64,000 nt of DNA from NCBI GenBank assembly GCA_900112325.1, contig FOLJ01000002.1, positions 310,001-374,000 of the forward strand. The letters are read 5' to 3'. This DNA is from Micromonospora sediminimaris. Lineage in GTDB: Bacteria > Actinomycetota > Actinomycetes > Mycobacteriales > Micromonosporaceae. The position numbers and the translations under genes were made by a program. Under the pieces are notes generated by a model. The model did not search any database, was not told the DNA's origin, and worked only from the letters and a program-made list of their open reading frames with translations. This document shows positions 1 to 64,000 of the stretch, piece after piece. Each line of letters starts with the position of its first letter. Within the stretch, counting starts at the first letter, position 1.

Positions 1-258
1 GGCCACGACCTCCGCACCGAGCTGGTCGATGACGTAGTGATACGGATACGAGCCGCCGTCGGCGCGCTGCGGCCGGAACCGCCCCACCAACCGCAACCGG
101 TACAACGTCAACAACCGGCGCTGACAGAAATCCAGCGAAGGGAACAGGGCATGCGCGATCTGGAACGAGGTCAACACCCCGTGGTCGTACAGCCAGCCCA
201 GCAACACCCGATCACGGGCGGTCAACTGCGACTGGACCCGCAGAACCGGATCATCCAT
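1..258 (-). CDS. Replication-relaxation family protein, N-terminal part, cut by window edge
   Basis: An open frame starts at ATG 258 and runs off the left edge, giving the first 86 residues. The start is supported by AGGAGG nine bases upstream. The segment LTARDRVLLGWLYDHG, then FQIAHALFPSLDFCQRRL, is the winged-helix N-terminus typical of the replication-relaxation family, which actinobacterial integrative conjugative elements and plasmids carry near FtsK/TraB-type transfer genes. The family is thought to act in DNA relaxation or replication initiation of the element; that role is family knowledge only. Its presence suggests that an integrated mobile element continues to the left of the window. 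Identity is confident at family level; the length cannot be judged. Confidence 0.8.
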   Translation of the reverse strand, partial: MDDPVLRVQSQLTARDRVLLGWLYDHGVLTSFQIAHALFPSLDFCQRRLLTLYRLRLVGRFRPQRADGGSYPYHYVIDQLGAEVVA

Positions 259-1360
259 CCACCATCACCTCCTTCTCCGATACGTGTGTGGTCTCCCCAG
301 GGGAGAGACCCGAGACCAGCAGGGGTCTCTCGCAGGACAGCCAGCCCATCACTGACAGACCGGCTGACCTGCGATGTGAGGACGAATCGTTGGTCCGTCC
401 GGGGGTCCGGTCGAAGACCGACACCAACCCGGACGGCAAGCCCGACCCCCGAACGGGGGCCAAGCCGAGAACTGTCACCACCACCGGCTACAGCGGTGGT
501 CGAAAGCATGGGAAACAACAACGGAACTCCTTGTCGAGAAGGTCACCGACGCCGACCAAGCACGGCATCGGGTGGAAACACGGGGATCGCCCGACAGACG
601 CCCAGCAGCGGACGAGGGGCACCGGCAGCGGCAGCCCTCCCAGACCCGGAGGTCAGAGTGGGCGAGCGCTGCCACCACTGTGGAGTTGTCAAGAGACAAG
701 CCGCCCCAGGGGGCGAGTAGACGGGTACGCCACGGAGCCGCGCCGAGTGACCCTGACAGCGACGCACGGAAGGCGTACATCAGCGAGAAGTGCGTTCAGA
801 CCGATCAGATCCGGGCCTGGGCCTCGCGCGAGGCGTAAACAGGGGCGGCGCCGAACCCGGCAGCCACCAACGGGGAGGCCGCGGCGGCGCACCGGCTCAA
901 CCAGCCGGGAAAAGATCCTTCATGGCGGTCCCCCTGTCACTCAGAACCCCTTTGACCGCCCACCCAGTCCTGACCCTCGAACGACAGGCGACGCTCCGAA
1001 GGAGCGCCACCACATCGGCCGAACGAACCCGGCAGGCAGACCGTCAAACGGTCGCGTGCATCCCAGTACGCCTCCACCAGCAGCGCCCTGTCAACCAGAT
1101 ACACCAGCAGTCGATCATGACGGAGCCGGACCCAGCAGGACCCGTCAGCACGGGCTGACCCGCATTGGTCTACGCCAGCACAAATTCCCCGCGATAACAG
1201 GTGAAAAAAGCTTGAAGGGCAGTGGCCCGTATCTCATGATTTGCGATGTATCCCCCGCCGGCCCTTGCGCTTGGAGCGAAGCTGAGGGCCACCGCACTAC
1301 GGTCGCCGGACCCGCTCGATCCAGGCGAAACACGCGAGGCGAGGCCGTAGGGTCGGTCGC
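259..1360. other. Stretch of about 1.1 kb without a credible gene
   Basis: Long open frames exist on both strands, but they are low-complexity Arg/Pro/Thr/Gly-rich strings with no family resemblance, as expected by chance at this GC content. Besides the hairpin cluster at 290-331 there is a short CCCCC-GAAC-GGGGG hairpin near 446-459. It may hold the promoter and control region of the element whose gene starts at 258. Confidence 0.5.
290..331. repeat. Inverted-repeat cluster upstream of the replication-relaxation gene
   Basis: GAGAGACCC at 303-311 is matched by its exact reverse complement GGGTCTCTC at 323-331, and a related GGTCTCCCC lies at 290-298. The three GTCTC/GAGAC units could fold as alternative hairpins or serve as a repressor site about 30-70 bases upstream of the start at 258. 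No function is proven. Confidence 0.4.
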
Positions 1361-1858
1361 GTGACCGAGACACAGACCGAACCTGATCTTTCGTACATTG
1401 CCAACGTGACGCGCGTCCGCGCGGCCGCCGGCATCGTCTTGCGTGACGAGGCCGGTCGGGTGTTGGTGGTCCACCCGACCTACAAGGACGTGTGGGAGAT
1501 CCCCGGCGGGACAGTGGAACCGGACGAGTCCCCGGCGGACGCATGCGCCCGCGAGGTCAGGGAGGAACTGGGCCTGTCGGTGTCCGCAGGAGCGCTGCTG
1601 TGCGTCGACTGGGTGCCGGCCAGCCCACCGTGGGACGGCGGACTCATGTTCGTATTCGACGGCGGGGTCCTCGCGCCGGACCAGATCGCGACGATCCGCC
1701 TGTGCCCCGACGAGCTGGACCGGTACGACTTCATCGAGCCGGAACGCCTCGACCAGGTGTTGATTCCTCGGTTGGCTCGGCGGGTTGCCGCAGCGGTCGC
1801 CGCCATCGGGCATGGCGGTGTCTACCTTGAGGATGGAGTCGCGACCTCAAGCAGGTGA
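1361..1858 (+). CDS. NUDIX hydrolase
   Basis: 165 residues from GTG 1361. The Nudix box is complete: GGTVEPDESPADACAREV then REELGL, with the glycine, REXXEE core and hydrophobic position all present, around residues 49-72. The enzyme should hydrolyse a nucleoside diphosphate linked to another group; the substrate cannot be told. The N-terminus is a normal Nudix beta-strand entry (RAAAGIVLRDEAGRVLVV). The gene lies tail-to-tail with the Gfo/Idh gene and overlaps its 3' end by 37 bases, so it is not part of that operon. The ribosome binding site is weak, so the start is uncertain by a few codons. Confidence 0.85.
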   Translation: MTETQTEPDLSYIANVTRVRAAAGIVLRDEAGRVLVVHPTYKDVWEIPGGTVEPDESPADACAREVREELGLSVSAGALLCVDWVPASPPWDGGLMFVFDGGVLAPDQIATIRLCPDELDRYDFIEPERLDQVLIPRLARRVAAAVAAIGHGGVYLEDGVATSSR

Positions 1859-2886
1859 TCGGCCGCACTGAATCGTGGACGCGGTGCGCGCGGCAGGTCA
1901 GGCGTGGCGGAGCTACCGGTTGCTGCCGAATTCAGAACGGCCTCGGCGGCGGCGATGGTCGCGACGGCCTGCCGCAGGGTCACGATCGGTGCGTCCCGGC
2001 CGAGGATGGCGTTGCGGAAGGCTTCGTGTTCCCTGAGCAGGGGTTCTCGTTTCGGGATCGCGTATCGGGTGATGGCTCCTTCGCTGACACCTCTGAACAC
2101 TTCGGCGGCGGCCCATTCGGTTGGCGCTGAGCCGTTGGCGTAGAAGGTGAGATCACCGTGGACGGTGTCGGCTGCGAGGCAGCCGTGAGCGCCGGTGACG
2201 ATGGTGATGCGTTCCTTGAGTGGGGATAGCCAGTTGACGATGTGGTTAGTGAGGGTGCCGTCACTGAGTTCGCCGAGGATGACGGCGAGGTCTTCGGCGA
2301 TCCGGCCACTGCGGGCCATGGTTCGGGCTGCGACTGAGACCAGCGGCATTCCGGTGACCCAGGTGGTGATGTCCAGGTCGTGGGTGGCGAGGTCGAGTAC
2401 GACGCCGACGTCGCGGATCCGGGGCGGGTAGGGCCCTTGGCGCCGGGTGGTGATCTGGTAGAGGTCGCCGAGGGCCCCGTCGGCGAGTCGGAGCCGCATG
2501 GCTTCCAGTGCGGGGTTGTACCGCTCGGTGTGGCCTACGGCTCCGATCAGTCCGGCGGTGTCGAACGCTTCAGCGAGGGCTCGTGCGGTGGTCAGGTCCG
2601 GGGCAAGGGGTTTCTCGATCAGCGCCGGTACGCCAGCCTCGGCGAGTTTGTAGCCGATGGCCGCGTGGTGGGCGGTGGGCACGGCGACGACGCAGTAGTC
2701 GAGCCGATGCGTGAGGAGCTGCTCCAGATCGGCGGCAAGGGCGACACCTCGGGTGGCCTGGTGCTGGTCTCCGCGAGGGTCGGTCGCGGCGACGAGCTCG
2801 ACGCCGGGGAGCTGGCTGAGGACGCGGGCATGGTTGCGACCCATCATGCCCAGGCCGACGAGTCCGGCTCGCAGCGGCGCGCTCAT
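1822..2886 (-). CDS. Gfo/Idh/MocA oxidoreductase, probable nucleotide-sugar 3-dehydrogenase
   Basis: 354 residues. An N-terminal Rossmann fold with GLGMMGRNHARV (residues 11-22), EKP at 91-93 and GHTERYNP at 118-125 followed by a DLATHD segment with His169 mark the Gfo/Idh/MocA family. The GHxERxNP variant is seen in enzymes that oxidise C3 of UDP-N-acetylglucosamine or its uronic acid (GnnA-like and methanogen enzymes). The start ATG overlaps the stop of the upstream aminotransferase as ATGA, so translation is coupled. With the adjacent aminotransferase and the acetyltransferase at 5342-5959 it likely makes a 3-keto sugar for amination. The exact substrate is inferred from this triad. Confidence 0.85.
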   Translation of the reverse strand: MSAPLRAGLVGLGMMGRNHARVLSQLPGVELVAATDPRGDQHQATRGVALAADLEQLLTHRLDYCVVAVPTAHHAAIGYKLAEAGVPALIEKPLAPDLTTARALAEAFDTAGLIGAVGHTERYNPALEAMRLRLADGALGDLYQITTRRQGPYPPRIRDVGVVLDLATHDLDITTWVTGMPLVSVAARTMARSGRIAEDLAVILGELSDGTLTNHIVNWLSPLKERITIVTGAHGCLAADTVHGDLTFYANGSAPTEWAAAEVFRGVSEGAITRYAIPKREPLLREHEAFRNAILGRDAPIVTLRQAVATIAAAEAVLNSAATGSSATPDLPRAPRPRFSAADHLLEVATPSSR

Positions 2887-3944
2887 CGGCGCACCGCTGT
2901 CACGATTCGGGCTAGGTCGGACTGTGTGAGCTGCGGATGGACGGGCAGGGAAAGCACCTCGGCTGCCGCCTGTTCCGTGTGCTGGAGGTCGGCGGGTTGG
3001 CCGTAGGCCGGACTGCGATGCAGCGGCGTCGGATAGTGGATCCCGGTCTCGATCTGGGACTCGGCGAGTTGTTGCCGTAGTGCGTTCCGGTTGTGACTAC
3101 GAATGACGTACTGGTGGTAGGCGTGGACGGCGTCCGGCAGGACCGGCGGGGTGACAACGCCATGGAGCTGCTCGGTGAGTATGGCGGCGTGCGCTTGTCT
3201 GCGGACGGTCCACGACGGCAGTGACCGCAGTTGAACCCGGCCGACTGCGGCGCAGACGTCGGTCATCCGGCCGTTGAAGCCGATCAGCTCGTACTCGTAG
3301 CGGGAGGGCATGCCCTGGTTGCGCAGCAACCGTAGTCGTCTGGCCACTTGGTCATCGGCCGTGACCACCATGCCGCCTTCGATGGCGTGCATGTTCTTGG
3401 TGGGATAGAAGCTGAAGGCGGCGGCGTGACCGAACGCTCCTGCCGAGGTCCCGCCCAGTGCGGCGCCGACGGCTTGTGCGGCGTCTTCGATGACCGCGAG
3501 GCCGTGCTGGGCCGCGAGGGCGGTCAGGCGGTCCATCGCGGCGGGGTGGCCGAACAGGTGGACTGGGATGATGGCGGCGGTGCTGGATGTGATGGCTGCT
3601 GCTGTCGCGTCGGGGTCGAGGGTGAAGGTCTCCGGGTCGATGTCGGCGAAGATCGGTGTAGCGCCGGTGTGGGCGACAGCGTGCGCGGTAGCGCCGAAAG
3701 TGAAGGACGGCAGGATCACCTGGTCTCCGGGGCCGATGCCGTAGGCGCGTAGCGCAAGGTGCAGAGCGATGGTGCCGGAGCTGACCGCCACACAGTGTCG
3801 ACCGGCGACGAGGTCCGCGAACTCGGCTTCGAACGCGGCGACCTCGCTGCCTTGGACGAGTTGGCGGCTGCGCAGTACGCGGACGACGGCGTCGATCTCG
3901 GCGTCACCGACGTGCGGGTGGGCGAGTGTGATCGGACGCGTCAT
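2883..3944 (-). CDS. DegT/DnrJ/EryC1/StrS family PLP-dependent sugar aminotransferase
   Basis: 353 residues from ATG 3944, chosen because GAGGAGG lies five bases upstream; an upstream GTG at 3950 would overlap that site. The fold-type I aminotransferase shows SSGTIALHLAL, the PLP-contacting EDAAQAVGA (about residues 153-161) and the Schiff-base lysine in FSFYPTKNMHAIEGGM (Lys183). Family members transaminate keto-sugar nucleotides with glutamate. It is directly upstream of, and coupled to, the Gfo/Idh gene, the standard pairing for 3-amino-3-deoxy sugars (WbpE/WbpB, GnnB/GnnA). A gap of 60 bases separates it from the MurA-like gene upstream. Confidence 0.88.
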   Translation of the reverse strand: MTRPITLAHPHVGDAEIDAVVRVLRSRQLVQGSEVAAFEAEFADLVAGRHCVAVSSGTIALHLALRAYGIGPGDQVILPSFTFGATAHAVAHTGATPIFADIDPETFTLDPDATAAAITSSTAAIIPVHLFGHPAAMDRLTALAAQHGLAVIEDAAQAVGAALGGTSAGAFGHAAAFSFYPTKNMHAIEGGMVVTADDQVARRLRLLRNQGMPSRYEYELIGFNGRMTDVCAAVGRVQLRSLPSWTVRRQAHAAILTEQLHGVVTPPVLPDAVHAYHQYVIRSHNRNALRQQLAESQIETGIHYPTPLHRSPAYGQPADLQHTEQAAAEVLSLPVHPQLTQSDLARIVTAVRR

Positions 3945-4004
3945 GGTCACCTCCTCGGTTCTTGCGAGCGGCTCGGCACCGTCTGCGCCGCGGTGAGCCG
4001 GTCG

Positions 4005-5276
4005 TCAGATTTCATCGCGGGTGATGTCCGCGCCGAGGGCGGTGAACCGGCTGGCCAGGTCTGCGTGGCCTCGGTCGATCATGGTGCCGTTGCCGATGAC
4101 CGTTTCGCCGTCGGCGACAAGGCCGGCCAGCACGAGCCCGATGCCGGTCCGCAGGTCCTGGGCGATGACGTCGGCGCCGCGCAGCGGCTTGCCACCGTGC
4201 ACGACGGCCTTCTCGCCGTCGACGGTGAGGTCCGCGCCGAGCTTGGTCAGCTCATCTGCGAGGGCGTAGCGGGCGTCGTGGATGCGCTCGCGGAAGTAGC
4301 TCGCTCCGGGCGCCTGGGTGGCGAGGGCCATCAGCGGAGGCTGCAGGTCGGTGGCGAATCCGGGGTGGGTGTCGGTGATGACGTTGATCGGATGCAGTTG
4401 ACCGGGTCGGGTGACGTTGGTGACCGCTCCGGCGGCGCCGAGTTCAACGCCCATCTGGTGAAGTTTGTGGGCGGCGACTCCGAAGTGATCAAGCACGGTG
4501 CCGCCGACGAGGTTGATCGTGCCGCCGGTGATGGCCGCCGCGATGGCCAGCACCCCGGCGTCCATGCGGTCCGGCATGATCGTGTACTCGGTCGCGTTGA
4601 GCTCGTCGACCCCGTGGACGACGATGCGGCCGGTCCCCGCGCCGCTGATCTGGGCGCCCATGGCCGTGAGCATCGCGACTACGTCGAGGACCTCGGGTTC
4701 CAGGGCGGTGTTTTCGATGACGGTCCGGCCCGGGGTCAGAGCCGCAGCCATGATGAGGTTCTCGGTGCCGGTGTGTGAGGGGGTGTCGAGGTACAGGTCG
4801 GCGCCGCGAAGGTTGCCGGCCTTGATGCTGATCGTGGTGCCCTGTTCGTCGATGTGCGCGCCGAGGCGAGCCAGCCCTCGATAGTGGAAGTCGAGTCCTC
4901 GGGTGCCGAGGGCACAACCGCCGGCGCCCTCGAAGATGACCTCGCCGCGGCGGTGCAGCACCGGTGCGAGGAACAACACGCTGCCCCGGAACAGGCGGGT
5001 GAGATTGGCCGGTAGCCGTGAGCTGGTGATGTCGGTGGCGTCGATGACGAGCAGTCGGTCGTTCGGGTGGTATTCGACGTGGGCGCCGAGGAGCCGGGCG
5101 AGGTCGACGGCGCGCTGGACGTCGGTGATCGCGGGGACGTTACGCAGCACCGTCTGACCGCGTCGGGCAAGCAGCGCGGCGCCAATCATGGGCAGGGCGG
5201 CGTTCTTCGCGCCTTGGACGACGGCGGTGCCGTTGAGCGGCCCGGCCGGGCGGACACGGTAGCGGACTTCGGTCAT
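4005..5276 (-). CDS. MurA-family enolpyruvyltransferase (UDP-GlcNAc 1-carboxyvinyltransferase homologue)
   Basis: 423 residues from ATG 5276, supported by AAGGAG six bases upstream; the open frame extends further 5' but without family similarity. The protein aligns with MurA over its whole length: GAKNAALPM (Lys24, Asn25), the loop GAGGCALGTRGLDFH with catalytic-loop Cys121, FATDLQ with catalytic Asp310, and DLRTG with Arg376. MurA transfers enolpyruvate from PEP to the 3-OH of UDP-GlcNAc. Lying inside a sugar-modifying operon rather than a cell-wall cluster, this copy is either a biosynthetic enolpyruvyltransferase or a spare, possibly resistant, MurA. Retention of Cys121 argues against the Cys-to-Asp route to fosfomycin resistance. 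Confidence 0.88.
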   Translation of the reverse strand: MTEVRYRVRPAGPLNGTAVVQGAKNAALPMIGAALLARRGQTVLRNVPAITDVQRAVDLARLLGAHVEYHPNDRLLVIDATDITSSRLPANLTRLFRGSVLFLAPVLHRRGEVIFEGAGGCALGTRGLDFHYRGLARLGAHIDEQGTTISIKAGNLRGADLYLDTPSHTGTENLIMAAALTPGRTVIENTALEPEVLDVVAMLTAMGAQISGAGTGRIVVHGVDELNATEYTIMPDRMDAGVLAIAAAITGGTINLVGGTVLDHFGVAAHKLHQMGVELGAAGAVTNVTRPGQLHPINVITDTHPGFATDLQPPLMALATQAPGASYFRERIHDARYALADELTKLGADLTVDGEKAVVHGGKPLRGADVIAQDLRTGIGLVLAGLVADGETVIGNGTMIDRGHADLASRFTALGADITRDEI

Positions 5277-5341
5277 GTGACGCTCCTTCAACAGTGATCG
5301 AGATGGTGCTCGTGCGGGCAGTCGCCGGTGGTGTACGGCGG

Positions 5342-5959
5342 TCACGTGGCCAGGGACAAGCCGTACGGTCGTTGGTGGTAGAGCCGGCCGCAGGTGGGGC
5401 AGGTGAGGTTGTCGTTGAGGCGGTGTCCGCACATGCAGGACCAGCCGAGTTGCCGGGCTGGGTTGCCCATGACGAGCCCGTGGTCTGGCACGTCGTGCCC
5501 CACGACGCTGCCGATGCCGACCAGGGCGTACCGGCCGATGGTGACGCCTGGGGCGATGACCGAGTTGGCGCCGATGGTGGCGCCGTAGCGGATGGTCACC
5601 GGTTCCCGCCGCCAGTCATTGCGGCCTTTCAGGTGGCCGGAGGGGTTGACGGCTCGGGGTGCCGGGTCCTCCAGCAGGTAGACGCCAGGGGCGAGCATCA
5701 CGCCGTCTTCCAGGGTGGCTCCGAACACCCCGCACCCGTCCTGGATCTTGACCAGGTTGCCGATGACCGCTGCTGAGGCCACATGCACGCCCTTGCCGAG
5801 CACGCAGTCCTCGCCGATCCGGACGTCTGCGTCGACCTGGCTGTGATGCCAGATCCGGGTCCGCGCTCCGATGCGTGCCGCTGGGGCGACCTCCGCCGAC
5901 TCGGCGATGAACGGCGGGTCCGACGTACGACTCGTCGTCGGTGTTGGCTTCTCGGTCAT
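5342..5959 (-). CDS. Left-handed beta-helix sugar N-acetyltransferase (WbpD-like)
   Basis: 205 residues. Hexapeptide repeats run through most of the chain (VGVIGN-type turns; the segment GNLVKIQDGCGVFG, then LEDGVMLAPGVYLL and NPSGH). This order matches WbpD-type enzymes that N-acetylate the 3-amino group of UDP-GlcNAc3N(A) with acetyl-CoA. After the helix, a short tail carries four cysteines (CMC near 175-177 and CPTC near 187-190), a likely zinc site seen in some actinobacterial relatives. The start ATG overlaps the ACP stop as ATGA. The neighbouring aminotransferase and dehydrogenase complete the 3-acetamido sugar set. Confidence 0.87.
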   Translation of the reverse strand: MTEKPTPTTSRTSDPPFIAESAEVAPAARIGARTRIWHHSQVDADVRIGEDCVLGKGVHVASAAVIGNLVKIQDGCGVFGATLEDGVMLAPGVYLLEDPAPRAVNPSGHLKGRNDWRREPVTIRYGATIGANSVIAPGVTIGRYALVGIGSVVGHDVPDHGLVMGNPARQLGWSCMCGHRLNDNLTCPTCGRLYHQRPYGLSLAT

Positions 5960-6207
5960 GCCGAACGCTCCGAAGATGTCAGCAGCCGCTCCAAGTCGTC
6001 CACGGTCTGGACGCTGAGCAGTTCGTGGTCGGGTATGGGGCGGCCGGTGCGTTCCTCCAGCAGCACGGCGAGGGTGAGCCGGCCGAGGGAGTCCAGACCG
6101 AGATCGGACAGCCGCGTGGAGGCGATGATGGAGTCGGCGGCTCGGCCGCTGATCTCGCCGAGGATCTGTCGGGCCACGGTCTGCTGGTCCGTGGCCTGGA
6201 TGATCAT
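5956..6207 (-). CDS. Stand-alone acyl carrier protein
   Basis: 83 residues. LSDLGLDSLGRLTLAVLLEE carries the phosphopantetheine attachment Ser40 in the DSL motif, followed by the third-helix region TVDDLERLL. ATG overlaps the stop of the FAD oxidase frame upstream (ATGA), and its own stop overlaps the acetyltransferase start, so all three are translationally coupled. No ketosynthase, adenylation domain or acyltransferase is visible in the operon. The carrier may therefore hold an amino acid or small acyl group loaded by an enzyme encoded elsewhere, and the FAD oxidase is the most likely enzyme to act on it. That last step is inference. Confidence 0.88.
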   Translation of the reverse strand: MIIQATDQQTVARQILGEISGRAADSIIASTRLSDLGLDSLGRLTLAVLLEERTGRPIPDHELLSVQTVDDLERLLTSSERSA

Positions 6208-7615
6208 CGGATCCGTCCTGCGGCGTCGAGTAGCAGCGGCAGGCATTCGGCCATCGGCGCACGCTGCCAGAGCCTGCGCATGGCGACTGCCCTTGTTGAA
6301 CTGCCGGCGGCAATCTCGTGCAACGCCGCCGCCAGGAAGCGTTCCAGCAGCTCCTGCGTTCCGGGCGGGAGGCTGCCGCCTGGTTGGCACAGCATGTCCA
6401 CCAGGCCGCGACTCGCGCCGTCGATGAGGTCGTCGAGCGCCGGCAGGTCCATCGTCCGCTGCGGGCTGAAAGGGTGGGTGGAGGTGGAACTGGGAGCGGT
6501 GATCCCGTCGGCGACGATGGCGGCGGCTCGCGGCGCGAGTAGTACTCCGCACCGGTAGGTGCCGGTAGCAAGGTGGATCATCGGGTGTCTGGTGCGGCCA
6601 AACAGCGGCAGGTGATCGAGGGTGACCGGTCGGTGCCCGACACGGACCTCGATCAGTCCGGCGGAACGCAGGTCGGTGTTGAGCTCGGCGCTCGCGTCGT
6701 GGATCAAGGTGGCGACCTCGTCCAGGGTGGGAGGTTGGCCGTAGTCGGGTTCGGTGGAGAGCCGGTTCGTCGCACCCAGATAGATGGTGCCGTCGCCGCG
6801 CGGGACCATGTGGCTGCCACAGGCGAAGCCCCGGTTCGGGGTTCGCACGGCAGTGGGCAGCGAGAACGGAACGCGGGCCAGCAGCGACACGCCTCGCCCG
6901 GACCGCAGCGGTGGTGCGCCGACCTGCTCGGCGAGCTCTGGGGCGAGCAGACCCGTCGTCCCGGCCCCGGCAGCGAGCACCAGGTGAGCGGCCAGGACAC
7001 TGCTGCCATCAGCCGCGCCGACCGCCAGATGCTCGCCGCGCTCGTTGACTGTGCTCACGGTGGTGTTGAGCCACCGGCAGCGAGGATTGGCGTGCAGCAC
7101 CGCGGTCAGCGCCTCGACCAGGATCGTCGGGTCGACGCTGGCCTCATCCGGCAGCCAAAGCGCCTCGTGTGCCCGCACCTGCGGTGCCAGTCCTGGCACG
7201 GCGGCCGGCGACGCGAACTCGGCGCGGCATCCATGGGTCTCGGCGGCCTCTGCGATGGCCCGAAGGTTCGCAGCGTCGTCTGGCCCGTAGCCGTTGCCGA
7301 TCACCCATACGCCCGGGACAAGCCGTACCGCCTGTTTGCTGGCCGTGCCGACGCGGTCCAGCCAGGCCTCAAGCCGGTTCGGGCGACCAACCGTTCACCG
7401 ACTTCGAGGCTGACCCGCTGAGGATCATGGTTCGCTTCGACTTCGCTGAACACGGTGAGCATCGCCCCGGCGGCCCGCGATGCCTGCCCCGCGTGGTCGC
7501 CGGTCCGAGGCCCGACCACGGTGACGTCCAGGTCCCGGCTGAGCAACTCGAAGGCAGTAGCAAGCCCGAGCAGGCCGGAGCCGGCCACCACGACGTCAGT
7601 TACGAACTGGTTCAT
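6204..7615 (-). pseudogene. FAD-dependent oxidoreductase (DAO/ThiO-like), disrupted by a frameshift
   Basis: The N-terminal part starts at ATG 7615 (GTG 7624 is possible) and shows the FAD-binding fingerprint VVVAGSGLLGLATAFELL. It reads in frame to about 7374, where the homologous frame continues only after a -1 shift: ERLVARTGL is followed, in the other frame, by EAWLDRVGTASKQAVRL and VPGVWVIGNGYGPDDAANL. Without the shift the first frame ends at 7301. The C-terminal frame runs to 6204 and includes PRGDGTIYLGATNR and the GTYRCGVLLAPRAAAIVADGI flavin-domain end. The family oxidises amine or amino-acid C-N bonds (D-amino acid oxidase, glycine oxidase). One missing base near 7373-7376 explains it: real decay, a sequencing error or, less likely, recoding. 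Confidence 0.8.
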
Positions 7616-7616
7616 G

Positions 7617-8480
7617 TCACTCACCTGATCCGTCCTGGGAATCGATGCGGGTGGCGGCTAGGGTGTGCACCTCGAACCGGAGGCCACGGAACGCTGCTCG
7701 TTCGGCAGCCCGAAGCGGGTACAGCCGCGACAGCAGCACGTCGCGGTGTGCCGCATAGCGACGCAAGGGGATGTCCAGTTCGCAGACCTGCACCGTGCGG
7801 CACTCATATCCGTTGCGTTGCAACGTCCGGCGGGTGCGAGAGATGTCCGTCAGGGACGAATGCGTCAACAGCAGCGTCCCGCCCGGAGCAAGCAGCTCGT
7901 CGAGACGGGCGAGCAGGACGTCGTACAACGCCCGCCCGTCACTGCCACCGACCAACGCGGCCTCGATACCGTCGTCAGCGGCGTAGATCGGATCGTGCGG
8001 AAAATGCGGTGGGTTGCACACCACCAGGTCCCACGGTTCGACGACTGCCAACTCGGCGAGGTCCCCGACGATCGTCGCTACTTGTGCAGGCCGGATACCG
8101 TTGCGGGTCGCATTCTCGCGGGTCACGTCGGCGCATGCCGGGTTGACGTCCAGCGCGGTCACGTGTGCCGCGCCCGCCATGGCCAGCGCCACCGTGTACA
8201 GGCCGGAGCCGCACCCGACATCCAAGGCGCGGGCGCCCGACACGAGAAGGCCAGGGTCGGCGTTCAGAGCGCTCAGCAGCGTGAGCCCCACGTCGGTCGG
8301 AAAGAGGACGGGTCCCTCGTCCGACGTCTGAATCTCGACCCGCCGACCTCGCACCTCAACCTCGGCGGAAACCATGCCGCTGCGGATCGGCCCCACCTGG
8401 CACAGCGCATTTGCCGCGCCTGCCGGAATTCTCACCCGGACCGTCTGCGGCGGCGCATTGACGACGTCAGCGCTTCTCAT
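7617..8480 (-). CDS. Class I SAM-dependent methyltransferase with NPPH motif
   Basis: 287 residues from ATG 8480, preceded by GAGGAGG; longer 5' extensions of the frame are out-of-frame reading of the upstream gene. Motif I is ALDVGCGSGLYTVALA, and motif IV is NPPHFPHDP, the NPPY-type signature of enzymes that methylate planar amino groups (HemK/PrmC, N6-adenine, RsmC/RlmG types). An N-terminal beta-rich region precedes the fold. It overlaps the upstream gene by 14 bases and is separated from the FAD oxidase start by one base (TGACATG). In this context it probably N-methylates the operon product or an intermediate, but protein or nucleic-acid targets cannot be excluded. Confidence 0.82.
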   Translation of the reverse strand: MRSADVVNAPPQTVRVRIPAGAANALCQVGPIRSGMVSAEVEVRGRRVEIQTSDEGPVLFPTDVGLTLLSALNADPGLLVSGARALDVGCGSGLYTVALAMAGAAHVTALDVNPACADVTRENATRNGIRPAQVATIVGDLAELAVVEPWDLVVCNPPHFPHDPIYAADDGIEAALVGGSDGRALYDVLLARLDELLAPGGTLLLTHSSLTDISRTRRTLQRNGYECRTVQVCELDIPLRRYAAHRDVLLSRLYPLRAAERAAFRGLRFEVHTLAATRIDSQDGSGE

Positions 8481-8889
8481 GAGGTTCCTCCTCGTCGGGA
8501 GAGGTCCTGGTGGCGACCCGATAGTCGAGGGTGTGTCGGGCGGGCCAGCCGAGGAAGCGGTCGAAGACATCGGCGGTGCTGCCGGTGTCGCTGGGGTGAA
8601 GCTGGCGCAGGTCCTCGATCGCGTCATGCAGGCAGCTGGCCAAGTAGAGAAAGAGGCTGACCGGGCTCTCCCTGTACTCCTCCAGAAGGGCAACCTTCGC
8701 CGCGCCGCACGGCCACGGATGGCCGCATCGGCGACACAGCCACAGCGGCCGTATTGGCAGATGCGGTCGGGATGGTTCGGCGCGGACTGCCTCGACCGGC
8801 CCTCCTACCAGTGCCAGCGGCCGTAACGGCGGTTGCTCCAATGGCGCGGGCGGTTCAGTGTCTGCGGGGCGGTCTTCGTCGCTGTTCAT
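8467..8889 (-). CDS. Small Cys-motif protein of a Micromonosporaceae family often labelled flavin reductase
   Basis: 140 residues from ATG 8889, which overlaps the upstream stop as ATGA. The centre reads RPLWLCRRCGHPWPCGAAK, a CxxC-x4-C cluster likely to bind a metal, followed by helical LLEEYRESPVSLFLYLASCLHDAIEDL. Similar short proteins occur next to XRE-type regulators in actinomycetes and are often called flavin reductase, but no flavin-binding motif is visible, so that label should not be trusted. It is the second gene of the operon and overlaps the methyltransferase start by 14 bases. Function unknown. Confidence 0.7.
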   Translation of the reverse strand: MNSDEDRPADTEPPAPLEQPPLRPLALVGGPVEAVRAEPSRPHLPIRPLWLCRRCGHPWPCGAAKVALLEEYRESPVSLFLYLASCLHDAIEDLRQLHPSDTGSTADVFDRFLGWPARHTLDYRVATRTSPDEEEPHEKR

Positions 8890-9050
8890 CGGGGATCGCG
8901 CTCCCGTGCCTGGCGCTCGAAGACGATCCGCCAAACGTGCGTCAGCAGCGGCGGATCGGCCGGGTCCGACCGGGTCAACGCCGGAACTTGAGCTGCGCGG
9001 TCTGACGTCAGCTCGCCAGTCTCGGCGTACCGCGACACGTACACCGTCAT
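8886..9050 (-). CDS. Small hypothetical protein, first gene of the operon
   Basis: 54 residues from ATG 9050, beginning MTVYVSRYAETG and ending in a basic/acidic helix (VFERQARERDPR). It is coupled by ATGA overlap to the Cys-motif protein, with which it appears paired. The frame extends upstream, but through the palindrome region and without family sense. No domain is recognised. Position as leader gene, 33 bases from the 36-bp palindrome, makes it a possible regulatory or scaffold partner. Confidence 0.65.
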   Translation of the reverse strand: MTVYVSRYAETGELTSDRAAQVPALTRSDPADPPLLTHVWRIVFERQARERDPR

Positions 9051-9497
9051 GGTCGGCCCCCGGTCGAGGCTGGCCTCGGTGTGCGGTGGGCTTGCCGGCA
9101 TGCCGGCAAGCCCACCGCCGTCGGCCGGCGACGGGGAGCAGGCCGCCGGCCACCCGCCCACGCAGCCGTGATGGCGGTACGCGTACGAGGGATCATCCGT
9201 GCGGTCGACGGAGTGCCCGGCGCGGGCACTGGCCGGTGCGTCGGGTCGCATTCCGACCTGCCGTCGTGAGGCACGTCCATCTGGATCTCCCTGGCGTGAC
9301 ATTGCCGCTGGCCCGTCGGCGCGTCATGGGGGTCAGGATGGTCCTGGACCGTTCCGCCGACGTGTTCCTGACGTCCACAATCGCTTGCCGCACCGGCCGG
9401 AAATAGACCCAGCGTGGTGGGGCACGGTGGGTCTCACCATGGCTGGCCTGGATTGATGCGAAGAGAACAGGCGGCTCGAGTCGCTACGAAACTCGGT
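9051..9497. other. Intergenic region between the operon and the phosphotransferase gene
   Basis: 447 bases without a credible gene. It contains the 36-bp palindrome at 9083-9118 and a smaller GC-rich dyad just after it (about 9120-9134). It should carry the promoter for the minus-strand operon starting at 9050; no confident -10/-35 pair was identified. The 3' end of the phosphotransferase gene forms its right border. Confidence 0.5.
9083..9118. promoter_or_regulatory. Perfect 36-bp palindrome upstream of the biosynthetic operon
   Basis: The 18-base arm GCGGTGGGCTTGCCGGCA (9083-9100) is followed without spacer by its exact reverse complement (9101-9118). It lies 33 bases upstream of the first start codon of the minus-strand operon (ATG 9050). 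It could be an operator for a dimeric regulator, or a cruciform or RNA hairpin in the leader acting as an attenuator. No T-run follows on either strand, so it is not a standard intrinsic terminator. Confidence 0.7.
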
Positions 9498-10382
9498 TCA
9501 GAGGATGTGCCAGCGGCGGAGTTCCACCCCGTCGTCAACGAGGCCCGCGATCCGGTGGTGCACCTCGTCGGCGGCCTCGGTCCCAGGGCGGGACTTACGA
9601 GCGTTGGTTGCGATCATCTGCAGCTCGCGTAGCTGGCACAGCTCCTCGAACTGGGACCAGGAGGTGGCATCCCAGCCGTAGGTGGCGGTGAAATCGGCGA
9701 AGGCTCCCGGGCCGGGCAGGTCGAATCGACGGCAGTGGACAGCGACCGTGGCGATGTCCCACTCTCGGGGTCCGAGGGCAGCACCGTCCCAGTCAGCCAG
9801 TACGGGTGTGCCGTCGAAGCGCCGGAGTGCGTTACGGATCTGCGGATCAGACTGGATCAGGCTGGTACCGCGGGGAAACCGCATCGCTTTCCAGCTGGCC
9901 GCCAGTGTTTCGAGCCGGCCCATCAGCAGATCCTGCTCCTTGTCGTTCAGGATCTCCGATCGGGTGATGGAGCGCTCGATGCTGTGGAGCGGTCGCAGTA
10001 CCGGCAGCGGCACCGGCGGAGCCGGCAGGGCGTGCAGACCTCGGAGAAGCGTTCCGAGCTCGGAAACGGTGATGGGGTTGTCGTGTGCTGGGTCCAGACG
10101 CTGCCAGACCGTGACGGCGTGCCCGCCCACCCGCAAGGGTTGGGACAGTCCTGGGTGAAGGCCCACCGTGGGGAAACCGTGGTCCACCAGCCAGTCGACC
10201 ACGGCCACCATCCCGCGCACCCGTTCCAGGTCATGGTCGCCGGGGGCGATCTTGATGACCACGTCACCGAGTGCGTAGACGGCGTTGGTGTGGTGCCGCA
10301 GCAGGATCGCGTTCGAGTCGGGGTAGCCGAGGAGACGACATACCTCGGCGAGCACCGGCCGGGTGCGCGCCTCGACGAACAT
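9498..10382 (-). CDS. Aminoglycoside phosphotransferase (APH)-family kinase
   Basis: 294 residues from ATG 10382, with TAGGAG four bases upstream; it begins seven bases after the regulator stop, so the two form an operon. The kinase-like fold shows a nucleotide-binding lysine region VVIKIAP, the catalytic loop SDPQIRNAL (Asp and Asn of the H/N-D-x4-N motif kept, first position Ser), and LADWDGAALGPREWD for magnesium binding. APH-family enzymes phosphorylate small hydroxyl compounds, including antibiotics and choline-like molecules. Beside a candidate antibiotic-like operon it may act in self-protection or as a tailoring kinase; many actinobacterial members are uncharacterised. Confidence 0.78.
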   Translation of the reverse strand: MFVEARTRPVLAEVCRLLGYPDSNAILLRHHTNAVYALGDVVIKIAPGDHDLERVRGMVAVVDWLVDHGFPTVGLHPGLSQPLRVGGHAVTVWQRLDPAHDNPITVSELGTLLRGLHALPAPPVPLPVLRPLHSIERSITRSEILNDKEQDLLMGRLETLAASWKAMRFPRGTSLIQSDPQIRNALRRFDGTPVLADWDGAALGPREWDIATVAVHCRRFDLPGPGAFADFTATYGWDATSWSQFEELCQLRELQMIATNARKSRPGTEAADEVHHRIAGLVDDGVELRRWHIL

Positions 10383-10389
10383 GGGGCTC

Positions 10390-11739
10390 CTAGGGACGGA
10401 GTGCGGCTGTGGTCCCAAGCCTACGGGCGCTCTCGCGGCACGCCCGCACGTAGTCCGTCAAGACGGCGACCTCACCACGCCGGCTCTCGTCAGGGATTGC
10501 CGTTGCCACGTCGGTGGCCCTGGTCAGGATGATCTCCGTCCGTTGAGTCTCGGGCAAGTCCGCGACGGCATCACGCGCCGTCACCGCCGCTTCGGTCGCC
10601 CGCCGGTCCTGCGCGAGGCACATCGACCGGTCCAGGGTGATGAGCGCCGCATCGATCGGTACGGTCGGAGCGGCGCCGTAGAGCCGCAGCGCCTCGTCCT
10701 GGACCCGGTACGCCTCATCTGTGTCACCGAGCCAGGTGTACGCGCCGGAGAGGTAGAACAACAGCCGCTTCGCCGGAAACCTGAAGGCGACGTCGGTGTC
10801 CTCGTCGCCGGCCTGATCGAACAAACGGCGCGCCTGGTCGATGGCCGACCGTGCCTGATCGGCGGCGCCGATTCGGGCCAGGGCACGCGCCCGGCCTGCG
10901 GCTGCCAGGGCACCCGGCGACGATGCGATCGATGTGACCGCCAGAGCCGCATCAGCTAAGGCGACGGTTTGGGTGGGATCACCGAAGTAGTAGGGCAGCA
11001 TCGCCGCTTGGGCCCGCACGAGCACCCTGAAACGAGGCTCCCCGCTGTCGTCCGCCGCGTGGATCGCCGTGCCGTACCACCGCCGAGCCTCGGCCACGTC
11101 CCCGAGCCGCATCAACGCGTCAGCGCACATCGTCGCCAGCAACGCCGCCATCCCGGAAAGCCGGGCCTGGACCGCCGCCGGCTGCCGCCGCAGCGACAGC
11201 ACCTGGACCTCCCGGCAGTCGGCAGCCAACATCGCCAGCATGACCTGGGGCGAAGCCGAGGGGTAAACCCTCATGCGCTCGCTGGCGGACTCCTCGATCA
11301 ACTCAAGTTGCCGAGGAGCGACACTCGACGCCGCCAGAGCCTCGTCCAATCCCAGGCGGAGTCTCACCAGATTGCTGGCACCCACGCCGACGAGCGATCG
11401 GTCCGCTCCACCCTCAACGGCCACGGCACCGGGGGCGCGAGACGCAACGGCATCCTCGTCGCGGCCGAGCCCCATAGCTGGACGCGGAATGTTCAGACCG
11501 TCCGCGATCCGTTCCAACACCTCGTAGGCCGTGACCTGCCGGGCGCCCTTGGCTATTTCAGCAGCGCGGTTGGCCGAGACACCGACAAGACCTGCGATCC
11601 TGCCGTACGACACGCCTCGCGCGTGGAGGAAGCGGAAAACCGCAGTGATATCGCGCCGCCGTAGAAACTCACTGATCGGGCGGCCGTTCCAAAGTCCCGA
11701 GCTCCACCACTCGGGATCCACCTGCGCGGCCACGATCAC
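10390..11739 (-). CDS. Helix-turn-helix regulator with TPR-like C-terminal region
   Basis: About 449 residues. The N-terminus reads PEWWSSGLWNGRPISEFL then an HTH (ISYGRIAGLVGVSANRAAEIAKG-like, near residues 45-70), followed by a long alpha-helical region with repeated Ala-rich helical pairs of TPR type. This architecture is common for actinomycete regulators of secondary metabolism and signalling. The start is uncertain: GTG 11739 and GTG 11731 are both possible, and the frame is open to 11781. It lies upstream of the phosphotransferase and divergent from the gene at 12008, with a dyad operator candidate between them (11972-11986). Confidence 0.75.
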   Translation of the reverse strand: MIVAAQVDPEWWSSGLWNGRPISEFLRRRDITAVFRFLHARGVSYGRIAGLVGVSANRAAEIAKGARQVTAYEVLERIADGLNIPRPAMGLGRDEDAVASRAPGAVAVEGGADRSLVGVGASNLVRLRLGLDEALAASSVAPRQLELIEESASERMRVYPSASPQVMLAMLAADCREVQVLSLRRQPAAVQARLSGMAALLATMCADALMRLGDVAEARRWYGTAIHAADDSGEPRFRVLVRAQAAMLPYYFGDPTQTVALADAALAVTSIASSPGALAAAGRARALARIGAADQARSAIDQARRLFDQAGDEDTDVAFRFPAKRLLFYLSGAYTWLGDTDEAYRVQDEALRLYGAAPTVPIDAALITLDRSMCLAQDRRATEAAVTARDAVADLPETQRTEIILTRATDVATAIPDESRRGEVAVLTDYVRACRESARRLGTTAALRP

Positions 11740-11971
11740 CCCCGATCGAACGACGACCGCTTGCCAGCACAGCGCATCCACGCCGTCACATCAAGTCAAA
11801 AGGCGGTCGAGTCGACGGCACCCACCCCAGAGTCGGCGAACGCAGCAGTATCCGGAACACCCACGATGGACCCTCACGATGTCCCGCATGAGATCAGGCA
11901 CCAGGCTCTGGAGACACGGCCTGCCTGTCCCGGCCACCGCCACCGACCCAGTTTGCGATCACAGCAGATGC

Positions 11972-11986
11972 TTGCGATCATCGCAA
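11972..11986. promoter_or_regulatory. Candidate operator TTGCGAT-C-ATCGCAA
   Basis: A perfect dyad with 7-base arms around one central base lies in the 268-base gap between the divergent regulator (10390-11739) and the small gene starting at 12008. A further TTGCGAT half site is at 11953-11959. The position 21 bases upstream of ATG 12008 would suit repression of that gene, with the adjacent HTH regulator as the obvious binder (inference). Confidence 0.6.
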
Positions 11987-12007
11987 AGTTGTGCGACAAA
12001 GGTAGGC

Positions 12008-12448
12008 ATGAATCGACGAGACATCTTCGAAGACGTGGCCGCGATCCTGCACCCCCTCCCGCGACCTACTCGCCCAGGCGACGAGCACGACGATGGCTTC
12101 CAAGCGGCCGCGGCCGAGGCGTTCGATGCTCAGCGGCAAACCGCCGAAAACCTGCGCCTGTCGTGGGAGCACGGCGATCAGGACCCACTGATCGGGGCAC
12201 TGAACACCGCCCGCCGCGCCAAGGAGCAGGCTGAAGAACAGATCCGCCAGCTCGTCGCCTACGGCCGCGAGTTCGTGCAACCCCGCCCGTACACACTCGG
12301 CGACCTCGCTAACGCCGCCGGGATGTCGATCTCCGGCACTCGCACGGTGTACGACCACCAAGACGTCGACGCCGTAGCGGAGACGACCGGCGCCAAGCCC
12401 CGCGAGTGGCGCGCCCCGGCCGTAGCTGACGACCGGGCCGTAAAATGA
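12008..12448 (+). CDS. Hypothetical protein with coiled coil and MerR/HTH-like tail
   Basis: 146 residues from ATG 12008, with AAAGGTAG just upstream. Residues 30-80 are charged and helical (AEAFDAQRQTAENLRL, RRAKEQAEEQIRQLVAYGREF), probably a coiled coil. The tail YTLGDLANAAGMSISGTRTVYD looks like a helix-turn-helix. It is followed, with an ATGA overlap, by a small Cys-containing protein, so the two form a short operon divergent from the TPR regulator. No precise family is recognised; a DNA-binding role is likely. Confidence 0.7.
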   Translation: MNRRDIFEDVAAILHPLPRPTRPGDEHDDGFQAAAAEAFDAQRQTAENLRLSWEHGDQDPLIGALNTARRAKEQAEEQIRQLVAYGREFVQPRPYTLGDLANAAGMSISGTRTVYDHQDVDAVAETTGAKPREWRAPAVADDRAVK

Positions 12449-12645
12449 ACCCAAACCCGGCAGCATGCCAATGTAGACGTCCCTGGAAAAAGTTGTTCAC
12501 CGTCATATCCGGCATCCGCTACAAGGTTGTTCCAGCACTCGCCCTCACACCCACCAGCGCCCTGTTCCGCGCTTGGTGCTCCGACTGCGGCATTGAGTAC
12601 CCGCACCCGTTCCGAGTCGAAATGCCGGAGAACCGCGCGGCATAA
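12445..12645 (+). CDS. Small Cys-pair protein, probably zinc-binding
   Basis: 66 residues; the ATG overlaps the stop of the preceding gene (ATGA). Two cysteine pairs (CQC near residues 8-10 and CSDC near 45-48) flank a hydrophobic stretch, suggesting one zinc knuckle. It ends PHPFRVEMPENRAA. Function unknown; coupled translation with the HTH-tailed protein suggests they act together. Confidence 0.65.
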   Translation: MNPNPAACQCRRPWKKLFTVISGIRYKVVPALALTPTSALFRAWCSDCGIEYPHPFRVEMPENRAA

Positions 12646-12996
12646 GTGATGCGCCAAACAGGACGTTACTGCGATCGAAGCTGGCACAGACTTGACTCAG
12701 CCTCGAGACCGGCAGCTGCGGTTGAATCGCAAAGGAAGCTCTGGCACACACCCTGCTGCAACCCGCTGGTCGAGGTGACCCGCAGAAGCGAGAAGATTCG
12801 TCTATCAGCCATCCGACAGGGGTCAGCGTCGAAGTGGACCGATGGGTGCTCACCAGGAACTGCGCCCCCACGTGGCCCGGATTGCCGGAAGTTGAACCAC
12901 CAGGTTCTGTCGTACAACCATTGGCCCCCATCACCGCCCAACGTAGAGTGATCGGTCAGTCACGTTAAGCGCAACGGACCGGGCGGCGACTTGCGG
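12646..12996. other. 350-base gap without a recognisable gene
   Basis: Short frames on both strands (about 100 codons) have no family features. The sequence is slightly less GC-rich than the surroundings. Nothing structural was noticed apart from the presumed promoter of the gene at 12997. Confidence 0.4.
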
Positions 12997-13881
12997 ATGA
13001 TGACCAACACCCACAGGGCGAACTGCGCCAACGCCCAAAGGCCGGGCTGCACATGCTCCGGTTGCGGGGGCTCCCAACACGGCTGGCAAGGATGGACGGA
13101 CCTCGCCGCCGACCGGCCAGAGAGACGCGACCACCGGCGGCACGAACTCAAGGACCAAGTAGAAGCAGACCAACGAACCGGACGCCAGAAATTCAACGCC
13201 AACAACCGGCAAATCTACTTCGACCTCGCACGCCTGGATATTGCCGATTACCTGTGGGTCACCGACAGTCGGCCGAAGACCAACGGCCGACTGCCACGCG
13301 ATGCTGAACCAGCGTCGGTGTCATCCGATCTTGGCCGGATCGACACCCTCGGCCGAACCGTCATGAAGGACACGTGGCACGAGATCTCAGCCGACGTAGA
13401 CAGCCTCGTCCGGAACGAGTCTGACGCCAGGGAGGTCAAGAAGCGCCTGGCCGATCACACCTGGTGCAGTCTACTGGTGGCCTTGATCCAGTTGATCGAG
13501 AAGATCAACAAGGCCCTCGACCTGCTCACTGATACCGCCAAGCAGTTCATCAAGGACGCGTTGTCGCGGCGGTTCGATTCGGGGCTGCCCCGGCTGGTGA
13601 CCGACGCCGTCATCCGCATCGTCGTAGACAAAGTGTGGTCGGCCCTGGTAAGGCTACTGGAAGCTCACTCTCCCCTCTTGGGAACAGACACCCTGCGCGC
13701 CCTCCGGATGCTGGCCATCTTCACCTGCCCCTCTGTCGAACACCACGCGGAGGTCTACAAGCACGCCGTCAGGCCGCTCATGGGCGACGCGCAGGAAATC
13801 ATCACGGACGAAATCAAAGAGAACGTCGTAACCCTCTTCAGCGCCTGGTGGCGGCGGCGCGCTCCGGAAGCACTCGCCTGA
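12997..13881 (+). CDS. Hypothetical protein with N-terminal CTCSGCGG cysteine motif
   Basis: About 294 residues from ATG 12997 (TTG 12991 and ATG 13000 are alternatives; no clear ribosome binding site). The N-terminus has NCANAQRPGCTCSGCGGSQH followed by GWQGW, a Cys/His-rich motif that looks metal-binding. The body is charged and helical (LIQLIEKINKALDLLTDTAKQ), ending WWRRRAPEALA. No enzyme motif is seen. The Cys motif followed by a long helical body resembles accessory proteins of actinobacterial islands, but I cannot assign a function. It converges with the NUDIX gene at 13922. Confidence 0.65.
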   Translation: MMTNTHRANCANAQRPGCTCSGCGGSQHGWQGWTDLAADRPERRDHRRHELKDQVEADQRTGRQKFNANNRQIYFDLARLDIADYLWVTDSRPKTNGRLPRDAEPASVSSDLGRIDTLGRTVMKDTWHEISADVDSLVRNESDAREVKKRLADHTWCSLLVALIQLIEKINKALDLLTDTAKQFIKDALSRRFDSGLPRLVTDAVIRIVVDKVWSALVRLLEAHSPLLGTDTLRALRMLAIFTCPSVEHHAEVYKHAVRPLMGDAQEIITDEIKENVVTLFSAWWRRRAPEALA

Positions 13882-13921
13882 CGCCCCAGTCGGGACCTAT
13901 GGAACATCCAGCCAAGCTGCC

Positions 13922-14368
13922 CTACACCGAGAGCAGAGCCTCCTTGTTGGATGCGATGAACTCGGTCAGCCCTTCCGGCTTGAGATCCACCGCAGGCAGC
14001 TCCCCGATCGTCACTCGGTCAAGCTGGTAGCCGCCACGCGATGGATCATCAAACTCCGGCCCGCTTTGAGCATCCTCCCGCAGCTCAAGTAGCCGACAGA
14101 CGAAGAAGTGCTGGACGGAAACCCCCTCACCAGCGGGTGCGGTGAACAGGAACACCTGGGCGAACCGTTCCGCCTCGGCACCGAGTTCTTCCTGCAACTC
14201 CCGACGAAGCGCAGCCTCCAGAGAGACATCGGTCGGCTCCACGCCACCGCCCGGCGTCGTCCAGTACGGCGCCTGGCCGGACTTGATCCGCTTGATCAGC
14301 ACGAGACGGTCGTCCTCATCCAGCAGAATCGCCCGCACCGACCTACGCACGATCCGACGCACGACCAA
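13922..14368 (-). CDS. NUDIX hydrolase
   Basis: 148 residues. The Nudix box GGGVEPTDVSLEAALRREL followed by QEELG is intact at about residues 40-64, after the RSVRAILLDEDDRLVLIKR strand typical of the fold. It is convergent with the gene ending at 13881 and stands alone. The spacing PYWTTPGGGVEP is common in MutT-like housecleaning or dinucleotide-polyphosphate hydrolases; the substrate is not defined by sequence alone. Confidence 0.87.
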   Translation of the reverse strand: MVVRRIVRRSVRAILLDEDDRLVLIKRIKSGQAPYWTTPGGGVEPTDVSLEAALRRELQEELGAEAERFAQVFLFTAPAGEGVSVQHFFVCRLLELREDAQSGPEFDDPSRGGYQLDRVTIGELPAVDLKPEGLTEFIASNKEALLSV

Positions 14369-14517
14369 CCCCTATCCCCACCCGATGGGATGCACTGGCG
14401 GCAACACAATGTGATCTTCGAGCCTGACCGCTGGCGTGGCACCGCGTCCCACCGACGCCGCCCCGGTCCAACGGCTCCCGAGCACCCACCGAGCGACCAG
14501 CCACCACCGGCGTACGC

Positions 14518-14560
14518 GAAAAAGGCCCCGACCGGCAGAGTTCTACCAGGTCAGGGCCTT
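14518..14560 (-). terminator. Intrinsic terminator after tRNA-Lys
   Basis: On the minus strand the arms AAGGCCCTGACC and GGTCGGGGCCTT (one mismatch) are followed immediately by TTTTTC. It lies just downstream of the tRNA 3' end. Confidence 0.75.
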
Positions 14561-14566
14561 GCTCGT

Positions 14567-14642
14567 TGGTGCGCCGCCAGGGACTCGAACCCCGAACCCG
14601 CGGATTAAGAGTCCGCTGCTCTGCCAGTTGAGCTAGCGGCGC
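14567..14642 (-). tRNA. tRNA-Lys (anticodon CTT)
   Basis: The minus strand folds as a full cloverleaf. The acceptor arms GCGCCGC and GCGGCGC pair perfectly, the anticodon loop is CTCTTAA, the T-loop is GGTTCGAGTCC, and the discriminator is A followed by an encoded CCA (14567-14569). Confidence 0.95.
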
Positions 14643-14829
14643 TCGCTGACAACGGGGGAAACACTAGCACGCACTCTGAAGCGGGTTCCAATCAGATCCC
14701 GGGGTCCTCCCTTCGGTCGAGCTTTTCGGACATTTAACGAGAAACCTTTGCAAAGTGTGGGACCGGGGTGATGCCGGGCGGCAGCGATACGGCACGATGT
14801 CCGCCAGGTGCGCTAGGACAGGGGTGGGG

Positions 14830-16092
14830 ATGGGCAGGTTCGCGCGGGCCGGGGCGTTGTTGGGTGCCTTGGGGCTGGTGGCGTCGCTGGCATTGTCGGG
14901 CTGCGGCAAGGAACGCGCGGCGGCCGAGTTCGTACCCGGTCAGACACCCGGGGCGACCGGCACGGAGGCCCCGGGGACGCCGGGGGCGCCGGAGGTGCCG
15001 AGTGGTCCGCCGCTGACGGTGAGCCCGGCCGACGGGGCGAAGAACCGGCCGGTAAGCGTGGAGATCGGCGCGAAGCTGCCGGACGGCGGCGAGGTGTCGC
15101 AGGTCACCCTCAAGACCGAGGACGGCAAGCAGGTCAAGGGCAAGCTGCGTACGGACGGGTCTTCGTGGGTGCCGTCGGCGCCGTTGAAGTGGTCGACCCG
15201 CTACACCGCCACGGTCTCCGCAAAGGGGCCGGACGGCGCGGTGAGCGAGGGCACCAGCACGTTCACCACGATGGCCAAGCCCGGCTCGATGATCACCTCG
15301 GGGCTGTACCTGTTCGACGACCGGACGTACGGGGTGGCCATGCCGGTGGTGGCGGAGTTCCACCCGGGCATCCCGAAGAAGGACCGGGCCAAGGTGCAGA
15401 AGCGGATGTTCGTGCAGACCGATCCGCCGCAGCCGGGCGCCTGGCACTGGGTGGACAACGGCACGCAGGCGTACTACCGCGCGCCGGAGTACTGGAAGGC
15501 CGGCACCAAGCTGACCGTACGCATCGCCCTGGCCGGCATTCCGCTGAGCAACGGTCGGTTCGGCAACGTCGACCGCAACGCCACCGCGAAGATCGGCTCG
15601 GCCTTCGAGATGAAGGTGACCAACTCCGACAAGCGGATGCGGGTGTACGAGGACGGGCAGCTGATCAAGACGCTGCCGGTCAGCCTGGGCAAGAAGAAGA
15701 CCCCCTCGTCCAGCGGCACGCTTGTGGTGATGGAGAAGAAGGAAGCGACAGTCTTCGACACGATGGACGACCCGGATCCGGAGAACCGGTACGTCACGGA
15801 CATCGAGTTCGCCCAGCGGATCACCTGGGGCGGCGAGTACATCCACGCGGCCCCCTGGTCGGAGCACGTCCAGGGACGACAGAATGTCTCCCACGGCTGC
15901 GTGAACGTCTCGATGGCGAACGCCCGCTGGCTCTTCCAACGTACGAAGATCGGCGATCCGATCACCATCACCGGCACCGAACGCAAGCTGGCGGCGGGCA
16001 ATGGTTGGACCGCGTGGAACCTGAGCTGGTCGGAGTTCGTCAAGGGCAGTGCGCTGCCAGTTCCGGACGGTGGCGCCGGTCCGGCCGTATGA
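14830..16092 (+). CDS. L,D-transpeptidase lipoprotein (Ig-like plus YkuD)
   Basis: 420 residues from ATG 14830. A lipoprotein signal ends in LSGC (Cys25), then a Thr/Pro/Gly linker, two Ig-like domains (LTVSPADGAKNRPVSVEIGA onward), and a C-terminal YkuD domain with HAAPW and SHGCVNVS; the catalytic Cys is about residue 357. This is the LdtMt2-type architecture: the enzyme makes 3-3 crosslinks in peptidoglycan outside the membrane and is carbapenem- but not penicillin-sensitive in characterised relatives. A close paralogue follows at 16219, suggesting tandem duplication. Confidence 0.93.
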   Translation: MGRFARAGALLGALGLVASLALSGCGKERAAAEFVPGQTPGATGTEAPGTPGAPEVPSGPPLTVSPADGAKNRPVSVEIGAKLPDGGEVSQVTLKTEDGKQVKGKLRTDGSSWVPSAPLKWSTRYTATVSAKGPDGAVSEGTSTFTTMAKPGSMITSGLYLFDDRTYGVAMPVVAEFHPGIPKKDRAKVQKRMFVQTDPPQPGAWHWVDNGTQAYYRAPEYWKAGTKLTVRIALAGIPLSNGRFGNVDRNATAKIGSAFEMKVTNSDKRMRVYEDGQLIKTLPVSLGKKKTPSSSGTLVVMEKKEATVFDTMDDPDPENRYVTDIEFAQRITWGGEYIHAAPWSEHVQGRQNVSHGCVNVSMANARWLFQRTKIGDPITITGTERKLAAGNGWTAWNLSWSEFVKGSALPVPDGGAGPAV

Positions 16093-16218
16093 CCGGACGA
16101 AATATGTCACTATCCGGACATCCCGCTTCCACGTGTTTCGGTTCACTTGTCGCAACGGGTACGTGAACTGGTGCGTCAGTAATGGGAACGGGCAGCGGAC
16201 CACGACTGTGAGGACACC

Positions 16219-17487
16219 ATGCGAGTTCGGGACCAGCGCAACCGACGGCGGGGGGTGCTCGCCGCGGGCTTGCTCGCCGTGACGTTGGCACTGACCTCCG
16301 CCTGCACCGGCGGTAAGGGTGGCGACAAGGGGCCGGGCTGGCAGGACGGCGCCGAACAGCCGGCCGCGAAGGCGTCGGTGAGCATCAGCGAGCCGGCCGC
16401 GGACGCGAAGGACGTGCCGGCGTCGGCGGCGATCGCCTTCGCCGCCGAGCAGGCCGAGGACGTCACGGTCGAGCTGACCGACGCCGAGGGCGAGGCGGTC
16501 GAGGGCGACCTGGCCGCCGACGGCCGCAGTTGGCTGCCGTCGAAGGCGTTGACCTACGGCGCCGCGTACACCGCCACCGTCACCGCGACCGGCGACGATG
16601 GCCTGCCGGTGACCGCGACCAGCGCCTTCACCGTGATGGAGGAGCCGGAGAAGCAGGTACGCGTCAGCAGTTTCCTCGGCGACGACCAGACGGTCGGGGT
16701 GGCTATGCCGCTGATCGTGAAGTTCGGTCGGGACATCCCGGAGCAGTACCGCGCCGACCTGCAGCGCCGGATGACGGTGACCTCGGAGCCGGCCCAGGAG
16801 GGCATCTGGCACTGGGTCAGCCCCACCGAGGTCCGCTACCGGCCAAAGGAGTTCTGGCAGGCCGGCAGCAAGGTGTCGTACCGGGTCCAGGCCGGCGGGC
16901 TGCCGCTTGGCGACGGTTGGTACGGCCGGGCCGACCTGACCGTCGACATCGCCATCGGCCCGAAGCTGCTGATGACGGTGGACAACCGGACCAAGCGGAT
17001 GATCGTCACCAAGAACGGCGAGAAGATCAAGACGATCCCGGTGAGCCTCGGAAAGAAGAGCACCCCGTCCTCCAGCGGCACGATGGTAGTGATGGAGAAG
17101 CTGCGCAAGACGGTCTTCGACACGTACGACGAGCTGGGCCCCGAGGACGGGTACCGGACGAAGATCGATTACGCGCAGCGGCTCACCTGGGGCGGCGAGT
17201 TCATCCACGCGGCACCGTGGTCGGAGGGGCAGCAGGGCACGACGAACGTCTCGCACGGCTGCGTGAACGTCTCGATGGCCAACGGCGCCTGGCTGTTCAA
17301 CAACACGCGGGTCGGTGACCCGATCGTCGTCAAGGGCACCGAACGCAAGCTCCAGATCGGCAACGGCTGGACAGACTGGAACGTCAGCTGGGAGGAGTAC
17401 GTCAAGGGCAGCGCCCTGCCGTACGAGCCGGCCGCCAACGACGAGACCGACCCGGACGTCTCGTCAAGCGAAGCACCCACCGCCTGA
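16219..17487 (+). CDS. L,D-transpeptidase lipoprotein, second tandem copy
   Basis: 422 residues from ATG 16219, with GAGGA upstream. A lipoprotein signal ends LTSAC, followed by an acidic Ig-like region (VSISEPAADAKDVPASAAIA) and a second Ig-like domain. The YkuD domain carries HAAPW and SHGCVNVS with catalytic Cys about residue 348. It is the same length and order as the upstream copy, with the most divergence in the first Ig domain. It acts in the cell wall on peptidoglycan stem peptides. The C-terminal tail is acidic. The downstream sequence turns into tandem repeats and a broken integrase. Confidence 0.93.
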   Translation: MRVRDQRNRRRGVLAAGLLAVTLALTSACTGGKGGDKGPGWQDGAEQPAAKASVSISEPAADAKDVPASAAIAFAAEQAEDVTVELTDAEGEAVEGDLAADGRSWLPSKALTYGAAYTATVTATGDDGLPVTATSAFTVMEEPEKQVRVSSFLGDDQTVGVAMPLIVKFGRDIPEQYRADLQRRMTVTSEPAQEGIWHWVSPTEVRYRPKEFWQAGSKVSYRVQAGGLPLGDGWYGRADLTVDIAIGPKLLMTVDNRTKRMIVTKNGEKIKTIPVSLGKKSTPSSSGTMVVMEKLRKTVFDTYDELGPEDGYRTKIDYAQRLTWGGEFIHAAPWSEGQQGTTNVSHGCVNVSMANGAWLFNNTRVGDPIVVKGTERKLQIGNGWTDWNVSWEEYVKGSALPYEPAANDETDPDVSSSEAPTA

Positions 17488-17515
17488 CCCCACGCCGGCA
17501 CCGGCGCCACGACGT

Positions 17516-17597
17516 GCCGCAACCTGGGGCCTCCGCCGGCAGGCGTACCGCGACACGCCGCAACCTGCGGCCTCCGCTGGCAGGCATACCGCGACAT
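17516..17597. repeat. 41-bp tandem repeat, two copies
   Basis: A unit beginning GCCGCAACCTGGGGCCTCCG (17516-17556) is repeated with four changes at 17557-17597; a third, decayed start GCGGCAGCC follows. It sits between the second L,D-transpeptidase gene and the integrase remnant, and the last recombinase codons run into it, so it may mark an old junction. Confidence 0.75.
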
Positions 17598-17629
17598 GCG
17601 GCAGCCGGGGTGGCTGCTCCCCGCAGGGG

Positions 17630-18060
17630 ACCGCAACGCTCCCGTGGCCCAGCCGCCGGGAGATCGCCGACAGCGGCACGTTCGGCGAGATCAGCCGCCG
17701 CCTGGGTGTGCCGCAAATCGTGGATACGCAGCCCGGACAGCCCGGCCGCCTCCACTGACGTGAGCCAGCCCCGGCGGAAGTTCCTGGCACGCACCGGCTC
17801 GCCGTTGGGGTGGCGAAGACGAATTCATCGCGGCTCTTGCCGACGACCAGTGCGCTGAGCGCCTCGGCGACCTTCGGCGTGAACGTGACGGTACGGCACC
17901 CCCGGGCCTTCTTCGGCGTACCGAAGATCAGCGACCCGATGCTGACCTCGTTGGCGTCCGGCTCCTCGTCACGGGCGGCCCGGTCCGGGTTGAGGTGCTC
18001 CAGCAGCAAGAAGCGAACCGCGAGCAGGCTGGCGGGCGAACGCGCCTCGGGGCCATCTCC
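17630..18060 (-). pseudogene. Tyrosine recombinase (phage integrase) remnant
   Basis: Read on the minus strand, three pieces in different frames fit one integrase catalytic domain: EHLNPDRAARDEEPDANEV through GTPKKARGCRTVTFTPKVAE, then RARNFRRGWLTSVEAAGLSG with LRIHDLRHT (the HxxR box), then ISRRLGHGSVAV. The N-terminal domain and the catalytic tyrosine end are missing and at least two frameshifts are needed. A dead integrase between housekeeping genes marks an eroded mobile element. Confidence 0.78.
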
Positions 18061-18138
18061 TTGATCGACTGATGGTGAGCGGCGATACACTCCTGACCCG
18101 CACCCGGACAGGGGACGACAACGCAAGGGAGCACTGCA

Positions 18139-19482
18139 TTGAGGCGCTGGCTACCGCTACTCGTGGCGCTCGCCTGGGTGGGGCTCTGGGTGGTGGCTCT
18201 TCGCCCCGCCGTCGGACCCGCCAACGACGCCTACCGCTACGCGAGCGCCACTCTTGAGCTGCTCGGCGAGACACCCGCCGACGCGCAACAGGCCGCCCTC
18301 GCGGCCTACTGCCGCGACCAGGCCCGGTCGGACGCCCGGCGGGCAGCCGTCAACCCGCTCACCATCGACAAACCGCCCCGCATGGCCCAGCGCGTCCGTG
18401 ACTGCATCGCCAAGTACCCCGACGGCCTGACACCGAACAAGCCCCGCTACGAAGCGATCTTCGGCGACCGGCCCGGCTATCCGATCCTGGCCGCCCCGCT
18501 CGTCGCAGTCCTCGGCGTCAACGCCGGCCTGTCCGTGACCTCCGTGCTGTGCACCGCCATCGGCGGGCTGATCGTCGCCAGGCTGCTACGCGAGCTCGGC
18601 GCGCCGGTGCACCTGGCGGTAGCCGGGCAGGTGGCCTACTACGGGTCACCGATCGGCTGGTGGGGCTCCTACCCGCTCACCGAAGGGCCGGTCATGGCGC
18701 TCACCGTTGCCGCGCTACTTGGCGCGTGGTGGCTGACGCGCCGCCGTATCATGGCCGGCACGGTGCTGCTTGTCGGCGCGGTCGCGGTAGGGGCCACGAT
18801 GCGCCACTCCACGTTCCTTCTGGTCGCGGCGGGGCTGACCGCTGCCGCTCTCCTTGCCGCCGCGACCAGCCGGCAGCACCGGCACGCCGGCACGTTCCTC
18901 CTCGCCGGTGTGGGTGCCGCCGCGGCGACGGGTATCGCCGTGACCGCCAAGGTGCTCAACCTGGCAGGTGCCGGGGAGACGTTGCAGGACAAGTTCACCG
19001 ACCACTTCACCCGGCCCGACGTCGCCGACCCGTGGCGTCGACTGGTCGACCTGAATGTCAACTTTTGGCCGCAGTGGTTGCAGCAGGAGCTGCGGGCACC
19101 GTGGCTGCTCGCTGGTCTGGCCCTGGGCGCGTGGGCGCTGATGCGCCGCGACCGTGCTTTGGCGTGGGTGACGTTGGCTGTCGCCGGCACTGGGTTGGCC
19201 ACGCAGGTCGCCCACCCGGTGACAGGTCAGGGTGATCGGCTCTACATTGCGATGTGGCTGGTGCCGGTCGTGGGTGTTCCGCTGCTGCTGGCGTCGCGGC
19301 GTGACGCTCCTACTACCGGTGGATCATCGTCTTGGGCCGCGGATTCGACCCACCCCATCGATCTTGACAAAGATGCTGCGGACCGAGTGGTAGCCGATCG
19401 CGAACGAGTGCGGCGGATGCCACGCGTTGTAGACCCGGCAGGCGTTACGCACCCGCACCCTGATCGTCCCGTCCGTCGGTGA
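18139..19482 (+). CDS. Polytopic membrane protein, possible glycosyltransferase-like, with chimeric C-terminus
   Basis: 447 residues from TTG 18139 with AAGGGAG upstream. About nine to ten hydrophobic segments are spread from residue 5 to about 385, separated by a large extracytoplasmic loop (residues 28-115) containing paired cysteines (YCRDQAR, RVRDCIAKY). The topology resembles GT-C-type enzymes, but no catalytic motif is certain. The last 50 residues are soluble, and they are encoded antisense to the broken gene at 19324-19669. The native 3' end therefore appears to be lost at about 19320. Function unassigned. Confidence 0.65.
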   Translation: MRRWLPLLVALAWVGLWVVALRPAVGPANDAYRYASATLELLGETPADAQQAALAAYCRDQARSDARRAAVNPLTIDKPPRMAQRVRDCIAKYPDGLTPNKPRYEAIFGDRPGYPILAAPLVAVLGVNAGLSVTSVLCTAIGGLIVARLLRELGAPVHLAVAGQVAYYGSPIGWWGSYPLTEGPVMALTVAALLGAWWLTRRRIMAGTVLLVGAVAVGATMRHSTFLLVAAGLTAAALLAAATSRQHRHAGTFLLAGVGAAAATGIAVTAKVLNLAGAGETLQDKFTDHFTRPDVADPWRRLVDLNVNFWPQWLQQELRAPWLLAGLALGAWALMRRDRALAWVTLAVAGTGLATQVAHPVTGQGDRLYIAMWLVPVVGVPLLLASRRDAPTTGGSSSWAADSTHPIDLDKDAADRVVADRERVRRMPRVVDPAGVTHPHPDRPVRR

Positions 19483-19669
19483 ATCCCACACCTCATCGAC
19501 CTGTGACAGCCAGCTGTCCGACCAGTAGGCCGGCCGGATCCCACCAGCGGCGGTCCGGCCACCGCACCGGGTACTCCATCCCCAGCTGCCGCACCGCCTC
19601 GCCCGCCGCCAGGTGGTCGGGGTTGTCGTCGAGCAGACCTACGCCGAGGGGTACGCAGACAGGGCACAT
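19324..19669 (-). pseudogene. Small unknown gene, frameshifted
   Basis: The frame from ATG 19669 begins MCPVCVPLGVGLLDDNPDHL and reads to WPDRRWWDPA, then hits a stop at 19493 in frame. One extra base near 19519 puts the sequence back into a sensible frame: YWSDSWLSQVDEVWDSP, VRVRNACRVYNAWHPPHSF, and GVGRIRGPRR, ending TGA at 19324. The joined protein of about 115 residues has no recognised domain. It overlaps the 3' end of the membrane protein gene on the opposite strand. Confidence 0.55.
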
Positions 19670-19703
19670 GAACTGACTTCCCCTACCCGTTCCCTATGAC
19701 GTG

Positions 19704-19733
19704 TCAGGCCCCCTCCGTGGAGGGGGCCTGACC
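19704..19733 (-). terminator. Strong hairpin downstream of tRNA-His
   Basis: Arms GTCAGGCCCCCTCC (19704-19717) and its exact complement (19720-19733) form a near-perfect stem next to the tRNA 3' end. No T-run follows on the minus strand, so termination is likely but not textbook. Confidence 0.65.
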
Positions 19734-19736
19734 GCT

Positions 19737-19813
19737 GGGGTGACTGATGGGAATTGAACCCACGACAACCGGGACCACAACCCGGTGCTCTGCCAACTGA
19801 GCTACAGCCACCA
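19737..19813 (-). tRNA. tRNA-His (anticodon GTG)
   Basis: The minus-strand cloverleaf has anticodon loop TTGTGGT and T-loop GGTTCAATTCC. The acceptor GTGGCTG pairs with CAGTCAC, an extra 5' G (G-1, complement of 19813) is present as usual for tRNA-His, and CCA is encoded at 19737-19739. Confidence 0.95.
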
Positions 19814-19936
19814 TGCCGCCGCGCCCGGTCGATTGCCCGGGGCGGGTGCGGTGAAATCATACCCCCACCACGGCCGACCACGTCCAGCGGGTTGCCGCCG
19901 GGCCGCGACAGGCAAGCCGCGGCAGCCTGGGGGCGG

Positions 19937-20527
19937 TCAGAGTTCGCCGGCGATCGCCTTGGCGCTCTCCACGTCGGGCCCGGGCAGGGGCACGAAAATG
20001 GTGCGCCGGTAGTACTCCAACTCCCGGATGCTCTCCCGGATGTCGGCCAGGGCCCGGTGCGCCAGACCCTTCTGCGGCTGACCGAAGTACACGCGGGGGT
20101 ACCAGCGGCGGCACAGTTCCTTGATCGAGGAAACGTCGATCATGCGGTAGTGCAGGTGGGCGTCGAGGCGGGGCATGTCCCGGGCGATGAAGCCACGGTC
20201 GGTGGCGATCGAGTTGCCGCAGAGCGGGGCGGTGCGCGGATCCTTGACGTGGCGGGTGACATAGTCGAGCACCCGGTCCTCCGCCTCGGCCAGGGTGACG
20301 GCGGAGCGGCGTACCTCGTCGGTAAGCCCCGACTTGCCGTGCATCGTCCGGACGATCTCGGGCATCGCGTCCAGCGCGGCGTCGTCAGCGTGAATCACCA
20401 CGTCGACGCCGTCACCGAGCACGTTGAGGTCGGGATCGGTGACCAGCGCGGCGACCTCGATCAGCTTGTCGCCACCGAGGTCCAGCCCGGTCATCTCACA
20501 GTCGATCCAAACGAGAAGATCAGCCAC
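19937..20527 (-). CDS. orn: Oligoribonuclease
   Basis: 196 residues. The DEDDh exonuclease motifs are all visible: WIDCEMTG with Asp9 and Glu11, the middle [12 protein letters not shown] with the third acidic residue, and the last [11 protein letters not shown] with the catalytic His and Asp. Orn degrades 2-5 nt RNA fragments, including pGpG from cyclic-di-GMP turnover, to mononucleotides in the cytoplasm and is usually essential in actinobacteria. Length and start fit the family. It is divergent from the GT87 gene at 20601 and next to tRNA-His, a typical actinobacterial neighbourhood. Confidence 0.96.
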
Positions 20528-20600
20528 CGGGACAGCCTACGCGCAGGCCAAGTCTCGTGGCTCCGCGCCGCCACGGTCACCGACCGCTAAGGTCTTCCCC

Positions 20601-21896
20601 GTGTCCGCCGAACCCGCCACACCACCCTGCGTCGACCTGGACGACCCGGGCAGCCGTACGGCCCGCCGGGTCGTGGGAGCGCTGGCGTTGGCGGCGGCGC
20701 TTCCCGCCCTCTACCTGCCGGGACGCACCCACGACTACTTCGACCTGAAGATCTACATGGCGGCCATGGACTGGTGGGCCGCCGGCAACCCGCTGTACGA
20801 CTACGTGCAGCCGGACCGGGTGCAGGGCGAGTTGTACTTCACCTATCCGCCGTTCGCCGCTCTGGTCCTGCTGCCGTTCTCCTGGCTGAAGTTGGGCGCC
20901 ACGGTGGCGATCTTCACCGGGCTGACCCTGCTCGGCGTGGTGGTCACCACGAAGTGGCTGCTCGACCCGGTGATCCGTCGCCACCACCTGCCCCACCTGT
21001 TCACCCTCGTGGTCGGCGTGCTGCTCGTGCTCGGCGTGGAGAGCACCCGGGAGACGATCACCTTCGGGCAGATCAACATGCTGCTGGTGGTGCTGATCCT
21101 GGCCGACCTGCTGTTCGCCGTACCCCGCGACAGCCGCTGGGCCGGAGTGGGCGTCGGGTTGGCGGCGGCGCTCAAGCTGTTCCCGGCCATTTTCGTGATC
21201 TACCTGCTGGCCACCCGGCGGTGGCGGGCGGCGGTGGTGGCCGGGGCGACCGCGGCCGGGGCGACCCTGCTCGCCGCGGCGGTCGCGCCGGCTGATTCGT
21301 GGCGGTTCTGGACGCACGAGCTGTGGGCCACCGACCGGGTCGGCCGCACCGACTACACCGGCAACCAGTCGCTGTTCGGGCTGCTGAGCCGGCTCATCGC
21401 TCCGGAGGAGCCGAGCCGGCTGCTCTGGCTGCTGCTGGTCGCGGTGGTCAGCGGGTACGGGCTGTGGCGGGCGGTGCGGGCGTCGCAGGCCGGGGACGCG
21501 CTGACTGGTCTGACGCTCACCGGACTGGTGGCGGCGCTGATCAGCCCGATCACCTGGACACACCACATCTACTGGTTCATCCCGGCGGTGGTGATCCTGG
21601 CGGACGCGGCGTTGGGCACCGATCCGCGCTCTGTGGCGGGGGCACGCCGACGCCGCCGGCTGCTGATTCTCGCCGTCGCAGTCACCTCGATCATCGTGTA
21701 CGGGGTGGTGTCCTTCTACGACTGGGGAATCACGCCGACGCCGACCGGCAGCCCGTGGGAGTTCCTGCTCCGCAACGCGTACGTGTGGCTCTGCCTCGTG
21801 CTGCTGGTCGTCCTGCCGGTGCGTCCCGGCACCCGGGTCCAGCGCCGACAGCACGCAAAGTCGGACACTCTTCCCGAGACCCCCATTCGTCGGTAA
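20601..21896 (+). CDS. GT87 (DUF2029) polyprenol-phosphate-dependent mannosyltransferase
   Basis: 431 residues from GTG 20601, with AAGG upstream. Multiple hydrophobic segments (about ten) follow a short cytoplasmic N-terminus. The early loop has YFDLKIYMAAMDWWAAGNPLY and LYFTYPPFAALVLLP, hallmark of GT-C-fold GT87 alpha-mannosyltransferases that use polyprenyl-phosphomannose to elongate lipomannan/lipoarabinomannan-type glycans outside the membrane. The middle GQINMLLVVLILADLL and late SPITWTHHIYWFIP segments are also family features. The exact acceptor is unknown. It stands alone and ends at a strong terminator. Confidence 0.85.
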   Translation: MSAEPATPPCVDLDDPGSRTARRVVGALALAAALPALYLPGRTHDYFDLKIYMAAMDWWAAGNPLYDYVQPDRVQGELYFTYPPFAALVLLPFSWLKLGATVAIFTGLTLLGVVVTTKWLLDPVIRRHHLPHLFTLVVGVLLVLGVESTRETITFGQINMLLVVLILADLLFAVPRDSRWAGVGVGLAAALKLFPAIFVIYLLATRRWRAAVVAGATAAGATLLAAAVAPADSWRFWTHELWATDRVGRTDYTGNQSLFGLLSRLIAPEEPSRLLWLLLVAVVSGYGLWRAVRASQAGDALTGLTLTGLVAALISPITWTHHIYWFIPAVVILADAALGTDPRSVAGARRRRRLLILAVAVTSIIVYGVVSFYDWGITPTPTGSPWEFLLRNAYVWLCLVLLVVLPVRPGTRVQRRQHAKSDTLPETPIRR

Positions 21897-21947
21897 TCTG
21901 GTCCCAGGGTTATCAAAACCCCACGGACACCGATATCCCCCGGTGAA

Positions 21948-21984
21948 GGGCGGCCCTCCGCGTCGGCAGCACGGAGGGCCGCCC
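21948..21984. terminator. Bidirectional hairpin between convergent genes
   Basis: GGGCGGCCCTCCG (21948-21960) and its exact complement (21972-21984) form a 13-bp stem with an 11-base loop, between the stop of the GT87 gene (21896) and the convergent membrane protein gene (22187-23113). Confidence 0.75.
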
Positions 21985-22021
21985 ACCCCCGCCTCCCCCC
22001 ACCAATCCCCCACCCCACCCA

Positions 22022-22172
22022 CCCCACCCCCGCGTCTCGCCCACCCACCCCGCCCCGCCCCACCTCGTCGATCTTGCCGTTGTGGTCGCCAATACGCCAC
22101 CTTTGCACCCTTTGCCGGGACCAGAAGTGCAAGATCGCGGGCGAGGTGAGCGGGCGAGACGCGGGGGTGGGG
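22022..22172. repeat. 151-bp foldback element
   Basis: CCCCACCCCCGCGTCTCGCC near 22022-22042 is complementary to GGGCGAGACGCGGGGGTGGG near 22152-22172. Inner complementary pairs ACCTCG/CGAGGT and GATCTTGC/GCAAGATC (22070-22077 with 22129-22136) continue the fold. The loop is less GC-rich (CCAATACGCCACCTTTGCACC). It resembles the repetitive foldbacks with GATCTTGC cores scattered in Micromonosporaceae genomes, and may be a small non-autonomous element. Confidence 0.65.
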
Positions 22173-22186
22173 GTGGGGTGGCGTGG

Positions 22187-23113
22187 TCAGCTGGGTGGGG
22201 CGGGTGGGCGGAGGGGGCGATGGGGGGTGGCGGGGGTGGGAAGCTCGGCGAGAGTGGCGGGACGCGGGACGGGGCCGATCGCGGGGCGGCTCGTGGTGGC
22301 CGGCACCGTGGCGGCGACCGGGACGAGTTGACGCTCGGGCAGCCTGCGGGGGCCGGGCGGCACCGGCGCCCCCAGGCCGGTGAGCGAGCTGATCCCGAGT
22401 CGTCCGGCGAGGACCGGCACCTGATCCGGCTCGACCACGATGACCACCTCGCGCGGGCGGACCGGCCGCAGCAGCACCAACGCGGCGAGGATCACCAGCA
22501 GCGTCCCGCCGGTGAGTGAGCCCCAGGTGGCCGGGGCGATCCAGCCGGCCCGCAGTTCCGCACTCAGGTCGAGGGTCACCCCCGCCCCACCGTCGGGTCG
22601 CATCAGCACCAGACTCAACCGCTGCCCGGCCAGGTCGCCGGGGTCCCATTCGAGTACGCCGTAGCCCGCGCGTACCCAGAAGGTCTGTGCGGCGGGTGCG
22701 GCCGGGACGGTGGGCGGCGTCCCCGCCACCGGGGTCACCTGTTCCAGCCGGACCGGCAGCGGCCCCCGGGCCAGCGACATCCGGAGCACCGCGGCGTGCG
22801 GCGCGCCGGCCAGCCACCGTTGTGCCTCCTCGGCCGGGGCCAGGCCGACGAAGGCCGGCCCGTCGGGGGTACGCGCGTCCAGCCGCAGCCGGGCCTGCCC
22901 GCCACGGGCGAACGGCACCTCCTGCCGGACCAGCGCGTCGAGGTCGGTCACCACCACCGCGTGCCCCGGAGTCTGCACGGTCTCGAACCGGGCGGTGAAC
23001 GCCCCGTCGGGGCCGGCGTGACCGGTCAGCAGTCCGAGCGCGGCCGCACCGATCAGCGCGGCGGTGCCGACGGTCAGCAGCAGCATTCCGGTAAGCGTCC
23101 ACACGAAACGCAT
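22187..23113 (-). CDS. Hypothetical membrane protein with extracytoplasmic beta-rich domain
   Basis: 308 residues from ATG 23113. One membrane helix spans about residues 5-29 (LTGMLLLTVGTAALIGAAAL), then an extracytoplasmic domain of about 170 residues (VVVTDLDALVRQEVPFARGG, FVGLAPAEEAQRWLAG, WDPGDLAGQRLSLVLM), a second helix near 200-218, and a Pro-rich cytoplasmic tail. No catalytic motif was recognised. It is convergent with the GT87 gene. The 3' end lies in a very GC-rich stretch, so the exact C-terminus deserves caution. Confidence 0.75.
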   Translation of the reverse strand: MRFVWTLTGMLLLTVGTAALIGAAALGLLTGHAGPDGAFTARFETVQTPGHAVVVTDLDALVRQEVPFARGGQARLRLDARTPDGPAFVGLAPAEEAQRWLAGAPHAAVLRMSLARGPLPVRLEQVTPVAGTPPTVPAAPAAQTFWVRAGYGVLEWDPGDLAGQRLSLVLMRPDGGAGVTLDLSAELRAGWIAPATWGSLTGGTLLVILAALVLLRPVRPREVVIVVEPDQVPVLAGRLGISSLTGLGAPVPPGPRRLPERQLVPVAATVPATTSRPAIGPVPRPATLAELPTPATPHRPLRPPAPPS

Positions 23114-23207
23114 GCGCCCTGTTCCCCTCTGTAGCCAGACACCCGGCCGACCTTACCTACGCCGACCCGCCAATCAGCGGATATCCACGGCACGGACGCC
23201 GAAAGCG

Positions 23208-23241
23208 GGCAGGCCCGCCGGGATCACCCGGCGGGCCTGCC
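23208..23241 (-). terminator. Hairpin terminator of the copper operon
   Basis: GGCAGGCCCGCCGGG (23208-23222) and its exact complement (23227-23241) form a 15-bp stem with loop ATCA, just downstream of the stop at 23255 on the minus strand. Confidence 0.75.
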
Positions 23242-23254
23242 ACTGCGGTGACGC

Positions 23255-24022
23255 TCAGGAGGTCGGAGTGGTCGCCTCGTCGCCCGGGGCCCCGCCACTG
23301 GTACGCCGGGTACGGGCGAAGGCCAACCCACCGAGCACCAGCCCACCGAGGCCGGCGATCAGCCCGGCGACGCCGAGGCCCACCGCCACACCGTTGCCGT
23401 CCTCGTCGTCGCTGTCGTCGGGCGACGCCGCAGCGGGCGCGTCGGTCGGTGCCGTCGTCGGCGTGTCGGCGCCGGCAGCGGTGAGGGTGAGCACCGGGGC
23501 CGGGGCGGCCGGCTCCTCGCCACCGGGCTGCGGCTCGTCGATCCAGCGCACCACGGCACCGTCGGAGTAGGTCTGCAACGCCTTGAAGACCATCTGGTCG
23601 ATCTCAGGCAGCGGACCCATGGAGACCGGGAACTCCTGGAAGGTACCGGGGGTGATGGCGGCTCCCTCGCCGGCCGTCCAGGTGATCTTCGAGACCACCT
23701 CGGTGATCTCGCTGCCGTGCACCTGCACCGGCGGGTCGACCTGCCGCTTCTCCACGGCCACCGTCCAGCCCGGCACCGGCATGGTCGACACCGAGCCGAG
23801 CGGCGCGTTCTCCGGCAGGAAGATCTCCAGCTTGGTGGTCGACGCGGTGTCGCTCTCGTTCGGTACCCGGAACGCGAGCCGGCCGTAGCCGCCCTGGGTC
23901 GCCTCACGCGGATTGACCGTGACGTGCGCGGAGGCCGGCGCCACGAAACCGAACACGGCTGTGGCGACGGCGCCGAGCGTCAGAGCGGCGGCGGTGGCGG
24001 CGAAACGCCGGTGACGGAGCAT
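23255..24022 (-). CDS. ycnI: YcnI-family copper-binding membrane-anchored protein
   Basis: 255 residues. A signal peptide ends APASA, and the mature protein begins HVTVNPREATQGGYGRLAFR; the N-terminal His and the beta-sandwich with GWTVAVEKRQ and ITWTAG are typical of the YcnI/DUF1775 family, whose members bind Cu(II) at the processed N-terminal His. An acidic Asp/Ser-rich linker leads to one C-terminal membrane helix (VAVGLGVAGLIAGLGGLVLG) and a basic tail. It starts 13 bases after the CopC-CopD gene, forming one operon. It likely handles copper outside the membrane. Confidence 0.88.
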   Translation of the reverse strand: MLRHRRFAATAAALTLGAVATAVFGFVAPASAHVTVNPREATQGGYGRLAFRVPNESDTASTTKLEIFLPENAPLGSVSTMPVPGWTVAVEKRQVDPPVQVHGSEITEVVSKITWTAGEGAAITPGTFQEFPVSMGPLPEIDQMVFKALQTYSDGAVVRWIDEPQPGGEEPAAPAPVLTLTAAGADTPTTAPTDAPAAASPDDSDDEDGNGVAVGLGVAGLIAGLGGLVLGGLAFARTRRTSGGAPGDEATTPTS

Positions 24023-24035
24023 CGATGGAACCTCT

Positions 24036-25700
24036 CTATCGGACGGGCACGGTGGCGGTCACCGTGGCCTGGTCGATCTCGGTGGTACGGGCGGTGACCC
24101 GCAACTCCCACTCGCCCGCCGCGGGCAGACTGATCTCGCCGGTGGCGTGGTTGTCGGTGAGCGGCAGCAGGGGCACCTGGATCGGCTCGATCCCGGCCGC
24201 CGGCAGGGCCACGGTGACCTGCCACTCGACGACCGGCAGCGGCTGGTTGTCCAGCGTGTACGCGTACAGGTGCACCGAGTTGTTGCCCCTGCGGGCCGGG
24301 GACACCTCGATCTGCATGGAGTAGAGCGAGCTGGTCGCCGTGGTGCTGAAGTACCCGCTGTCGGCGGCGGACACGTCCGTGGAGACGCTGCGGGCGGGTG
24401 TCGTCTGGACCAGGGTGGCCGACACCCCGAGCACGATCGCGGTGATCGTCAGCTCCGCCCAGATCGCCCGGCGTACCGGGGCCGGTTGGCTGGCCGCGAC
24501 CCGGGTGCGTACCAGGTGACGGGAGTAGGCGGCCACCGCGATGACAAGCACGAAGAGCCCGATCTTCGCCAGCACCAGTCGCCCGTACGTGGTGTTCACA
24601 AGTGCCGCCGGGGTGGCCACCTCGATCAGCGCCTGGACGGTGCCGGCGAGCAGCAGCGCGGAGACCGCCAGGGCCGCCCAGCGTGACCAGATCGGCAGGA
24701 TCGCCCCCAGTTCCCGCTCGTCGGCCCGGGGCAGCAGGAACACGGCGAGCATCACCAACCCGCCCAGCCAGACGGCCATGCCGCCCAGGTGGACCGTGTC
24801 CACGAGCACCGACACCGCCGGGGCGGGCGAGGCGGCCGGGTGCCCGGCCATCGGCCAGGTGAGCAGCGCGCCCACGGCGAGCACACCGAGGATCACCAGG
24901 TCCGTCCGGCCCACCGGACCGGCCAGCAACGGCCGGAGCAGCAACGCCACCGCGGCCAGCAGTCCGAGCCGGACCAGGTGAGCGGCGCCGAAGGCGCTGC
25001 CGAGCACCAGGCTCAGCCCTTCGCCGGTGATGTCGAACAGTCCGCCGCCGTTGGTGTAGGGCACCTGGAGCAGGACCGCCGCCACCGTGGCCAGCGTCAC
25101 CAGCCCGAGGCCGGTCCAGGCCAGCCGGGCCGGCCCGCGTCGGGACAGCCGGCGCGGCCAGAGCAGGGCGAGCACCAGCGCCGGCCCGATCACCAGCAGC
25201 AGTCCGGCGTAGCCGACGAACTTGGCGACCTTGACCGCGGTGCCGACCACCGGGTTCGCCTGGCCGTCGTCGCCGCTGTCCACCGGCGGCTCGGAGGGTG
25301 CCCCGACGGAGTAGGTGAACGCGCCGGAGACCGGATGGCTGTCGGCGGAGATCACCCGGTAGGTGACCAGGTAGGTGCCGTTACCGCGACCGGTGTCGAC
25401 GGGAATGTTGACCACACTGCCGGCGAAGGTGGGCTCGCCCTGATCCGCGCGCGATCCGTCCGGGGCGATCACCCGGATCCGGTCCGGCACCTTGCGTACC
25501 GACTCGCTGAAGGTGAGCACCACCTCGGCCGGCGCGGCGGGTACCACGGCCGAGGCAGCCGGGCTGCTGCTGGACAGCACGGCGTGAGCACCGGCCGGGC
25601 TGGCGGGGACGAGCAGCAGCGCCACGACGGCGACCAACAGGCCGGCGGTCGCGGCCAGCCGGGCGAACCGGCGGCGATGGGCGGCAGTCATGACGCCCAT
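24036..25700 (-). CDS. CopC-CopD fusion copper resistance/uptake protein
   Basis: About 554 residues. ATG 25700 or ATG 25691 fits the signal peptide (GLLVAVVALLLVPASPAGA); the frame is open further upstream without meaning. The mature CopC domain starts HAVLSSSSPA with the copper-ligand His and ends SADSHPVSGAFTYSV. Eight to nine membrane helices of a CopD domain follow (GYAGLLLVIGPALVLALLW, VDTVHLGGMAVWLGGL with histidines). A C-terminal extracytoplasmic beta domain (SVHLYAYTLDNQPLPV) completes it. It probably moves or buffers copper at the membrane. Operon with ycnI; an ECF sigma gene diverges upstream. Confidence 0.9.
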   Translation of the reverse strand: MGVMTAAHRRRFARLAATAGLLVAVVALLLVPASPAGAHAVLSSSSPAASAVVPAAPAEVVLTFSESVRKVPDRIRVIAPDGSRADQGEPTFAGSVVNIPVDTGRGNGTYLVTYRVISADSHPVSGAFTYSVGAPSEPPVDSGDDGQANPVVGTAVKVAKFVGYAGLLLVIGPALVLALLWPRRLSRRGPARLAWTGLGLVTLATVAAVLLQVPYTNGGGLFDITGEGLSLVLGSAFGAAHLVRLGLLAAVALLLRPLLAGPVGRTDLVILGVLAVGALLTWPMAGHPAASPAPAVSVLVDTVHLGGMAVWLGGLVMLAVFLLPRADERELGAILPIWSRWAALAVSALLLAGTVQALIEVATPAALVNTTYGRLVLAKIGLFVLVIAVAAYSRHLVRTRVAASQPAPVRRAIWAELTITAIVLGVSATLVQTTPARSVSTDVSAADSGYFSTTATSSLYSMQIEVSPARRGNNSVHLYAYTLDNQPLPVVEWQVTVALPAAGIEPIQVPLLPLTDNHATGEISLPAAGEWELRVTARTTEIDQATVTATVPVR

Positions 25701-25906
25701 GGTCGCCGACGACACCCGTTCCAGGCGAGCCACATCCATCGATTGATCCCGATTTCCCATGAGCGGGCGCGGGCGCGCGGAAACCGGACCGGACGTCATA
25801 CGCGGATAGTCGGTCACCGGGCCGGCAAAGTTCCCGGAGTGGCGCATTCCATGGAAGGGCCGAAGGACCCTGCTGCTCACCGTGCCGCCGCGTAACCTGG
25901 ATTGTC

Positions 25907-26557
25907 GTGATCCCCGCCCCGCGCGACATCCCCGCCACCGCCGACAGCGGCATCGTCGGCGCGGAGCGCGCCGACGGCCCACCCCGGTCACCTGCCCGAT
26001 CGGCGCAGCAGGCAGAGCCGGACCCGACCGTCGACCCGACCACCCGGTGGGCGCTGGCCGCACGGGACGGCGACCCGGTGGCCCAGGCCGCGTTCGTGCG
26101 CGCCACCCAGGCCGAGGTGTGGCGATTCGCCGCAGCGCTTGTCGATCCGGACAGCGCCGACGATCTCACCCAGGAGACGTACCTACGGGCCTTCCGCGCG
26201 CTGCCCGCCTTCGCCGGCCGGTCCAGCGCGCGCACCTGGTTGCTCGGCATCGCCCGCCGAACCTGCGCCGACCACCTGCGCACCGTGGTACGGCGGCGCC
26301 GACTCGATCAACGGCTCACCGCGCACGCGCACACCGACGTGCCGCACCCCGACCCGGCCGGTCAGCTCGGCGCGAGCGACCTGGTCCGCCGGCTGGCCGC
26401 CGAACGGCGCGGGGCATTCGTGCTGACCCAGCTGCTCGGCCTGTCGTACGCCGAGGCCGCCGCGGTGGAGGGGGTGCCGGTCGGCACCATCCGCTCCCGG
26501 GTGGCGCGAGCCCGGGCCGAACTGGTCGACGCGGTCGGTGAGGCGTTGGCCGGATGA
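25907..26557 (+). CDS. ECF RNA polymerase sigma factor
   Basis: 216 residues from GTG 25907. After a Pro-rich N-terminal extension of about 45 residues, region 2 shows SADDLTQETYLRAFRALPAF and RSSARTWLLGIARRTCADHL, and region 4 shows LTQLLGLSYAEAAAVEGVPV then GTIRSRVARARAEL. No anti-sigma gene is adjacent; instead the stop overlaps the start of a MauE-like redox gene (ATGA). Divergent from the CopCD-YcnI operon, so control of copper or disulfide homeostasis is a fair guess. Confidence 0.9.
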   Translation: MIPAPRDIPATADSGIVGAERADGPPRSPARSAQQAEPDPTVDPTTRWALAARDGDPVAQAAFVRATQAEVWRFAAALVDPDSADDLTQETYLRAFRALPAFAGRSSARTWLLGIARRTCADHLRTVVRRRRLDQRLTAHAHTDVPHPDPAGQLGASDLVRRLAAERRGAFVLTQLLGLSYAEAAAVEGVPVGTIRSRVARARAELVDAVGEALAG

Positions 26558-27051
26558 ACAGCAATCTGCGCACCTGGCGCCCCTGGCTCGGTCTCGCCGT
26601 CCGGCTCGGCCTGGCCGTCGTCTGGCTGTGGGCCGGCTGGTCGAAGGTCGGTGACCTGGCTGGCTCCGGTCGCGCGGTGAACGCCTACCAGGTGCTGCCG
26701 TACGACGTGGCGATGGTGGTCGGTGCGGCGCTGCCCTTCGTCGAGCTGGCGTTGGCTCTGCTGCTGCTGCTCGGGCTGGCCACCAGGCTGGCCGCCGGAG
26801 TCTCCGCGGCCCTGCTGCTGGTCTTCATCGCAGGCATCGCCTCGGCCTGGTCGCGGGGGCTGGCCATCGACTGCGGCTGCTTCGGGGTGGGCGGCGAACT
26901 GCCGGCCGGGGAGACGCCCAGCTATCTCCCGGAAATTCTCCGGGACATCGGCTTCCTGGCACTGGCCGGGTTCCTGCTGATCTGGCCCCGCACCGCCGTC
27001 TCTGCCGACGGCGCGCTGGCGGGCGAACCGGTGGAGGACGACAATGAGTAG
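26554..27051 (+). CDS. MauE/DoxX-family redox membrane protein
   Basis: 165 residues, coupled by ATGA to the sigma factor gene. Four membrane helices (GLAVVWLWAGWSKVGDL, VGAALPFVELALALLLLLG, AGVSAALLLVFIAGIASAW, DIGFLALAGFLLIW) and the motif IDCGCFGVGG between helices 3 and 4 identify the MauE/DoxX-like family, which supports disulfide formation in maturation of extracytoplasmic proteins. The thioredoxin-fold gene that follows (8-base overlap) is the natural partner. Confidence 0.88.
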   Translation: MNSNLRTWRPWLGLAVRLGLAVVWLWAGWSKVGDLAGSGRAVNAYQVLPYDVAMVVGAALPFVELALALLLLLGLATRLAAGVSAALLLVFIAGIASAWSRGLAIDCGCFGVGGELPAGETPSYLPEILRDIGFLALAGFLLIWPRTAVSADGALAGEPVEDDNE

Positions 27052-27760
27052 TCGCAAGGGACGCAAAGACGCGGCCCGGGTGGTCCGGGAGCAGATGGCC
27101 CAGGAGCGACGCCGCAAGCGCACCCTGTGGATCTCCCTGAGCGCGGTGCTGGTGCTGGTCATCGCCGGCCTGATCGGCTGGAGCGTCTGGTCGAGCCAGA
27201 AGTCCGACGAGTTCACCGCGCCGCCGGGCGCGAACGAGGCAGGCACCGGCGTCGTGGTCGGATCCGGGCCGGTGACCATCGACATCTACGAGGACTACCT
27301 CTGCCCGGCCTGTAAGCAGTTCGAGCAGACCAGCGGTGCCACCATCGAGCAGTTGATCGCCGACGGCAGGGTGCGGGTGGTGTATCACCCGGTGGCCTAC
27401 CTCAACCGTTACTCCAGCACCGAGTACTCGACCCGGTCCTCGGCCGCTTCCGGCTGCGCCGCCGAGGGCGGCAAGTTCACCGAGTTCAGCAAGGCGCTGT
27501 TCGAGCGGCAGCCCCCGGAGGGCGGGGCCGGCCTCAGCAACGACGAGCTGATCGACATCGGGGTCGGGGTGGGGCTGGACCGCGACGCGTTCGGCAGCTG
27601 CGTCCGGGACGGCAAGTACCAGCCGTGGACGGAGCACGTGACCGCCGAGGCGAGCCGCGCCAACGTCACCGGCACGCCGACCATCCTGGTCGACGGGGAA
27701 CCGGTGCGGGAGTGGACGCCGGAGAACATCACCGCAGCGGTGGAGGCGGCCGGCCGGTGA
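27044..27760 (+). CDS. Membrane-anchored DsbA-like thioredoxin-fold protein
   Basis: 238 residues. A basic N-terminus is followed by one membrane helix (residues about 30-50, SLSAVLVLVIAGLIGWSVW), then a DsbA-type domain with the active site DYLCPACKQF (CPAC, about residues 86-89) and the cis-Pro loop GTPTILVDG. It should oxidise or isomerise disulfides outside the membrane. Overlaps the MauE-like gene by 8 bases and the next gene by GTGA, so all four genes 25907-28872 are one coupled operon. Confidence 0.9.
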   Translation: MSSRKGRKDAARVVREQMAQERRRKRTLWISLSAVLVLVIAGLIGWSVWSSQKSDEFTAPPGANEAGTGVVVGSGPVTIDIYEDYLCPACKQFEQTSGATIEQLIADGRVRVVYHPVAYLNRYSSTEYSTRSSAASGCAAEGGKFTEFSKALFERQPPEGGAGLSNDELIDIGVGVGLDRDAFGSCVRDGKYQPWTEHVTAEASRANVTGTPTILVDGEPVREWTPENITAAVEAAGR

Positions 27761-28861
27761 CCCTGCTCGCCCGGGCCGGGCTGCTGCTCGCCGCCACCGT
27801 CACCGCGATCCTCGCGACCGCCGCCCCGGCCCTCGCCCACGGCGCTGACGCGCCGAACGGGACGGACTACCGGGTGACCGTCACCGACGCCGGTCGCCCC
27901 GACCTGCGGGTGCGGATCATCGAGGCGGGTGCCCGGCTGGAACTGACGAACACCGGCGACACGCCGGTCGAGGTGATCGGCTACTCGGGAGAGCCGTACC
28001 TGCGGATCGGTCCGGACGGCGTCCACGAGAACTCCCGCTCACCCGCGACGTATCTGAACCGCACCATCGTGGGCGACACCGCCCTGCCGGCGGAGGCCGA
28101 CCCGGCCGCCGAGCCGCGCTGGCGTCGCGTCGACGGCGGGACGACGGCCCGTTGGCACGACCAGCGGGCCCTGTGGCGCGAGACGACACCGCCCGCCCAG
28201 GTCCGCGCCGCGCCTGAGCGCGAGCACCGGGTACGCGACTGGGTGATACCGCTGCGCGACGCGGACGGGCCGCTGGAGATCCGCGGCACCCTGGACTGGG
28301 TGCCGCCGCCGGACGCGTACACCTGGTGGGTGGTGACCGTCGTCGGTGCGCTGGCGGTCGGTGCGCTCGGGGTGCTGCCGGCGACGTCCGGCCCCGGGCG
28401 GCGGGCGCTTGTCGCCCTCGGCGGGCTACTCGTCGTCGGCGGGGCCGCGGCGATCGCGCTCGCCCTCGGACGGACGCTTGACGCCGGGGCCCAAGGACTG
28501 GGCGGAGTGCTTGCCGGCCTGCTGACCGGTCCGGTATGGACCCTGCTGACCGGCCTGGGGGCGATCGCCGCCGGGGCGCGGGCGATGACCGGCGGCCACA
28601 CGTCGACCGACGGCGGTGGAGCGGCGTCGGCTTCCCGCTCCCACGCCGACTTCCTGGTCGCGCTCGCCGGGGTCTGCCTGGCGTTGTTCGCCGGGGTGAC
28701 GAACATCGCCGGGTTCGCCCGGGCGGTGCTTCCAGTGCCGTGGCCGCCCACGATCGCCCGGGTGCTTGTGGTTCTCGTGCTGGTCGCCGGTGCCGGCGCG
28801 CTGGCCGCCGCATTGCTGCGCCTGCACGCCGCGGCCCGCCACGCGGCTGGGGCGACGGCCG

Positions 28862-28872
<11 letters not shown>
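27757..28872 (+). CDS. Hypothetical secreted/membrane protein of the copper-redox operon
   Basis: 371 residues from GTG 27757, overlapping the previous stop. A signal peptide ends APALAHGA, followed by an extracytoplasmic beta domain (YRVTVTDAGRPDLRVRIIE, GYSGEPYLRIGPDGV, residues 20-190) and five to six membrane helices (residues about 195-360). A His near the mature N-terminus and operon context suggest a metal or redox role, but no known catalytic motif is present. It ends convergently with cbiO, overlapping it by 11 bases. Confidence 0.78.
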
Positions 28873-29632
<760 letters not shown>

Positions 29633-29639
29633 GCTTCGA

Positions 29640-30410
29640 TCATGTCAGGACGGCGGCGGTGGCGGCCACGGTGCCCGCCAGGACCGGCACGGTGGCCGCG
29701 ATCAACCACTGCCCGGTCGTTGCCGCCGCGGTGCCCTGCCACACCGTCGGCATCCGACCGGTGTAACCACGCGACAGCATCGCCAGGTAGACCCGCTCGC
29801 CGCGCTCGAAGGCACGCAGGAACAGCGCCCCGATGCCGGCGGCGAAGCCGCGTAGCTGCCACACGAAGCGCGGGTCGTCGCCCCGGGAGATCCGGGCGAC
29901 CCGCATCCGCCGGGCCTCGCCGACCAGCACGTCGAGGTAGCGCAGCATGAAGGTGGCGATCTGGGTGAGGATCTGTGGACAGCGCAGCCGGTCCAGCCCC
30001 ACGATCAGGTCGCGGGTGCTGGTGGTCGCCGCCAGCAGCAGCGACGCCCACACGCCGAGGGTGCCCTTGGCGATGATGTTCCACGCACCGTAGAGACCGT
30101 CGACCGACAGGTGCAGCCCGGCCACGTCCACCCGTTCGCCCGCGCCGAGGAACGGCAGGGCGAAGGCGAAGAGCACGAACGGCAGCTCGATTGTCGAGCG
30201 CAGCAACAGCCAGCGGGCGTTCACCCGGGCCAGCGCCGCGACGGCCGCGACCAGCAGGGCGTACGCGCCGAAGGCCCAGAGCGCCTCGCGGGGGGTGGCG
30301 ACCACGGCGATGGTGAACGCCACCATCGCCGCGATCTTGACCTCCGGTGGTAGCCGGTGGACCGGCGAGTCGGACGCCCGGTACAGCACGTGGGCGTGCC
30401 CGGCCCCCAC
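29640..30410 (-). CDS. cbiQ: Cobalt/nickel ECF transporter T component CbiQ
   Basis: 256 residues with five or six membrane helices. The two cytoplasmic coupling segments of EcfT proteins are visible: ARRMRVARISRG and the later MLSRGYTGRMP. The N-terminus GAGHAHVLYRASDSPVHRLP is typical of CbiQ. It transmits ATP hydrolysis by CbiO to the CbiM/CbiN substrate unit. Five bases separate it from the upstream PDGLE gene. Confidence 0.92.
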   Translation of the reverse strand: MGAGHAHVLYRASDSPVHRLPPEVKIAAMVAFTIAVVATPREALWAFGAYALLVAAVAALARVNARWLLLRSTIELPFVLFAFALPFLGAGERVDVAGLHLSVDGLYGAWNIIAKGTLGVWASLLLAATTSTRDLIVGLDRLRCPQILTQIATFMLRYLDVLVGEARRMRVARISRGDDPRFVWQLRGFAAGIGALFLRAFERGERVYLAMLSRGYTGRMPTVWQGTAAATTGQWLIAATVPVLAGTVAATAAVLT

Positions 30411-30415
30411 CTCGG

Positions 30416-30802
30416 CTACCCGCCGCTCGTGGTGGCCGGGTCGGTGCGCTCCGCCCCGGTCGCGTTCTCCGCCGCCGGCTGCCGGCGGCGGACCAGCCAG
30501 AAGGCACCGCCAGCCACGGCGAAGGTGAGCAGTACGCCCAGCACGCCGGAGAGCCCGGTGGAGAGGAAGTCGTTGTCGATGCCCGCGATGCCGTAGTCGG
30601 CCAGCGGTCCGCCGATCTCGTGCTCCCGCTCCTGCTGCGCCGGGCAGCTGCCGCCGGTGATCTCATCGTCGGCGTCGAAGGTGCAGCCCTCCCGCAGCGA
30701 CGAGTCCAACCCGTCCGGATGCGACGAGGCGAAGTTGCTGACCACACCGGCCAACAGCAGGGAGACGAGGAGCCCACCGACGAGGAAACCCCACTTTTTC
30801 AC
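30416..30802 (-). CDS. PDGLE-domain (CbiN-like) subunit of the cobalt/nickel transporter
   Basis: 128 residues. Two membrane helices flank an extracytoplasmic loop that begins SSHPDGLDSSL, the PDGLE signature (here PDGLD). In actinobacteria this protein replaces CbiN as small partner of CbiM. It overlaps the cbiM stop by 4 bases. Loop cysteines (EGC, GGSC) may form a disulfide. Confidence 0.88.
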   Translation of the reverse strand: MKKWGFLVGGLLVSLLLAGVVSNFASSHPDGLDSSLREGCTFDADDEITGGSCPAQQEREHEIGGPLADYGIAGIDNDFLSTGLSGVLGVLLTFAVAGGAFWLVRRRQPAAENATGAERTDPATTSGG

Positions 30803-31500
30803 CGGACACCTCCGACGGTCGGGACGGTCACCGGCGCGGCCGGCTTCAGGGCGCGCAGCGCGTACACCAGATCGGGGCGGACCTTCGCCACGGTGACCAC
30901 GGTGGTGGCCGTGATCAGCCCTTCGCCGATGCCGATGAACAGGTGGGACACGGCCATGGTGCCGGCCAGGCCGGCCAGGTTGCCGCCGAGGTCGGTGGTC
31001 CCGCCGAGCTGGTACTGCAACACGAAGCCCATCGCCGCGACGACCACGCTGACCAGCGCGGAGACGAAGGCGGTGGCCGCCAACCCGGCCGGGGTGCGGG
31101 GCAGTACCCGGAGCAGCAGCGCGATCAGCAGGTACGCCACGGCGATGCCGATGACGGCCATGTTTGTGATGTTGAGCCCGAGCATGGCCACGCCGCCGTC
31201 ACCGAAGACGAGGGCCTGCACCACCAGCACCACCGCGACGCAGAGCGCGCCGACCCAGGGCCCCACCAACATGGCGGCGAGCGCACCGCCGAGCAGGTGG
31301 CCACTGACCCCGGCGGAGAAGATCGGAAAGTTGAGCATCTGCACGGCGAAGATGAAGGCGGCGACCAGGCCGGCCATCGGCGCCAGCCGGTCGTCCAGGT
31401 CCTGCCGGCCACGCATGACGCAGTACGCCATCGCCGCCAGCGCGATCACCGCGAAGACCGCGGCGACCGGACCGTTGATGATGCCGTTGGAGATGTGCAT
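30799..31500 (-). CDS. cbiM: Cobalt/nickel ECF transporter S component CbiM
   Basis: 233 residues from ATG 31500. The frame opens at 31527, but CbiM needs a free N-terminus MHIxxG because His2 is a metal ligand; the protein starting at 31500 reads MHISNGIING. Six to seven membrane helices follow, with SGHLLGGALAAMLVGPWVGA (a second ligand His) and SHLFIGIGEGLIT. It selects Co(II) or Ni(II). First gene of the operon; a Nur-like dyad lies 82-102 bases upstream. Confidence 0.92.
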   Translation of the reverse strand: MHISNGIINGPVAAVFAVIALAAMAYCVMRGRQDLDDRLAPMAGLVAAFIFAVQMLNFPIFSAGVSGHLLGGALAAMLVGPWVGALCVAVVLVVQALVFGDGGVAMLGLNITNMAVIGIAVAYLLIALLLRVLPRTPAGLAATAFVSALVSVVVAAMGFVLQYQLGGTTDLGGNLAGLAGTMAVSHLFIGIGEGLITATTVVTVAKVRPDLVYALRALKPAAPVTVPTVGGVR

Positions 31501-31581
31501 CGCCAGGGCTTCCACGTGACCTCCCACGTGCCGGCGGACCCGTGCTCACCGGCAGAGGTGAGCGTATTTCCCGTACCACGC

Positions 31582-31602
31582 TGTTGCCAATAGCTGGCAA
31601 CA
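31582..31602. promoter_or_regulatory. Candidate Nur-type operator upstream of cbiM
   Basis: TGTTGCCA-ATAGC-TGGCAACA is a perfect dyad with a 5-base spacer. The core TTGCCA-N5-TGGCAA fits the 6-5-6 layout of the Streptomyces Nur box (tTGCaa-N5-ttGCAA), the nickel-responsive Fur-family repressor site. It lies between divergent cbiM (start 31500) and bcp (start 31669). Nickel-dependent repression of cbiM is inferred; it would favour nickel as substrate. Confidence 0.6.
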
Positions 31603-31668
31603 GTGCCGTACGCCTCGCTCCCGTGCGGCGCCGGCCGGGCCGACGCAGCCCGACGGTAGGGTCGTGCC

Positions 31669-32145
31669 ATGACCGCACCCGCCCGCCTCTCCCCCGGTGA
31701 CCCGGCGCCCGGGTTCAGCCTGCCCACCGACAGCGGCAGCCAGCTCGCCCTGACCGACCTGCGCGGGCGCAAGGTCGTCCTGTACGCCTACCCCGCCGCG
31801 ATGACTCCCGGCTGCACCAAGCAGGCCTGCGACTTCCGCGACTCGTTGGCCTCGTTGCAGGCCGCCGGATACGAGGTGGTGGGCATCTCACCGGACAAGC
31901 CGGAGAAGCTGGCGAAGTTCCGCGAGCGCGACGCGATCACCTTTCCGCTGGTCGCCGACACCGACAAGTCAGTGCTGACCGCCTACGGCGCGTACGGCGA
32001 GAAGCAGATGTACGGCCGCACCGTCACCGGCGTGATCCGCTCCACCTTCGTCATCGACGAGGAGGGCCGGATCGAGCGGGCGCTCTACAACGTCAAGGCC
32101 ACCGGCCACGTCGCCAAGCTGCGCCGCGACCTCGGCCTGGACTGA
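31669..32145 (+). CDS. bcp: Thioredoxin-dependent thiol peroxidase (Bcp/PrxQ peroxiredoxin)
   Basis: 158 residues from ATG 31669. The AhpC/TSA fold shows AMTPGCTKQACDFRD with the peroxidatic Cys at about 49 and the PrxQ-type resolving Cys five residues later, then GISPDKPEKLAKFRE and STFVIDEEGRIE. It reduces hydroperoxides with thioredoxin. One feature is unusual: the usual YFYPKANTPGCT reads YAYPAAMTPGCT, with Ala-Met before Thr. Divergent from the metal transporter operon. Confidence 0.93.
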   Translation: MTAPARLSPGDPAPGFSLPTDSGSQLALTDLRGRKVVLYAYPAAMTPGCTKQACDFRDSLASLQAAGYEVVGISPDKPEKLAKFRERDAITFPLVADTDKSVLTAYGAYGEKQMYGRTVTGVIRSTFVIDEEGRIERALYNVKATGHVAKLRRDLGLD

Positions 32146-32254
32146 ATCGTCGCACCGGTCGGCGCGACGGACGGACCCGGATCCCGTTCCGCCCATCCCC
32201 GAGGGAGGGCCGGGCTCGACACGGCCAGGTGTCGCTCTAGAATCACTCAGGCCG

Positions 32255-32341
32255 GCGGGAGTGGCGGAATCGGCAGACGCGATAGGTTTAGGTCCTATTG
32301 TCCGAAAGGATGTGGGGGTTCAAGTCCCCCCTCCCGCACCA
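32255..32341 (+). tRNA. tRNA-Leu (anticodon TAG)
   Basis: A class II tRNA with a long variable arm. Acceptor GCGGGAG pairs with CTCCCGC, anticodon loop GTTTAGGT gives TAG, T-loop GGTTCAAGTCC, discriminator A and encoded CCA (32339-32341). Confidence 0.95.
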
Positions 32342-32425
32342 GTGGGCGCTCTCCCAACACAAGGGGTCAAAGGCGCTGTCGGACTCGTCACCATCTCGGG
32401 CGGTGGGTACGACTCGCGGGTCAGG

Positions 32426-32983
32426 ATGACGGGCGTGAGCCTGCGCTTCGTCCTCGACCCGGAACTGACCGCTGAGCTGCGCGAACGGATCGTCGCACTC
32501 TGGGTCGACGTGACAAACGCCGGCGGTGCCGTCGGTTTCGTGGCACCGGTCACCGCCGACGAGGTACGCACCATCGCCGACCCGACGCTCGCCGGCATCG
32601 CGGACGGGCCGGACCGGTTGCTCCTCGGCTACGACGGCGACCGGCTGGTCGCCATGGCGATCTTCACCGATCCCCGGTTCCACCTGAAGCCGCACCTACG
32701 GGTGCTCACCCGGGTGATGGTGCATCCCGACACGCAGGGGCGTGGTTTCGGCGAGGCGCTGATGCGCGAGGCCGAACGGGTGGCCCGCCGCCTCGGGCTG
32801 GCGGCGCTGCACGTCACCGTCCGCGACGGGCTCGGGCTCAACCGGTTCTACCGGCGGCTCGGGTACCGGGAAGTGGGCCGCTGGCCCGCGGCGATCCGGG
32901 TCGCTCCCGGCGACGACCGCGACGAGATCCTGATGTGGCTCGGCCTGACCACAGACCGGCAGGATCACGGCACGAGCGGCTGA
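32426..32983 (+). CDS. GNAT-family N-acetyltransferase
   Basis: 185 residues from ATG 32426 (GTG 32434 is out of frame; the frame is open 5' through the tRNA, so a start inside it is rejected). The acetyl-CoA site is VMVHPDTQGRGFGEALMREAER (motif A, Q/R-x-x-G-x-G/A), followed by NRFYRRLGYREVGRW. The substrate is unknown; the fold is typical of a small-molecule or aminoglycoside-type acetyltransferase. It stands alone after tRNA-Leu. Confidence 0.85.
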   Translation: MTGVSLRFVLDPELTAELRERIVALWVDVTNAGGAVGFVAPVTADEVRTIADPTLAGIADGPDRLLLGYDGDRLVAMAIFTDPRFHLKPHLRVLTRVMVHPDTQGRGFGEALMREAERVARRLGLAALHVTVRDGLGLNRFYRRLGYREVGRWPAAIRVAPGDDRDEILMWLGLTTDRQDHGTSG

Positions 32984-33039
32984 CCGGCTCCGGCGCGGAC
33001 GGCCCCGGCGCGGACGGTCGAAGCCCGCCGGCCGCAGCG

Positions 33040-34035
33040 TCAGCCGCAGCTGGGCGAGGGCGTGGCGAGCGGCGCGGCGGCGAATGCCTCAACCGCGGTC
33101 GGCTCAACCGACGCGGTCGCGTCGGTCGTCAACGCGACCGACGGCGTCGGCCGGGCCGAGGCGCGCGTCGACGCGCTGGCGGACGGTTTCGGGCGCGCCG
33201 ACGGCGTTCCGGTGCCCGTGGCCGACCCGCGTGAACTGCCTCCGTACATCCGGACGGAGCTGCGCTGCACCGTCCCGGGTGCCATCCGGACGCCAGTGGC
33301 GGTGACCCGGTGGCCCCGGGTGTCGGTGACCCGGATCTGGTACGGACCAGGCCCGGCACCGGAGTCGATCAGCCAGTAGTTGTAGCTCTCCCGAGTGGCG
33401 GTCCGCCACTGGCCCGAACTGCCCTGACGCACCTCGACCGAGCGCAGCGGGTTGCCGTGGTTGGCGATCAGGACGGCGAACCACCACTGCGACGCGCCCT
33501 CCTTGATCCGGAAGGTGAGCGGACCGGGCAACGGCGGATCGACAACCAGCCGGTAGTTGACATCGACGATGCCCTGCACCGGGTCGGCGATGCGGGCGAA
33601 CGCCTCCCGGGACAGGTCGAGATGGCCGGGAGCGCACTCGGGGCACTGGTCCATCACCATGACCCGTACGGTGCCCTTCGGGCCGGTCACCTCCAGGTAT
33701 CCGCCGCAGGCGGCACCGTCGGCGTACTCGGACGGGCCGAGCGCCACGTAGCGCCGGTCGGCGGGGGCGGCCGGGTACGAGCAGTTCCCGCCCGCGCCCT
33801 TCGAGTCGTAGAAGGTGACCTTTCCCTTGTGGACGGTGCCGGCGGCCGGCGGTGCCAGCAGCCCGCCGACGGCGCGGAGCGCGGCACAGGCGGGGGCGGC
33901 ACCCGAGCGCACCGCGAGGGTGACTCCGAGGAGTACGGCGAGCGCGGCGACGCTCCCACCGGCGAGCCAGCGGCCCAGAGCAGGACGGGACGCAGGCATC
34001 CCAGGCTCGTCCGCGGCGGTGGTGGCGTCGGTCAT
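33040..34035 (-). CDS. Secreted expansin-like protein (RlpA/GH45-like plus CBM63-like domain)
   Basis: 331 residues. A membrane or signal segment (GGSVAALAVLLGVTLAV) is followed by a double-psi beta-barrel domain (KVTFYDSKGAGGNCSYP, VMVMDQCPECAPGHLDLS with the conserved Asp) and a second beta domain (FRIKEGASQWWFAVLIANHG, NYWLIDS with exposed aromatics), the two-domain order of bacterial expansins such as EXLX1. These loosen cellulose or peptidoglycan without hydrolysis. A Ser/Thr/Ala-rich tail follows. A 26-base direct-repeat motif precedes it (34067-34092). Confidence 0.85.
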   Translation of the reverse strand: MTDATTAADEPGMPASRPALGRWLAGGSVAALAVLLGVTLAVRSGAAPACAALRAVGGLLAPPAAGTVHKGKVTFYDSKGAGGNCSYPAAPADRRYVALGPSEYADGAACGGYLEVTGPKGTVRVMVMDQCPECAPGHLDLSREAFARIADPVQGIVDVNYRLVVDPPLPGPLTFRIKEGASQWWFAVLIANHGNPLRSVEVRQGSSGQWRTATRESYNYWLIDSGAGPGPYQIRVTDTRGHRVTATGVRMAPGTVQRSSVRMYGGSSRGSATGTGTPSARPKPSASASTRASARPTPSVALTTDATASVEPTAVEAFAAAPLATPSPSCG

Positions 34036-34066
34036 GAGGACCGATGCTGCCGGACCGGCGGGCTGG

Positions 34067-34092
34067 CGGACAAGCGAGCTAACTGAAATCTA
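34067..34092. promoter_or_regulatory. Direct-repeat motif GCTAA-N6-CTAAG, copy 1
   Basis: A 26-base motif starting CGGACAAGCGAGCTAA and ending CTAAG lies 32-57 bases upstream of the expansin-like gene. A near-identical copy is at 36438-36463. The two CTAA half sites are 11 bases apart, the spacing used by OmpR/PhoB-family response regulators. The binding factor is unknown. Confidence 0.55.
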
Positions 34093-34305
34093 AGCCTGGG
34101 CAACACCCACGCGCGGTTCCCGCAGCGAACCATGCCGATGCGGTGGCCGGAAGAGCTGAACTCCGAATTGGACACTGATCACAAACGGGTTCTCGGCGGA
34201 CCGCATCCCTGACACGGTGTTCGTGGATGCGCATTCCGTAATTGACAGGAATGCCATCCACGCGGGGATGAGGGCGTGGGTGGCACATGACCGAACGGAT
34301 GATCA

Positions 34306-36204
34306 TTGTCTGCACACGCACGAACAAGGCGGTCGGCAGGCGTTCTCGCCGCGGTACTGGCAGTCTGGACGGGCGCGCTCTTCGCACCCGGTCAGGCGGC
34401 GGCGGCCCCACCCGAGATCGCTGTTGAGGACGGCGCCACCCAACCGGTCTTCTCCCTGGCCAACGCGATCAGCGAGACCGTGCATGTCGATTCGGACATG
34501 GACAGCGACGGTGACGGCCTGCTCGACACCATCACCGTCCAGCTGATCCGGCCGGCGGAGACGGCCGACGGCATGCAGGTCGCATCGATAGTCAAGGCAA
34601 GTCCGTACTGGACGGTCCAGAGCACGGCGGCCCGCCGCAGCACGGTGACCGACCCGATCGGTGATCCGGCCGTCCACTGGAGCGGCTGGTTGGACGAGTA
34701 CTTCGTACCGCGAGGCTACGCGGTGCTCGAGGTGGAGATCGCCGGTACGGGCACGTCCGACGGGTGCCTGTCGGTCGGTGGCGAGTCGGACGGGCGGAGC
34801 GTGGCCGCCGTCATCGACTGGCTCAACGGCCGTACAACCGCCAACTACGCCAACGGCACCGCTGCGGTCGCGTCGTGGAGCACCGGCAACGTAGGCATGT
34901 ACGGGGTCTCGTACGACGGCACGCTGGCCACGCAGGTGGCCGAGACGGGCATCGACGGGCTCAAGACGATCGTGCCGGTCAGCAGTATCTCCAGCTGGTA
35001 CGACTACACCCGGGCCCAGGGCATCGGGTACCGCAGCTGGAGCGTCCGCTACATGGAGGGGTTCACCTCCCGCTGGGGCAACGACCAGTCCCTGGTGAAC
35101 TGCACGGCGCAGTACCAGGCCATCGGTGACGGTGAGACGCTGGCCGAGTGGGACTACAGCCCCTTCTTCGCGGAACGTAACTACCGCAACGACGTGGATC
35201 AGGTCCAGGCATCGGTGTTCCTCGTGCACGGGCAGCGTGACGACAACGTCAAGACCACCCAGTGGGGCCGTTACTGGGACGAGTTGGTTACGCATGACGT
35301 CCCGCGCAAGGTGTACCTGCACGACGGAGCGCACGTCGACCCGTTCTACAGCGAGTCCAAGGACCCGGTCGGCCGGTGGATGGACTACTGGCTGTACGAC
35401 ATCGCCAACGGTGTGATGAACGAGCCGCAGGCCACCATCGCGCGACCGGACGGCACCCAGGTGAACGAAACCGGGTGGCCGCCGGCCGGCACCACGGACA
35501 CGTCGCTGTACCTGGGCCCAGCCGGCAACGGGGGTGCCGGCAGCCTGACCACCACCGCGGGAGCGGGCAGCCAGCAGTTCACCAGCTCCGGCGCGGTGGC
35601 GGAGTCGACGATGCTGGCGAGCCCCGGCACCGTGCGGAGCTACCGGCTGGCGTATCTCGGGCCGACCCTCGCCTCGGAGAGCCGGCTCTCCGGCGCCGCC
35701 CGGATCGAGGTGACGTTCACCTCGGCCACCACGAGCACCCCGCTCACGGCTCTGCTCGTGCACTACACCGGCGGGTCGGTCACCCGCGTCGTGGCACGCG
35801 GCTCGCTCGATGCCAAGAACCGCCTGTCGCTGACCACCGGCACTCCCCTGACTCCGGGGCAACAGGCCACGGGCACCGTCCTGCTGGAGCCCAAGGACTA
35901 CGTCTTCCCCGCCGGCAGCCAGGTCGGTCTCATTCTCACCGGCAACTTGAACGCGTTCGTCCACTCGGACCCGCTGGCGGGCCAGCTGACGGTGGCGCTC
36001 GGGACCAGCCGGGCGATCCTGCCGCTTACCGTCGCGCCAGCCCCGTCCTGCGCAGACCCGGCGTGGAGCCCCGCGGCCGTCTACAACACCAACGACGTGG
36101 TGTCGCACAACGGCCACCGCTGGCGTGCCCAGTGGTGGACGCAGAACCAGGAGCCGGGCACCACCGGTCAGTACGGCGTCTGGGTTGACCTGGGAGCCTG
36201 CTGA
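34306..36204 (+). CDS. Secreted S15-family (X-Pro dipeptidyl-peptidase-like) hydrolase with C-terminal CBM5/12
   Basis: 632 residues from TTG 34306. A signal peptide ends QAAAAPP. An alpha/beta-hydrolase of the S15/CocE type carries the nucleophile in YGVSYDGT (Ser202), an acid in VHGQRDDNV, and the His in LHDGAHVDPF. A beta-rich domain of S15 C-terminal type follows (residues about 400-580). The last 50 residues (DPAWSPAAVYNTNDVVSHNG, WTQNQEPGTTGQYGVW) are a chitin-binding-type CBM5/12 module, so the enzyme likely attaches to chitin or cellulose. Ends at a terminator at 36219. Confidence 0.88.
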   Translation: MSAHARTRRSAGVLAAVLAVWTGALFAPGQAAAAPPEIAVEDGATQPVFSLANAISETVHVDSDMDSDGDGLLDTITVQLIRPAETADGMQVASIVKASPYWTVQSTAARRSTVTDPIGDPAVHWSGWLDEYFVPRGYAVLEVEIAGTGTSDGCLSVGGESDGRSVAAVIDWLNGRTTANYANGTAAVASWSTGNVGMYGVSYDGTLATQVAETGIDGLKTIVPVSSISSWYDYTRAQGIGYRSWSVRYMEGFTSRWGNDQSLVNCTAQYQAIGDGETLAEWDYSPFFAERNYRNDVDQVQASVFLVHGQRDDNVKTTQWGRYWDELVTHDVPRKVYLHDGAHVDPFYSESKDPVGRWMDYWLYDIANGVMNEPQATIARPDGTQVNETGWPPAGTTDTSLYLGPAGNGGAGSLTTTAGAGSQQFTSSGAVAESTMLASPGTVRSYRLAYLGPTLASESRLSGAARIEVTFTSATTSTPLTALLVHYTGGSVTRVVARGSLDAKNRLSLTTGTPLTPGQQATGTVLLEPKDYVFPAGSQVGLILTGNLNAFVHSDPLAGQLTVALGTSRAILPLTVAPAPSCADPAWSPAAVYNTNDVVSHNGHRWRAQWWTQNQEPGTTGQYGVWVDLGAC

Positions 36205-36218
36205 CCTTCCCACCCCGA

Positions 36219-36247
36219 GGGCCCGCGCCGAAGACCGGCGCGGGCCC
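36219..36247 (+). terminator. Hairpin terminator of the S15 peptidase gene
   Basis: GGGCCCGCGCC (36219-36229) and its exact complement (36237-36247) with a 7-base loop, 15 bases after the stop codon at 36204. Confidence 0.75.
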
Positions 36248-36437
36248 GACGGTCGTGTCGGCGGGTACCGCAGCCTGCTGATGCTACGAAAGGGCCCTGG
36301 ATCACGCGTGGCGAGGGGTGGCCACCGCCCCGCCGGCCAACCAACGACGCAGCGCGGAACGCTGAGTCGGTGCCTGGTCGGCGGGGCCGTCGATTCCGTC
36401 GGTCACGTGCAGACATGCTGCCGGAGACTCGACCGCC

Positions 36438-36463
36438 CGGACAAGCGAGCTAAGCGAAAGCTA
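36438..36463. promoter_or_regulatory. Direct-repeat motif GCTAAG-N5-GCTAAG, copy 2
   Basis: CGGACAAGCGAGCTAAG and the following CGAAAGCTAAG match copy 1 (34067-34092) at 22 of 26 positions. It is at the 3' end of the small gene 36461-36766 on the minus strand. If it drives a promoter, the target is not obvious; the minus-strand sequence toward 36205 holds no clear gene. Confidence 0.45.
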
Positions 36464-36766
36464 AGACGAGATCCATCTCGGCTGGGCGGTGGCCACCAGC
36501 CGGCGCAGCGGTTCCACGGCGTCCGGGTGGCTGCGCAGCGCGTCCTCGATCCGGACCCGCCACACGCCAGCCTCCACGAGGTCACGGCCGTCGTCCGGGG
36601 CCGAGCGCAGCCGGTCCCGCGTCTCCCGCAGCGACTGCGCCGTCCCCTCGCCCAGCAGTCGTTCCAACTCACCGGCGATGCTGCGGAAACGCTCGTCGTC
36701 GGGTACCGCCCCGACCAGCGTCCGGGCTGCGTCCCACGCCACCCGGGGATGATGGATCACCGACAT
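36461..36766 (-). CDS. Small helical hypothetical protein
   Basis: 101 residues from ATG 36766, with a purine-rich AAGGAG-like site upstream. The sequence is mainly helical and charged (FRSIAGELERLLGEGTAQSL, RDRLRSAPDDGRDLVEAGVW), without cysteines or membrane segments. No domain was recognised. The last residue codons overlap the direct-repeat motif at 36438-36463. It stands between the S15 gene and the MOSC gene. Confidence 0.65.
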   Translation of the reverse strand: MSVIHHPRVAWDAARTLVGAVPDDERFRSIAGELERLLGEGTAQSLRETRDRLRSAPDDGRDLVEAGVWRVRIEDALRSHPDAVEPLRRLVATAQPRWISS

Positions 36767-36867
36767 CTCAGACTCCTTGGTCGAGGGCCCCTTCGGCCAT
36801 CATCGATCCGCCGGTGGCTCAGCGACAAGGGCTGTCCGCCGGTCGTCGCCGAGCCGTGTCCGCCCGG

Positions 36868-37686
36868 TCAGTCGACAAGTTCCACCGGGTCGTCGAGCTT
36901 CACCTCACCCGACTCCAGCGGCACCAGGTTCAGTCCGAAGAGGAGCTTGCGATCGATGTTGCGGTGCCGGGCCAGGGTACGCAGCGGCTCCCGGCCGCGT
37001 ACCCCGGTCTCCTGGTCGGTGGCGATGACCAGACAGCGGGCCGACAGGTCGGCGGCGCGGAAGCGGACGGACCCGATCCGCAGCCCACGCCCGACCCACT
37101 CGTCCTCCGCCCAGGCAGGGGCGCCGTCGACCACGAGGTTCGGCCGGAAGCGGGTCATCGGCACCGGTTGCGCACCATCCGCGACGAGCCAGTCGCCGAG
37201 CGCGGCCAGCGACGCCGTGCTGGTCAGCAGCACCGGGTACGCGTCGGCGAAGCTGACCTGGTCACCGGGATCGTACTTCCGGTCGCCGCGCGGGACGTGC
37301 CGGGCCGGGCGAGCCAGCCGGACCAGCCGGACCGGCCGGTCGAGCACCGCGCCGAACCAGGCGTCGGCGGCGGGGCCGGCGGGCAGCGCGTCGACAGTCA
37401 GCACCCGCCTGCGGAAGGTCCGCACCGCAACCGGCGTGACGTCGGCCGGCACCGGCACCACCAGGTCGGGGTGGCCGTCGGCGCGCAGCAGCAGCCCTTC
37501 GGGGTGCGGCCGGGCGCGCACCCGGGCCAGCGCGGTGACCTCACGCTGGGTGACGCCGACCCCGGCGTCGTCGACAAGCATCCACCGCCGGTCGTCGTTC
37601 AGCCCCCACTGTCGTACGGCGGCCGCGCCGTGGACGAGGCCACGGCAACCCTTTACCGGATAGGTGGTGATCCCGCTCAGCCGCAC
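36868..37686 (-). CDS. MOSC domain protein (YiiM/YcbX-like)
   Basis: 272 residues from GTG 37686, four bases after the stop of the upstream methyltransferase; the frame is open to 37782 but would overlap that gene. The N-terminal MOSC beta-barrel domain (LSGITTYPVKGCRGL, WGLNDDRRWMLVDDAG) and the MOSC core (FADAYPVLLTSTASLAALG, FRPNLVVDGAPAW, CLVIATDQETG with the molybdenum-cofactor Cys) match YcbX-type proteins, which receive the Moco sulfur and reduce N-hydroxylated compounds. It appears complete. Confidence 0.87.
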   Translation of the reverse strand: MRLSGITTYPVKGCRGLVHGAAAVRQWGLNDDRRWMLVDDAGVGVTQREVTALARVRARPHPEGLLLRADGHPDLVVPVPADVTPVAVRTFRRRVLTVDALPAGPAADAWFGAVLDRPVRLVRLARPARHVPRGDRKYDPGDQVSFADAYPVLLTSTASLAALGDWLVADGAQPVPMTRFRPNLVVDGAPAWAEDEWVGRGLRIGSVRFRAADLSARCLVIATDQETGVRGREPLRTLARHRNIDRKLLFGLNLVPLESGEVKLDDPVELVD

Positions 37687-37690
37687 CTGG

Positions 37691-38524
37691 CTACCATGCC
37701 ACGCCGATGCCGTCGCCCGGGTACCAGTGGTTCGCCGGCGTCTCCCGGTAGGCGAGGAATCGCCGCCCGGTGCGTTCGGCATGCTCGGCCAGCACGTTGG
37801 TGTGGGTGACGTTGTCGGTGAGCAGAATCGCGCCCGGGGCCAGCTTCACCTCGACGGCGGCGAACTCACGCCGCTCGTAGGCACGGCTGTGGTCGCTGTC
37901 GTGCAGGAACAGGTCGACCGGCCGGTCCAGCGCGGTGATCGACTCGACCGAGTCGCCGATCACCAGGTCGATCACCTCCGACCAGGGTGCGGTGCGGGCG
38001 AGGTAGCCGGCCTCGGGGTTGATGTCGATGGAACTGACCCGGCCGGGGTGCCCCTCGGCGGCGTTGCGCAGCAACGCGGCGGCCAGTACGCAACTGCCCA
38101 GCCCCTTGTCGACGCCGGTCTCGACGATGTGCTTCGGCCGCTTGGCCCGGACGATCGCGTACCAGCCGATGCGGCGGGCATAGCGGACCTGCTTGTCGGC
38201 CAGGCCACGCCGGGCGGCGCCCGCGACGGCCGAGCTGATGTGCTGCCGCAGCACGTCATCGGACTCGATCTCGGCGAGGTACTTACGGACCTGCTTGACC
38301 GGCAGCTCGCAGACGACGCTGACGAACCAGGCGAGATGATGGCGACTGAGCTTGGTCAACTCGTACGTGTAGTTGTGATGCTCCCGCGAGGCGACCAGCC
38401 AGCGGGCCGAGGTGCGCAGCACCTTGGCGTCGTGCCGCGCGACGGCGACCAGGCGTTTCGGAAAGGCGGCGACGGGGGCGAGGCGGGTACGGGCGATCGC
38501 CCGGCGCAGCTTGACGGCATCCAC
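37691..38524 (-). CDS. Class I SAM-dependent methyltransferase
   Basis: 277 residues. The SAM site is HIVETGVDKGLGSCVLAAAL, with the acidic strand end VSSIDINPEAGYL and the later DLFLHDSDHSRAYERREF, typical of the cephalosporin hydroxylase-/rhamnosyl O-methyltransferase-like group (TylF/MycE neighbours) that uses a metal-binding DSDHS motif. The N-terminal 80 residues are basic and helical. Likely modifies a sugar or lipid; substrate unknown. It is followed after four bases by the MOSC gene. Confidence 0.78.
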   Translation of the reverse strand: MDAVKLRRAIARTRLAPVAAFPKRLVAVARHDAKVLRTSARWLVASREHHNYTYELTKLSRHHLAWFVSVVCELPVKQVRKYLAEIESDDVLRQHISSAVAGAARRGLADKQVRYARRIGWYAIVRAKRPKHIVETGVDKGLGSCVLAAALLRNAAEGHPGRVSSIDINPEAGYLARTAPWSEVIDLVIGDSVESITALDRPVDLFLHDSDHSRAYERREFAAVEVKLAPGAILLTDNVTHTNVLAEHAERTGRRFLAYRETPANHWYPGDGIGVAW

Positions 38525-38687
38525 CGGGAGGTTCTACCAGATCGAGGGAACCAGTTGGGTAACTTCACGTCCGCAGCCGGCAGGCCGACGCCCCACAACT
38601 GCGCTGGGTGCTGGCTCCGCTAAACCTCCCCACCGGCAGCGGCGCAACGCGGGCGGACGTCGGCTACAGACAGATCTTGAATGACTA

Positions 38688-40133
38688 ATACGGCAGCCGC
38701 CGTTTGAGATCTTGCTGGTGAGCCGGGGTGGACGCGAGGCGGCCACCGCGTGATCGTCTGTGCGTTGTGGACACAACATCAGATCTTGCGGTGGCCGCGT
38801 GCCACAGCGTAGCTGTTGCTCGGTGGGAGCGGGTGCTGGCCGAAGTGCTTAGCTGTTTCGCGGGCCGGTTCGGGCGAGTGGAGCCGCGTCGTGCGGCGGG
38901 ACAGTTCGTGACGGGGCTGCTGTCCGATCTTGAGGTCAAGACGTGTTGGCAGTTGGCCGAGCAGGCCGGGCACGCCCGGCCGGACGCGATGCAGCGGTTG
39001 CTGTACCGGGCGGTATGGGACGCTGACGCCGTCCGCGACGATCTGCGGCAGCTGGTCACCGACCGGTTCGGCGGTCCGGACGCGGTCCTGGTGGTCGACG
39101 AGACCGGTGACCTGAAGAAGGGCACCCACACCGTGGGGGTGCAGCGCCAGTACACCGGACGGCCGGGCGGATCGAGAACAGCCAGGTCGGGGTGTTCCTG
39201 GGCTACGCCAGCGCGGGCGGGCATACCCTGATCGACCGACGGGTGTATCTACCAGCGTCGTGGACCGACGACCGGGACCGCTGCCACGCCGCCGGCGTGC
39301 CCGACGAGACCGAGTTCGCCACCAGGTCACAGTTGGCGGCGGACATGATCACCGCGGCCCTCGACGCCGGGGTGCCAGCAGGCTGGGCCACCGCGGACGA
39401 GGCATACGGCAACAGCGCCGCCTTCCGCGCCCACCTGCGCGGACACGCACTCGGCTACGTCCTGGCCGTGTCCCGCAGCCACCTGGTTCCGCTCGACGGC
39501 GGCAAGACCCGAGTTCGCGCCGACCGGATCGCCGCTGACCTGCCCGCCTCGGCGTGGCAGCGCCGCAGCGCTGGCGCTGGATCCAAGGGCCCCCGCTTCT
39601 ACGACTGGGCCTGGCTCGACGACGTGTGCACCGACGCCGACCCCGACGACGGCGGCCGCCACAGCCTCCTGATCCGCCGCAACACCACCACCGGTGAACT
39701 GGCCTTCTACCGCTGCTGGACCCCACGTCCGACCACCCTCGCCCAACTCGTCCGGGTCGCCGGCATCCGCTGGACCGTCGAAGAAGCCTTTCAGGCCGCC
39801 AAGAGCCAGGTCGGCCTCGACCAGCACCAGGTCCGGCGCTGGGACTCCTGGCACCGGTTCACCACCCTCGCGTTGGCCGCCCTCGCCGTCCTGGCGATCT
39901 GCGCCGCCGACGCGACCGACGACGACCCGACCGACACCACACTGATCAAGCTGACCGTCAACGAGATCCGCCGCCTGATCAACGCCTGCATCATCCGCCC
40001 GATCAGCGACCTCGCCCACCGTTTGCACTGGTCAGGCTGGCGACGCCAGCATCAAGCCCGAGCCCGACAATCCCACTACACACGCCGCCTCAACCTCGAA
40101 CTCCAACCATGATCCCGAACGGCGGCTGCCGTA
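38688..40133 (+). mobile_element. IS701-family insertion sequence, complete ends, 4-bp CTAA target duplication
   Basis: The left end TACGGCAGCCGCCGTTTGAG (38688 on) and the right end read inwards (TACGGCAGCCGCCGTTCGGG, to 40133) are terminal inverted repeats of about 23 bases with two mismatches. CTAA at 38684-38687 and again at 40134-40137 is the target duplication, and fits the YTAR duplication of IS701-family elements. Length 1446 bases. The single transposase is broken by one base. The flanking duplication shows this copy inserted recently here, next to an IS630 remnant. Confidence 0.9.
38728..40112 (+). pseudogene. IS701-family DDE transposase, disrupted by a one-base deletion
   Basis: The first frame (38728 on) carries AVLVVDETGDLKKGTHTVGV with the first catalytic Asp and DAMQRLLYRAVWDADAVRDD. 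At about 39159 the frame must shift by one base: QYTG is followed in the other frame by RIENSQVGVFLGYASAGGHT, a frame that reads to 40112. ATADEAYGNSAAFR holds the second Asp and WTVEEAFQAAKSQVGLDQHQ the Glu. An expected GGAACGGCC now reads GGACGGCC, explaining the lesion. The start may be a few codons downstream of 38728. Confidence 0.85.
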
Positions 40134-40197
40134 CTAAATCCACTGTGGGTCGACGTGTTGGCGTGATCTTCGTTGGTGGTCGCTGTAGGCCGGGGTG

Positions 40198-40329
40198 ATG
40201 AGGTATCCCGATTGGAGGTGGGTTGTCCGCGCGGGGCGGGCGAAGCGTAAGGCGGTACGGCGGCAGGCTGCCGGGTGGTTCGCCCAGGATGTGTCGGTGC
40301 CGGAGATCGCCAATCTGCGCACGAGATAG
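40198..40329 (+). pseudogene. IS630-family transposase N-terminal remnant
   Basis: 43 codons from ATG 40198: MRYPDWRWVVRAGRAKRKAV, then QAAGWFAQDVSVPEIA, the start of the helix-turn-helix domain of IS630-type transposases, then a stop; the rest is missing. The following 300 bases to 40625 are AT-richer and hold no gene I can support. Confidence 0.65.
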
Positions 40330-40625
40330 CCATATCGACGATCTCGGATAATTTTGATCAACTGACATCGACTGCGACAGCAACGCCAGCGCATCACCGC
40401 GTACGCGAGCGCGCACGAGCGCAGCCCCGCCCGGCGTATGGGCCACCTGCCGATTTCCAGAATGGTGACGGAAGACGGAGTTCGCACACCTTCCGTCACC
40501 AATTGCAGTCAATACTCTGACCTTACCGCATCTCACAAAGATTGATAAGAATGGCAGCAGGGAATTTCAGCAGCAGATCAATCGAAGTGCCTGTAACCTT
40601 CTTCCGCGATCCTATCTGACGCCTC

Positions 40626-40856
40626 CTACCCAACCACCTGCTCAAGAGCGTCGAAGATCGCACTTCGCGCCGAAGCAAGCCGTTGCCGAACGTTTCTTTC
40701 CGAGAGGTAGCTCGTCAGCAAGTCCGAATTTGCTTCCCCGAAAGCAATCCGCGAAAGAATCTGGTCGAATGCAACAACGAACTCATTGAGGTCGGTGGCG
40801 ATCTGGATCGCCTCATCGACCCTCAGCTGGCAATGCTTGCCGCCACCCTCAGTCAT
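40626..40856 (-). CDS. Small protein, probable immunity protein of the orphan toxin tip
   Basis: 76 residues from ATG 40856, overlapping the stop of the toxin-tip frame (ATGA). Helical, acidic-neutral, with the block ATDLNEFVVAFDQILSRIAF. No signal peptide, no known domain. A small gene directly downstream of, and coupled to, a polymorphic-toxin C-terminal domain is by context the cognate cytoplasmic immunity protein. Base composition is visibly AT-richer than the surroundings, as usual for toxin-immunity cassettes. Confidence 0.6.
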   Translation of the reverse strand: MTEGGGKHCQLRVDEAIQIATDLNEFVVAFDQILSRIAFGEANSDLLTSYLSERNVRQRLASARSAIFDALEQVVG

Positions 40857-41221
40857 CGAACCACCCTGGCATTGGAAATTGGCAAATCACCATCGGCCAC
40901 CCACTCGGTGATACCCATTGTTGGGTTAGATCTACTACTGACACTACTGGCCGGCACATCAAACTCAATGACTTTACGGCCACGACCACGGCCAATACCC
41001 AAAGTGTCCTCGGCATCGCGCGGGCTCATCGGCTTCCCCCGCGCGGGCACAATGAACAACTTGTTTTGGTCGCTGGCTTTAATCACGCCACTCTCCATGA
41101 CGCCAGCAGCGCCACGAGAGTTGGTGTAGTGCCGCATTCGAACCGTCGCTTCAGCAGCTTCACCGCCGCCTACCCCGGAAGGGCAATTGTGTACGAGTAC
41201 CGGGGTGGTGCCGGCGAGCAC
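40853..41221 (-). CDS. Orphan polymorphic-toxin C-terminal tip, ADP-ribosyltransferase-like (HYD1 type)
   Basis: 122 residues from GTG 41221. The frame begins LAGTTPVLVHNC, and upstream in-frame codons to 41233 add HTYYV, giving HTYYVLAGTTPVLVHN, the end of a Hint/pretoxin region also present in the complete toxin at 42732-49655 (HTYYVLAGNTPVLVHN). Then comes VRMRHYTNSRGAAGVMESGV and MSPRDAEDTLGIG with VIEFDVPASSV, matching the HYT-start pattern of ART-HYD1 toxins. There is no RHS or Hint body in front. It is a displaced tip cassette, probably not translated from its own strong start; the ART assignment is moderate. Confidence 0.65.
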   Translation of the reverse strand: MLAGTTPVLVHNCPSGVGGGEAAEATVRMRHYTNSRGAAGVMESGVIKASDQNKLFIVPARGKPMSPRDAEDTLGIGRGRGRKVIEFDVPASSVSSRSNPTMGITEWVADGDLPISNARVVR

Positions 41222-41333
41222 ATAGTACGTGTGGCATATTCACCGAAGACACGGAGAGTGACCTATCTGCGCAGGGCTCTCACCTGGTCTTTCGTGGATT
41301 GGCTGCGTCGCGGTTCGTGCTGTCGGGCGGTGT

Positions 41334-41356
41334 TGACGGCAACCGTGACGGCAACG
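41334..41356. repeat. TGACGGCAACC direct repeat, copy 1 at the GntR gene
   Basis: TGACGGCAAC occurs twice with a 12-base period, ending at the likely start codon of the GntR gene (41356). A near-identical pair is at 42211-42233. Placement at the start suits autoregulation by the GntR protein (inference). Confidence 0.5.
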
Positions 41357-41946
41357 TGGGCAGACAACCAGCGTCGTCGGCGGCCGTCAAGCGGTCCGCT
41401 GGGGCTACACGCGCCCTTTTCCAACAGGTCGTCGACGACATCCTCGACCAGATCCGCGACGGACGTCTCAACCCCAACGACCCGCTACCGTCCGCCCGCA
41501 AGATGGCCGACGTGTACGGCGTGGCCTCCATGACCGCCCAACGCGCCCTACGCGAGCTGCAAAACCGACGCATCACCTACGCCGTCGCCGGCAAAGGCAC
41601 CTTCGTCCACCCCGACGCCTTCGACCTCCTACGCAGCGCAGCCCTCCAGGAGCCCATCGACGACCCCGAACTACGCCGGAGGGTCGCGACCTACCTCGCA
41701 GACCAACAGGCCATCACCATCCGCTACCACCAGGCCCGCACCGCCGCCGACAAGAACACCGCCCTGCAAGACCTGCTCGACCACGCCGACACCCACAGCC
41801 AACTCATCGACGAAGTGATCAAATACCAAGCCGACCACGGCAACTTCGCCAAACCACCCGCCATCGCAGCCGCCGCCAGCGACAACGATCCGCCGACCGC
41901 GCCCACCAAATGCCGCAGCAGCCACACCCGCGAACCCAAGCAGTAG
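41356..41946 (+). CDS. GntR-family transcriptional regulator (KorSA-like)
   Basis: About 196 residues from GTG 41356; TTG 41299 is the only further upstream option. The winged helix reads FQQVVDDILDQIRDGRLNPN, LPSARKMADVYGVASMTAQR and ALRELQNRRITYAVAGKGTF. The C-terminal half is helical and polar without a classic FadR, HutC or DevA effector domain, as in the short GntR repressors of actinomycete integrative plasmids (KorSA/pSAM2 group). It is not part of a transfer operon here, so probably a leftover of an integrated element. Tandem TGACGGCAAC sites precede it. Confidence 0.75.
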   Translation: MGRQPASSAAVKRSAGATRALFQQVVDDILDQIRDGRLNPNDPLPSARKMADVYGVASMTAQRALRELQNRRITYAVAGKGTFVHPDAFDLLRSAALQEPIDDPELRRRVATYLADQQAITIRYHQARTAADKNTALQDLLDHADTHSQLIDEVIKYQADHGNFAKPPAIAAAASDNDPPTAPTKCRSSHTREPKQ

Positions 41947-41993
41947 CCACCAACCGGGGCCAGGTTGTTCAAAACTGCTCTACAGGATCAAGA

Positions 41994-42015
41994 CGGCCCG
42001 GCTGGCGCCGGGCCG
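41994..42015 (+). terminator. Hairpin after the GntR gene
   Basis: CGGCCCGGC (41994-42002) and its exact complement (42007-42015) with loop TGGC, 48 bases after the GntR stop. Confidence 0.6.
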
Positions 42016-42327
42016 CGCGCACGCCAACCGCAACCGTCCACTTCATCACCAGCAGGCGGCATGAGGCAACAGGGCCGCGACACTCCGGATGAACTGCATC
42101 CGAGCGACCAGCGCTCGGATTGACGCCGATCACCAACCAGCACGTCTGCAAATCGCCCGATTCGCAGCCGCAGGGCGATCAATAGATCACTTTCGATTGA
42201 GCGCAGCTCGTGACGGCAACCGTGATGGCAACGCCTACCAACGACAGCGAACCAGCACAACCAACGAACACGCTCCGTGATGCCAAGTTCCATGCCCCCC
42301 GAGACGGCCGCGCCAATTCTGCGCGAC
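42016..42327. other. Gene-free stretch between the GntR and immunity genes
   Basis: About 310 bases without a supportable gene. It holds the second TGACGGCAAC direct-repeat pair at 42211-42233 and is less GC-rich toward its right end. Confidence 0.4.
42211..42233. repeat. TGACGGCAACC direct repeat, copy 2
   Basis: TGACGGCAACCGTGATGGCAACG-type pair (20 of 23 or better identical to 41334-41356), lying 265 bases after the GntR stop and without an obvious gene start next to it. Confidence 0.5.
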
Positions 42328-42729
42328 TTACCCTAATTCAAGGATCAATTCTCCGCCGAAGGATTTGACCAGCAACGGGCATCCGTCCAACGAAAATCGC
42401 ACCGAGGCCAGAATCCCCGCGTCATTAAGACCTGGGACCACCTCATCAACCACTTTCCTGGCCCCGGAAAATTCTTCTATTGCAGTACGAGTTCTATCCT
42501 CAACGGGCCACAGATAGTCAGGCACGACAGCCTCAGATCTCAACTCAACCGTAAGCCTCCAGTCGGTCCAAACCGTCAGGGTTAGAGATTGTCCATCGAC
42601 AAATACGAACTGAACCGCCTCAAGCAAGTCGTCGGCATCAGCTATTCTCACAACCTCTGACACGGTACGCCCCCGCAGGTCAAGGGCATCGACGCCTTCA
42701 GCCAGCACAGTCATCGAAGCTGCCTCCAT
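42328..42729 (-). CDS. Probable immunity protein of the RHS toxin
   Basis: 133 residues from ATG 42729 (ATG 42714 is also possible), starting two bases after the toxin stop. A soluble alpha/beta protein (FVFVDGQSLTLTVWTDWRLT, FSLDGCPLLVKSFGGELILE), no signal peptide. Its position directly behind the toxin tip, with close spacing and lower GC content, is the standard place of the cognate immunity gene. Sequence alone does not show a named Imm family. Confidence 0.65.
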   Translation of the reverse strand: MEAASMTVLAEGVDALDLRGRTVSEVVRIADADDLLEAVQFVFVDGQSLTLTVWTDWRLTVELRSEAVVPDYLWPVEDRTRTAIEEFSGARKVVDEVVPGLNDAGILASVRFSLDGCPLLVKSFGGELILELG

Positions 42730-42731
42730 GA

Positions 42732-45700
42732 CTAATTACACCCACAGGGGATCCGGGCAGCTCCATTGAACCATCCATTTCCACTTGCGCCCGGAAACAT
42801 GGTAACGAAAGTTCCGTCACCGCGCGTAACTAGAAGATCCTCATCTTTCCTGTAGAACCAATAGTCGGTTCCACCGCCATTATCCGGATTCCATGGGCCA
42901 CGTCGCACCTCATCATGACTGTTCCGCACCTCGCCAATCCGATTCCGGAACCAATCTCTCGCCGACGCGTCGCCCGGATTTAGCCGATAATCCTTGGAAT
43001 GCTTGCCCCATTTCTTTCCGAAGTTTTCCATCCCGCTCAACTCCGGCCCACACCCTGAGTTATGCACGAGGACCGGGGTGTTGCCCGCCAGCACATAATA
43101 CGTGTGGATGTTGTCGACGGTTAGGTTGAAGGCGGGGGCTCGCCATGAGGAGTTCGACACGCGCCCTGTCACCAGGACTGCTTCGCCTCCGGCATCCAGT
43201 AGCCGGTCGCCTGGGTCCAGGGCGTCAGCGCGCTGCCACTCGCCGTCGGTGTCGTTCCAGAACGGATGGTCCTCCGTCGTCTTCAGGGTCTTCCCGCCGA
43301 CCTCAAGCGTGTGCAGGTCGTCATCGTGCACCCAGAGGTGGGTGACTCGACGGTCTCCTCGCTCACCGGTTTCCGGGTCGGTCGCCTCTACCTCGTCGCC
43401 AACCCTTACCTCGCTGATCGGCTTACTCGAACCGTCGGCCAGCAGAACCTCGGTGTCGCCGCTGAAGCTGCACAGTCCGGCGAAGACACGATCCATGTTC
43501 ACCGGCTTGTACGTGGATCGCGCCAGGCTGATGAGGCCGAGTCCACCGCCGGAGAGGCCCATCATGCTTCCGGTCGCGGCGAACGCCAACTCGCCTTCCG
43601 CAATTCCCAGAAGACACGCGGGTAGGGTTCGTGCACACAGGAGTGTTCCTCCGAGCACACCCACGAAGGCGACCGCCTCCAGCGGGTCGGGGGTGCGTGC
43701 CATCGGGTTGTCCTGTTCACAGCCCGCCGAGTCGCCGCCCAGCATGTTGGTGCAGAGGAACACCCAGTTGTGGGTGCTCTCGGCCGCCCAGGTCAGCATC
43801 TCCCGCCAGTTGAACTGAAGCGATCCGCCATACCCGCGGTCGAAGAGAAGTTCCTTGAACACCTTCGCGCTTGGGACGCTCTGCGCGAGCGTGTCATTGA
43901 TCGTCGGCGGTTGGCTTTCTGCGACGGCGATGGGAGTACCTGTGACGGTGGTGCCCCCCTGGTCCTCCTGGTACCCGATCTGGCCGCGCTCGTCGTTGCC
44001 CTCCAGATGACGCAGCCCGGTCGGGTCGGCGAAGGTGATCGGGCTGTTGTTGCCGTACGCGTAGCCGTTCCATTGTTGTGGATCGGCCAGATCCTGAAGT
44101 GGATCGACCGAGACGAACCTGCCGATCGACGGGTCATACGAGCGCGCGCCGATGTGGGTCAACCCCGTCGGGTCGGTGGTGCCGTCGATCGTGCCCCCGA
44201 CAAAACCCAGCTGGTTAGGCCAGGCGGGGGTGCTGCCACGCGGACCGCCGTACGGGTTCTGGCGACGCTGGGTGACCACCTGCGATCCGGCAGTGATGGA
44301 GATTCGCTGGGTGCCCTGATGGTCGTTGACCAGCCAGGTGATGCCGGCCCCGGGCTGCCGCATCGCGTACGTTTGCCCCTGGTGGCTGTAGTAGCGAGTG
44401 GCGGACTTGCTCGCGTTGGTGATGGTGTAGCGGACCTCCATGCCGGGCAGGTACAGCGTCCGTCCCGTGGGATCCCGGGCGATCAGCCGGCCACCGTCGG
44501 CGTCGTAGAGGTACGAGTGGTTCTTTCCGCCGTCACTGACGCTGGCGAGCCGGCCTTCGCTGTCCCAGGTGAGCGTCTGGCTGCCGCTGCCGCTCGGGCA
44601 GCTGTTGCTGGTCGCAGTGGCGTTCGGGCGGCAGGTGGTGTTGCCGGCAGCGTCGTACCGGTAGTTCTTCGTGCCGACCCCGGTGCCGGTGGTGACCACC
44701 TCGGTCGCGGCGTGTGGCCGCGCCGCACCGGCAGTCGGATAACGGTAAGACGACACCGTGTCCGTCGCACCGTGCCGCGTCTCGGCAGCCCGGTTACCGA
44801 CGGAGCGCCCCACCGGGTCGAATGTCCACGAGTGCCAGTAGGGTGCCGGGCCACCCAGGCCCGCCGTGGTTGGGTCCGGTGCGCAGTCAGCGGCGACGGG
44901 TGTCCAGGCACTGGTTAGACGCCGCACGTAGTCGTACCGGAAGCACTGCACATCCCGCGACCCACCCTCCGGATCATCCATGATTCTGGTGATGTTTCCG
45001 GCCGGGTCGTACTCGTAGTCGACGGTGGCGACAGGCTGCGGCGCTTGCTGGCGGATGGTGGTCGCACGGTTCAGCCGCGCCGTGCGGTCGTCGTAGACGA
45101 ACGCCTTCTCCACATAGTTTTGGGCAGTCTGCTGATAACTCACCATGCCCAGTTCGGCGAAGGCCGTGTAGTCGGTGTTGGCGACGTATTGTCCGGCACC
45201 GGGCCAATTGGTGCGAACCTGCTCAGGCAAACCGGTGGTTGAGTCGTAGGTGAAGGTGAGCTGTTCGCCGCCGAGGCCGCCGGTGTTGGGGTAGGTGGCG
45301 CTGGCAACGCTGATCCCGTCGGCCTTGTAGCTGCGGGTGAAGATGTAGGTTCCTGCTAATCCCGTTTCGCTGGCTGGGATGATGTAATCCTCGCCCGAGG
45401 ACTGGTAGAGAGCGTTATAGCCCCGAATCTGCACGCGGTACTCGTTCTTACCGCCGTCGGTCCAGCGGCTGCTGGAGGCCGGGTGCCCTCTCGCCCCGCT
45501 CGGGTCATAGGTCCAACTGGCCCGCAGGTTCGCGGCGGCCACCGAAGTGTCGTAGGTCGCGTCCCTTCGACCGAGGCTGTCGTAGGTGTACACGAGCTTC
45601 TTGCCGAGCGCGTCGATGGTCTCCGTCAGATCGCCGGCGTCGTTGTAGGTCGACATTGTCTGACCGCGGTCAGGATCCTCTGTCCGAATCTGGCGACCGC

Positions 45701-48700
45701 GAATGTCGTGCTCGAAGATCCAGTCGTTACCAGCCGCGTCGGTGACTGCGGCCAATTGAGCCTTAGCGTTGTAGGTATAGGTGGTGGCGTCGAAGGGGCC
45801 GGTGACGGAACCCTCCGCGTGCTGGCGAACTTCTACCGTGTTCCCGCGCGCATCACTGATCGTGGTCGTCGGCGTACCACCGTTCGGCGGTGTCACGTAG
45901 ACACGGTCGCCGCCGTAGGCTGTGGTGGTCTGCCATTGCTTCTCGCCGCCCGACATCAGGATCGAGGCGGTTTGTCGCCCCGCCCGGTCGTACTCGTTGA
46001 CCGTTTGTCCGTTGGCCTCCCAGGCCGCGATCGAACGCAGTTGGGTGCCCGGCGTCAGGTTGGGGTCATGGTGCCGTGAACTGGAGTAGGCGACGCGACC
46101 GGCCGAGTCGTACACGGTCTCGGATAGCACCGTACCACCGCCGGACACCGCCGGGGACTGGGTCTGCCGCGGCCGGGCCAGCCCGTCGAAGAGGGCGTAG
46201 GTGGTGACATACGTGCCCTCGGCGGACACCGCCCGAGTGGCGGTCGCGTTGACCCCACCGCTGTTGCGGACCGTGTAGCTGTACTCGATAGAGGGTGGAC
46301 CCGGGTTGGCCGGATTGGTGCCGATCGGCCGGTTAGGCAGCCACACCTTGACAAGCCGACCCAGAGCGTCATAGCGACGATCGGTCATCTTTCCGTTGGC
46401 ATCGGTGATCCGCTCAGGCAGTCCCCAGATTGGAGACATGTCCTGCGAGGTAGTCCACTCGAGATGGTTGGTGGTGGTGACCCGGGTAACTGGTCCGCCC
46501 GTCGCCGGGGTGTAGTCCGTGGTCGTGCTGTTGCCGCGGATATCGGTCGCCGCTACCACGCGACCATGCGGGTCGTACTGCGAAGTCGAGTTGGTCAGCC
46601 AGGTGGTGCCCCCGGTCGTGGACCAGTCCTTGAGCGTCTCGGTCCGAGTCAAGTCCCCCTTGGTCGGTGCCGCGCCGTAGGGCTTTCCGTCGTAGTAGTT
46701 ACGTACGTCGGCGATCACATGATCGGTCTTGGTCGCATCGGTGCCACACGGTAGAGCGAAGGTCTGCAGCCGGCTCGGCAGCCCGACAATGTTGGCCGAG
46801 ATGTTTCGGGCGTACGTGGTGATCAAACACTGTTCGTCGTCGGTGCGGGCGGTGTCGCCCCGGTCGCTCGCGGCAATGCTCATGCCGTAGTCATCGAAGG
46901 TATTGGTCTTACTGGTCACCCGCCAACCGCGACCGGCGTCGAGCCGGACGGCGTTCCAGGTCGCCCCGACGCCGGTAAAACGGGCGTGTGTGTTGGTGGA
47001 TCCCATGTCGCGGGTCGCGGTCGGTGCGGACTGCCAGCCCTGGTTGACGGCCCGGGAGATCAAGTCGGTGTCTACGCCGTTGTAGACAAGGTGTTCTCGC
47101 ACCGTGCCCCGCAGGGCGTCGACGTCGTCCACCTGTGGGGCGTCAGCCGCATCTGTGGTGTCGCCATCGCCATTGAGATCGCGTGCGGGGTGCCTCACCT
47201 CACGCGCACCGCCGTCGGGCGATGCTTTGTCTCCATGCATGCCGCGGTAGTAATGGGTCTCGGTGAGGGTTTCCCGACCGTCAGTCCCGGTGCGCACCCG
47301 CACCCGGCCGTAGCCTCGGTAGTCGGCCCAGGTGCGGAACTTGTCCCGGGTGAGGCCGTCGTCGTCGGTGTGGTGCCAGGCGGCACCGCCAAGGTATTCG
47401 TATGACGTGATGACGTTGGTGCCGCCGCCAGTCCAATCGGCCTCGGTGACCTCCCGAACGACATACTTGTGGAAGTAGTCGCGCTCGATCTGCTTGGTCA
47501 GTTGATCCTCGGACAGGACGGGATAGCAGCGCAGCGTGTTGCTGTGCGGTGAGGCTGGCATGTTCGACCCGGCCACGCACTCTGGGTTCGAGTACGCGAC
47601 GGTGATCTTTCCGCCGGTCTCGGTCCAGATGTCGCTCAGCCTCATCCAATGCATCGGTGGTTTACCGTCGTCGGCCTGATCGACCCGGTTGGGCTTTTGC
47701 ACCCAGTCGAAGTTGATTTCGGGCAAACTGACCGTGCTTCCGACGTGACCGGCGTGCCGAATGCTCTCCAGCCACATACCGTCGCGCGACGCGTCGCCGT
47801 TCTTCGGGAAGGTGTGGGTGAGCGTCCAGGTCTCGACGTCACCCGAGACGCCGGCGACCCGGGTGCTGATCTTCGCGAGACGTTTCGTGCTCCAGAAAGT
47901 CGGCGAGTAGCGCCCGGCGCAGCTGTCGCCAGTGCACTCCTGATCCCAGGGGACGTCCGGCCAGTGCTGCTCCGTCTTCGTAGTACATTCGGACAGGCAA
48001 CGGTTATCGGTGGTGAAGAACACCTGCGCCGTCGGCGTGGTCGAGCGGTCGGCGGAACCCCGGTCCCAGGTGCCGTAGTCGATCCGGCTCAGCGTAGAGG
48101 CTCGGATGTAGGAGACGTCGTTCGAGTCGGTGACGTTGGCGGCGTACTTGTTGGTCTCCCGCTGGTACCAGAGGGACATGGTGCCGCCGTGCGTGTCCAC
48201 TACGTAATCGAGATTCCAGCGCCATGCCTGCCGACAGTGCCCGTCCTTGAAGGAGGAGTTGTAGCAGGGCTCGCCAGGGTGATTGCCATAGACGCGGACC
48301 GTGTTCGTCGATGCCGTGGCGGCGGTGTGGCCCGGCAGGTCGTCGCGGCCGAAGTAGTACTGCACACCGTCAGCGGTCGTCACCCGCCAGTACTCGCCGT
48401 CCCGCTCGTCGCCATTGTCGGCTCCGGTCAGTTTCTCCACCCTGGACGCATCATCGCCTTTGAGACGCCACTGCCCGGACGCATCGTCCTTGACAAGTTC
48501 GTTAGAGCGTCCGTTCAGTGACAGCACCGCGTTGTCCGTGCCCCAGCAAAGGTCACCGACGTCCTCGCTGTTGGTGGCGTCGCCGGCCGTGTCCTCCAGA
48601 CAGGGCACGTAGCGTCGCTCGATAAAGCCCGGTGCATAGTCGAACCCCTCACCGACCCAGGAAGGCTGGTTGTTGGAGGCGTCGCTGCGCCCGTCGACGG

Positions 48701-49655
48701 CGCTGGAGGAATAACCGAGGGTGAGATCGGGAGCCGGCCCCAAGGCTGGCGGTACCCGTACCGGGTACGACCAGACGAAGTCACCGCTCGACCCGCCAGC
48801 GGACCAACTGGACGAGGGCTGCAGGGGTGTCGCGCCGTAGTCGCCGGCCGGCCCGGCGGACGCGGCCTGCAAGGCGAGGAGCGTCGACGGCGCGCCAGCG
48901 GACGCGTTCGAGTCCGCGTCGAGGTCGACGTCGGCCACCACCTGCTTCGTCTTAAAGTCGTTCCGAGAGGGAAGTTGCCGTGCACCGCAGCTCTTGCGAT
49001 CGGGTGTGCTGAGGGCACACTCTGGGAGGGCGAGCAGGCGCAAGCGGGTGCTCCAGTCGGCGCCGAAGGCAGACTCGAAGGCGCCGTAGTCCACCGCGAC
49101 GCCCATCCGGCCAGGAGCGCCGCTGCCGTCAGTGCGCTCGATCCTGAGCAGTAGACCGTCGCGCCAGACGGGCGAGGCCGCCGCGTGGTCAATGACTTCG
49201 ACCCGGGCCCGGCTCACCGGGACACGAGCGGTCCGTGTGGTGGCCATGGCACCCGTGCGCGCCGAACCGATTCGGACCGGTAACGAACCGGCCCGGGTCA
49301 TCACGGTCGAAGCGCCGTCGGAACCTTCCAGGGCAGCCCGACCCACGAAAAGGTCCACCTCAGCGACTTCAGGACGGGGCCATCTCACATTCGCCGCCGG
49401 TCGGGTCCCGGCGCCCTGTGACAGATCGGCCGGACGCGGCTTCGGCGGAACCGGTTCTGAGGAGACCGGCTTCGGCTGCGTCACGGAAAGCCGCTGCGAG
49501 GTCGCCGACGCCTCCTGCGGCAGGGCTGTCAGCAGCGTGGCCATCACCGTCACCGCGAGAGCCACGGCTAGGACGGGCCGTGCCCGCCCACGGTCCGGGG
49601 TAAGTCGGAATCGGGTGACACGCCGAAACTGGTCGCTGGACGGACGAGAAAGCAT
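42732..49655 (-). CDS. RHS-repeat polymorphic toxin with Hint autoprocessing domain and C-terminal toxin tip
   Basis: 2307 residues from ATG 49655, with GGAGG five bases upstream. A signal segment (LAVALAVTVMATLLTALPQ) starts it, followed by a secreted N-terminal region and long stretches of YD/RHS repeats (e.g. YDALGRLVKVW, YNDAGDLTETIDALGKKLVY). The RHS core ends in GARSYDPSIGRFVSVDPLQD (near residue 1840). From Cys2062 a Hint domain (CSFSGDTEVLLADG, TTEDHPFW, HTYYVLAGNTPVLVHN) runs to about 2196, then a tip of about 110 residues (ENFGKKWGKHSKDY, DYWFYRKDEDLLVTRGDGTF) reminiscent of BECR-fold RNase toxins (uncertain). Its immunity gene follows. Confidence 0.9.
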   Translation of the reverse strand: MLSRPSSDQFRRVTRFRLTPDRGRARPVLAVALAVTVMATLLTALPQEASATSQRLSVTQPKPVSSEPVPPKPRPADLSQGAGTRPAANVRWPRPEVAEVDLFVGRAALEGSDGASTVMTRAGSLPVRIGSARTGAMATTRTARVPVSRARVEVIDHAAASPVWRDGLLLRIERTDGSGAPGRMGVAVDYGAFESAFGADWSTRLRLLALPECALSTPDRKSCGARQLPSRNDFKTKQVVADVDLDADSNASAGAPSTLLALQAASAGPAGDYGATPLQPSSSWSAGGSSGDFVWSYPVRVPPALGPAPDLTLGYSSSAVDGRSDASNNQPSWVGEGFDYAPGFIERRYVPCLEDTAGDATNSEDVGDLCWGTDNAVLSLNGRSNELVKDDASGQWRLKGDDASRVEKLTGADNGDERDGEYWRVTTADGVQYYFGRDDLPGHTAATASTNTVRVYGNHPGEPCYNSSFKDGHCRQAWRWNLDYVVDTHGGTMSLWYQRETNKYAANVTDSNDVSYIRASTLSRIDYGTWDRGSADRSTTPTAQVFFTTDNRCLSECTTKTEQHWPDVPWDQECTGDSCAGRYSPTFWSTKRLAKISTRVAGVSGDVETWTLTHTFPKNGDASRDGMWLESIRHAGHVGSTVSLPEINFDWVQKPNRVDQADDGKPPMHWMRLSDIWTETGGKITVAYSNPECVAGSNMPASPHSNTLRCYPVLSEDQLTKQIERDYFHKYVVREVTEADWTGGGTNVITSYEYLGGAAWHHTDDDGLTRDKFRTWADYRGYGRVRVRTGTDGRETLTETHYYRGMHGDKASPDGGAREVRHPARDLNGDGDTTDAADAPQVDDVDALRGTVREHLVYNGVDTDLISRAVNQGWQSAPTATRDMGSTNTHARFTGVGATWNAVRLDAGRGWRVTSKTNTFDDYGMSIAASDRGDTARTDDEQCLITTYARNISANIVGLPSRLQTFALPCGTDATKTDHVIADVRNYYDGKPYGAAPTKGDLTRTETLKDWSTTGGTTWLTNSTSQYDPHGRVVAATDIRGNSTTTDYTPATGGPVTRVTTTNHLEWTTSQDMSPIWGLPERITDANGKMTDRRYDALGRLVKVWLPNRPIGTNPANPGPPSIEYSYTVRNSGGVNATATRAVSAEGTYVTTYALFDGLARPRQTQSPAVSGGGTVLSETVYDSAGRVAYSSSRHHDPNLTPGTQLRSIAAWEANGQTVNEYDRAGRQTASILMSGGEKQWQTTTAYGGDRVYVTPPNGGTPTTTISDARGNTVEVRQHAEGSVTGPFDATTYTYNAKAQLAAVTDAAGNDWIFEHDIRGRQIRTEDPDRGQTMSTYNDAGDLTETIDALGKKLVYTYDSLGRRDATYDTSVAAANLRASWTYDPSGARGHPASSSRWTDGGKNEYRVQIRGYNALYQSSGEDYIIPASETGLAGTYIFTRSYKADGISVASATYPNTGGLGGEQLTFTYDSTTGLPEQVRTNWPGAGQYVANTDYTAFAELGMVSYQQTAQNYVEKAFVYDDRTARLNRATTIRQQAPQPVATVDYEYDPAGNITRIMDDPEGGSRDVQCFRYDYVRRLTSAWTPVAADCAPDPTTAGLGGPAPYWHSWTFDPVGRSVGNRAAETRHGATDTVSSYRYPTAGAARPHAATEVVTTGTGVGTKNYRYDAAGNTTCRPNATATSNSCPSGSGSQTLTWDSEGRLASVSDGGKNHSYLYDADGGRLIARDPTGRTLYLPGMEVRYTITNASKSATRYYSHQGQTYAMRQPGAGITWLVNDHQGTQRISITAGSQVVTQRRQNPYGGPRGSTPAWPNQLGFVGGTIDGTTDPTGLTHIGARSYDPSIGRFVSVDPLQDLADPQQWNGYAYGNNSPITFADPTGLRHLEGNDERGQIGYQEDQGGTTVTGTPIAVAESQPPTINDTLAQSVPSAKVFKELLFDRGYGGSLQFNWREMLTWAAESTHNWVFLCTNMLGGDSAGCEQDNPMARTPDPLEAVAFVGVLGGTLLCARTLPACLLGIAEGELAFAATGSMMGLSGGGLGLISLARSTYKPVNMDRVFAGLCSFSGDTEVLLADGSSKPISEVRVGDEVEATDPETGERGDRRVTHLWVHDDDLHTLEVGGKTLKTTEDHPFWNDTDGEWQRADALDPGDRLLDAGGEAVLVTGRVSNSSWRAPAFNLTVDNIHTYYVLAGNTPVLVHNSGCGPELSGMENFGKKWGKHSKDYRLNPGDASARDWFRNRIGEVRNSHDEVRRGPWNPDNGGGTDYWFYRKDEDLLVTRGDGTFVTMFPGASGNGWFNGAARIPCGCN

Positions 49656-49744
49656 GAAGACCTCCGCAGGAGCGCGGTATCGGTGTCGCGGGTCGATCGG
49701 TGGCACCGCACCGGCAGGCCAGTGCGGTGGCGGTATTCGATGAG

Positions 49745-52700
49745 TCAGGAGGTGTGGTGGAGACTGGCGACCTCGCGGTCAGACATTGCGCCGGCGAAAA
49801 GCTTCAACTGGTCGAGACCGCCCTCAAGGTAACCCCACTCCGGCCGTCCAGCGCCGACATACAGCGGCGCCTGCGAGGCCGCCCCAACGGCTCCGCTACC
49901 GTGCACCACTTGCCGTATGCCGTTGACATAGATGCGGACCTCAGCTGCGCCCCCGTCGAAGACACCGACGACATGTACCCAGTCGCCGATCGAGGCCGTC
50001 TGATCGGCTGCGGCTGTCGCCCACGTACCACCGCCGCCGAATTCTGGTGTGAAGAGTGCGAACTGCCATTTCTGTGAAGCCGGCCAGAGGCTGAGCTTGA
50101 AAGCGCCTTCACCGCGTTCGCTCCAGCCTTGGCGGAAGATCACCTGCTCCTCACTCCTGTTCACGTCCACCCTGACCCAGGCGGAAACGGTCAGGGACTG
50201 CCCGGAGTTCAGGACCGGGCCGCTCGTCGCGGCGTAGCCGTCGCGATTGCCAGCGCTACCCTGACCGTCGGGCTGCGGCGTGTTGAGCCAAAGCGCGTCA
50301 TTGCCGTCATGCGAGTCGCCCGTGTACCCGACGCTCTGGTCCGCCTCGACGCGGCCTTCGCATCCGTACAGGTCGAGAAGTTGGGACCAGTACGTCGCGC
50401 TCATCATCGGTGAGCAGCCCGAGTACGTTGCACCGTTGAAATCCCAGGACGCTATTTCGACCGGTGCCAGTAGGCCCGCCAGTTCGTGTGTGCCGGCGGC
50501 CTCGTCCGAATCGGTGCCCCATAGGTCGTCCCAGGTGAGCACACGGTCCCAGAGACGCACATCGGCGATCTGTCCCCGCCACCTGTCGGTCATTCTGGCC
50601 TCACCGTCGACGGTCCACAGCCCCGTACCGACCACGAGCGGTCCATTGGCCTTCCATGGCGCGGTTGCTCGCGGTGCCGAACGCACCAGTTGGCCATCGA
50701 CGTAGAGCTGCACCTGCTTTGTGTGGGCGTCGTACACCCCGGCCAGATGGGTCCACCTTCCGACGTCACGAGTGGTCAAGGCGACGGGCGACAGGGCTTC
50801 GACCATCGTGTTTCCCGTCTCCACATCGTGGCTGGGCAACAGGAAGTTCCACTTAAGCTGTCCGTCGGCGATGCGTGCTCCGAGGTAGAAGGAACTCACC
50901 TTCGAGCCAGATTTACCGATCGCGTTCCAGTTGGCGGTGGGGAGGTCTGGATCTGGATCGCTCGGATCCGCGTCCGCCAGTCTGACCCAGGCGGCGACGC
51001 TAAACGAACGGCTGGTGTCCAGCGGCACACCGTCCGCCGAGAGGTACGAGCTGCCGTCGAACGATGCGTGGGACTCTCCGTAGATCCGCGTGTCAGACGC
51101 CCAGCCGACGCTGCCGGTCGAATGGAGGTGGCGACCGCTGATCTGGTCAGACAGTCCGTGGCCGTCGATGGTGTCTAGCGGCCAGTGAGCGAGTGGGTTG
51201 GAGGGGGAACCCACAAGGAATTCGTACGCATTGGTGTCACTCCGCTTATTCGCCTTGTCGACGCTGTAGACGTTCAAGACGTTCAAGCCGTGCTTCGGCG
51301 GTGTGAGTTGGGCCGTGTGCGACGAGCCCTCGCTGACCGCGACAGTGGTCAAAGGAGAGGTCTGCCCCGTCCAGCCGTAGACATACTTCACCACATCGGG
51401 TGCGCCGGCGGTAAAGGTAAACGGCCCGCCAACACCCGGTCCGCCAGCCGCCGTACCGTCGTTCCTGTACAACGACGATGTCACTCCGGGTCTCGGCGGC
51501 CGGGAGACGTCAACGGTGAAGCTGCACCATCCCGACCACGATTTGGAGTAGTCACCGGCCGCATCCCTGGTGCGTACCCGCCACTGGTACGTCTTGCCCT
51601 CGGAGGCCGCTCCGAGACTGATCGTGCCGGACTCTCCGTAGCTGTTGCCCGGCCTGGTCTGTCCGGTCTTGGCCACAACGGCACCCGACGGCAGCTGCTG
51701 ATACTCAAAGTAGCCGACGAGGCTGTCGCCACTGGCGTCGGCGTCGCCGTAATACGCCCTCAGTACAGGGGAAGCAGTGCCGATCGTCGCACCGCATGCT
51801 TGCGAGGAGGTGCTAAGGGAGGTGGGGGTGGCCGGCGGAGTGTTGTATGTGACCTCAAGCCAGGCCTGGTTCGTGTAGAACTTTTTCCACCGGCCCTGCA
51901 AGGACTCACCCTCACCCGAAGGGTTGCACGCGCAGAGGCCCACCGTGTACGTCGATGACTTGTCGTCGATCTCGCTCTGCAGATCCTCGTTGAGGCGGGA
52001 GCTGACAAACTCTGCGTCGGTATCGGGTTGGATACGCCCACAGCCGCCGGCCTCGTTTGCGTTTCCTTCCCAGGAGTCGAGGTATGTCGCCGGCAGGGGA
52101 CGTGTCTTCCAGGCCATCCGGCCGGCGCTGGATACCGTGATCGCGCTGGTGCGGTAGGCGTACACGAAGGTCGGGTCGCAGGAGTACGAGTGGTCGAGAG
52201 TGACCCGAACCTCGGCCCGGATGACCTTTTTGCCCTTCAGACCAGAGATGTTGAAGTCGTAGTACGAGCGGTACATCTCGCCGTTGCCGCCCTCGGGCTC
52301 GGGTTGGCGGCCAACCCGAGCCCGACTGGTCTCGTTGTTCTCTCCGTTGCTACTGGAGTAGGCCCACTTGCTTCTCAGCTTCTCGAACTGGGGATCCACG
52401 AACACGGGGTAGGTCAGTTTGGAGTCGGCTAGCAGCGTCGGATCGGGTGCCACCGACAGCTCGTTGCCGGCCACGCTCACGACTACCTCTGCGGTGCGTG
52501 AGGTGACGGCCGGCTCGGCGGCCGTGGCCGGCTCCCCTGATGTCGCACTCGCCCGCACGCCAGCCTCGGTGACCGAGGCGCGCACCTCCCCTGCCCGGGC
52601 CGGGTCGCTGGAGGAGTCCCACATCTGCGCCAGCGCCGAGACGGCAACCGTGGCACCGGACCGGTCGACCAGCCGCAGCGTTCCGGCAGTGCCCCGCTCC

Positions 52701-53347
52701 ACTCGCAGGTCACCACCGGTCAGATAACGCAGCGAGCGGATCAGCGGGTTCGCGGCGGCCTGCGACGTCAACAGTTCCACGACATGGCTGTAGCCCTGGG
52801 CGGTCGCAGTGACGTGGAGGTTGACGTCTTCGAGCACCGATCGGTAAGTGGCGGTCGCGCCTACGACGTCCGGCACGGGAAGCGGCCCCAGCGGCCAGGT
52901 CAGGGTGAACGTGTCATCGCCTTGCCTCCACACCACCAGCGGTCCGCCACCACCAGGCGAGAAGGAGACATCTGCGGTGGTGACGGCGGGAGCGAGCCGT
53001 CCGTCGCGGATGCCCAGCGCCGGATCGATCGGCCTCCACGAGCCATCAGCTCTGCGTACCCGCTGAGGTGCGACCGACGTCCGCAGCGTCCTGGTGCCCG
53101 AGGGGTCGATGACCACCTGGGCGTACTCGGTACGCGCACTGAGGACTTCCACGGGGCGATCGCATGCGAGCGCGAGTTCAGCGGCGGCAGCCTCATCGGC
53201 GGCCTCCCGCGCTGTGCAGTCGACTGTGGTCGTACCAGACGGAGCGGGCGTGGAGGCCACGCTCGACGTCGGCCCCGCGATCAACCCAGCAACAAGCATG
53301 CTGGCTGCGAGCAGGCCACTGCAGGCACGCCGCTTCCACGACATCAT
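49745..53347 (-). CDS. Secreted LamG-domain surface protein, partner of the RHS toxin
   Basis: 1200 residues from ATG 53347 with GGGGAG nearby. A signal peptide ends SSVASTPA. The N-terminal 550 residues hold WapA/DNRLRE-like segments (YPVFVDPQFEKLRSKWAYSS, RSYYDFNISGLKGKKVIRAE), then an Fn3-like stretch, then two LamG/concanavalin-like domains (about 719-935 and 962-1200; SFSVAAWVRLAD, QSLTVSAWVRVDV). No membrane anchor is visible. It lies 89 bases upstream of the RHS gene in the same direction, a recurrent actinobacterial pairing, and may help export or display the toxin (inference). Confidence 0.85.
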   Translation of the reverse strand: MMSWKRRACSGLLAASMLVAGLIAGPTSSVASTPAPSGTTTVDCTAREAADEAAAAELALACDRPVEVLSARTEYAQVVIDPSGTRTLRTSVAPQRVRRADGSWRPIDPALGIRDGRLAPAVTTADVSFSPGGGGPLVVWRQGDDTFTLTWPLGPLPVPDVVGATATYRSVLEDVNLHVTATAQGYSHVVELLTSQAAANPLIRSLRYLTGGDLRVERGTAGTLRLVDRSGATVAVSALAQMWDSSSDPARAGEVRASVTEAGVRASATSGEPATAAEPAVTSRTAEVVVSVAGNELSVAPDPTLLADSKLTYPVFVDPQFEKLRSKWAYSSSNGENNETSRARVGRQPEPEGGNGEMYRSYYDFNISGLKGKKVIRAEVRVTLDHSYSCDPTFVYAYRTSAITVSSAGRMAWKTRPLPATYLDSWEGNANEAGGCGRIQPDTDAEFVSSRLNEDLQSEIDDKSSTYTVGLCACNPSGEGESLQGRWKKFYTNQAWLEVTYNTPPATPTSLSTSSQACGATIGTASPVLRAYYGDADASGDSLVGYFEYQQLPSGAVVAKTGQTRPGNSYGESGTISLGAASEGKTYQWRVRTRDAAGDYSKSWSGWCSFTVDVSRPPRPGVTSSLYRNDGTAAGGPGVGGPFTFTAGAPDVVKYVYGWTGQTSPLTTVAVSEGSSHTAQLTPPKHGLNVLNVYSVDKANKRSDTNAYEFLVGSPSNPLAHWPLDTIDGHGLSDQISGRHLHSTGSVGWASDTRIYGESHASFDGSSYLSADGVPLDTSRSFSVAAWVRLADADPSDPDPDLPTANWNAIGKSGSKVSSFYLGARIADGQLKWNFLLPSHDVETGNTMVEALSPVALTTRDVGRWTHLAGVYDAHTKQVQLYVDGQLVRSAPRATAPWKANGPLVVGTGLWTVDGEARMTDRWRGQIADVRLWDRVLTWDDLWGTDSDEAAGTHELAGLLAPVEIASWDFNGATYSGCSPMMSATYWSQLLDLYGCEGRVEADQSVGYTGDSHDGNDALWLNTPQPDGQGSAGNRDGYAATSGPVLNSGQSLTVSAWVRVDVNRSEEQVIFRQGWSERGEGAFKLSLWPASQKWQFALFTPEFGGGGTWATAAADQTASIGDWVHVVGVFDGGAAEVRIYVNGIRQVVHGSGAVGAASQAPLYVGAGRPEWGYLEGGLDQLKLFAGAMSDREVASLHHTS

Positions 53348-53594
53348 GACGCTCCCCCCGTGCACGTCGTACGACAGCAGGCGAACCCTAAAGATCGGTT
53401 AGGCGTGTTGTAAATAGACGACTACAAGTTGCGACCACAAGCCTGACAAGGCATGCGTAACCGGGCGGGGAGAGCCACGATCTGTGGGCGGGACCACGCC
53501 ACTGCCTATGAGGCGACTCAACCATCATCAGCATGGAGGTGCAGCGCGACCGGCGGGTCCCCGCCGGAAACGTGAAGTCAGTAGCATCTCCGCC

Positions 53595-54668
53595 ATGTCG
53601 AGTGGAGAGCAGGCGGGGACGATCTCCCCGGAGCAGACCCTGCCGACGGGGGACACCGACGGTTCGGAGAAGACCGGCGGGTCGGCTGGCAAGCCACGCC
53701 GCCGGTGGCTGCGGATCACGCTGATCGTGCTGCTGGTGCTGTCGCTGCTCGGCGTGGGCGCCGTGGTGGCGAGCGGCTTCTATCTCAAGTCCGTCGAGTC
53801 CGACATCGAGCGGGTCGACGCGTTCGACGGGGTACCCGAGGAGACCCGCCCTGAGGTCGTGGCGACCGGCGCGGTGAACATCCTGGTGCTCGGCAGCGAC
53901 TCCCGCGACCCGGAGAACACGGGTGGCTCCCGAGCTGACACGATCATCCTGGCGCATCTACCCAAGGATCGCTCCAGCGCGCAGCTCATCTCCATTCCCC
54001 GGGACACTTGGGTCGCCGTGCCCAGGTCGAAGGAGGGCCGCGGTGGTCGCGACGCGAAGATAAACGCGGCCTACGCCTGGGGTGGCGTGCCGTTGATGGT
54101 GCAGACCGTAGAGCAGTTCACCAAGGTCCGCGTCGACCACGTGGCGATGGTCGACTTCGCCGGATTCAAGGAGATCATCGATGCTCTCGGCGGTATCGAA
54201 ATCGATTCGGAGAAGGAGTTCACCTCCATCCACCCGCCGTTCCGCACCTTCCGAAAGGGGACGCAGCGGATGGACGGCGCGACGGCTCTGGACTATGCGC
54301 GCCAGCGCAAGCAGTTTCCGGACGGTGACTTCGCTCGTATCAGGCATCAGCAGCAGGTGATCAGAGCCATCATGGAGAAGGCGACCTCAGGTGGCATCCT
54401 CACCAACCCGGTGAAGCTCAACTCGTTCCTCCAAGCCACCTCGGACAGCCTGTCTGTCGACCGGAAACTGTCCCTGTTGGACATGGCCACCGAGAACCGC
54501 AACCTCCGCAGCGGGAACCTGTTCTTCCTGACCACCCCGACGAAGGGCACCGGCCGGGTCGGCTCGGAAAGCGTTGTCTTCGCCGACGCGGAGCGGTCCC
54601 GCGCCCTTTACGAGGCGGTCCGTGACGACTCGGCCCAGGACATCATTGCCCGCGCCGACCGGAAGTGA
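53595..54668 (+). CDS. LytR-CpsA-Psr (LCP) family ligase
   Basis: 357 residues from ATG 53595; the frame opens earlier without similarity. A cytoplasmic acidic N-terminus is followed by one membrane helix (ITLIVLLVLSLLGVGAVVASG) and the LCP domain: NILVLGSDSRDPENTGGSRA with DTIILAHL, SIPRDTWV, and ALDYARQRKQFPDGDFARIR. LCP enzymes attach glycopolymers from polyprenyl pyrophosphate carriers to peptidoglycan. Next to the exopolysaccharide genes it is the likely ligase for that polymer. Confidence 0.92.
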   Translation: MSSGEQAGTISPEQTLPTGDTDGSEKTGGSAGKPRRRWLRITLIVLLVLSLLGVGAVVASGFYLKSVESDIERVDAFDGVPEETRPEVVATGAVNILVLGSDSRDPENTGGSRADTIILAHLPKDRSSAQLISIPRDTWVAVPRSKEGRGGRDAKINAAYAWGGVPLMVQTVEQFTKVRVDHVAMVDFAGFKEIIDALGGIEIDSEKEFTSIHPPFRTFRKGTQRMDGATALDYARQRKQFPDGDFARIRHQQQVIRAIMEKATSGGILTNPVKLNSFLQATSDSLSVDRKLSLLDMATENRNLRSGNLFFLTTPTKGTGRVGSESVVFADAERSRALYEAVRDDSAQDIIARADRK

Positions 54669-54692
54669 CGGTCCCGCCCCAGCGGGGGACCG
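54669..54692. terminator. Hairpin between convergent genes
   Basis: CGGTCCC and GGGACCG arms with a GC-rich loop, directly after the LCP stop and before the convergent glycosyltransferase stop at 54750. Confidence 0.5.
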
Positions 54693-54749
54693 CACGGGCG
54701 CAGCACCAACCGTTCGGTACGGAACGCCCGGCTCGCAAGGTCGCTGGCC

Positions 54750-56303
54750 TTAATAGGCACCCCGCCGGTCAAGGACCACCCGGACCGTGTGCCACAGAAT
54801 GCCCAGGTCGTACACCAACGACCAGTTGTCGACGTAGTGCAGGTCAAGCCGGACCGCGTCCTCCCAGGTGAGGTCCGACCGACCGGAGATCTGCCAGAGC
54901 CCGGTGATGCCGGGACGCACCAGGAGACGACGGCGGACATCGCCACGGTAGTCGTCGTCCTCGGTGGGCAACGGACGTGGGCCGACCAGGGACATCTGCC
55001 CCATCAGCACGTTGATCAGCTGTGGCAGCTCGTCGAGCGACAGTGCGCGCAGATGACGGCCGATCGGGGTGACCCGCGGATCGTTCCTCATCTTGAACAA
55101 GAGGCCGTCGCTCTCGTTGTGTGCGCGCAGAGCCTCCAGCCGCTGCTCCGCGTCCGTGTACATGGTGCGGAACTTCCACACCTTGAACGCCTTGCCCTGG
55201 TGGCCGATCCGGGACTGCCGGAACATCACCGGGCCCGGGTCGGTGAACTTGATGGCCAGTGCGATGCCGACCAGCACGGGGCTCAACACGATCAGTCCGA
55301 ACAGCGCGGCAATCCGGTCGATGAGGCTCTTGGCCAGCAGCGACAGACCGGAGATCGTCGGTTCCTCGACGTTGAGCAGCGGCAGTCCCTCGATCGGCCG
55401 GACGTGGATGCGCGGCCCGGTGACGTCGGTCACCTGGGGCACCACCACCAGATCGATGCCGGTTCCTTCCAACTGCCAGGCCAGCTTGCGCAACTCGTAC
55501 GACTCCAGGCTGGCCGGCCCGCAGACGGCGATGGTGTCCGCCCGCAACTGCTGCACCAACGGCACCAGGTCCCAGCCCACGTACACCGGGACGGGAGCGT
55601 TGACCCGTTCTCCCGATCGCGGATACTGCGGCAGGTGGATGGCGACCGGACGTAGCCCGGCGCCCGCGTTGCGGGTGACCACCTCGTGCACGGCCAGCGC
55701 GTCGGCCAGCCGCCCGACGAGGAGCACCTTCTGGGAGGCGCGCTGGTTCACGCGGCGAATCCGCCGCAACGCGACCCGGGCCACGATCCGGACGAACACG
55801 GTGTAGACAAGCAGGCCCACGATGATGGCGGCGACCGTGGCCCGGGAAACGTCCTTCTTGAAGCCGAGGGCGAGGAAGGAGACCGCTGCGGCCATGGCGA
55901 TGTTGGCCCGTACCACCCGGTTGAGTTCTTCGGTGCCGCGGCCGAGTGCCCGCCGGTCGTACGCGCCGGCGCCAGCCAGGATCACCAACCACAGCAGCGG
56001 CACGCCGATATTGGCCACCAGCACGAAGGCGCTCACCGTGTCGCCGAGCACCCGTTGATCCCAGAACCCGGCGTCGGCGTCCTGAAACAGGGCCACGACT
56101 GTCCGACTGGCGGCCACCGCAGCGACGAAATCGAGCACTACCAGGCAGGCTGCGTACCGGCGGCGCCACTTCGCCAGCGGAGCGACCGGCCGGCCGAACA
56201 CCGAGCGCGGCATGCCGTTGGACGGCGGCATGATCACGCCCAGGTCCGGGTCAAACCTTGCCGAGGGCGCGACGGTCGCCATGATCTGCGTGTGCGCGGA
56301 CAC
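54750..56303 (-). CDS. Polyprenyl phosphoglycosyltransferase (initiating sugar transferase, WbaP/CpsE type)
   Basis: 517 residues from GTG 56303 with AAAGGAA upstream. Four to five N-terminal membrane helices, a CoA-binding-like Rossmann region (KVLLVGRLADALAVHEVVTR), another helix (LIDRIAALFGLIVLSPVLVG), and the catalytic bacterial sugar transferase domain: FKVWKFRTM, LRALSLDELPQLINVLMGQM, SLVGPRPLP, RPGITGLWQISGRSDLTWED. It transfers a sugar phosphate to undecaprenyl phosphate, starting the repeat unit. It stands first in the polysaccharide locus, downstream of the xylanase. Confidence 0.93.
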   Translation of the reverse strand: MSAHTQIMATVAPSARFDPDLGVIMPPSNGMPRSVFGRPVAPLAKWRRRYAACLVVLDFVAAVAASRTVVALFQDADAGFWDQRVLGDTVSAFVLVANIGVPLLWLVILAGAGAYDRRALGRGTEELNRVVRANIAMAAAVSFLALGFKKDVSRATVAAIIVGLLVYTVFVRIVARVALRRIRRVNQRASQKVLLVGRLADALAVHEVVTRNAGAGLRPVAIHLPQYPRSGERVNAPVPVYVGWDLVPLVQQLRADTIAVCGPASLESYELRKLAWQLEGTGIDLVVVPQVTDVTGPRIHVRPIEGLPLLNVEEPTISGLSLLAKSLIDRIAALFGLIVLSPVLVGIALAIKFTDPGPVMFRQSRIGHQGKAFKVWKFRTMYTDAEQRLEALRAHNESDGLLFKMRNDPRVTPIGRHLRALSLDELPQLINVLMGQMSLVGPRPLPTEDDDYRGDVRRRLLVRPGITGLWQISGRSDLTWEDAVRLDLHYVDNWSLVYDLGILWHTVRVVLDRRGAY

Positions 56304-56382
56304 GTTCTTCCTTTCACCAGCCTCTTACCGAGGCAGCGAGGGCGGCGGGGACGGTCCGCCCTTGGTTTGCCGGACCAGGGGA

Positions 56383-57600
56383 TCAGTCCGGGTTGGGCCC
56401 GGCCCTGGTGGTGCCGGCGTGCCGGCTGAGTTCATCGACAAGCGCCAGGTAGGCGGGTTTCGGCGAGAGGTCCGCGTCGAAGAGGCAGGCTGCCCCGTAC
56501 CCGCGGTGGTAGCCGGGGATCCAGCTACGCGAGTCGGTGAAACCCCACACGGTGAAGGACACGCAGGCGGGCACCGCTAGACAGGAGCTGAGCACCTGCC
56601 GATAGACGGCCGCCTGGCGCTTGAGTTTCTCCGATGTCGCCGGAAGCTCGACCCGGACGTCGAGTTCGGTGATCGCTACCGCTACCCCCAACTCCGCAAA
56701 ACGGCGCAGATTCCGAGTGAGATCGCGAGGCGGTTCGTCCCAGGCGAGATGACTCTGGAAGCCCACCCCGTCCACCGGTACCCCGTCACGGCGCAGGTCT
56801 CGGACCAGAGTCAGCAGAGCGTCGGCCTTCCTGGTACGCCTCTCGATGCCGTAATCGTTTATGAACAGCCGGGCTCCGGGATCGGCGGCGTGAGCCCAGC
56901 GAAAGGCATCGGCGATGTAGCCGGGCCCCAACTTGCGCAGCCACAGCGTCTCCCGCAGCGAGCCGTCTTCGTCCAGCACCTCGTTGACGACGTCCCAGGC
57001 CCACACTCGTCCTCGATACCGCGAGACGACCTCGGTCACGTGGTCCCGCAGTTCCGTCCGGATCCGTTCCGCCGGCCACTCCGGCGACACCCATTTCGGC
57101 ATGTCGCTGTGCCACACGAGGGTGTGCCCGTACACCTCCTGACCGTGCCGCTCGGCAAACTCGACAAGCTGGTCCGCGCCGGGCCAGGCGTACACGCCGG
57201 GCAACGGCTCCAAGTTGCGCCACTTCATGGCGTTCTCGGTGGTCACCGCGTTGAACTCGGTGCCGAGCAGAGTGCTGTAGGCCGGATCCAGGCTGAGGCC
57301 GCGACCATCGACAGCCGAGCCGATACGCATTCCCGGGGGCGTCAGTTCCCTGAGCGTCTGACGTCCGGGCGCTGCGGGCTCCGACGCAACCGGCGATGAT
57401 CCGGCCACTTCGGCCGACTCGCCGCCGCGTGCCTTGACCACCAAGACCAGACCCGTCGCGAAGAGCGCGGCGATCACCAGCACCAGCGACACCAGCAGGA
57501 TCGGCAGGCGGAGGGACCGAGACCGGCCAATCGGTGTCCGGACCGGATTCGCCGGTGGTGGCCGGGACACGTCGCGGCGGGCCGAGAGTTGGTCAATCAC
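56383..57600 (-). CDS. Membrane-anchored GH10 endo-beta-1,4-xylanase-like glycosidase
   Basis: 405 residues from GTG 57600, which overlaps the upstream stop as GTGA; ATG 57648 would overlap that gene further. One N-terminal membrane helix (about residues 32-55, LPILLVSLVLVIAALFATG) and a linker lead to the GH10 barrel: TTENAMKWRNLEPLPGVYAW, HTLVWHSDMPKW, acid/base Glu in WDVVNEVLDE (about 207), nucleophile Glu in ITELDV (about 312), and WGFTDSRSW. GH10 enzymes cut beta-1,4-xylan-type chains. Coupling to polysaccharide export genes suggests it edits or releases the cell's own polymer. Confidence 0.9.
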   Translation of the reverse strand: MIDQLSARRDVSRPPPANPVRTPIGRSRSLRLPILLVSLVLVIAALFATGLVLVVKARGGESAEVAGSSPVASEPAAPGRQTLRELTPPGMRIGSAVDGRGLSLDPAYSTLLGTEFNAVTTENAMKWRNLEPLPGVYAWPGADQLVEFAERHGQEVYGHTLVWHSDMPKWVSPEWPAERIRTELRDHVTEVVSRYRGRVWAWDVVNEVLDEDGSLRETLWLRKLGPGYIADAFRWAHAADPGARLFINDYGIERRTRKADALLTLVRDLRRDGVPVDGVGFQSHLAWDEPPRDLTRNLRRFAELGVAVAITELDVRVELPATSEKLKRQAAVYRQVLSSCLAVPACVSFTVWGFTDSRSWIPGYHRGYGAACLFDADLSPKPAYLALVDELSRHAGTTRAGPNPD

Positions 57601-58763
57601 GAGGGGACCGATCCGGGGAGCGCCCAAGGCGCCCGAGTGAAGTTCCATCGGGCCCGCTCGGCGAACTCCTCCCGAGCCAGTCGCGGGGCCGCCTGGTCGG
57701 TGAGCATGCCGGCCAGCACCTTTGTCACCTCGACGGAGTCCTCCGGCACCCGAGCGAGTCGCCGCGATTCCGGCTGGCCGATCTCATCCAGGAAGTCGTC
57801 GCACTTCTGCTGGTAGGGCACGAGGGCGAACGGAACGTCTGCCAGGTAGGCGAAGACAGCCCCATGCATCCGCATGTGCAGACCGAGGTTGCAACGCTTC
57901 ATCTCGTCCCAGCACGCTCGGACACCGTCGCGGGCGGTCACCACACGGACATCACAACGCCCGTCGAGGGCACGACGAAGTCGTCCGCTGACCCGTTCGT
58001 CTCCATGGACGGGGTGGGTGTTGAAGACGAACACCGTGACGTCCACCGGTTCCCGGCGCACCAGCTCACTCACCCCGTCGATCAGCGCGTCCTCGCGCCG
58101 TCGCGCCTGCGGGGCGGCGGCCTCGTAGTCAACACCGAGCAGCGTCACACCGAGTCGCGCCCTGGTGCCCTGCGCCCGTTCGTACCGCTGCCCGAGGCGC
58201 TCCCCGAGCGCCTCGGGCAGGAGTCCCGCGAGGTCTCCGGCGGCAACCAGTCTTCCGGGATGTCCCGCACGCCGGAGGAGTTCAGCGGAGGCCTGGTCAC
58301 GCACCCCGATGAAGTTGATCCGGCGGAGCACCTCCAGCAGACGCCGCTCGGCCGAGGCTGAAAGGAACGGCCCGACGGAGACGCCTACCGCCGCCATCGG
58401 ATGCCCGGAGAAACGGGAGAAGAGGGAGAACAGTCGCTTCTCGCTGAGCGGCCCCATGTCCCTGAAGACCGAACCACCGCCGAAAACGAGCATCGAGGAG
58501 CCACGCAGCAGCATCGCCTTGTTCAGCACCCAGCCCATCCGGTCCGGGACGCTGCGGGACCGGTACCAGCGGGGGCTCATCCCGGTGCTCTCCGGCGGCA
58601 GGTCGACCATGGGCGGGGCCGCGAACACGGGTCGCTCGCTGCCCCAGTACGTCCGACTGGCCCAGTCGGTCACCAGGCAGAAGGCGTTGTCGCCGACGTT
58701 CTCCATGCCGTAGTAGCCGACGACGAGCGGCCGGCGAGCGGCGGGATCGGCTTCAGGACGCAC
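57597..58763 (-). CDS. Polysaccharide pyruvyltransferase family protein (CsaB-like)
   Basis: 388 residues from GTG 58763. The N-terminus LVVGYYGMENVGDNAFCLVT is the glycine-rich entry of the PF04230 family, GGGSVFRDMG and GLHMRMHGAVFAYLADVPF with PYQQKCDDFLDEIGQPE are the family blocks around the two-Rossmann cleft. Members add a pyruvyl ketal from PEP to polymer sugars, giving negative charge. Its start overlaps the flippase stop by 11 bases, its stop the xylanase start. Fine substrate specificity is unknown. Confidence 0.88.
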   Translation of the reverse strand: MRPEADPAARRPLVVGYYGMENVGDNAFCLVTDWASRTYWGSERPVFAAPPMVDLPPESTGMSPRWYRSRSVPDRMGWVLNKAMLLRGSSMLVFGGGSVFRDMGPLSEKRLFSLFSRFSGHPMAAVGVSVGPFLSASAERRLLEVLRRINFIGVRDQASAELLRRAGHPGRLVAAGDLAGLLPEALGERLGQRYERAQGTRARLGVTLLGVDYEAAAPQARRREDALIDGVSELVRREPVDVTVFVFNTHPVHGDERVSGRLRRALDGRCDVRVVTARDGVRACWDEMKRCNLGLHMRMHGAVFAYLADVPFALVPYQQKCDDFLDEIGQPESRRLARVPEDSVEVTKVLAGMLTDQAAPRLAREEFAERARWNFTRAPWALPGSVPS

Positions 58764-60138
58764 TCGGACTCTCCCTCGTCAGACGCCGGCGCAAATCGTG
58801 CCACGACGGCAGAGCGGCCCCACGCACCACGCGACGCCGGACCGTGACCCAGAACAGCACACAAAGCGCGGCTTCGGCCACCACGGTGGCGAAAGCTGTG
58901 CCCCGCACCCCCCACATGGGAGTGGCGACCGCGAGTGCTGCCAGCAACACCAGGGCGCCCGCTCCCTGGTGGACCACCTTGCGCCGGAGCAGACCGCCGC
59001 TGGTCAGCAGAGCGGCCACGGCGGCTCCGCCGAAGCGGAAGGGTACGGCCAAGGCCAGCACGGCCAGTACCGCCGCCGTCTCGCCGTACCCGGGGCCGAG
59101 CAGAACCGGCAGTAGTTGCCCGCCGAGCGCGACCAGCCCCGCGGCGACGATCCCGAGCGCGAACATTCCCGAGGTGCCGAACCGGTACGCCAGTAGCACC
59201 GCGTCCCGGTCACCGTGGGCCCACCGGTGCAGTTTGGCCAGAAAGTACTGCTGGTAGACGACTCGCGGGACGAGGTACGCCGCAGTGATCACCGCCATCG
59301 GCACCGCCAGCAGGGCCGCGGCCTCGGGACCAAGCACCTCGGCGGCGACGATGGTGCCGAGATAGATGCCCATCAGGTAGAACACGTTGCCCAGTACGAA
59401 CGGGGTGGCGGCCGTGACCACCCGGCTCACCGGCACGTCGGAGGTCGCGGCAGGTGCGGTGCCCCGGTGCCCCTCCAGCGGCACCGTACCAGCGACGAAC
59501 GGTCGCAGCACCACGATGCAGGCGACCACGGTGAGCAGTGCGACGACGGCGTAACCAGCGGCGACGGCCACCGCTGACAGTCCGATGGCCCAACTCGCGA
59601 GCACCACCAGCACTCGTCCGACGTGCGGAGCGACCTGAAGCACCGACAGCCCGCGGTAGTCACCGCGCAGCTGTTGCGCCGAAGCCACCAGGGTCAGCCC
59701 GACCTGAGCGACGATCACGCTGATGAGCAGCGCGCGGACCGACGTCACACCGGGGCCCGCACTCCCGGCGAGGCTCCACCCGAGCGCTGCGGCGAGCACC
59801 CCGACACAGATGCCCGCAACGAGCCGCAGCGATGGACGTATCCAGCGTCTGGCTGCGTGGCCTTCCAGGCCAAACCGTTGCAACCAAAGTTCGGAAACGC
59901 CGAAGACCACGAGCGGTGCGGCCAGCGCCGTAACAGCCAGGGCCGCGCTGAACGTACCGAAATCGCTCTGCGGGAGGGTGCGGGCCAGCAGGATCTGCGC
60001 GAAGAAGGCGGCAACGGTGACGCCGACCTGACTCAGACCCAGCATGCCCAGGTGTACGAGGATCCGGACGAGCCGGTTCGGTGCCGCACCCGGCCGCGGT
60101 GGGTCGCCGGTCAGTCGATCAACGGCCGAGGGTGACAA
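58753..60138 (-). CDS. Wzx-like polysaccharide flippase (MOP superfamily)
   Basis: 461 residues from TTG 60138, overlapping the GT2 stop at 60119 by 20 bases; the start is uncertain because no better ribosome site is seen. About 12-14 membrane helices begin LVHLGMLGLSQVGVTVAAFF and include ALAVTALAAPLVVFGVSELW, AVITAAYLVPRVVYQQYFLA. This is the fold of MOP flippases that turn undecaprenyl-linked repeat units to the outside. Operon position between GT2 and pyruvyltransferase genes fits Wzx. Confidence 0.85.
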   Translation of the reverse strand: MSPSAVDRLTGDPPRPGAAPNRLVRILVHLGMLGLSQVGVTVAAFFAQILLARTLPQSDFGTFSAALAVTALAAPLVVFGVSELWLQRFGLEGHAARRWIRPSLRLVAGICVGVLAAALGWSLAGSAGPGVTSVRALLISVIVAQVGLTLVASAQQLRGDYRGLSVLQVAPHVGRVLVVLASWAIGLSAVAVAAGYAVVALLTVVACIVVLRPFVAGTVPLEGHRGTAPAATSDVPVSRVVTAATPFVLGNVFYLMGIYLGTIVAAEVLGPEAAALLAVPMAVITAAYLVPRVVYQQYFLAKLHRWAHGDRDAVLLAYRFGTSGMFALGIVAAGLVALGGQLLPVLLGPGYGETAAVLAVLALAVPFRFGGAAVAALLTSGGLLRRKVVHQGAGALVLLAALAVATPMWGVRGTAFATVVAEAALCVLFWVTVRRRVVRGAALPSWHDLRRRLTRESPSAS

Positions 60139-61015
60139 GCCACTTGCCCGTCTCGCTCAACGTGCGCAGCGCCTTGATGGCCAGCCCCACACCGGGCCAC
60201 CGCACCGGCCGGTACATTTCGATCAAACGGAACCAGAAGACCAGACCGGATAGCCTGCCCCTGGTCACGTTGCCGTCATGCCGGTAGAACCGGACGATGG
60301 GATGGGCCAGGTGACAGGGCTGCACCCCGGATTTCAACGCTCGCAGCATCAGTTCGATGTCCTCGAAGAGCCGGAAACTCTCGTCGTACCCACCAATCCG
60401 GTCGAGCAGGTGACGATCGATTGTGGTGCCGGAGTGCTTGAAGGGCAGCCGAGGCCGCGTGAGAACTCCGACCAGCATCCGCCGCGCCGAGGCATATTCG
60501 GGGAGCCGAATCAGCCGGTCTGAACCGCGGCTGACCTCGGTGTAGTCGGCATACACCCAGCTTCCGCCCGTCGCGGCGAGCAGCCGATGCAGCTGAGCGA
60601 GTGCGTCAGGGGTCAACTCGTCGTCGGAGTCGAGGACGGTGAGGTACCGGCCGGTGGCGGTGCGCAGGCCCAGGTTGCGTGCCTCGGCGATGCCGGTGGG
60701 GGGCTGCGTCACCACCCGCACCCGGTGGTCCCCGGCGAGTTTCGCCTCCGCCAGCACCGTCGTCACCGGCGTCCGCGAGCCGTCATCAACGACCACCAGC
60801 TCGAAGTCCTCGAAGGTGTTGGCGAGTACGCTGCGCACCGCGTTGACGAGCAACACGGCGCGGTCGCGCACCACGATGCAGACCGTGAAGGTGGGTTGCA
60901 CCACGGCCGCACCTCGGATTTCGGGGTTCTCGCGCTCCGCCGGATCGCGGGCCAGGTCGCGGCGCTGCTGGTTCTGCTTGTGCCCGCTTACCTGGGCGGG
61001 CGAAGACGGCCTCAC
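60119..61015 (-). CDS. GT2 family glycosyltransferase
   Basis: 298 residues from GTG 61015, overlapping the upstream stop (GTGA). The GT-A fold shows FTVCIVVRDRAVLLVNAVRS, FELVVVDDGSRTPVTTVL, GIAEARNLGLRTATGRYLTV with LDSDDE as the metal-binding DxD, and FRLFEDIELMLRA. The first 35 residues are polar and may be non-native, so a shorter start (GTG about 60904) is possible. Adds a sugar to the lipid-linked repeat unit in the cytoplasm. Confidence 0.9.
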   Translation of the reverse strand: MRPSSPAQVSGHKQNQQRRDLARDPAERENPEIRGAAVVQPTFTVCIVVRDRAVLLVNAVRSVLANTFEDFELVVVDDGSRTPVTTVLAEAKLAGDHRVRVVTQPPTGIAEARNLGLRTATGRYLTVLDSDDELTPDALAQLHRLLAATGGSWVYADYTEVSRGSDRLIRLPEYASARRMLVGVLTRPRLPFKHSGTTIDRHLLDRIGGYDESFRLFEDIELMLRALKSGVQPCHLAHPIVRFYRHDGNVTRGRLSGLVFWFRLIEMYRPVRWPGVGLAIKALRTLSETGKWLVTLGR

Positions 61016-62499
61016 GCCGCCGTCGACTCGGTCGCGGGCGAGGCCTCTCCGGCATCGTCCTGCTCAACGGGGGCGAGTGCGAGTATCACCATCTGTCCGA
61101 AGAAGAAGAGCCAGAGGAAATACGGGTAAGCCAACGGTTTCTGGGTCAAACCGAAGATGACCAGGGCACCGAAGAGCACCATCAGCGCCACCCGGTGCGA
61201 GCGGTCCGAGCGGCTCCGGACGACGCGGTACACCGCCACGAGAATCGCCACGGTCACGATCACACCGACGAGTCCCCAGACCACCATCAGTCGCAGAAAG
61301 TCGTTGTGCATGTCCCAGGGCTCGTAGCCGAACCCGAACAGCCACACGTCGACCGAGGCACGCCCGAGAATCTCCGCCACGTCGTTCCAGATCGCTCCGC
61401 GACCGTGCATGAAGGTGTCGGATCGGACGTTCATGGAACCGACCTCGGTGACGACGACCTCGGCCCTACGCCAGATCGCGTCTCCCCAGAGCATGCCGGC
61501 CAGGGCGGCGACGGCGGCGAGTCCACCGCCGACGAGCAGCACGCCCCGTCGGTTCAGGTCGCCGCGGCGGCGCGCCTTGACCAGTGAGCGAACGCGTTGC
61601 AACTCGAACGCGGCGACGATCAGCACCAGACACAGGATGGTGAAGCGGTGCAGCGAAACGACCCCCGTGGCGAGGAAGAGCCCGATCAGCCCGTACCGCA
61701 CTGCGGTCGGTACACCCATCCGTTCGCCAAGGACATAGACAAGAAAGACCGAGAACATCAACAACCGGCCGAGCGACATCGGGTGGAAGTAGCCACCGGA
61801 GGCTCGGCCGATCTTCTGCCATCCCGCCAGTTCGAAGTGGAAGGAGTAGGGGATCACCTCGGCGACCTGCAACCAAGCCAGAATGGAGTGCACGATCGCG
61901 CCGACCACCACGACTCCCGCGACGAGCGCGAGGCGGCGTACCGGAAACCAGTCCCGGCGCAGCAGCATCAGGCCGATCAGGGCGAGCGGCGCGAACCCGA
62001 CCAGCAGTCGAACGGCCTCGGCGGGTATCGCACTCGTCGCCTCCTGGGGCGGTCCGTAGATCGAGTATCGCCGAACGTCGAACGCCGCCAACAAATCAGC
62101 CCGAGCGTCGACGGCCAGATAGCTCACTGCCGAGAGGACCAGCAGCAACCCGATCCCTGCGGCCATGAACAACAGCGATCGGGGCGGCAGCCGCCGGGAG
62201 CCGAGCGCGAAAACAGCAAGAGCGGCCACCATCAGCACGGCTCCCAGGGCGGTGAGCAGCGCTCCGAGGTCGACACCGCCTCCCCGGCCCTCTCCTATGT
62301 CGAAGAAGGGCTTGACCGCGACGAGCGCCAGCGCGGCGGTCGCCAAGTTGCGGGCCAGCCGCAGAGGCGGGGGCACCGAACCATTCTGGCGAGGATGCCT
62401 GGACCATGGTCTACGGGCCGGAGCGGTCAAGCTTCCCATGCGGGTGCGTCTCCCATCAGTTTCCGCCGCGCTGACGACGGGGACTGTGGAACTCGACAT
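61012..62499 (-). CDS. O-antigen ligase/Wzy-like polymerase
   Basis: 495 residues from ATG 62499 (ATG 62439 is an alternative; neither has a strong site). About 11-12 membrane helices and a long extracytoplasmic loop (GWQKIGRASGGYFHPMSLGR, DAIWRRAEVVVTEVGSMNVR, GRGAIWNDVAEILGRASVDV with the family W-loop; WLFGFGYEPWDMHNDFLRLM) match PF04932. Such enzymes polymerise repeat units or ligate chains outside the membrane. First gene of the coupled operon 62499 to 56383. Confidence 0.88.
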   Translation of the reverse strand: MSSSTVPVVSAAETDGRRTRMGSLTAPARRPWSRHPRQNGSVPPPLRLARNLATAALALVAVKPFFDIGEGRGGGVDLGALLTALGAVLMVAALAVFALGSRRLPPRSLLFMAAGIGLLLVLSAVSYLAVDARADLLAAFDVRRYSIYGPPQEATSAIPAEAVRLLVGFAPLALIGLMLLRRDWFPVRRLALVAGVVVVGAIVHSILAWLQVAEVIPYSFHFELAGWQKIGRASGGYFHPMSLGRLLMFSVFLVYVLGERMGVPTAVRYGLIGLFLATGVVSLHRFTILCLVLIVAAFELQRVRSLVKARRRGDLNRRGVLLVGGGLAAVAALAGMLWGDAIWRRAEVVVTEVGSMNVRSDTFMHGRGAIWNDVAEILGRASVDVWLFGFGYEPWDMHNDFLRLMVVWGLVGVIVTVAILVAVYRVVRSRSDRSHRVALMVLFGALVIFGLTQKPLAYPYFLWLFFFGQMVILALAPVEQDDAGEASPATESTAA

Positions 62500-62831
62500 C
62501 GACGCCCACTGTGGTCAGCCCCCGCCCGGCCCTGAAAACACGAGGACGATACCAGCGGCCCGCCTGTCCACGGTGTCCCACGGATTCATCCGTACGGCTG
62601 TGATAGGCGGCACAGTCAGGACACGCGCTGGGCAAGACGGATACACACGGGCAAACCGTCGCACGGCAGCGCCCATCCCGAAGACTGCGCCGGCATCTGC
62701 TTGCGACCGAACGATCCGCTCCGGCAAGCTTGACGGCCGTGCGTGCCGGCAGGTGAACGGGCGCGTGCCCACAACGGCGACCCACCGGCCAGTGTGGCCG
62801 GTGACGCCCTGCATCGACGGGTGAGGCTGGT
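62500..62831. other. 332-base divergent intergenic region
   Basis: Between the divergent Wzy-like and GT2 genes. CACCGGCCA-GTG-TGGCCGGTG (62783-62803) is a perfect dyad, 29 bases upstream of GTG 62832; it may be an operator or a hairpin in the leader. No gene and no confident promoter hexamers were seen. Confidence 0.5.
62783..62803. promoter_or_regulatory. Dyad CACCGGCCA-N3-TGGCCGGTG
   Basis: A perfect inverted repeat of nine bases per arm around GTG, just upstream of the GT2 gene starting at 62832. Candidate operator for the polysaccharide locus; no factor is known. Confidence 0.45.
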
Positions 62832-63674
62832 GTGACGAGCCATGAGCGACCGGTGATCAGCGTGGTCATCGCCGCGCACAACGAGGCTGCGGTGATCGGC
62901 GGTTGCCTGGACGCGCTGCTGGCCGATGCCGCGTCCGGCGAGCTGGACATCGTGGTGGTGGCCAATGGCTGCACCGACGACACCGCCGAGGTGGCGGCGG
63001 CGCGCCCGGGCGTACGGGTGATCGAAGTCGCCGAACCCGGCAAGGCCAACGCCCTCAACCTGGGTGATGCCGCGGCCCGCGGGTTTCCCCGGGTATACCT
63101 CGACGCGGACGTGGTCCTCTCCCCCGGCGCACTCCGCGCAATGGCGGCGGAACTCTCCGCCGGTGAGCGGCCACCGTTGGCCGTGACGCCCCGCCGGGCC
63201 ATGGTGACCGGGGATCGACCGCTCGCGGTGCGGGCCTACTACGCGATCAACACCCGCCTCCCGATCTTCGCCGACGCGCTGTTCGGCAGGGGCGCGATGG
63301 CGATCTCGTCCGCCGGCCGGGAACGCTTCGAAAGCTTTCCGGAGCAGATCGCGGACGACCTGTATCTCGACTCGCAGTTCAGCTCGGCGGAGAAACGGGA
63401 GGTGACAGCCGCGACGAGCTTCGTGCAGGCGCCTCGGCGCACGCGCGACCTGGTCCGCACCCTCGCACGGGTCCGCGCCGGCAACACCATGCTGCGCGCC
63501 AGCCATGACGGGATCCGATCGTCCGTGCCGTCGTCGTGGCTGCGGGATGTCGTGCTTCCTCGGCCGTGGCTCGCGCCCGCGTCGATGGTGTACGTGACGA
63601 TCACCCTGCTGGCCGCGCTACGCGCCCGTCGACACCCGCGTGACGCCTGGGGACGGGATAACTCCACCCGCTGA
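62832..63674 (+). CDS. GT2 family glycosyltransferase with C-terminal membrane segment
   Basis: 280 residues from GTG 62832. GT-A motifs: ISVVIAAHNEAAVIGGCLDA, DIVVVANGCTDDTAEVAAA, GKANALNLGDAAARGFPRVY with LDADVV (DxD), and FPEQIADDLYLDSQFS carrying the catalytic Asp. A hydrophobic segment near the end (APASMVYVTITLLAALRA) probably holds it to the membrane. It belongs by content to the polysaccharide locus but is transcribed away from it. Confidence 0.9.
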   Translation: MTSHERPVISVVIAAHNEAAVIGGCLDALLADAASGELDIVVVANGCTDDTAEVAAARPGVRVIEVAEPGKANALNLGDAAARGFPRVYLDADVVLSPGALRAMAAELSAGERPPLAVTPRRAMVTGDRPLAVRAYYAINTRLPIFADALFGRGAMAISSAGRERFESFPEQIADDLYLDSQFSSAEKREVTAATSFVQAPRRTRDLVRTLARVRAGNTMLRASHDGIRSSVPSSWLRDVVLPRPWLAPASMVYVTITLLAALRARRHPRDAWGRDNSTR

Positions 63675-63697
63675 CCATCCCTGGCCGCAGTTGCCGC

Positions 63698-64000
63698 TCA
63701 GTACGAGGATCGACGGCGCATCACCAGCACCGCCGCGCCAACCAGTCCGACCACCAAGGCACCGCCGAGGCCAGCCAACAGGATTGGCAACAGGTTGGAC
63801 GACCCGGACGAATCCCGCTCCAGCCGACTCCGGTCGATGGCGTTCTGCCGGTATGCCTGCGCGACAAGATTCGCCGGTGACGCCTCGGCCACCGCGTCGA
63901 ACTGCGCGATCGCATCGGCACTGCGGCCGGCGAAGAAGGCGTCGAGCCCGCTCCGGTAGGCCCGGTCGGCATCGGTGATTTCGTTCTCGACACCCGTCTC
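63698..64000 (-). CDS. C-terminal part of a membrane-anchored protein, cut by window edge
   Basis: The frame is open to the right edge, giving the last 100 residues. A helical TPR-like pair (DADRAYRSGLDAFFAGRSAD, IAQFDAVAEASPANLVAQAY) is followed by one membrane helix (NLLPILLAGLGGALVVGLVG) and RRRSSY. This tail resembles those of actinobacterial membrane-anchored trypsin-like peptidases with C-terminal repeats, but the catalytic part lies outside the window, so identity stays open. Confidence 0.7.
   Translation of the reverse strand, partial: ETGVENEITDADRAYRSGLDAFFAGRSADAIAQFDAVAEASPANLVAQAYRQNAIDRSRLERDSSGSSNLLPILLAGLGGALVVGLVGAAVLVMRRRSSY

What the first reader, a model, noticed from the sequence alone, without database searches (positions are those of the whole stretch)
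1822..9050. Compact, uncharacterised operon pairing a MurA-like enzyme with a 3-acetamido-sugar triad, an ACP, an amine oxidase and a methyltransferase
Nine minus-strand genes, nearly all overlapping, encode Gfo/Idh dehydrogenase, DegT aminotransferase and WbpD-like acetyltransferase (the known set for C3-amination and acetylation of UDP-GlcNAc derivatives), plus a MurA-family enolpyruvyltransferase that normally acts on the same C3 position, a stand-alone ACP, a DAO-like oxidase, an NPPH methyltransferase and two small proteins. No PKS, NRPS, radical SAM or glycosyltransferase is present. I know of no described pathway with this set; a modified nucleotide sugar, perhaps carrying an ACP-delivered amino acid, is my guess. 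A phosphotransferase and TPR regulator lie behind it.
Basis: partly seen in the sequence, partly recalled or inferred. Interest (0 to 1): 0.9.

Follow-up and report, generated by a model that had tools for sequence, protein, structure and literature searches.

The report
Carrier-protein amino-sugar cluster with spare MurA
A small, recurring actinobacterial gene block pairs an oxidase related to antibiotic-tailoring enzymes with a carrier protein, a sugar acyltransferase and an extra copy of the cell-wall enzyme MurA; it is predicted to hang a glycine-derived group on a cell-wall sugar precursor, which would likely make a mimic that blocks wall synthesis, but nothing has been tested and the oxidase gene is broken in this strain's sequence.

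Summary
The nine-gene block is real and recurs. Its oxidase is found in 8 of 354 Micromonosporaceae genomes. In three loci ACP and LbH are one protein, and one metagenomic protein fuses oxidase and ACP, so these three very likely work together.

The "amine oxidase" is closest to Orf1 (BD-12), which adds glycine-derived N-formimidoyl/iminoacetyl groups to amines. The catalytic cysteine is kept in 120 of 120 listed relatives, but three acceptor-side residues mostly differ.

Best reading (inferred): Gfo/DegT make UDP-GlcNAc3N; the oxidase loads a glycine-derived group on the ACP; LbH moves it to the 3-amine. The predicted product resembles MurA's product, so the third MurA copy would be protective. 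MurA and the methyltransferase are accessory (5 of 8 loci). The window's oxidase gene lacks one base against three orthologues. No paper listed in my ten searches of open-licence PubMed Central texts describes the set; MIBiG was not available.

The parts
1361..1858 (+). NUDIX hydrolase, convergent with the operon; core partner
   Evidence: PF00293 2.4e-18; homologue next to all 8 oxidase loci and inside the operon in the three variant-2 loci; six of them aligned
1822..2886 (-). Gfo/Idh/MocA dehydrogenase, likely UDP-GlcNAc 3-dehydrogenase type
   Evidence: PF01408; best NCBIfam NF040723 UDP-GlcNAc 3-dehydrogenase, 186.7 bits, below its cut-off of 450
2883..3944 (-). DegT/DnrJ/EryC1 aminotransferase, likely C3 transaminase
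   Evidence: PF01041 3.8e-120; WbpE 238.8 bits among the best PDB hits, the top one 289.8
4005..5276 (-). MurA (UDP-GlcNAc enolpyruvyl transferase), third copy in this genome; accessory, predicted self-protection
   Evidence: TIGR01072 423.7 bits; K22, N23, R91, C115, R120, R331, R397 equivalents kept (the E. coli numbers are recalled, the residues are from the alignment); three homologues in G000
5342..5959 (-). left-handed beta-helix (hexapeptide) N-acyltransferase, WlbB/WbpD-like
   Evidence: PF00132; best PDB 3mqg, 1.3e-33 (that it is WlbB is recalled); fused to ACP in L113, L114, L115
5956..6207 (-). stand-alone acyl carrier protein with DSL serine
   Evidence: PF00550 3.9e-12; DSL motif in 8 of 8
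6204..7624 (-). Orf1-like FAD glycine oxidase/formimidoyl-type transferase; broken here into two ORFs (7624-7301, 7304-6204)
   Evidence: PF01266 on both pieces; one single-base gap against three orthologues; intact orthologue closest to Orf1
7617..8480 (-). HemK/PrmC-like methyltransferase (NPPH), accessory tailoring
   Evidence: Pfam/NCBIfam; best PDB match of its family profile is N6AMT1; 5 of 8 oxidase loci
8467..8889 (-). small Cys-containing protein of unknown role
   Evidence: no Pfam or NCBIfam match; homologue before the methyltransferase in L017, L097, L031, L033
8886..9050 (-). 54-residue protein of unknown role
   Evidence: no Pfam match; homologue in L017, L097, L031, L033
9498..10418 (-). 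APH-type phosphotransferase, not core
   Evidence: PF01636; of the loci compared, also in L033
10390..11781 (-). NsdA-family HTH/TPR regulator, not core
   Evidence: NF053720 passes cut-off; close homologue in L033

Best explanation
The block likely encodes a carrier-protein pathway that would put a glycine-derived formimidoyl or carboxyformimidoyl (iminoacetyl) group on the 3-amino group of a UDP-GlcNAc derivative, and the extra MurA is predicted to protect the producer from the product. Shown: the gene set, its recurrence, the ACP::acyltransferase and oxidase::ACP fusions, the Orf1-like fold and catalytic residues of the oxidase, and the third MurA copy. Inferred: (1) Gfo and DegT turn UDP-GlcNAc into UDP-GlcNAc3N; a second, chromosomal DegT-Gfo pair would supply it where the local pair is lost. 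(2) The oxidase oxidises free glycine and passes the unit from its cysteine to the phosphopantetheine thiol of the ACP, which would explain the missing adenylation enzyme. (3) The hexapeptide enzyme moves it from the ACP to the 3-amine. (4) The result, C3-NH-C(=NH)-COOH if carboxyformimidoyl, has the shape of MurA's product, C3-O-C(=CH2)-COOH, and would block MurA or MurB. (5) The NUDIX enzyme cuts the UDP linkage, as maturation or detoxification. (6) A methyltransferase, or in variant 2 a TauD-type oxygenase, tailors it.
For: Recurrence: oxidase in 8 of 354 family genomes; with it ACP 8/8, LbH 8/8, NUDIX 8/8, Gfo 6/8, intact DegT 4/8, MurA 5/8 (one with an in-frame stop), MT 5/8, TauD 3/8. 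Fusions: PP-binding plus Hexapep in one ORF in L113, L114, L115; DAO plus PP-binding in P0198. Oxidase: Orf1 structures at 4e-38 to 2e-36, the next PDB match (CmiS2) at 6e-15. The model of the M. chalcea orthologue (pLDDT 91.9) aligns to Orf1 over up to 448 residues including the C-terminal helices, against about 360 for CmiS2 and glycine oxidases; Foldseek ranks Orf1 first. In all 120 relatives listed, equivalents of C281, H284, Y294, T298 and N299 are identical in 120 of 120, E313 in 119 of 119, R342 and R368 each in 118 of 119, A54-M57 in at least 115 of 116 that cover them. Precedents: Orf1 (PMC10156733, introduction, part of the C281 section and passages); KasN proposed to give UDP-carboxyformimidoyl-kasugamine (PMC8869731, passages); GnnA/GnnB making UDP-GlcNAc3N (PMC5644692, passages); UDP-GlcNAc phosphorylated at the 3'-position (UNAG-3P) inhibits E. 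coli MurA, Ki 7 uM (PMC3062530, passages); LpxA takes its acyl group from ACP (PMC6408518, abstract start in a listing). Complementation: all four genomes whose local DegT is missing or broken (G440, G524, G444, G317) have another DegT at 57-62% identity; of the four with an intact local DegT, one (G000) does. In G000 and G440, the two looked at, that DegT is followed by a Gfo about 60% alike. MurA: of nine genomes compared, the six with the cluster-type copy (one of them an orphan) have three MurA homologues and the three without it have two. Twelve of the 120 closest MurA proteins share their contig length with a listed MT or oxidase homologue.
Confidence: 0.35

Rival explanations
1. A plain 2,3-diacetamido-sugar branch: Gfo, DegT and LbH make UDP-GlcNAc3NAc with acetyl-CoA for a glycan or small metabolite, and oxidase, ACP and MurA serve something else.
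For: LbH is closest to 3mqg, a lipopolysaccharide acetyltransferase; WbpE is among the best DegT matches; Pcryo_0637, a beta-helix sugar N-acetyltransferase, uses acetyl-CoA.
Against: ACP and LbH are one protein in three loci, and oxidase plus ACP in another protein; the eight cluster LbHs share an ED(P/Q)APR motif and a short insertion where 3mqg has its own loop; no UDP-GlcNAc 6-dehydrogenase or glycosyltransferase domain among the nine genes.
Confidence: 0.2
2. The ACP carries an amino acid loaded in trans by an enzyme encoded elsewhere; the Orf1-like oxidase formimidoylates its amine, and LbH transfers the N-formimidoyl-aminoacyl unit to the sugar, as in the N-formimidoylglycyl group of BD-12.
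For: Orf1's natural acceptor is a glycyl amine (PMC10156733); ACP, oxidase and LbH are linked by fusions.
Against: No adenylation enzyme in the block or in ten scanned neighbours; genome-wide loading enzymes were not searched.
Confidence: 0.2
3. MurA is biosynthetic: it makes enolpyruvyl-UDP-GlcNAc (or enolpyruvylates the 3-amine) as a building block of the product.
For: Catalytic residues kept; inside the operon in five loci.
Against: Absent from 3 of 8 oxidase loci and their genomes; MurA and Gfo/DegT compete for C3; a relative stands alone in G575.
Confidence: 0.12
4. The oxidase works like CmiS2, removing a glycine-derived N-carboxymethyl group to leave an amine on a carrier-bound chain, and the pathway builds an unusual amino acid.
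For: CmiS2 is the best non-Orf1 PDB match by sequence (5.8e-15) and has the highest VIA Z (44.0 over 360 residues). Its role in making a beta-amino acid is recalled.
Against: Sequence E-value and full-length fold favour Orf1, whose C-terminal part CmiS2 lacks; no fatty-acid or PKS-type domain in the block.
Confidence: 0.08

Closest known systems
Orf1 of the BD-12 cluster and the N-formimidoyl fortimicin A synthase Fms14 (printed Fsm14 in PMC10156733)
   Same: Full-length fold, glycine site and catalytic cysteine
   Different: Mostly D, T/V and Q at the E312/F316/E426 positions; encoded with, and once fused to, an ACP; no streptothricin or aminoglycoside scaffold genes recognised in the block. 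The Fms14 sequence itself was not compared
Kasugamycin pathway (KasN proposed to make UDP-carboxyformimidoyl-kasugamine; passages of PMC8869731)
   Same: Glycine-derived amidine proposed on an amino sugar made from UDP-GlcNAc
   Different: Here a 3-amino sugar by Gfo/DegT, an ACP and an LbH transferase; no KasN sequence was compared
WbpB/WbpE/WbpD (WlbA/WlbC/WlbB) pathway
   Same: Dehydrogenase, DegT transaminase, LbH N-acyltransferase order of chemistry (pathway from passages of PMC10622841)
   Different: No UDP-GlcNAc 6-dehydrogenase or 2-epimerase in the block; Gfo is nearer to UDP-GlcNAc 3-dehydrogenase; ACP fused to LbH in variant 2
GnnA/GnnB with LpxA in lipid A synthesis (PMC5644692 passages; PMC6408518 abstract start)
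   Same: UDP-GlcNAc3N made from UDP-GlcNAc; an LbH acyltransferase fed by acyl-ACP
   Different: No fatty acid synthesis partner in the block; Gram-positive host; predicted C1/C2 acyl unit
MurA and NikO enolpyruvyl transferases
   Same: Passes the MurA equivalog cut-off
   Different: NikO is a far weaker match (112.9 against 308.7 bits for the best MurA)

Membership tests
Orf1/Fms14 N-formimidoyl synthases | Glycine site (A54, G55, A56, M57, H284, Y294, R342, R368) | tested here: met
   Identical in 46 of 46 aligned (A54-M57: 45 of 45, one row truncated there); in the 120 listed relatives at least 115 of 116 and 118 of 119 of those covering each site
Orf1/Fms14 N-formimidoyl synthases | Catalytic Cys281 that carries the N-O-S adduct | tested here: met
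   Cys in 46 of 46 and 120 of 120; motif FACG..H as in peptide AFAC281GLHLVPR
Orf1/Fms14 N-formimidoyl synthases | Acceptor-side residues E312, F316, E426 | tested here: not met
   M. chalcea orthologue has D, T, Q; among 120 relatives E312 kept in 1, F316 in 0, E426 in 3; so I call it Orf1-like, not an Orf1 enzyme
Orf1/Fms14 N-formimidoyl synthases | Full-length fold with C-terminal helical domain | tested here: met
ThiO glycine oxidase | Passes TIGR02352 cut-off (250.8 bits) | tested here: not met
   151.3 bits for the intact orthologue
MurA | Passes TIGR01072 and keeps catalytic residues | tested here: met
   423.7 bits against 392.7; residues
MurA | Enolpyruvyl transfer to UDP-GlcNAc | not testable with these tools
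   needs an enzyme assay
UDP-GlcNAc 3-dehydrogenase (NF040723) | Passes cut-off 450 bits | tested here: not met
   186.7 bits, the best NCBIfam hit
WbpD/WlbB N-acetyltransferases | Left-handed beta-helix with WlbB as nearest solved relative | tested here: met
   3mqg 1.3e-33, next 2.8e-19; the name WlbB for 3mqg is recalled
WbpD/WlbB N-acetyltransferases | Acetyl-CoA as donor | not testable with these tools
   ACP fusion speaks for another donor, but no assay
Wbp pathway to UDP-ManNAc3NAcA | 6-dehydrogenase and 2-epimerase in the locus | tested here: not met
   None among the nine genes; the rest of the genome was not searched for them
Characterised clusters in MIBiG | Match to a known cluster | not tested
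   MIBiG is not available; none of the papers listed in ten searches (titles and abstract starts) describes this set

The most novel reading that the evidence does not exclude
A natural antimetabolite pathway in which an Orf1-like oxidase loads glycine straight onto a carrier protein as a thioimidate, with no adenylation step, and a beta-helix transferase passes it to UDP-GlcNAc3N, giving a UDP-3-carboxyformimidoylamino sugar that copies enolpyruvyl-UDP-GlcNAc and jams the Mur pathway; the cluster's own MurA is the protected copy.
Probability: 0.15. Interest if true: 0.92.

Novelty: new variant of a known kind. Interest (0 to 1): 0.7.

Why it matters
If right, it joins amidine tailoring chemistry (as in BD-12 and, as proposed, kasugamycin) to nucleotide-sugar metabolism through a carrier protein, a donor form not described in the papers I saw. 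It would also give a genetically encoded mimic of the first committed cell-wall intermediate, with a built-in candidate resistance gene pointing at MurA, the target of fosfomycin. The block is small, and intact relatives exist in named strains, so the idea is directly testable. Even if the product guess is wrong, the ACP::LbH and oxidase::ACP fusions define an uncharacterised enzyme relay.

Tried and rejected
MurA as the shared core of the system: rejected as core, because three of eight oxidase loci lack it.

NikO-type nucleoside enolpyruvyl transferase: rejected on score.

Fosfomycin-type Cys-to-Asp resistance: rejected, since the cluster copy is the Cys type and the presumed housekeeping copy the Asp type.

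Methyltransferase as marker of the pathway: only partly useful; its family also sits in NRPS and HalD/ATP-grasp clusters. An order-wide search gave 12 of 298 genomes at E <= 1e-20; besides the window's own, the 11 are at 34-42% identity over part of the protein and their loci show no other block gene by tblastn in the short stretches held.

Wider sampling: LbH and the oxidase, each at E <= 1e-60, were each found in 1 of 394 class genomes, the window's own, so the block is rare. MurA was looked for in viral contigs without result.

Integrative element: an integrase and a Replic_Relax protein lie left of the window, and a tRNA-Lys(CTT) lies near the cluster in three genomes (none in the L016 and L018 stretches), but no convincing direct repeat joined the two sides, so I do not claim an element.

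First MurA tree: two rows of the window's own other MurAs were taken in the wrong frame; redone, and only one search is used. The tree leaves out the Lentzea row L021 (long branch). Cluster-labelled MurAs are not one clade (8 label changes): 15 unlabelled rows fall in the same 31-row group; many are on contigs too short to show their neighbours, but some long contigs (for instance P0216, P0221, P0229) gave no listed MT or oxidase match.

Contig-length matching treats equal 'longest contig' lengths as the same contig; this is an inference, counted by eye, and only listed rows were compared (87 MT, 120 of 268 oxidase, 120 of 6960 MurA).

LbH active site: the WlbB structure paper was not held, so its catalytic residues were not tested. 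P0198's neighbours are unknown. In L114 the Gfo homology runs past one stop near the C-terminal end, the called ORF being 335 residues.

Full report
WHAT IS THERE. The genome belongs with Micromonospora: its MurA is 97% and its MT 92% identical to Micromonospora gifhornensis proteins. The oxidase gene is split into two frames. In a DNA alignment with orthologues from S. pacifica, M. chalcea and G524 there is exactly one gap column, in the window alone. The block in this strain is therefore either freshly damaged or mis-assembled; intact orthologues exist.

RECURRENCE. MurA of this type (E <= 1e-170) was found in 6 of 354 and the oxidase (E <= 1e-60) in 8 of 354. The eight oxidase loci are: window, S. 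pacifica (L016), M. chalcea (L017), Actinoplanes sp. TFC3 (L018), G524 (L097), and three of a second kind, L113 (contig length equal to that of a Salinispora cortesiana record), L114 (equal to Actinoplanes sp. TBRC 11911) and L115. ACP, LbH and NUDIX are present in 8 of 8; Gfo in 6 of 8 (absent in L017, a C-terminal remnant in L097; in L114 with a stop near its end); DegT intact in 4 of 8 (in two frames in L113, absent in L017, L097, L115); MurA in 5 of 8 (one with an in-frame TAG); MT in 5 of 8. The second kind has a TauD-type oxygenase upstream in 3 of 3 and neither MurA nor MT. In the class sample of 394 genomes LbH and oxidase occur only in the window's own. Outside these genomes, comparing contig lengths of the listed protein hits suggests 15 contigs with MT and oxidase and 12 contigs with MurA plus MT or oxidase; equal length is taken as same contig, which is an inference.

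FUSIONS. In L113, L114 and L115 one ORF holds PP-binding and Hexapep domains; in the metagenomic protein P0198 one ORF holds the oxidase and PP-binding. This is the strongest evidence that oxidase, ACP and LbH act in sequence. The DSL serine is present in 8 of 8 ACPs.

THE OXIDASE. It fails the ThiO cut-off (151.3 against 250.8). Its best solved relatives by sequence are the structures of Orf1 (4e-38 to 2e-36), followed at a distance by CmiS2 (6e-15) and ThiO-type glycine oxidases. An AlphaFold model of the M. chalcea orthologue (pLDDT 91.9) aligns to Orf1 over up to 448 residues including the C-terminal helices; CmiS2 and glycine oxidases align over about 360. Foldseek ranks Orf1 first; by VIA Z alone CmiS2 (44.0), a glycine oxidase (43.4) and Orf1 (42.7) are near ties. 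According to PMC10156733 (introduction, first part of the C281 section, and passages), Orf1 oxidises free glycine, holds it on Cys281 through N-O-S, and transfers an N-formimidoyl or N-iminoacetyl group to an amine. I mapped that paper's residues through the printed alignment, first on 46 aligned sequences (42 of the 120 listed plus four translated from loci), then on all 120 listed. In the 120, C281, H284, Y294, T298 and N299 are identical in 120; E313 in 119 of 119; R342 and R368 each in 118 of 119; A54-M57 in at least 115 of 116 that cover them. Against a simple identity of function, E312 is D in 99 (E in 1), F316 is T in 54 or V in 41 (F in none), and E426 is Q in 87 (E in 3). In Orf1, E426Q keeps glycine oxidation but loses the product, and F316A and E312A shift towards iminoacetylation. 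I read this as a changed acceptor, with free glycine kept as donor, because the arginine that binds the free carboxylate is kept. That the acceptor is the ACP thiol is inference from the fusions and from the lack of an adenylation enzyme in the block and in ten scanned neighbours.

THE SUGAR SIDE. Gfo's best NCBIfam match is UDP-GlcNAc 3-dehydrogenase, though far below the cut-off (186.7 of 450). DegT resembles sugar and inositol transaminases, WbpE among them. LbH is closest to 3mqg, WlbB by recall, but the eight cluster LbHs share an ED(P/Q)APR motif and a short insertion where 3mqg has its own loop. All four genomes whose local DegT is missing or broken (G440, G524, G444, G317) carry another DegT at 57-62% identity, while of the four with an intact local DegT only G000 does. 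In G000 and G440, the two looked at, it is followed by a Gfo about 60% alike, in what looks by eye like a cell-envelope glycan locus. So clusters that lost the local pair could still be fed.

MURA. The genome has three MurA homologues and all pass TIGR01072. Of nine genomes compared, the six with the cluster-type copy (including the orphan in G575) have three and the three without it have two. The cluster type has Cys at the fosfomycin-binding position; the copy I presume to be housekeeping (L002) has Asp; the third (L003) Cys. In a 42-row tree the 16 cluster-labelled copies fall in a 31-row group (100/99) with 15 rows whose context is unknown or orphan; the label is not one clade. No other block gene lies near the MurA of G575. 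MurA is thus a true MurA in sequence, recurrent but accessory. I favour protection over biosynthesis because it and Gfo/DegT would compete for C3 and because variant 2 does without it.

PROPOSED MECHANISM (inferred). UDP-GlcNAc to UDP-GlcNAc3N (Gfo, DegT); glycine to a formimidoyl or carboxyformimidoyl thioimidate on the ACP (oxidase); transfer to the 3-amine (LbH); tailoring by MT or TauD enzyme; NUDIX cleavage of the UDP link. The carboxyformimidoyl product, C3-NH-C(=NH)-COOH, has the same skeleton as MurA's product, C3-O-C(=CH2)-COOH. A C3-modified UDP-GlcNAc that inhibits MurA is known: UNAG-3P, Ki 7 uM (passages of PMC3062530). A UDP-carboxyformimidoyl amino sugar has been proposed in kasugamycin biosynthesis (passages of PMC8869731). 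UDP-GlcNAc3N made by GnnA/GnnB is described in PMC5644692 (passages).

NOVELTY. No paper listed in ten searches of the held open-licence library (titles and abstract starts, between 1 and 18 rows each) describes this set; MIBiG and subscription papers were not available. Each enzyme belongs to a known family, the combination and the fusions are the new part, hence 'new variant of a known kind'.

Noticed in passing
L022-L030 (Streptomyces): The methyltransferase family sits beside a large NRPS (two condensation, two adenylation, two carrier domains and a thioesterase by Pfam in L022) and a FAD-binding/condensation fusion protein in nine Streptomyces loci (domains scanned in L022 only; the rest by sequence clustering).
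   Followed up: partly
L019, L020, L032: The same methyltransferase family sits beside a HalD-type halogenase, desaturase, GARS-like, ATP-grasp and transporter genes (domains scanned in L020 only).
   Followed up: partly
L021:7497-8837 (Lentzea kentuckyensis): A MurA homologue next to an NRPS-like protein has lost several MurA catalytic residues (H for N23 and R91, D for C115, C for the PDR aspartate), so it is probably repurposed.
   Followed up: partly
L098:10719-11993 (G575): A lone MurA, 74% identical to the cluster copy, beside what look by eye like a response regulator, a histidine kinase and a penicillin-binding protein (not scanned).
   Followed up: partly
L102:6232-7719 and 9371-10258 (left of the window); window 14567-14642: A phage-type integrase and a Replic_Relax protein lie left of the cluster and a tRNA-Lys(CTT) to its right; a tRNA-Lys(CTT) is also near the cluster in L017 and L097, and an integrase in L114, hinting at a mobile island.
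   Followed up: partly
L033 (M. solifontis) and L031 (Plantactinospora mayteni): The small upstream proteins (with the TPR regulator and APH in L033) are followed by a partial methyltransferase match and no other block gene apart from a weak Gfo match in L031: probable remnants of loss.
   Followed up: no
L116:7204-9344 and L117:6738-8944: A second DegT-Gfo pair, about 60% identical to the cluster pair, in what looks by eye like a cell-envelope glycan locus of two genomes.
   Followed up: partly
P0189: An 820-residue protein that, by eye, joins an Orf1-like oxidase to a second FAD oxidase-like stretch.
   Followed up: no
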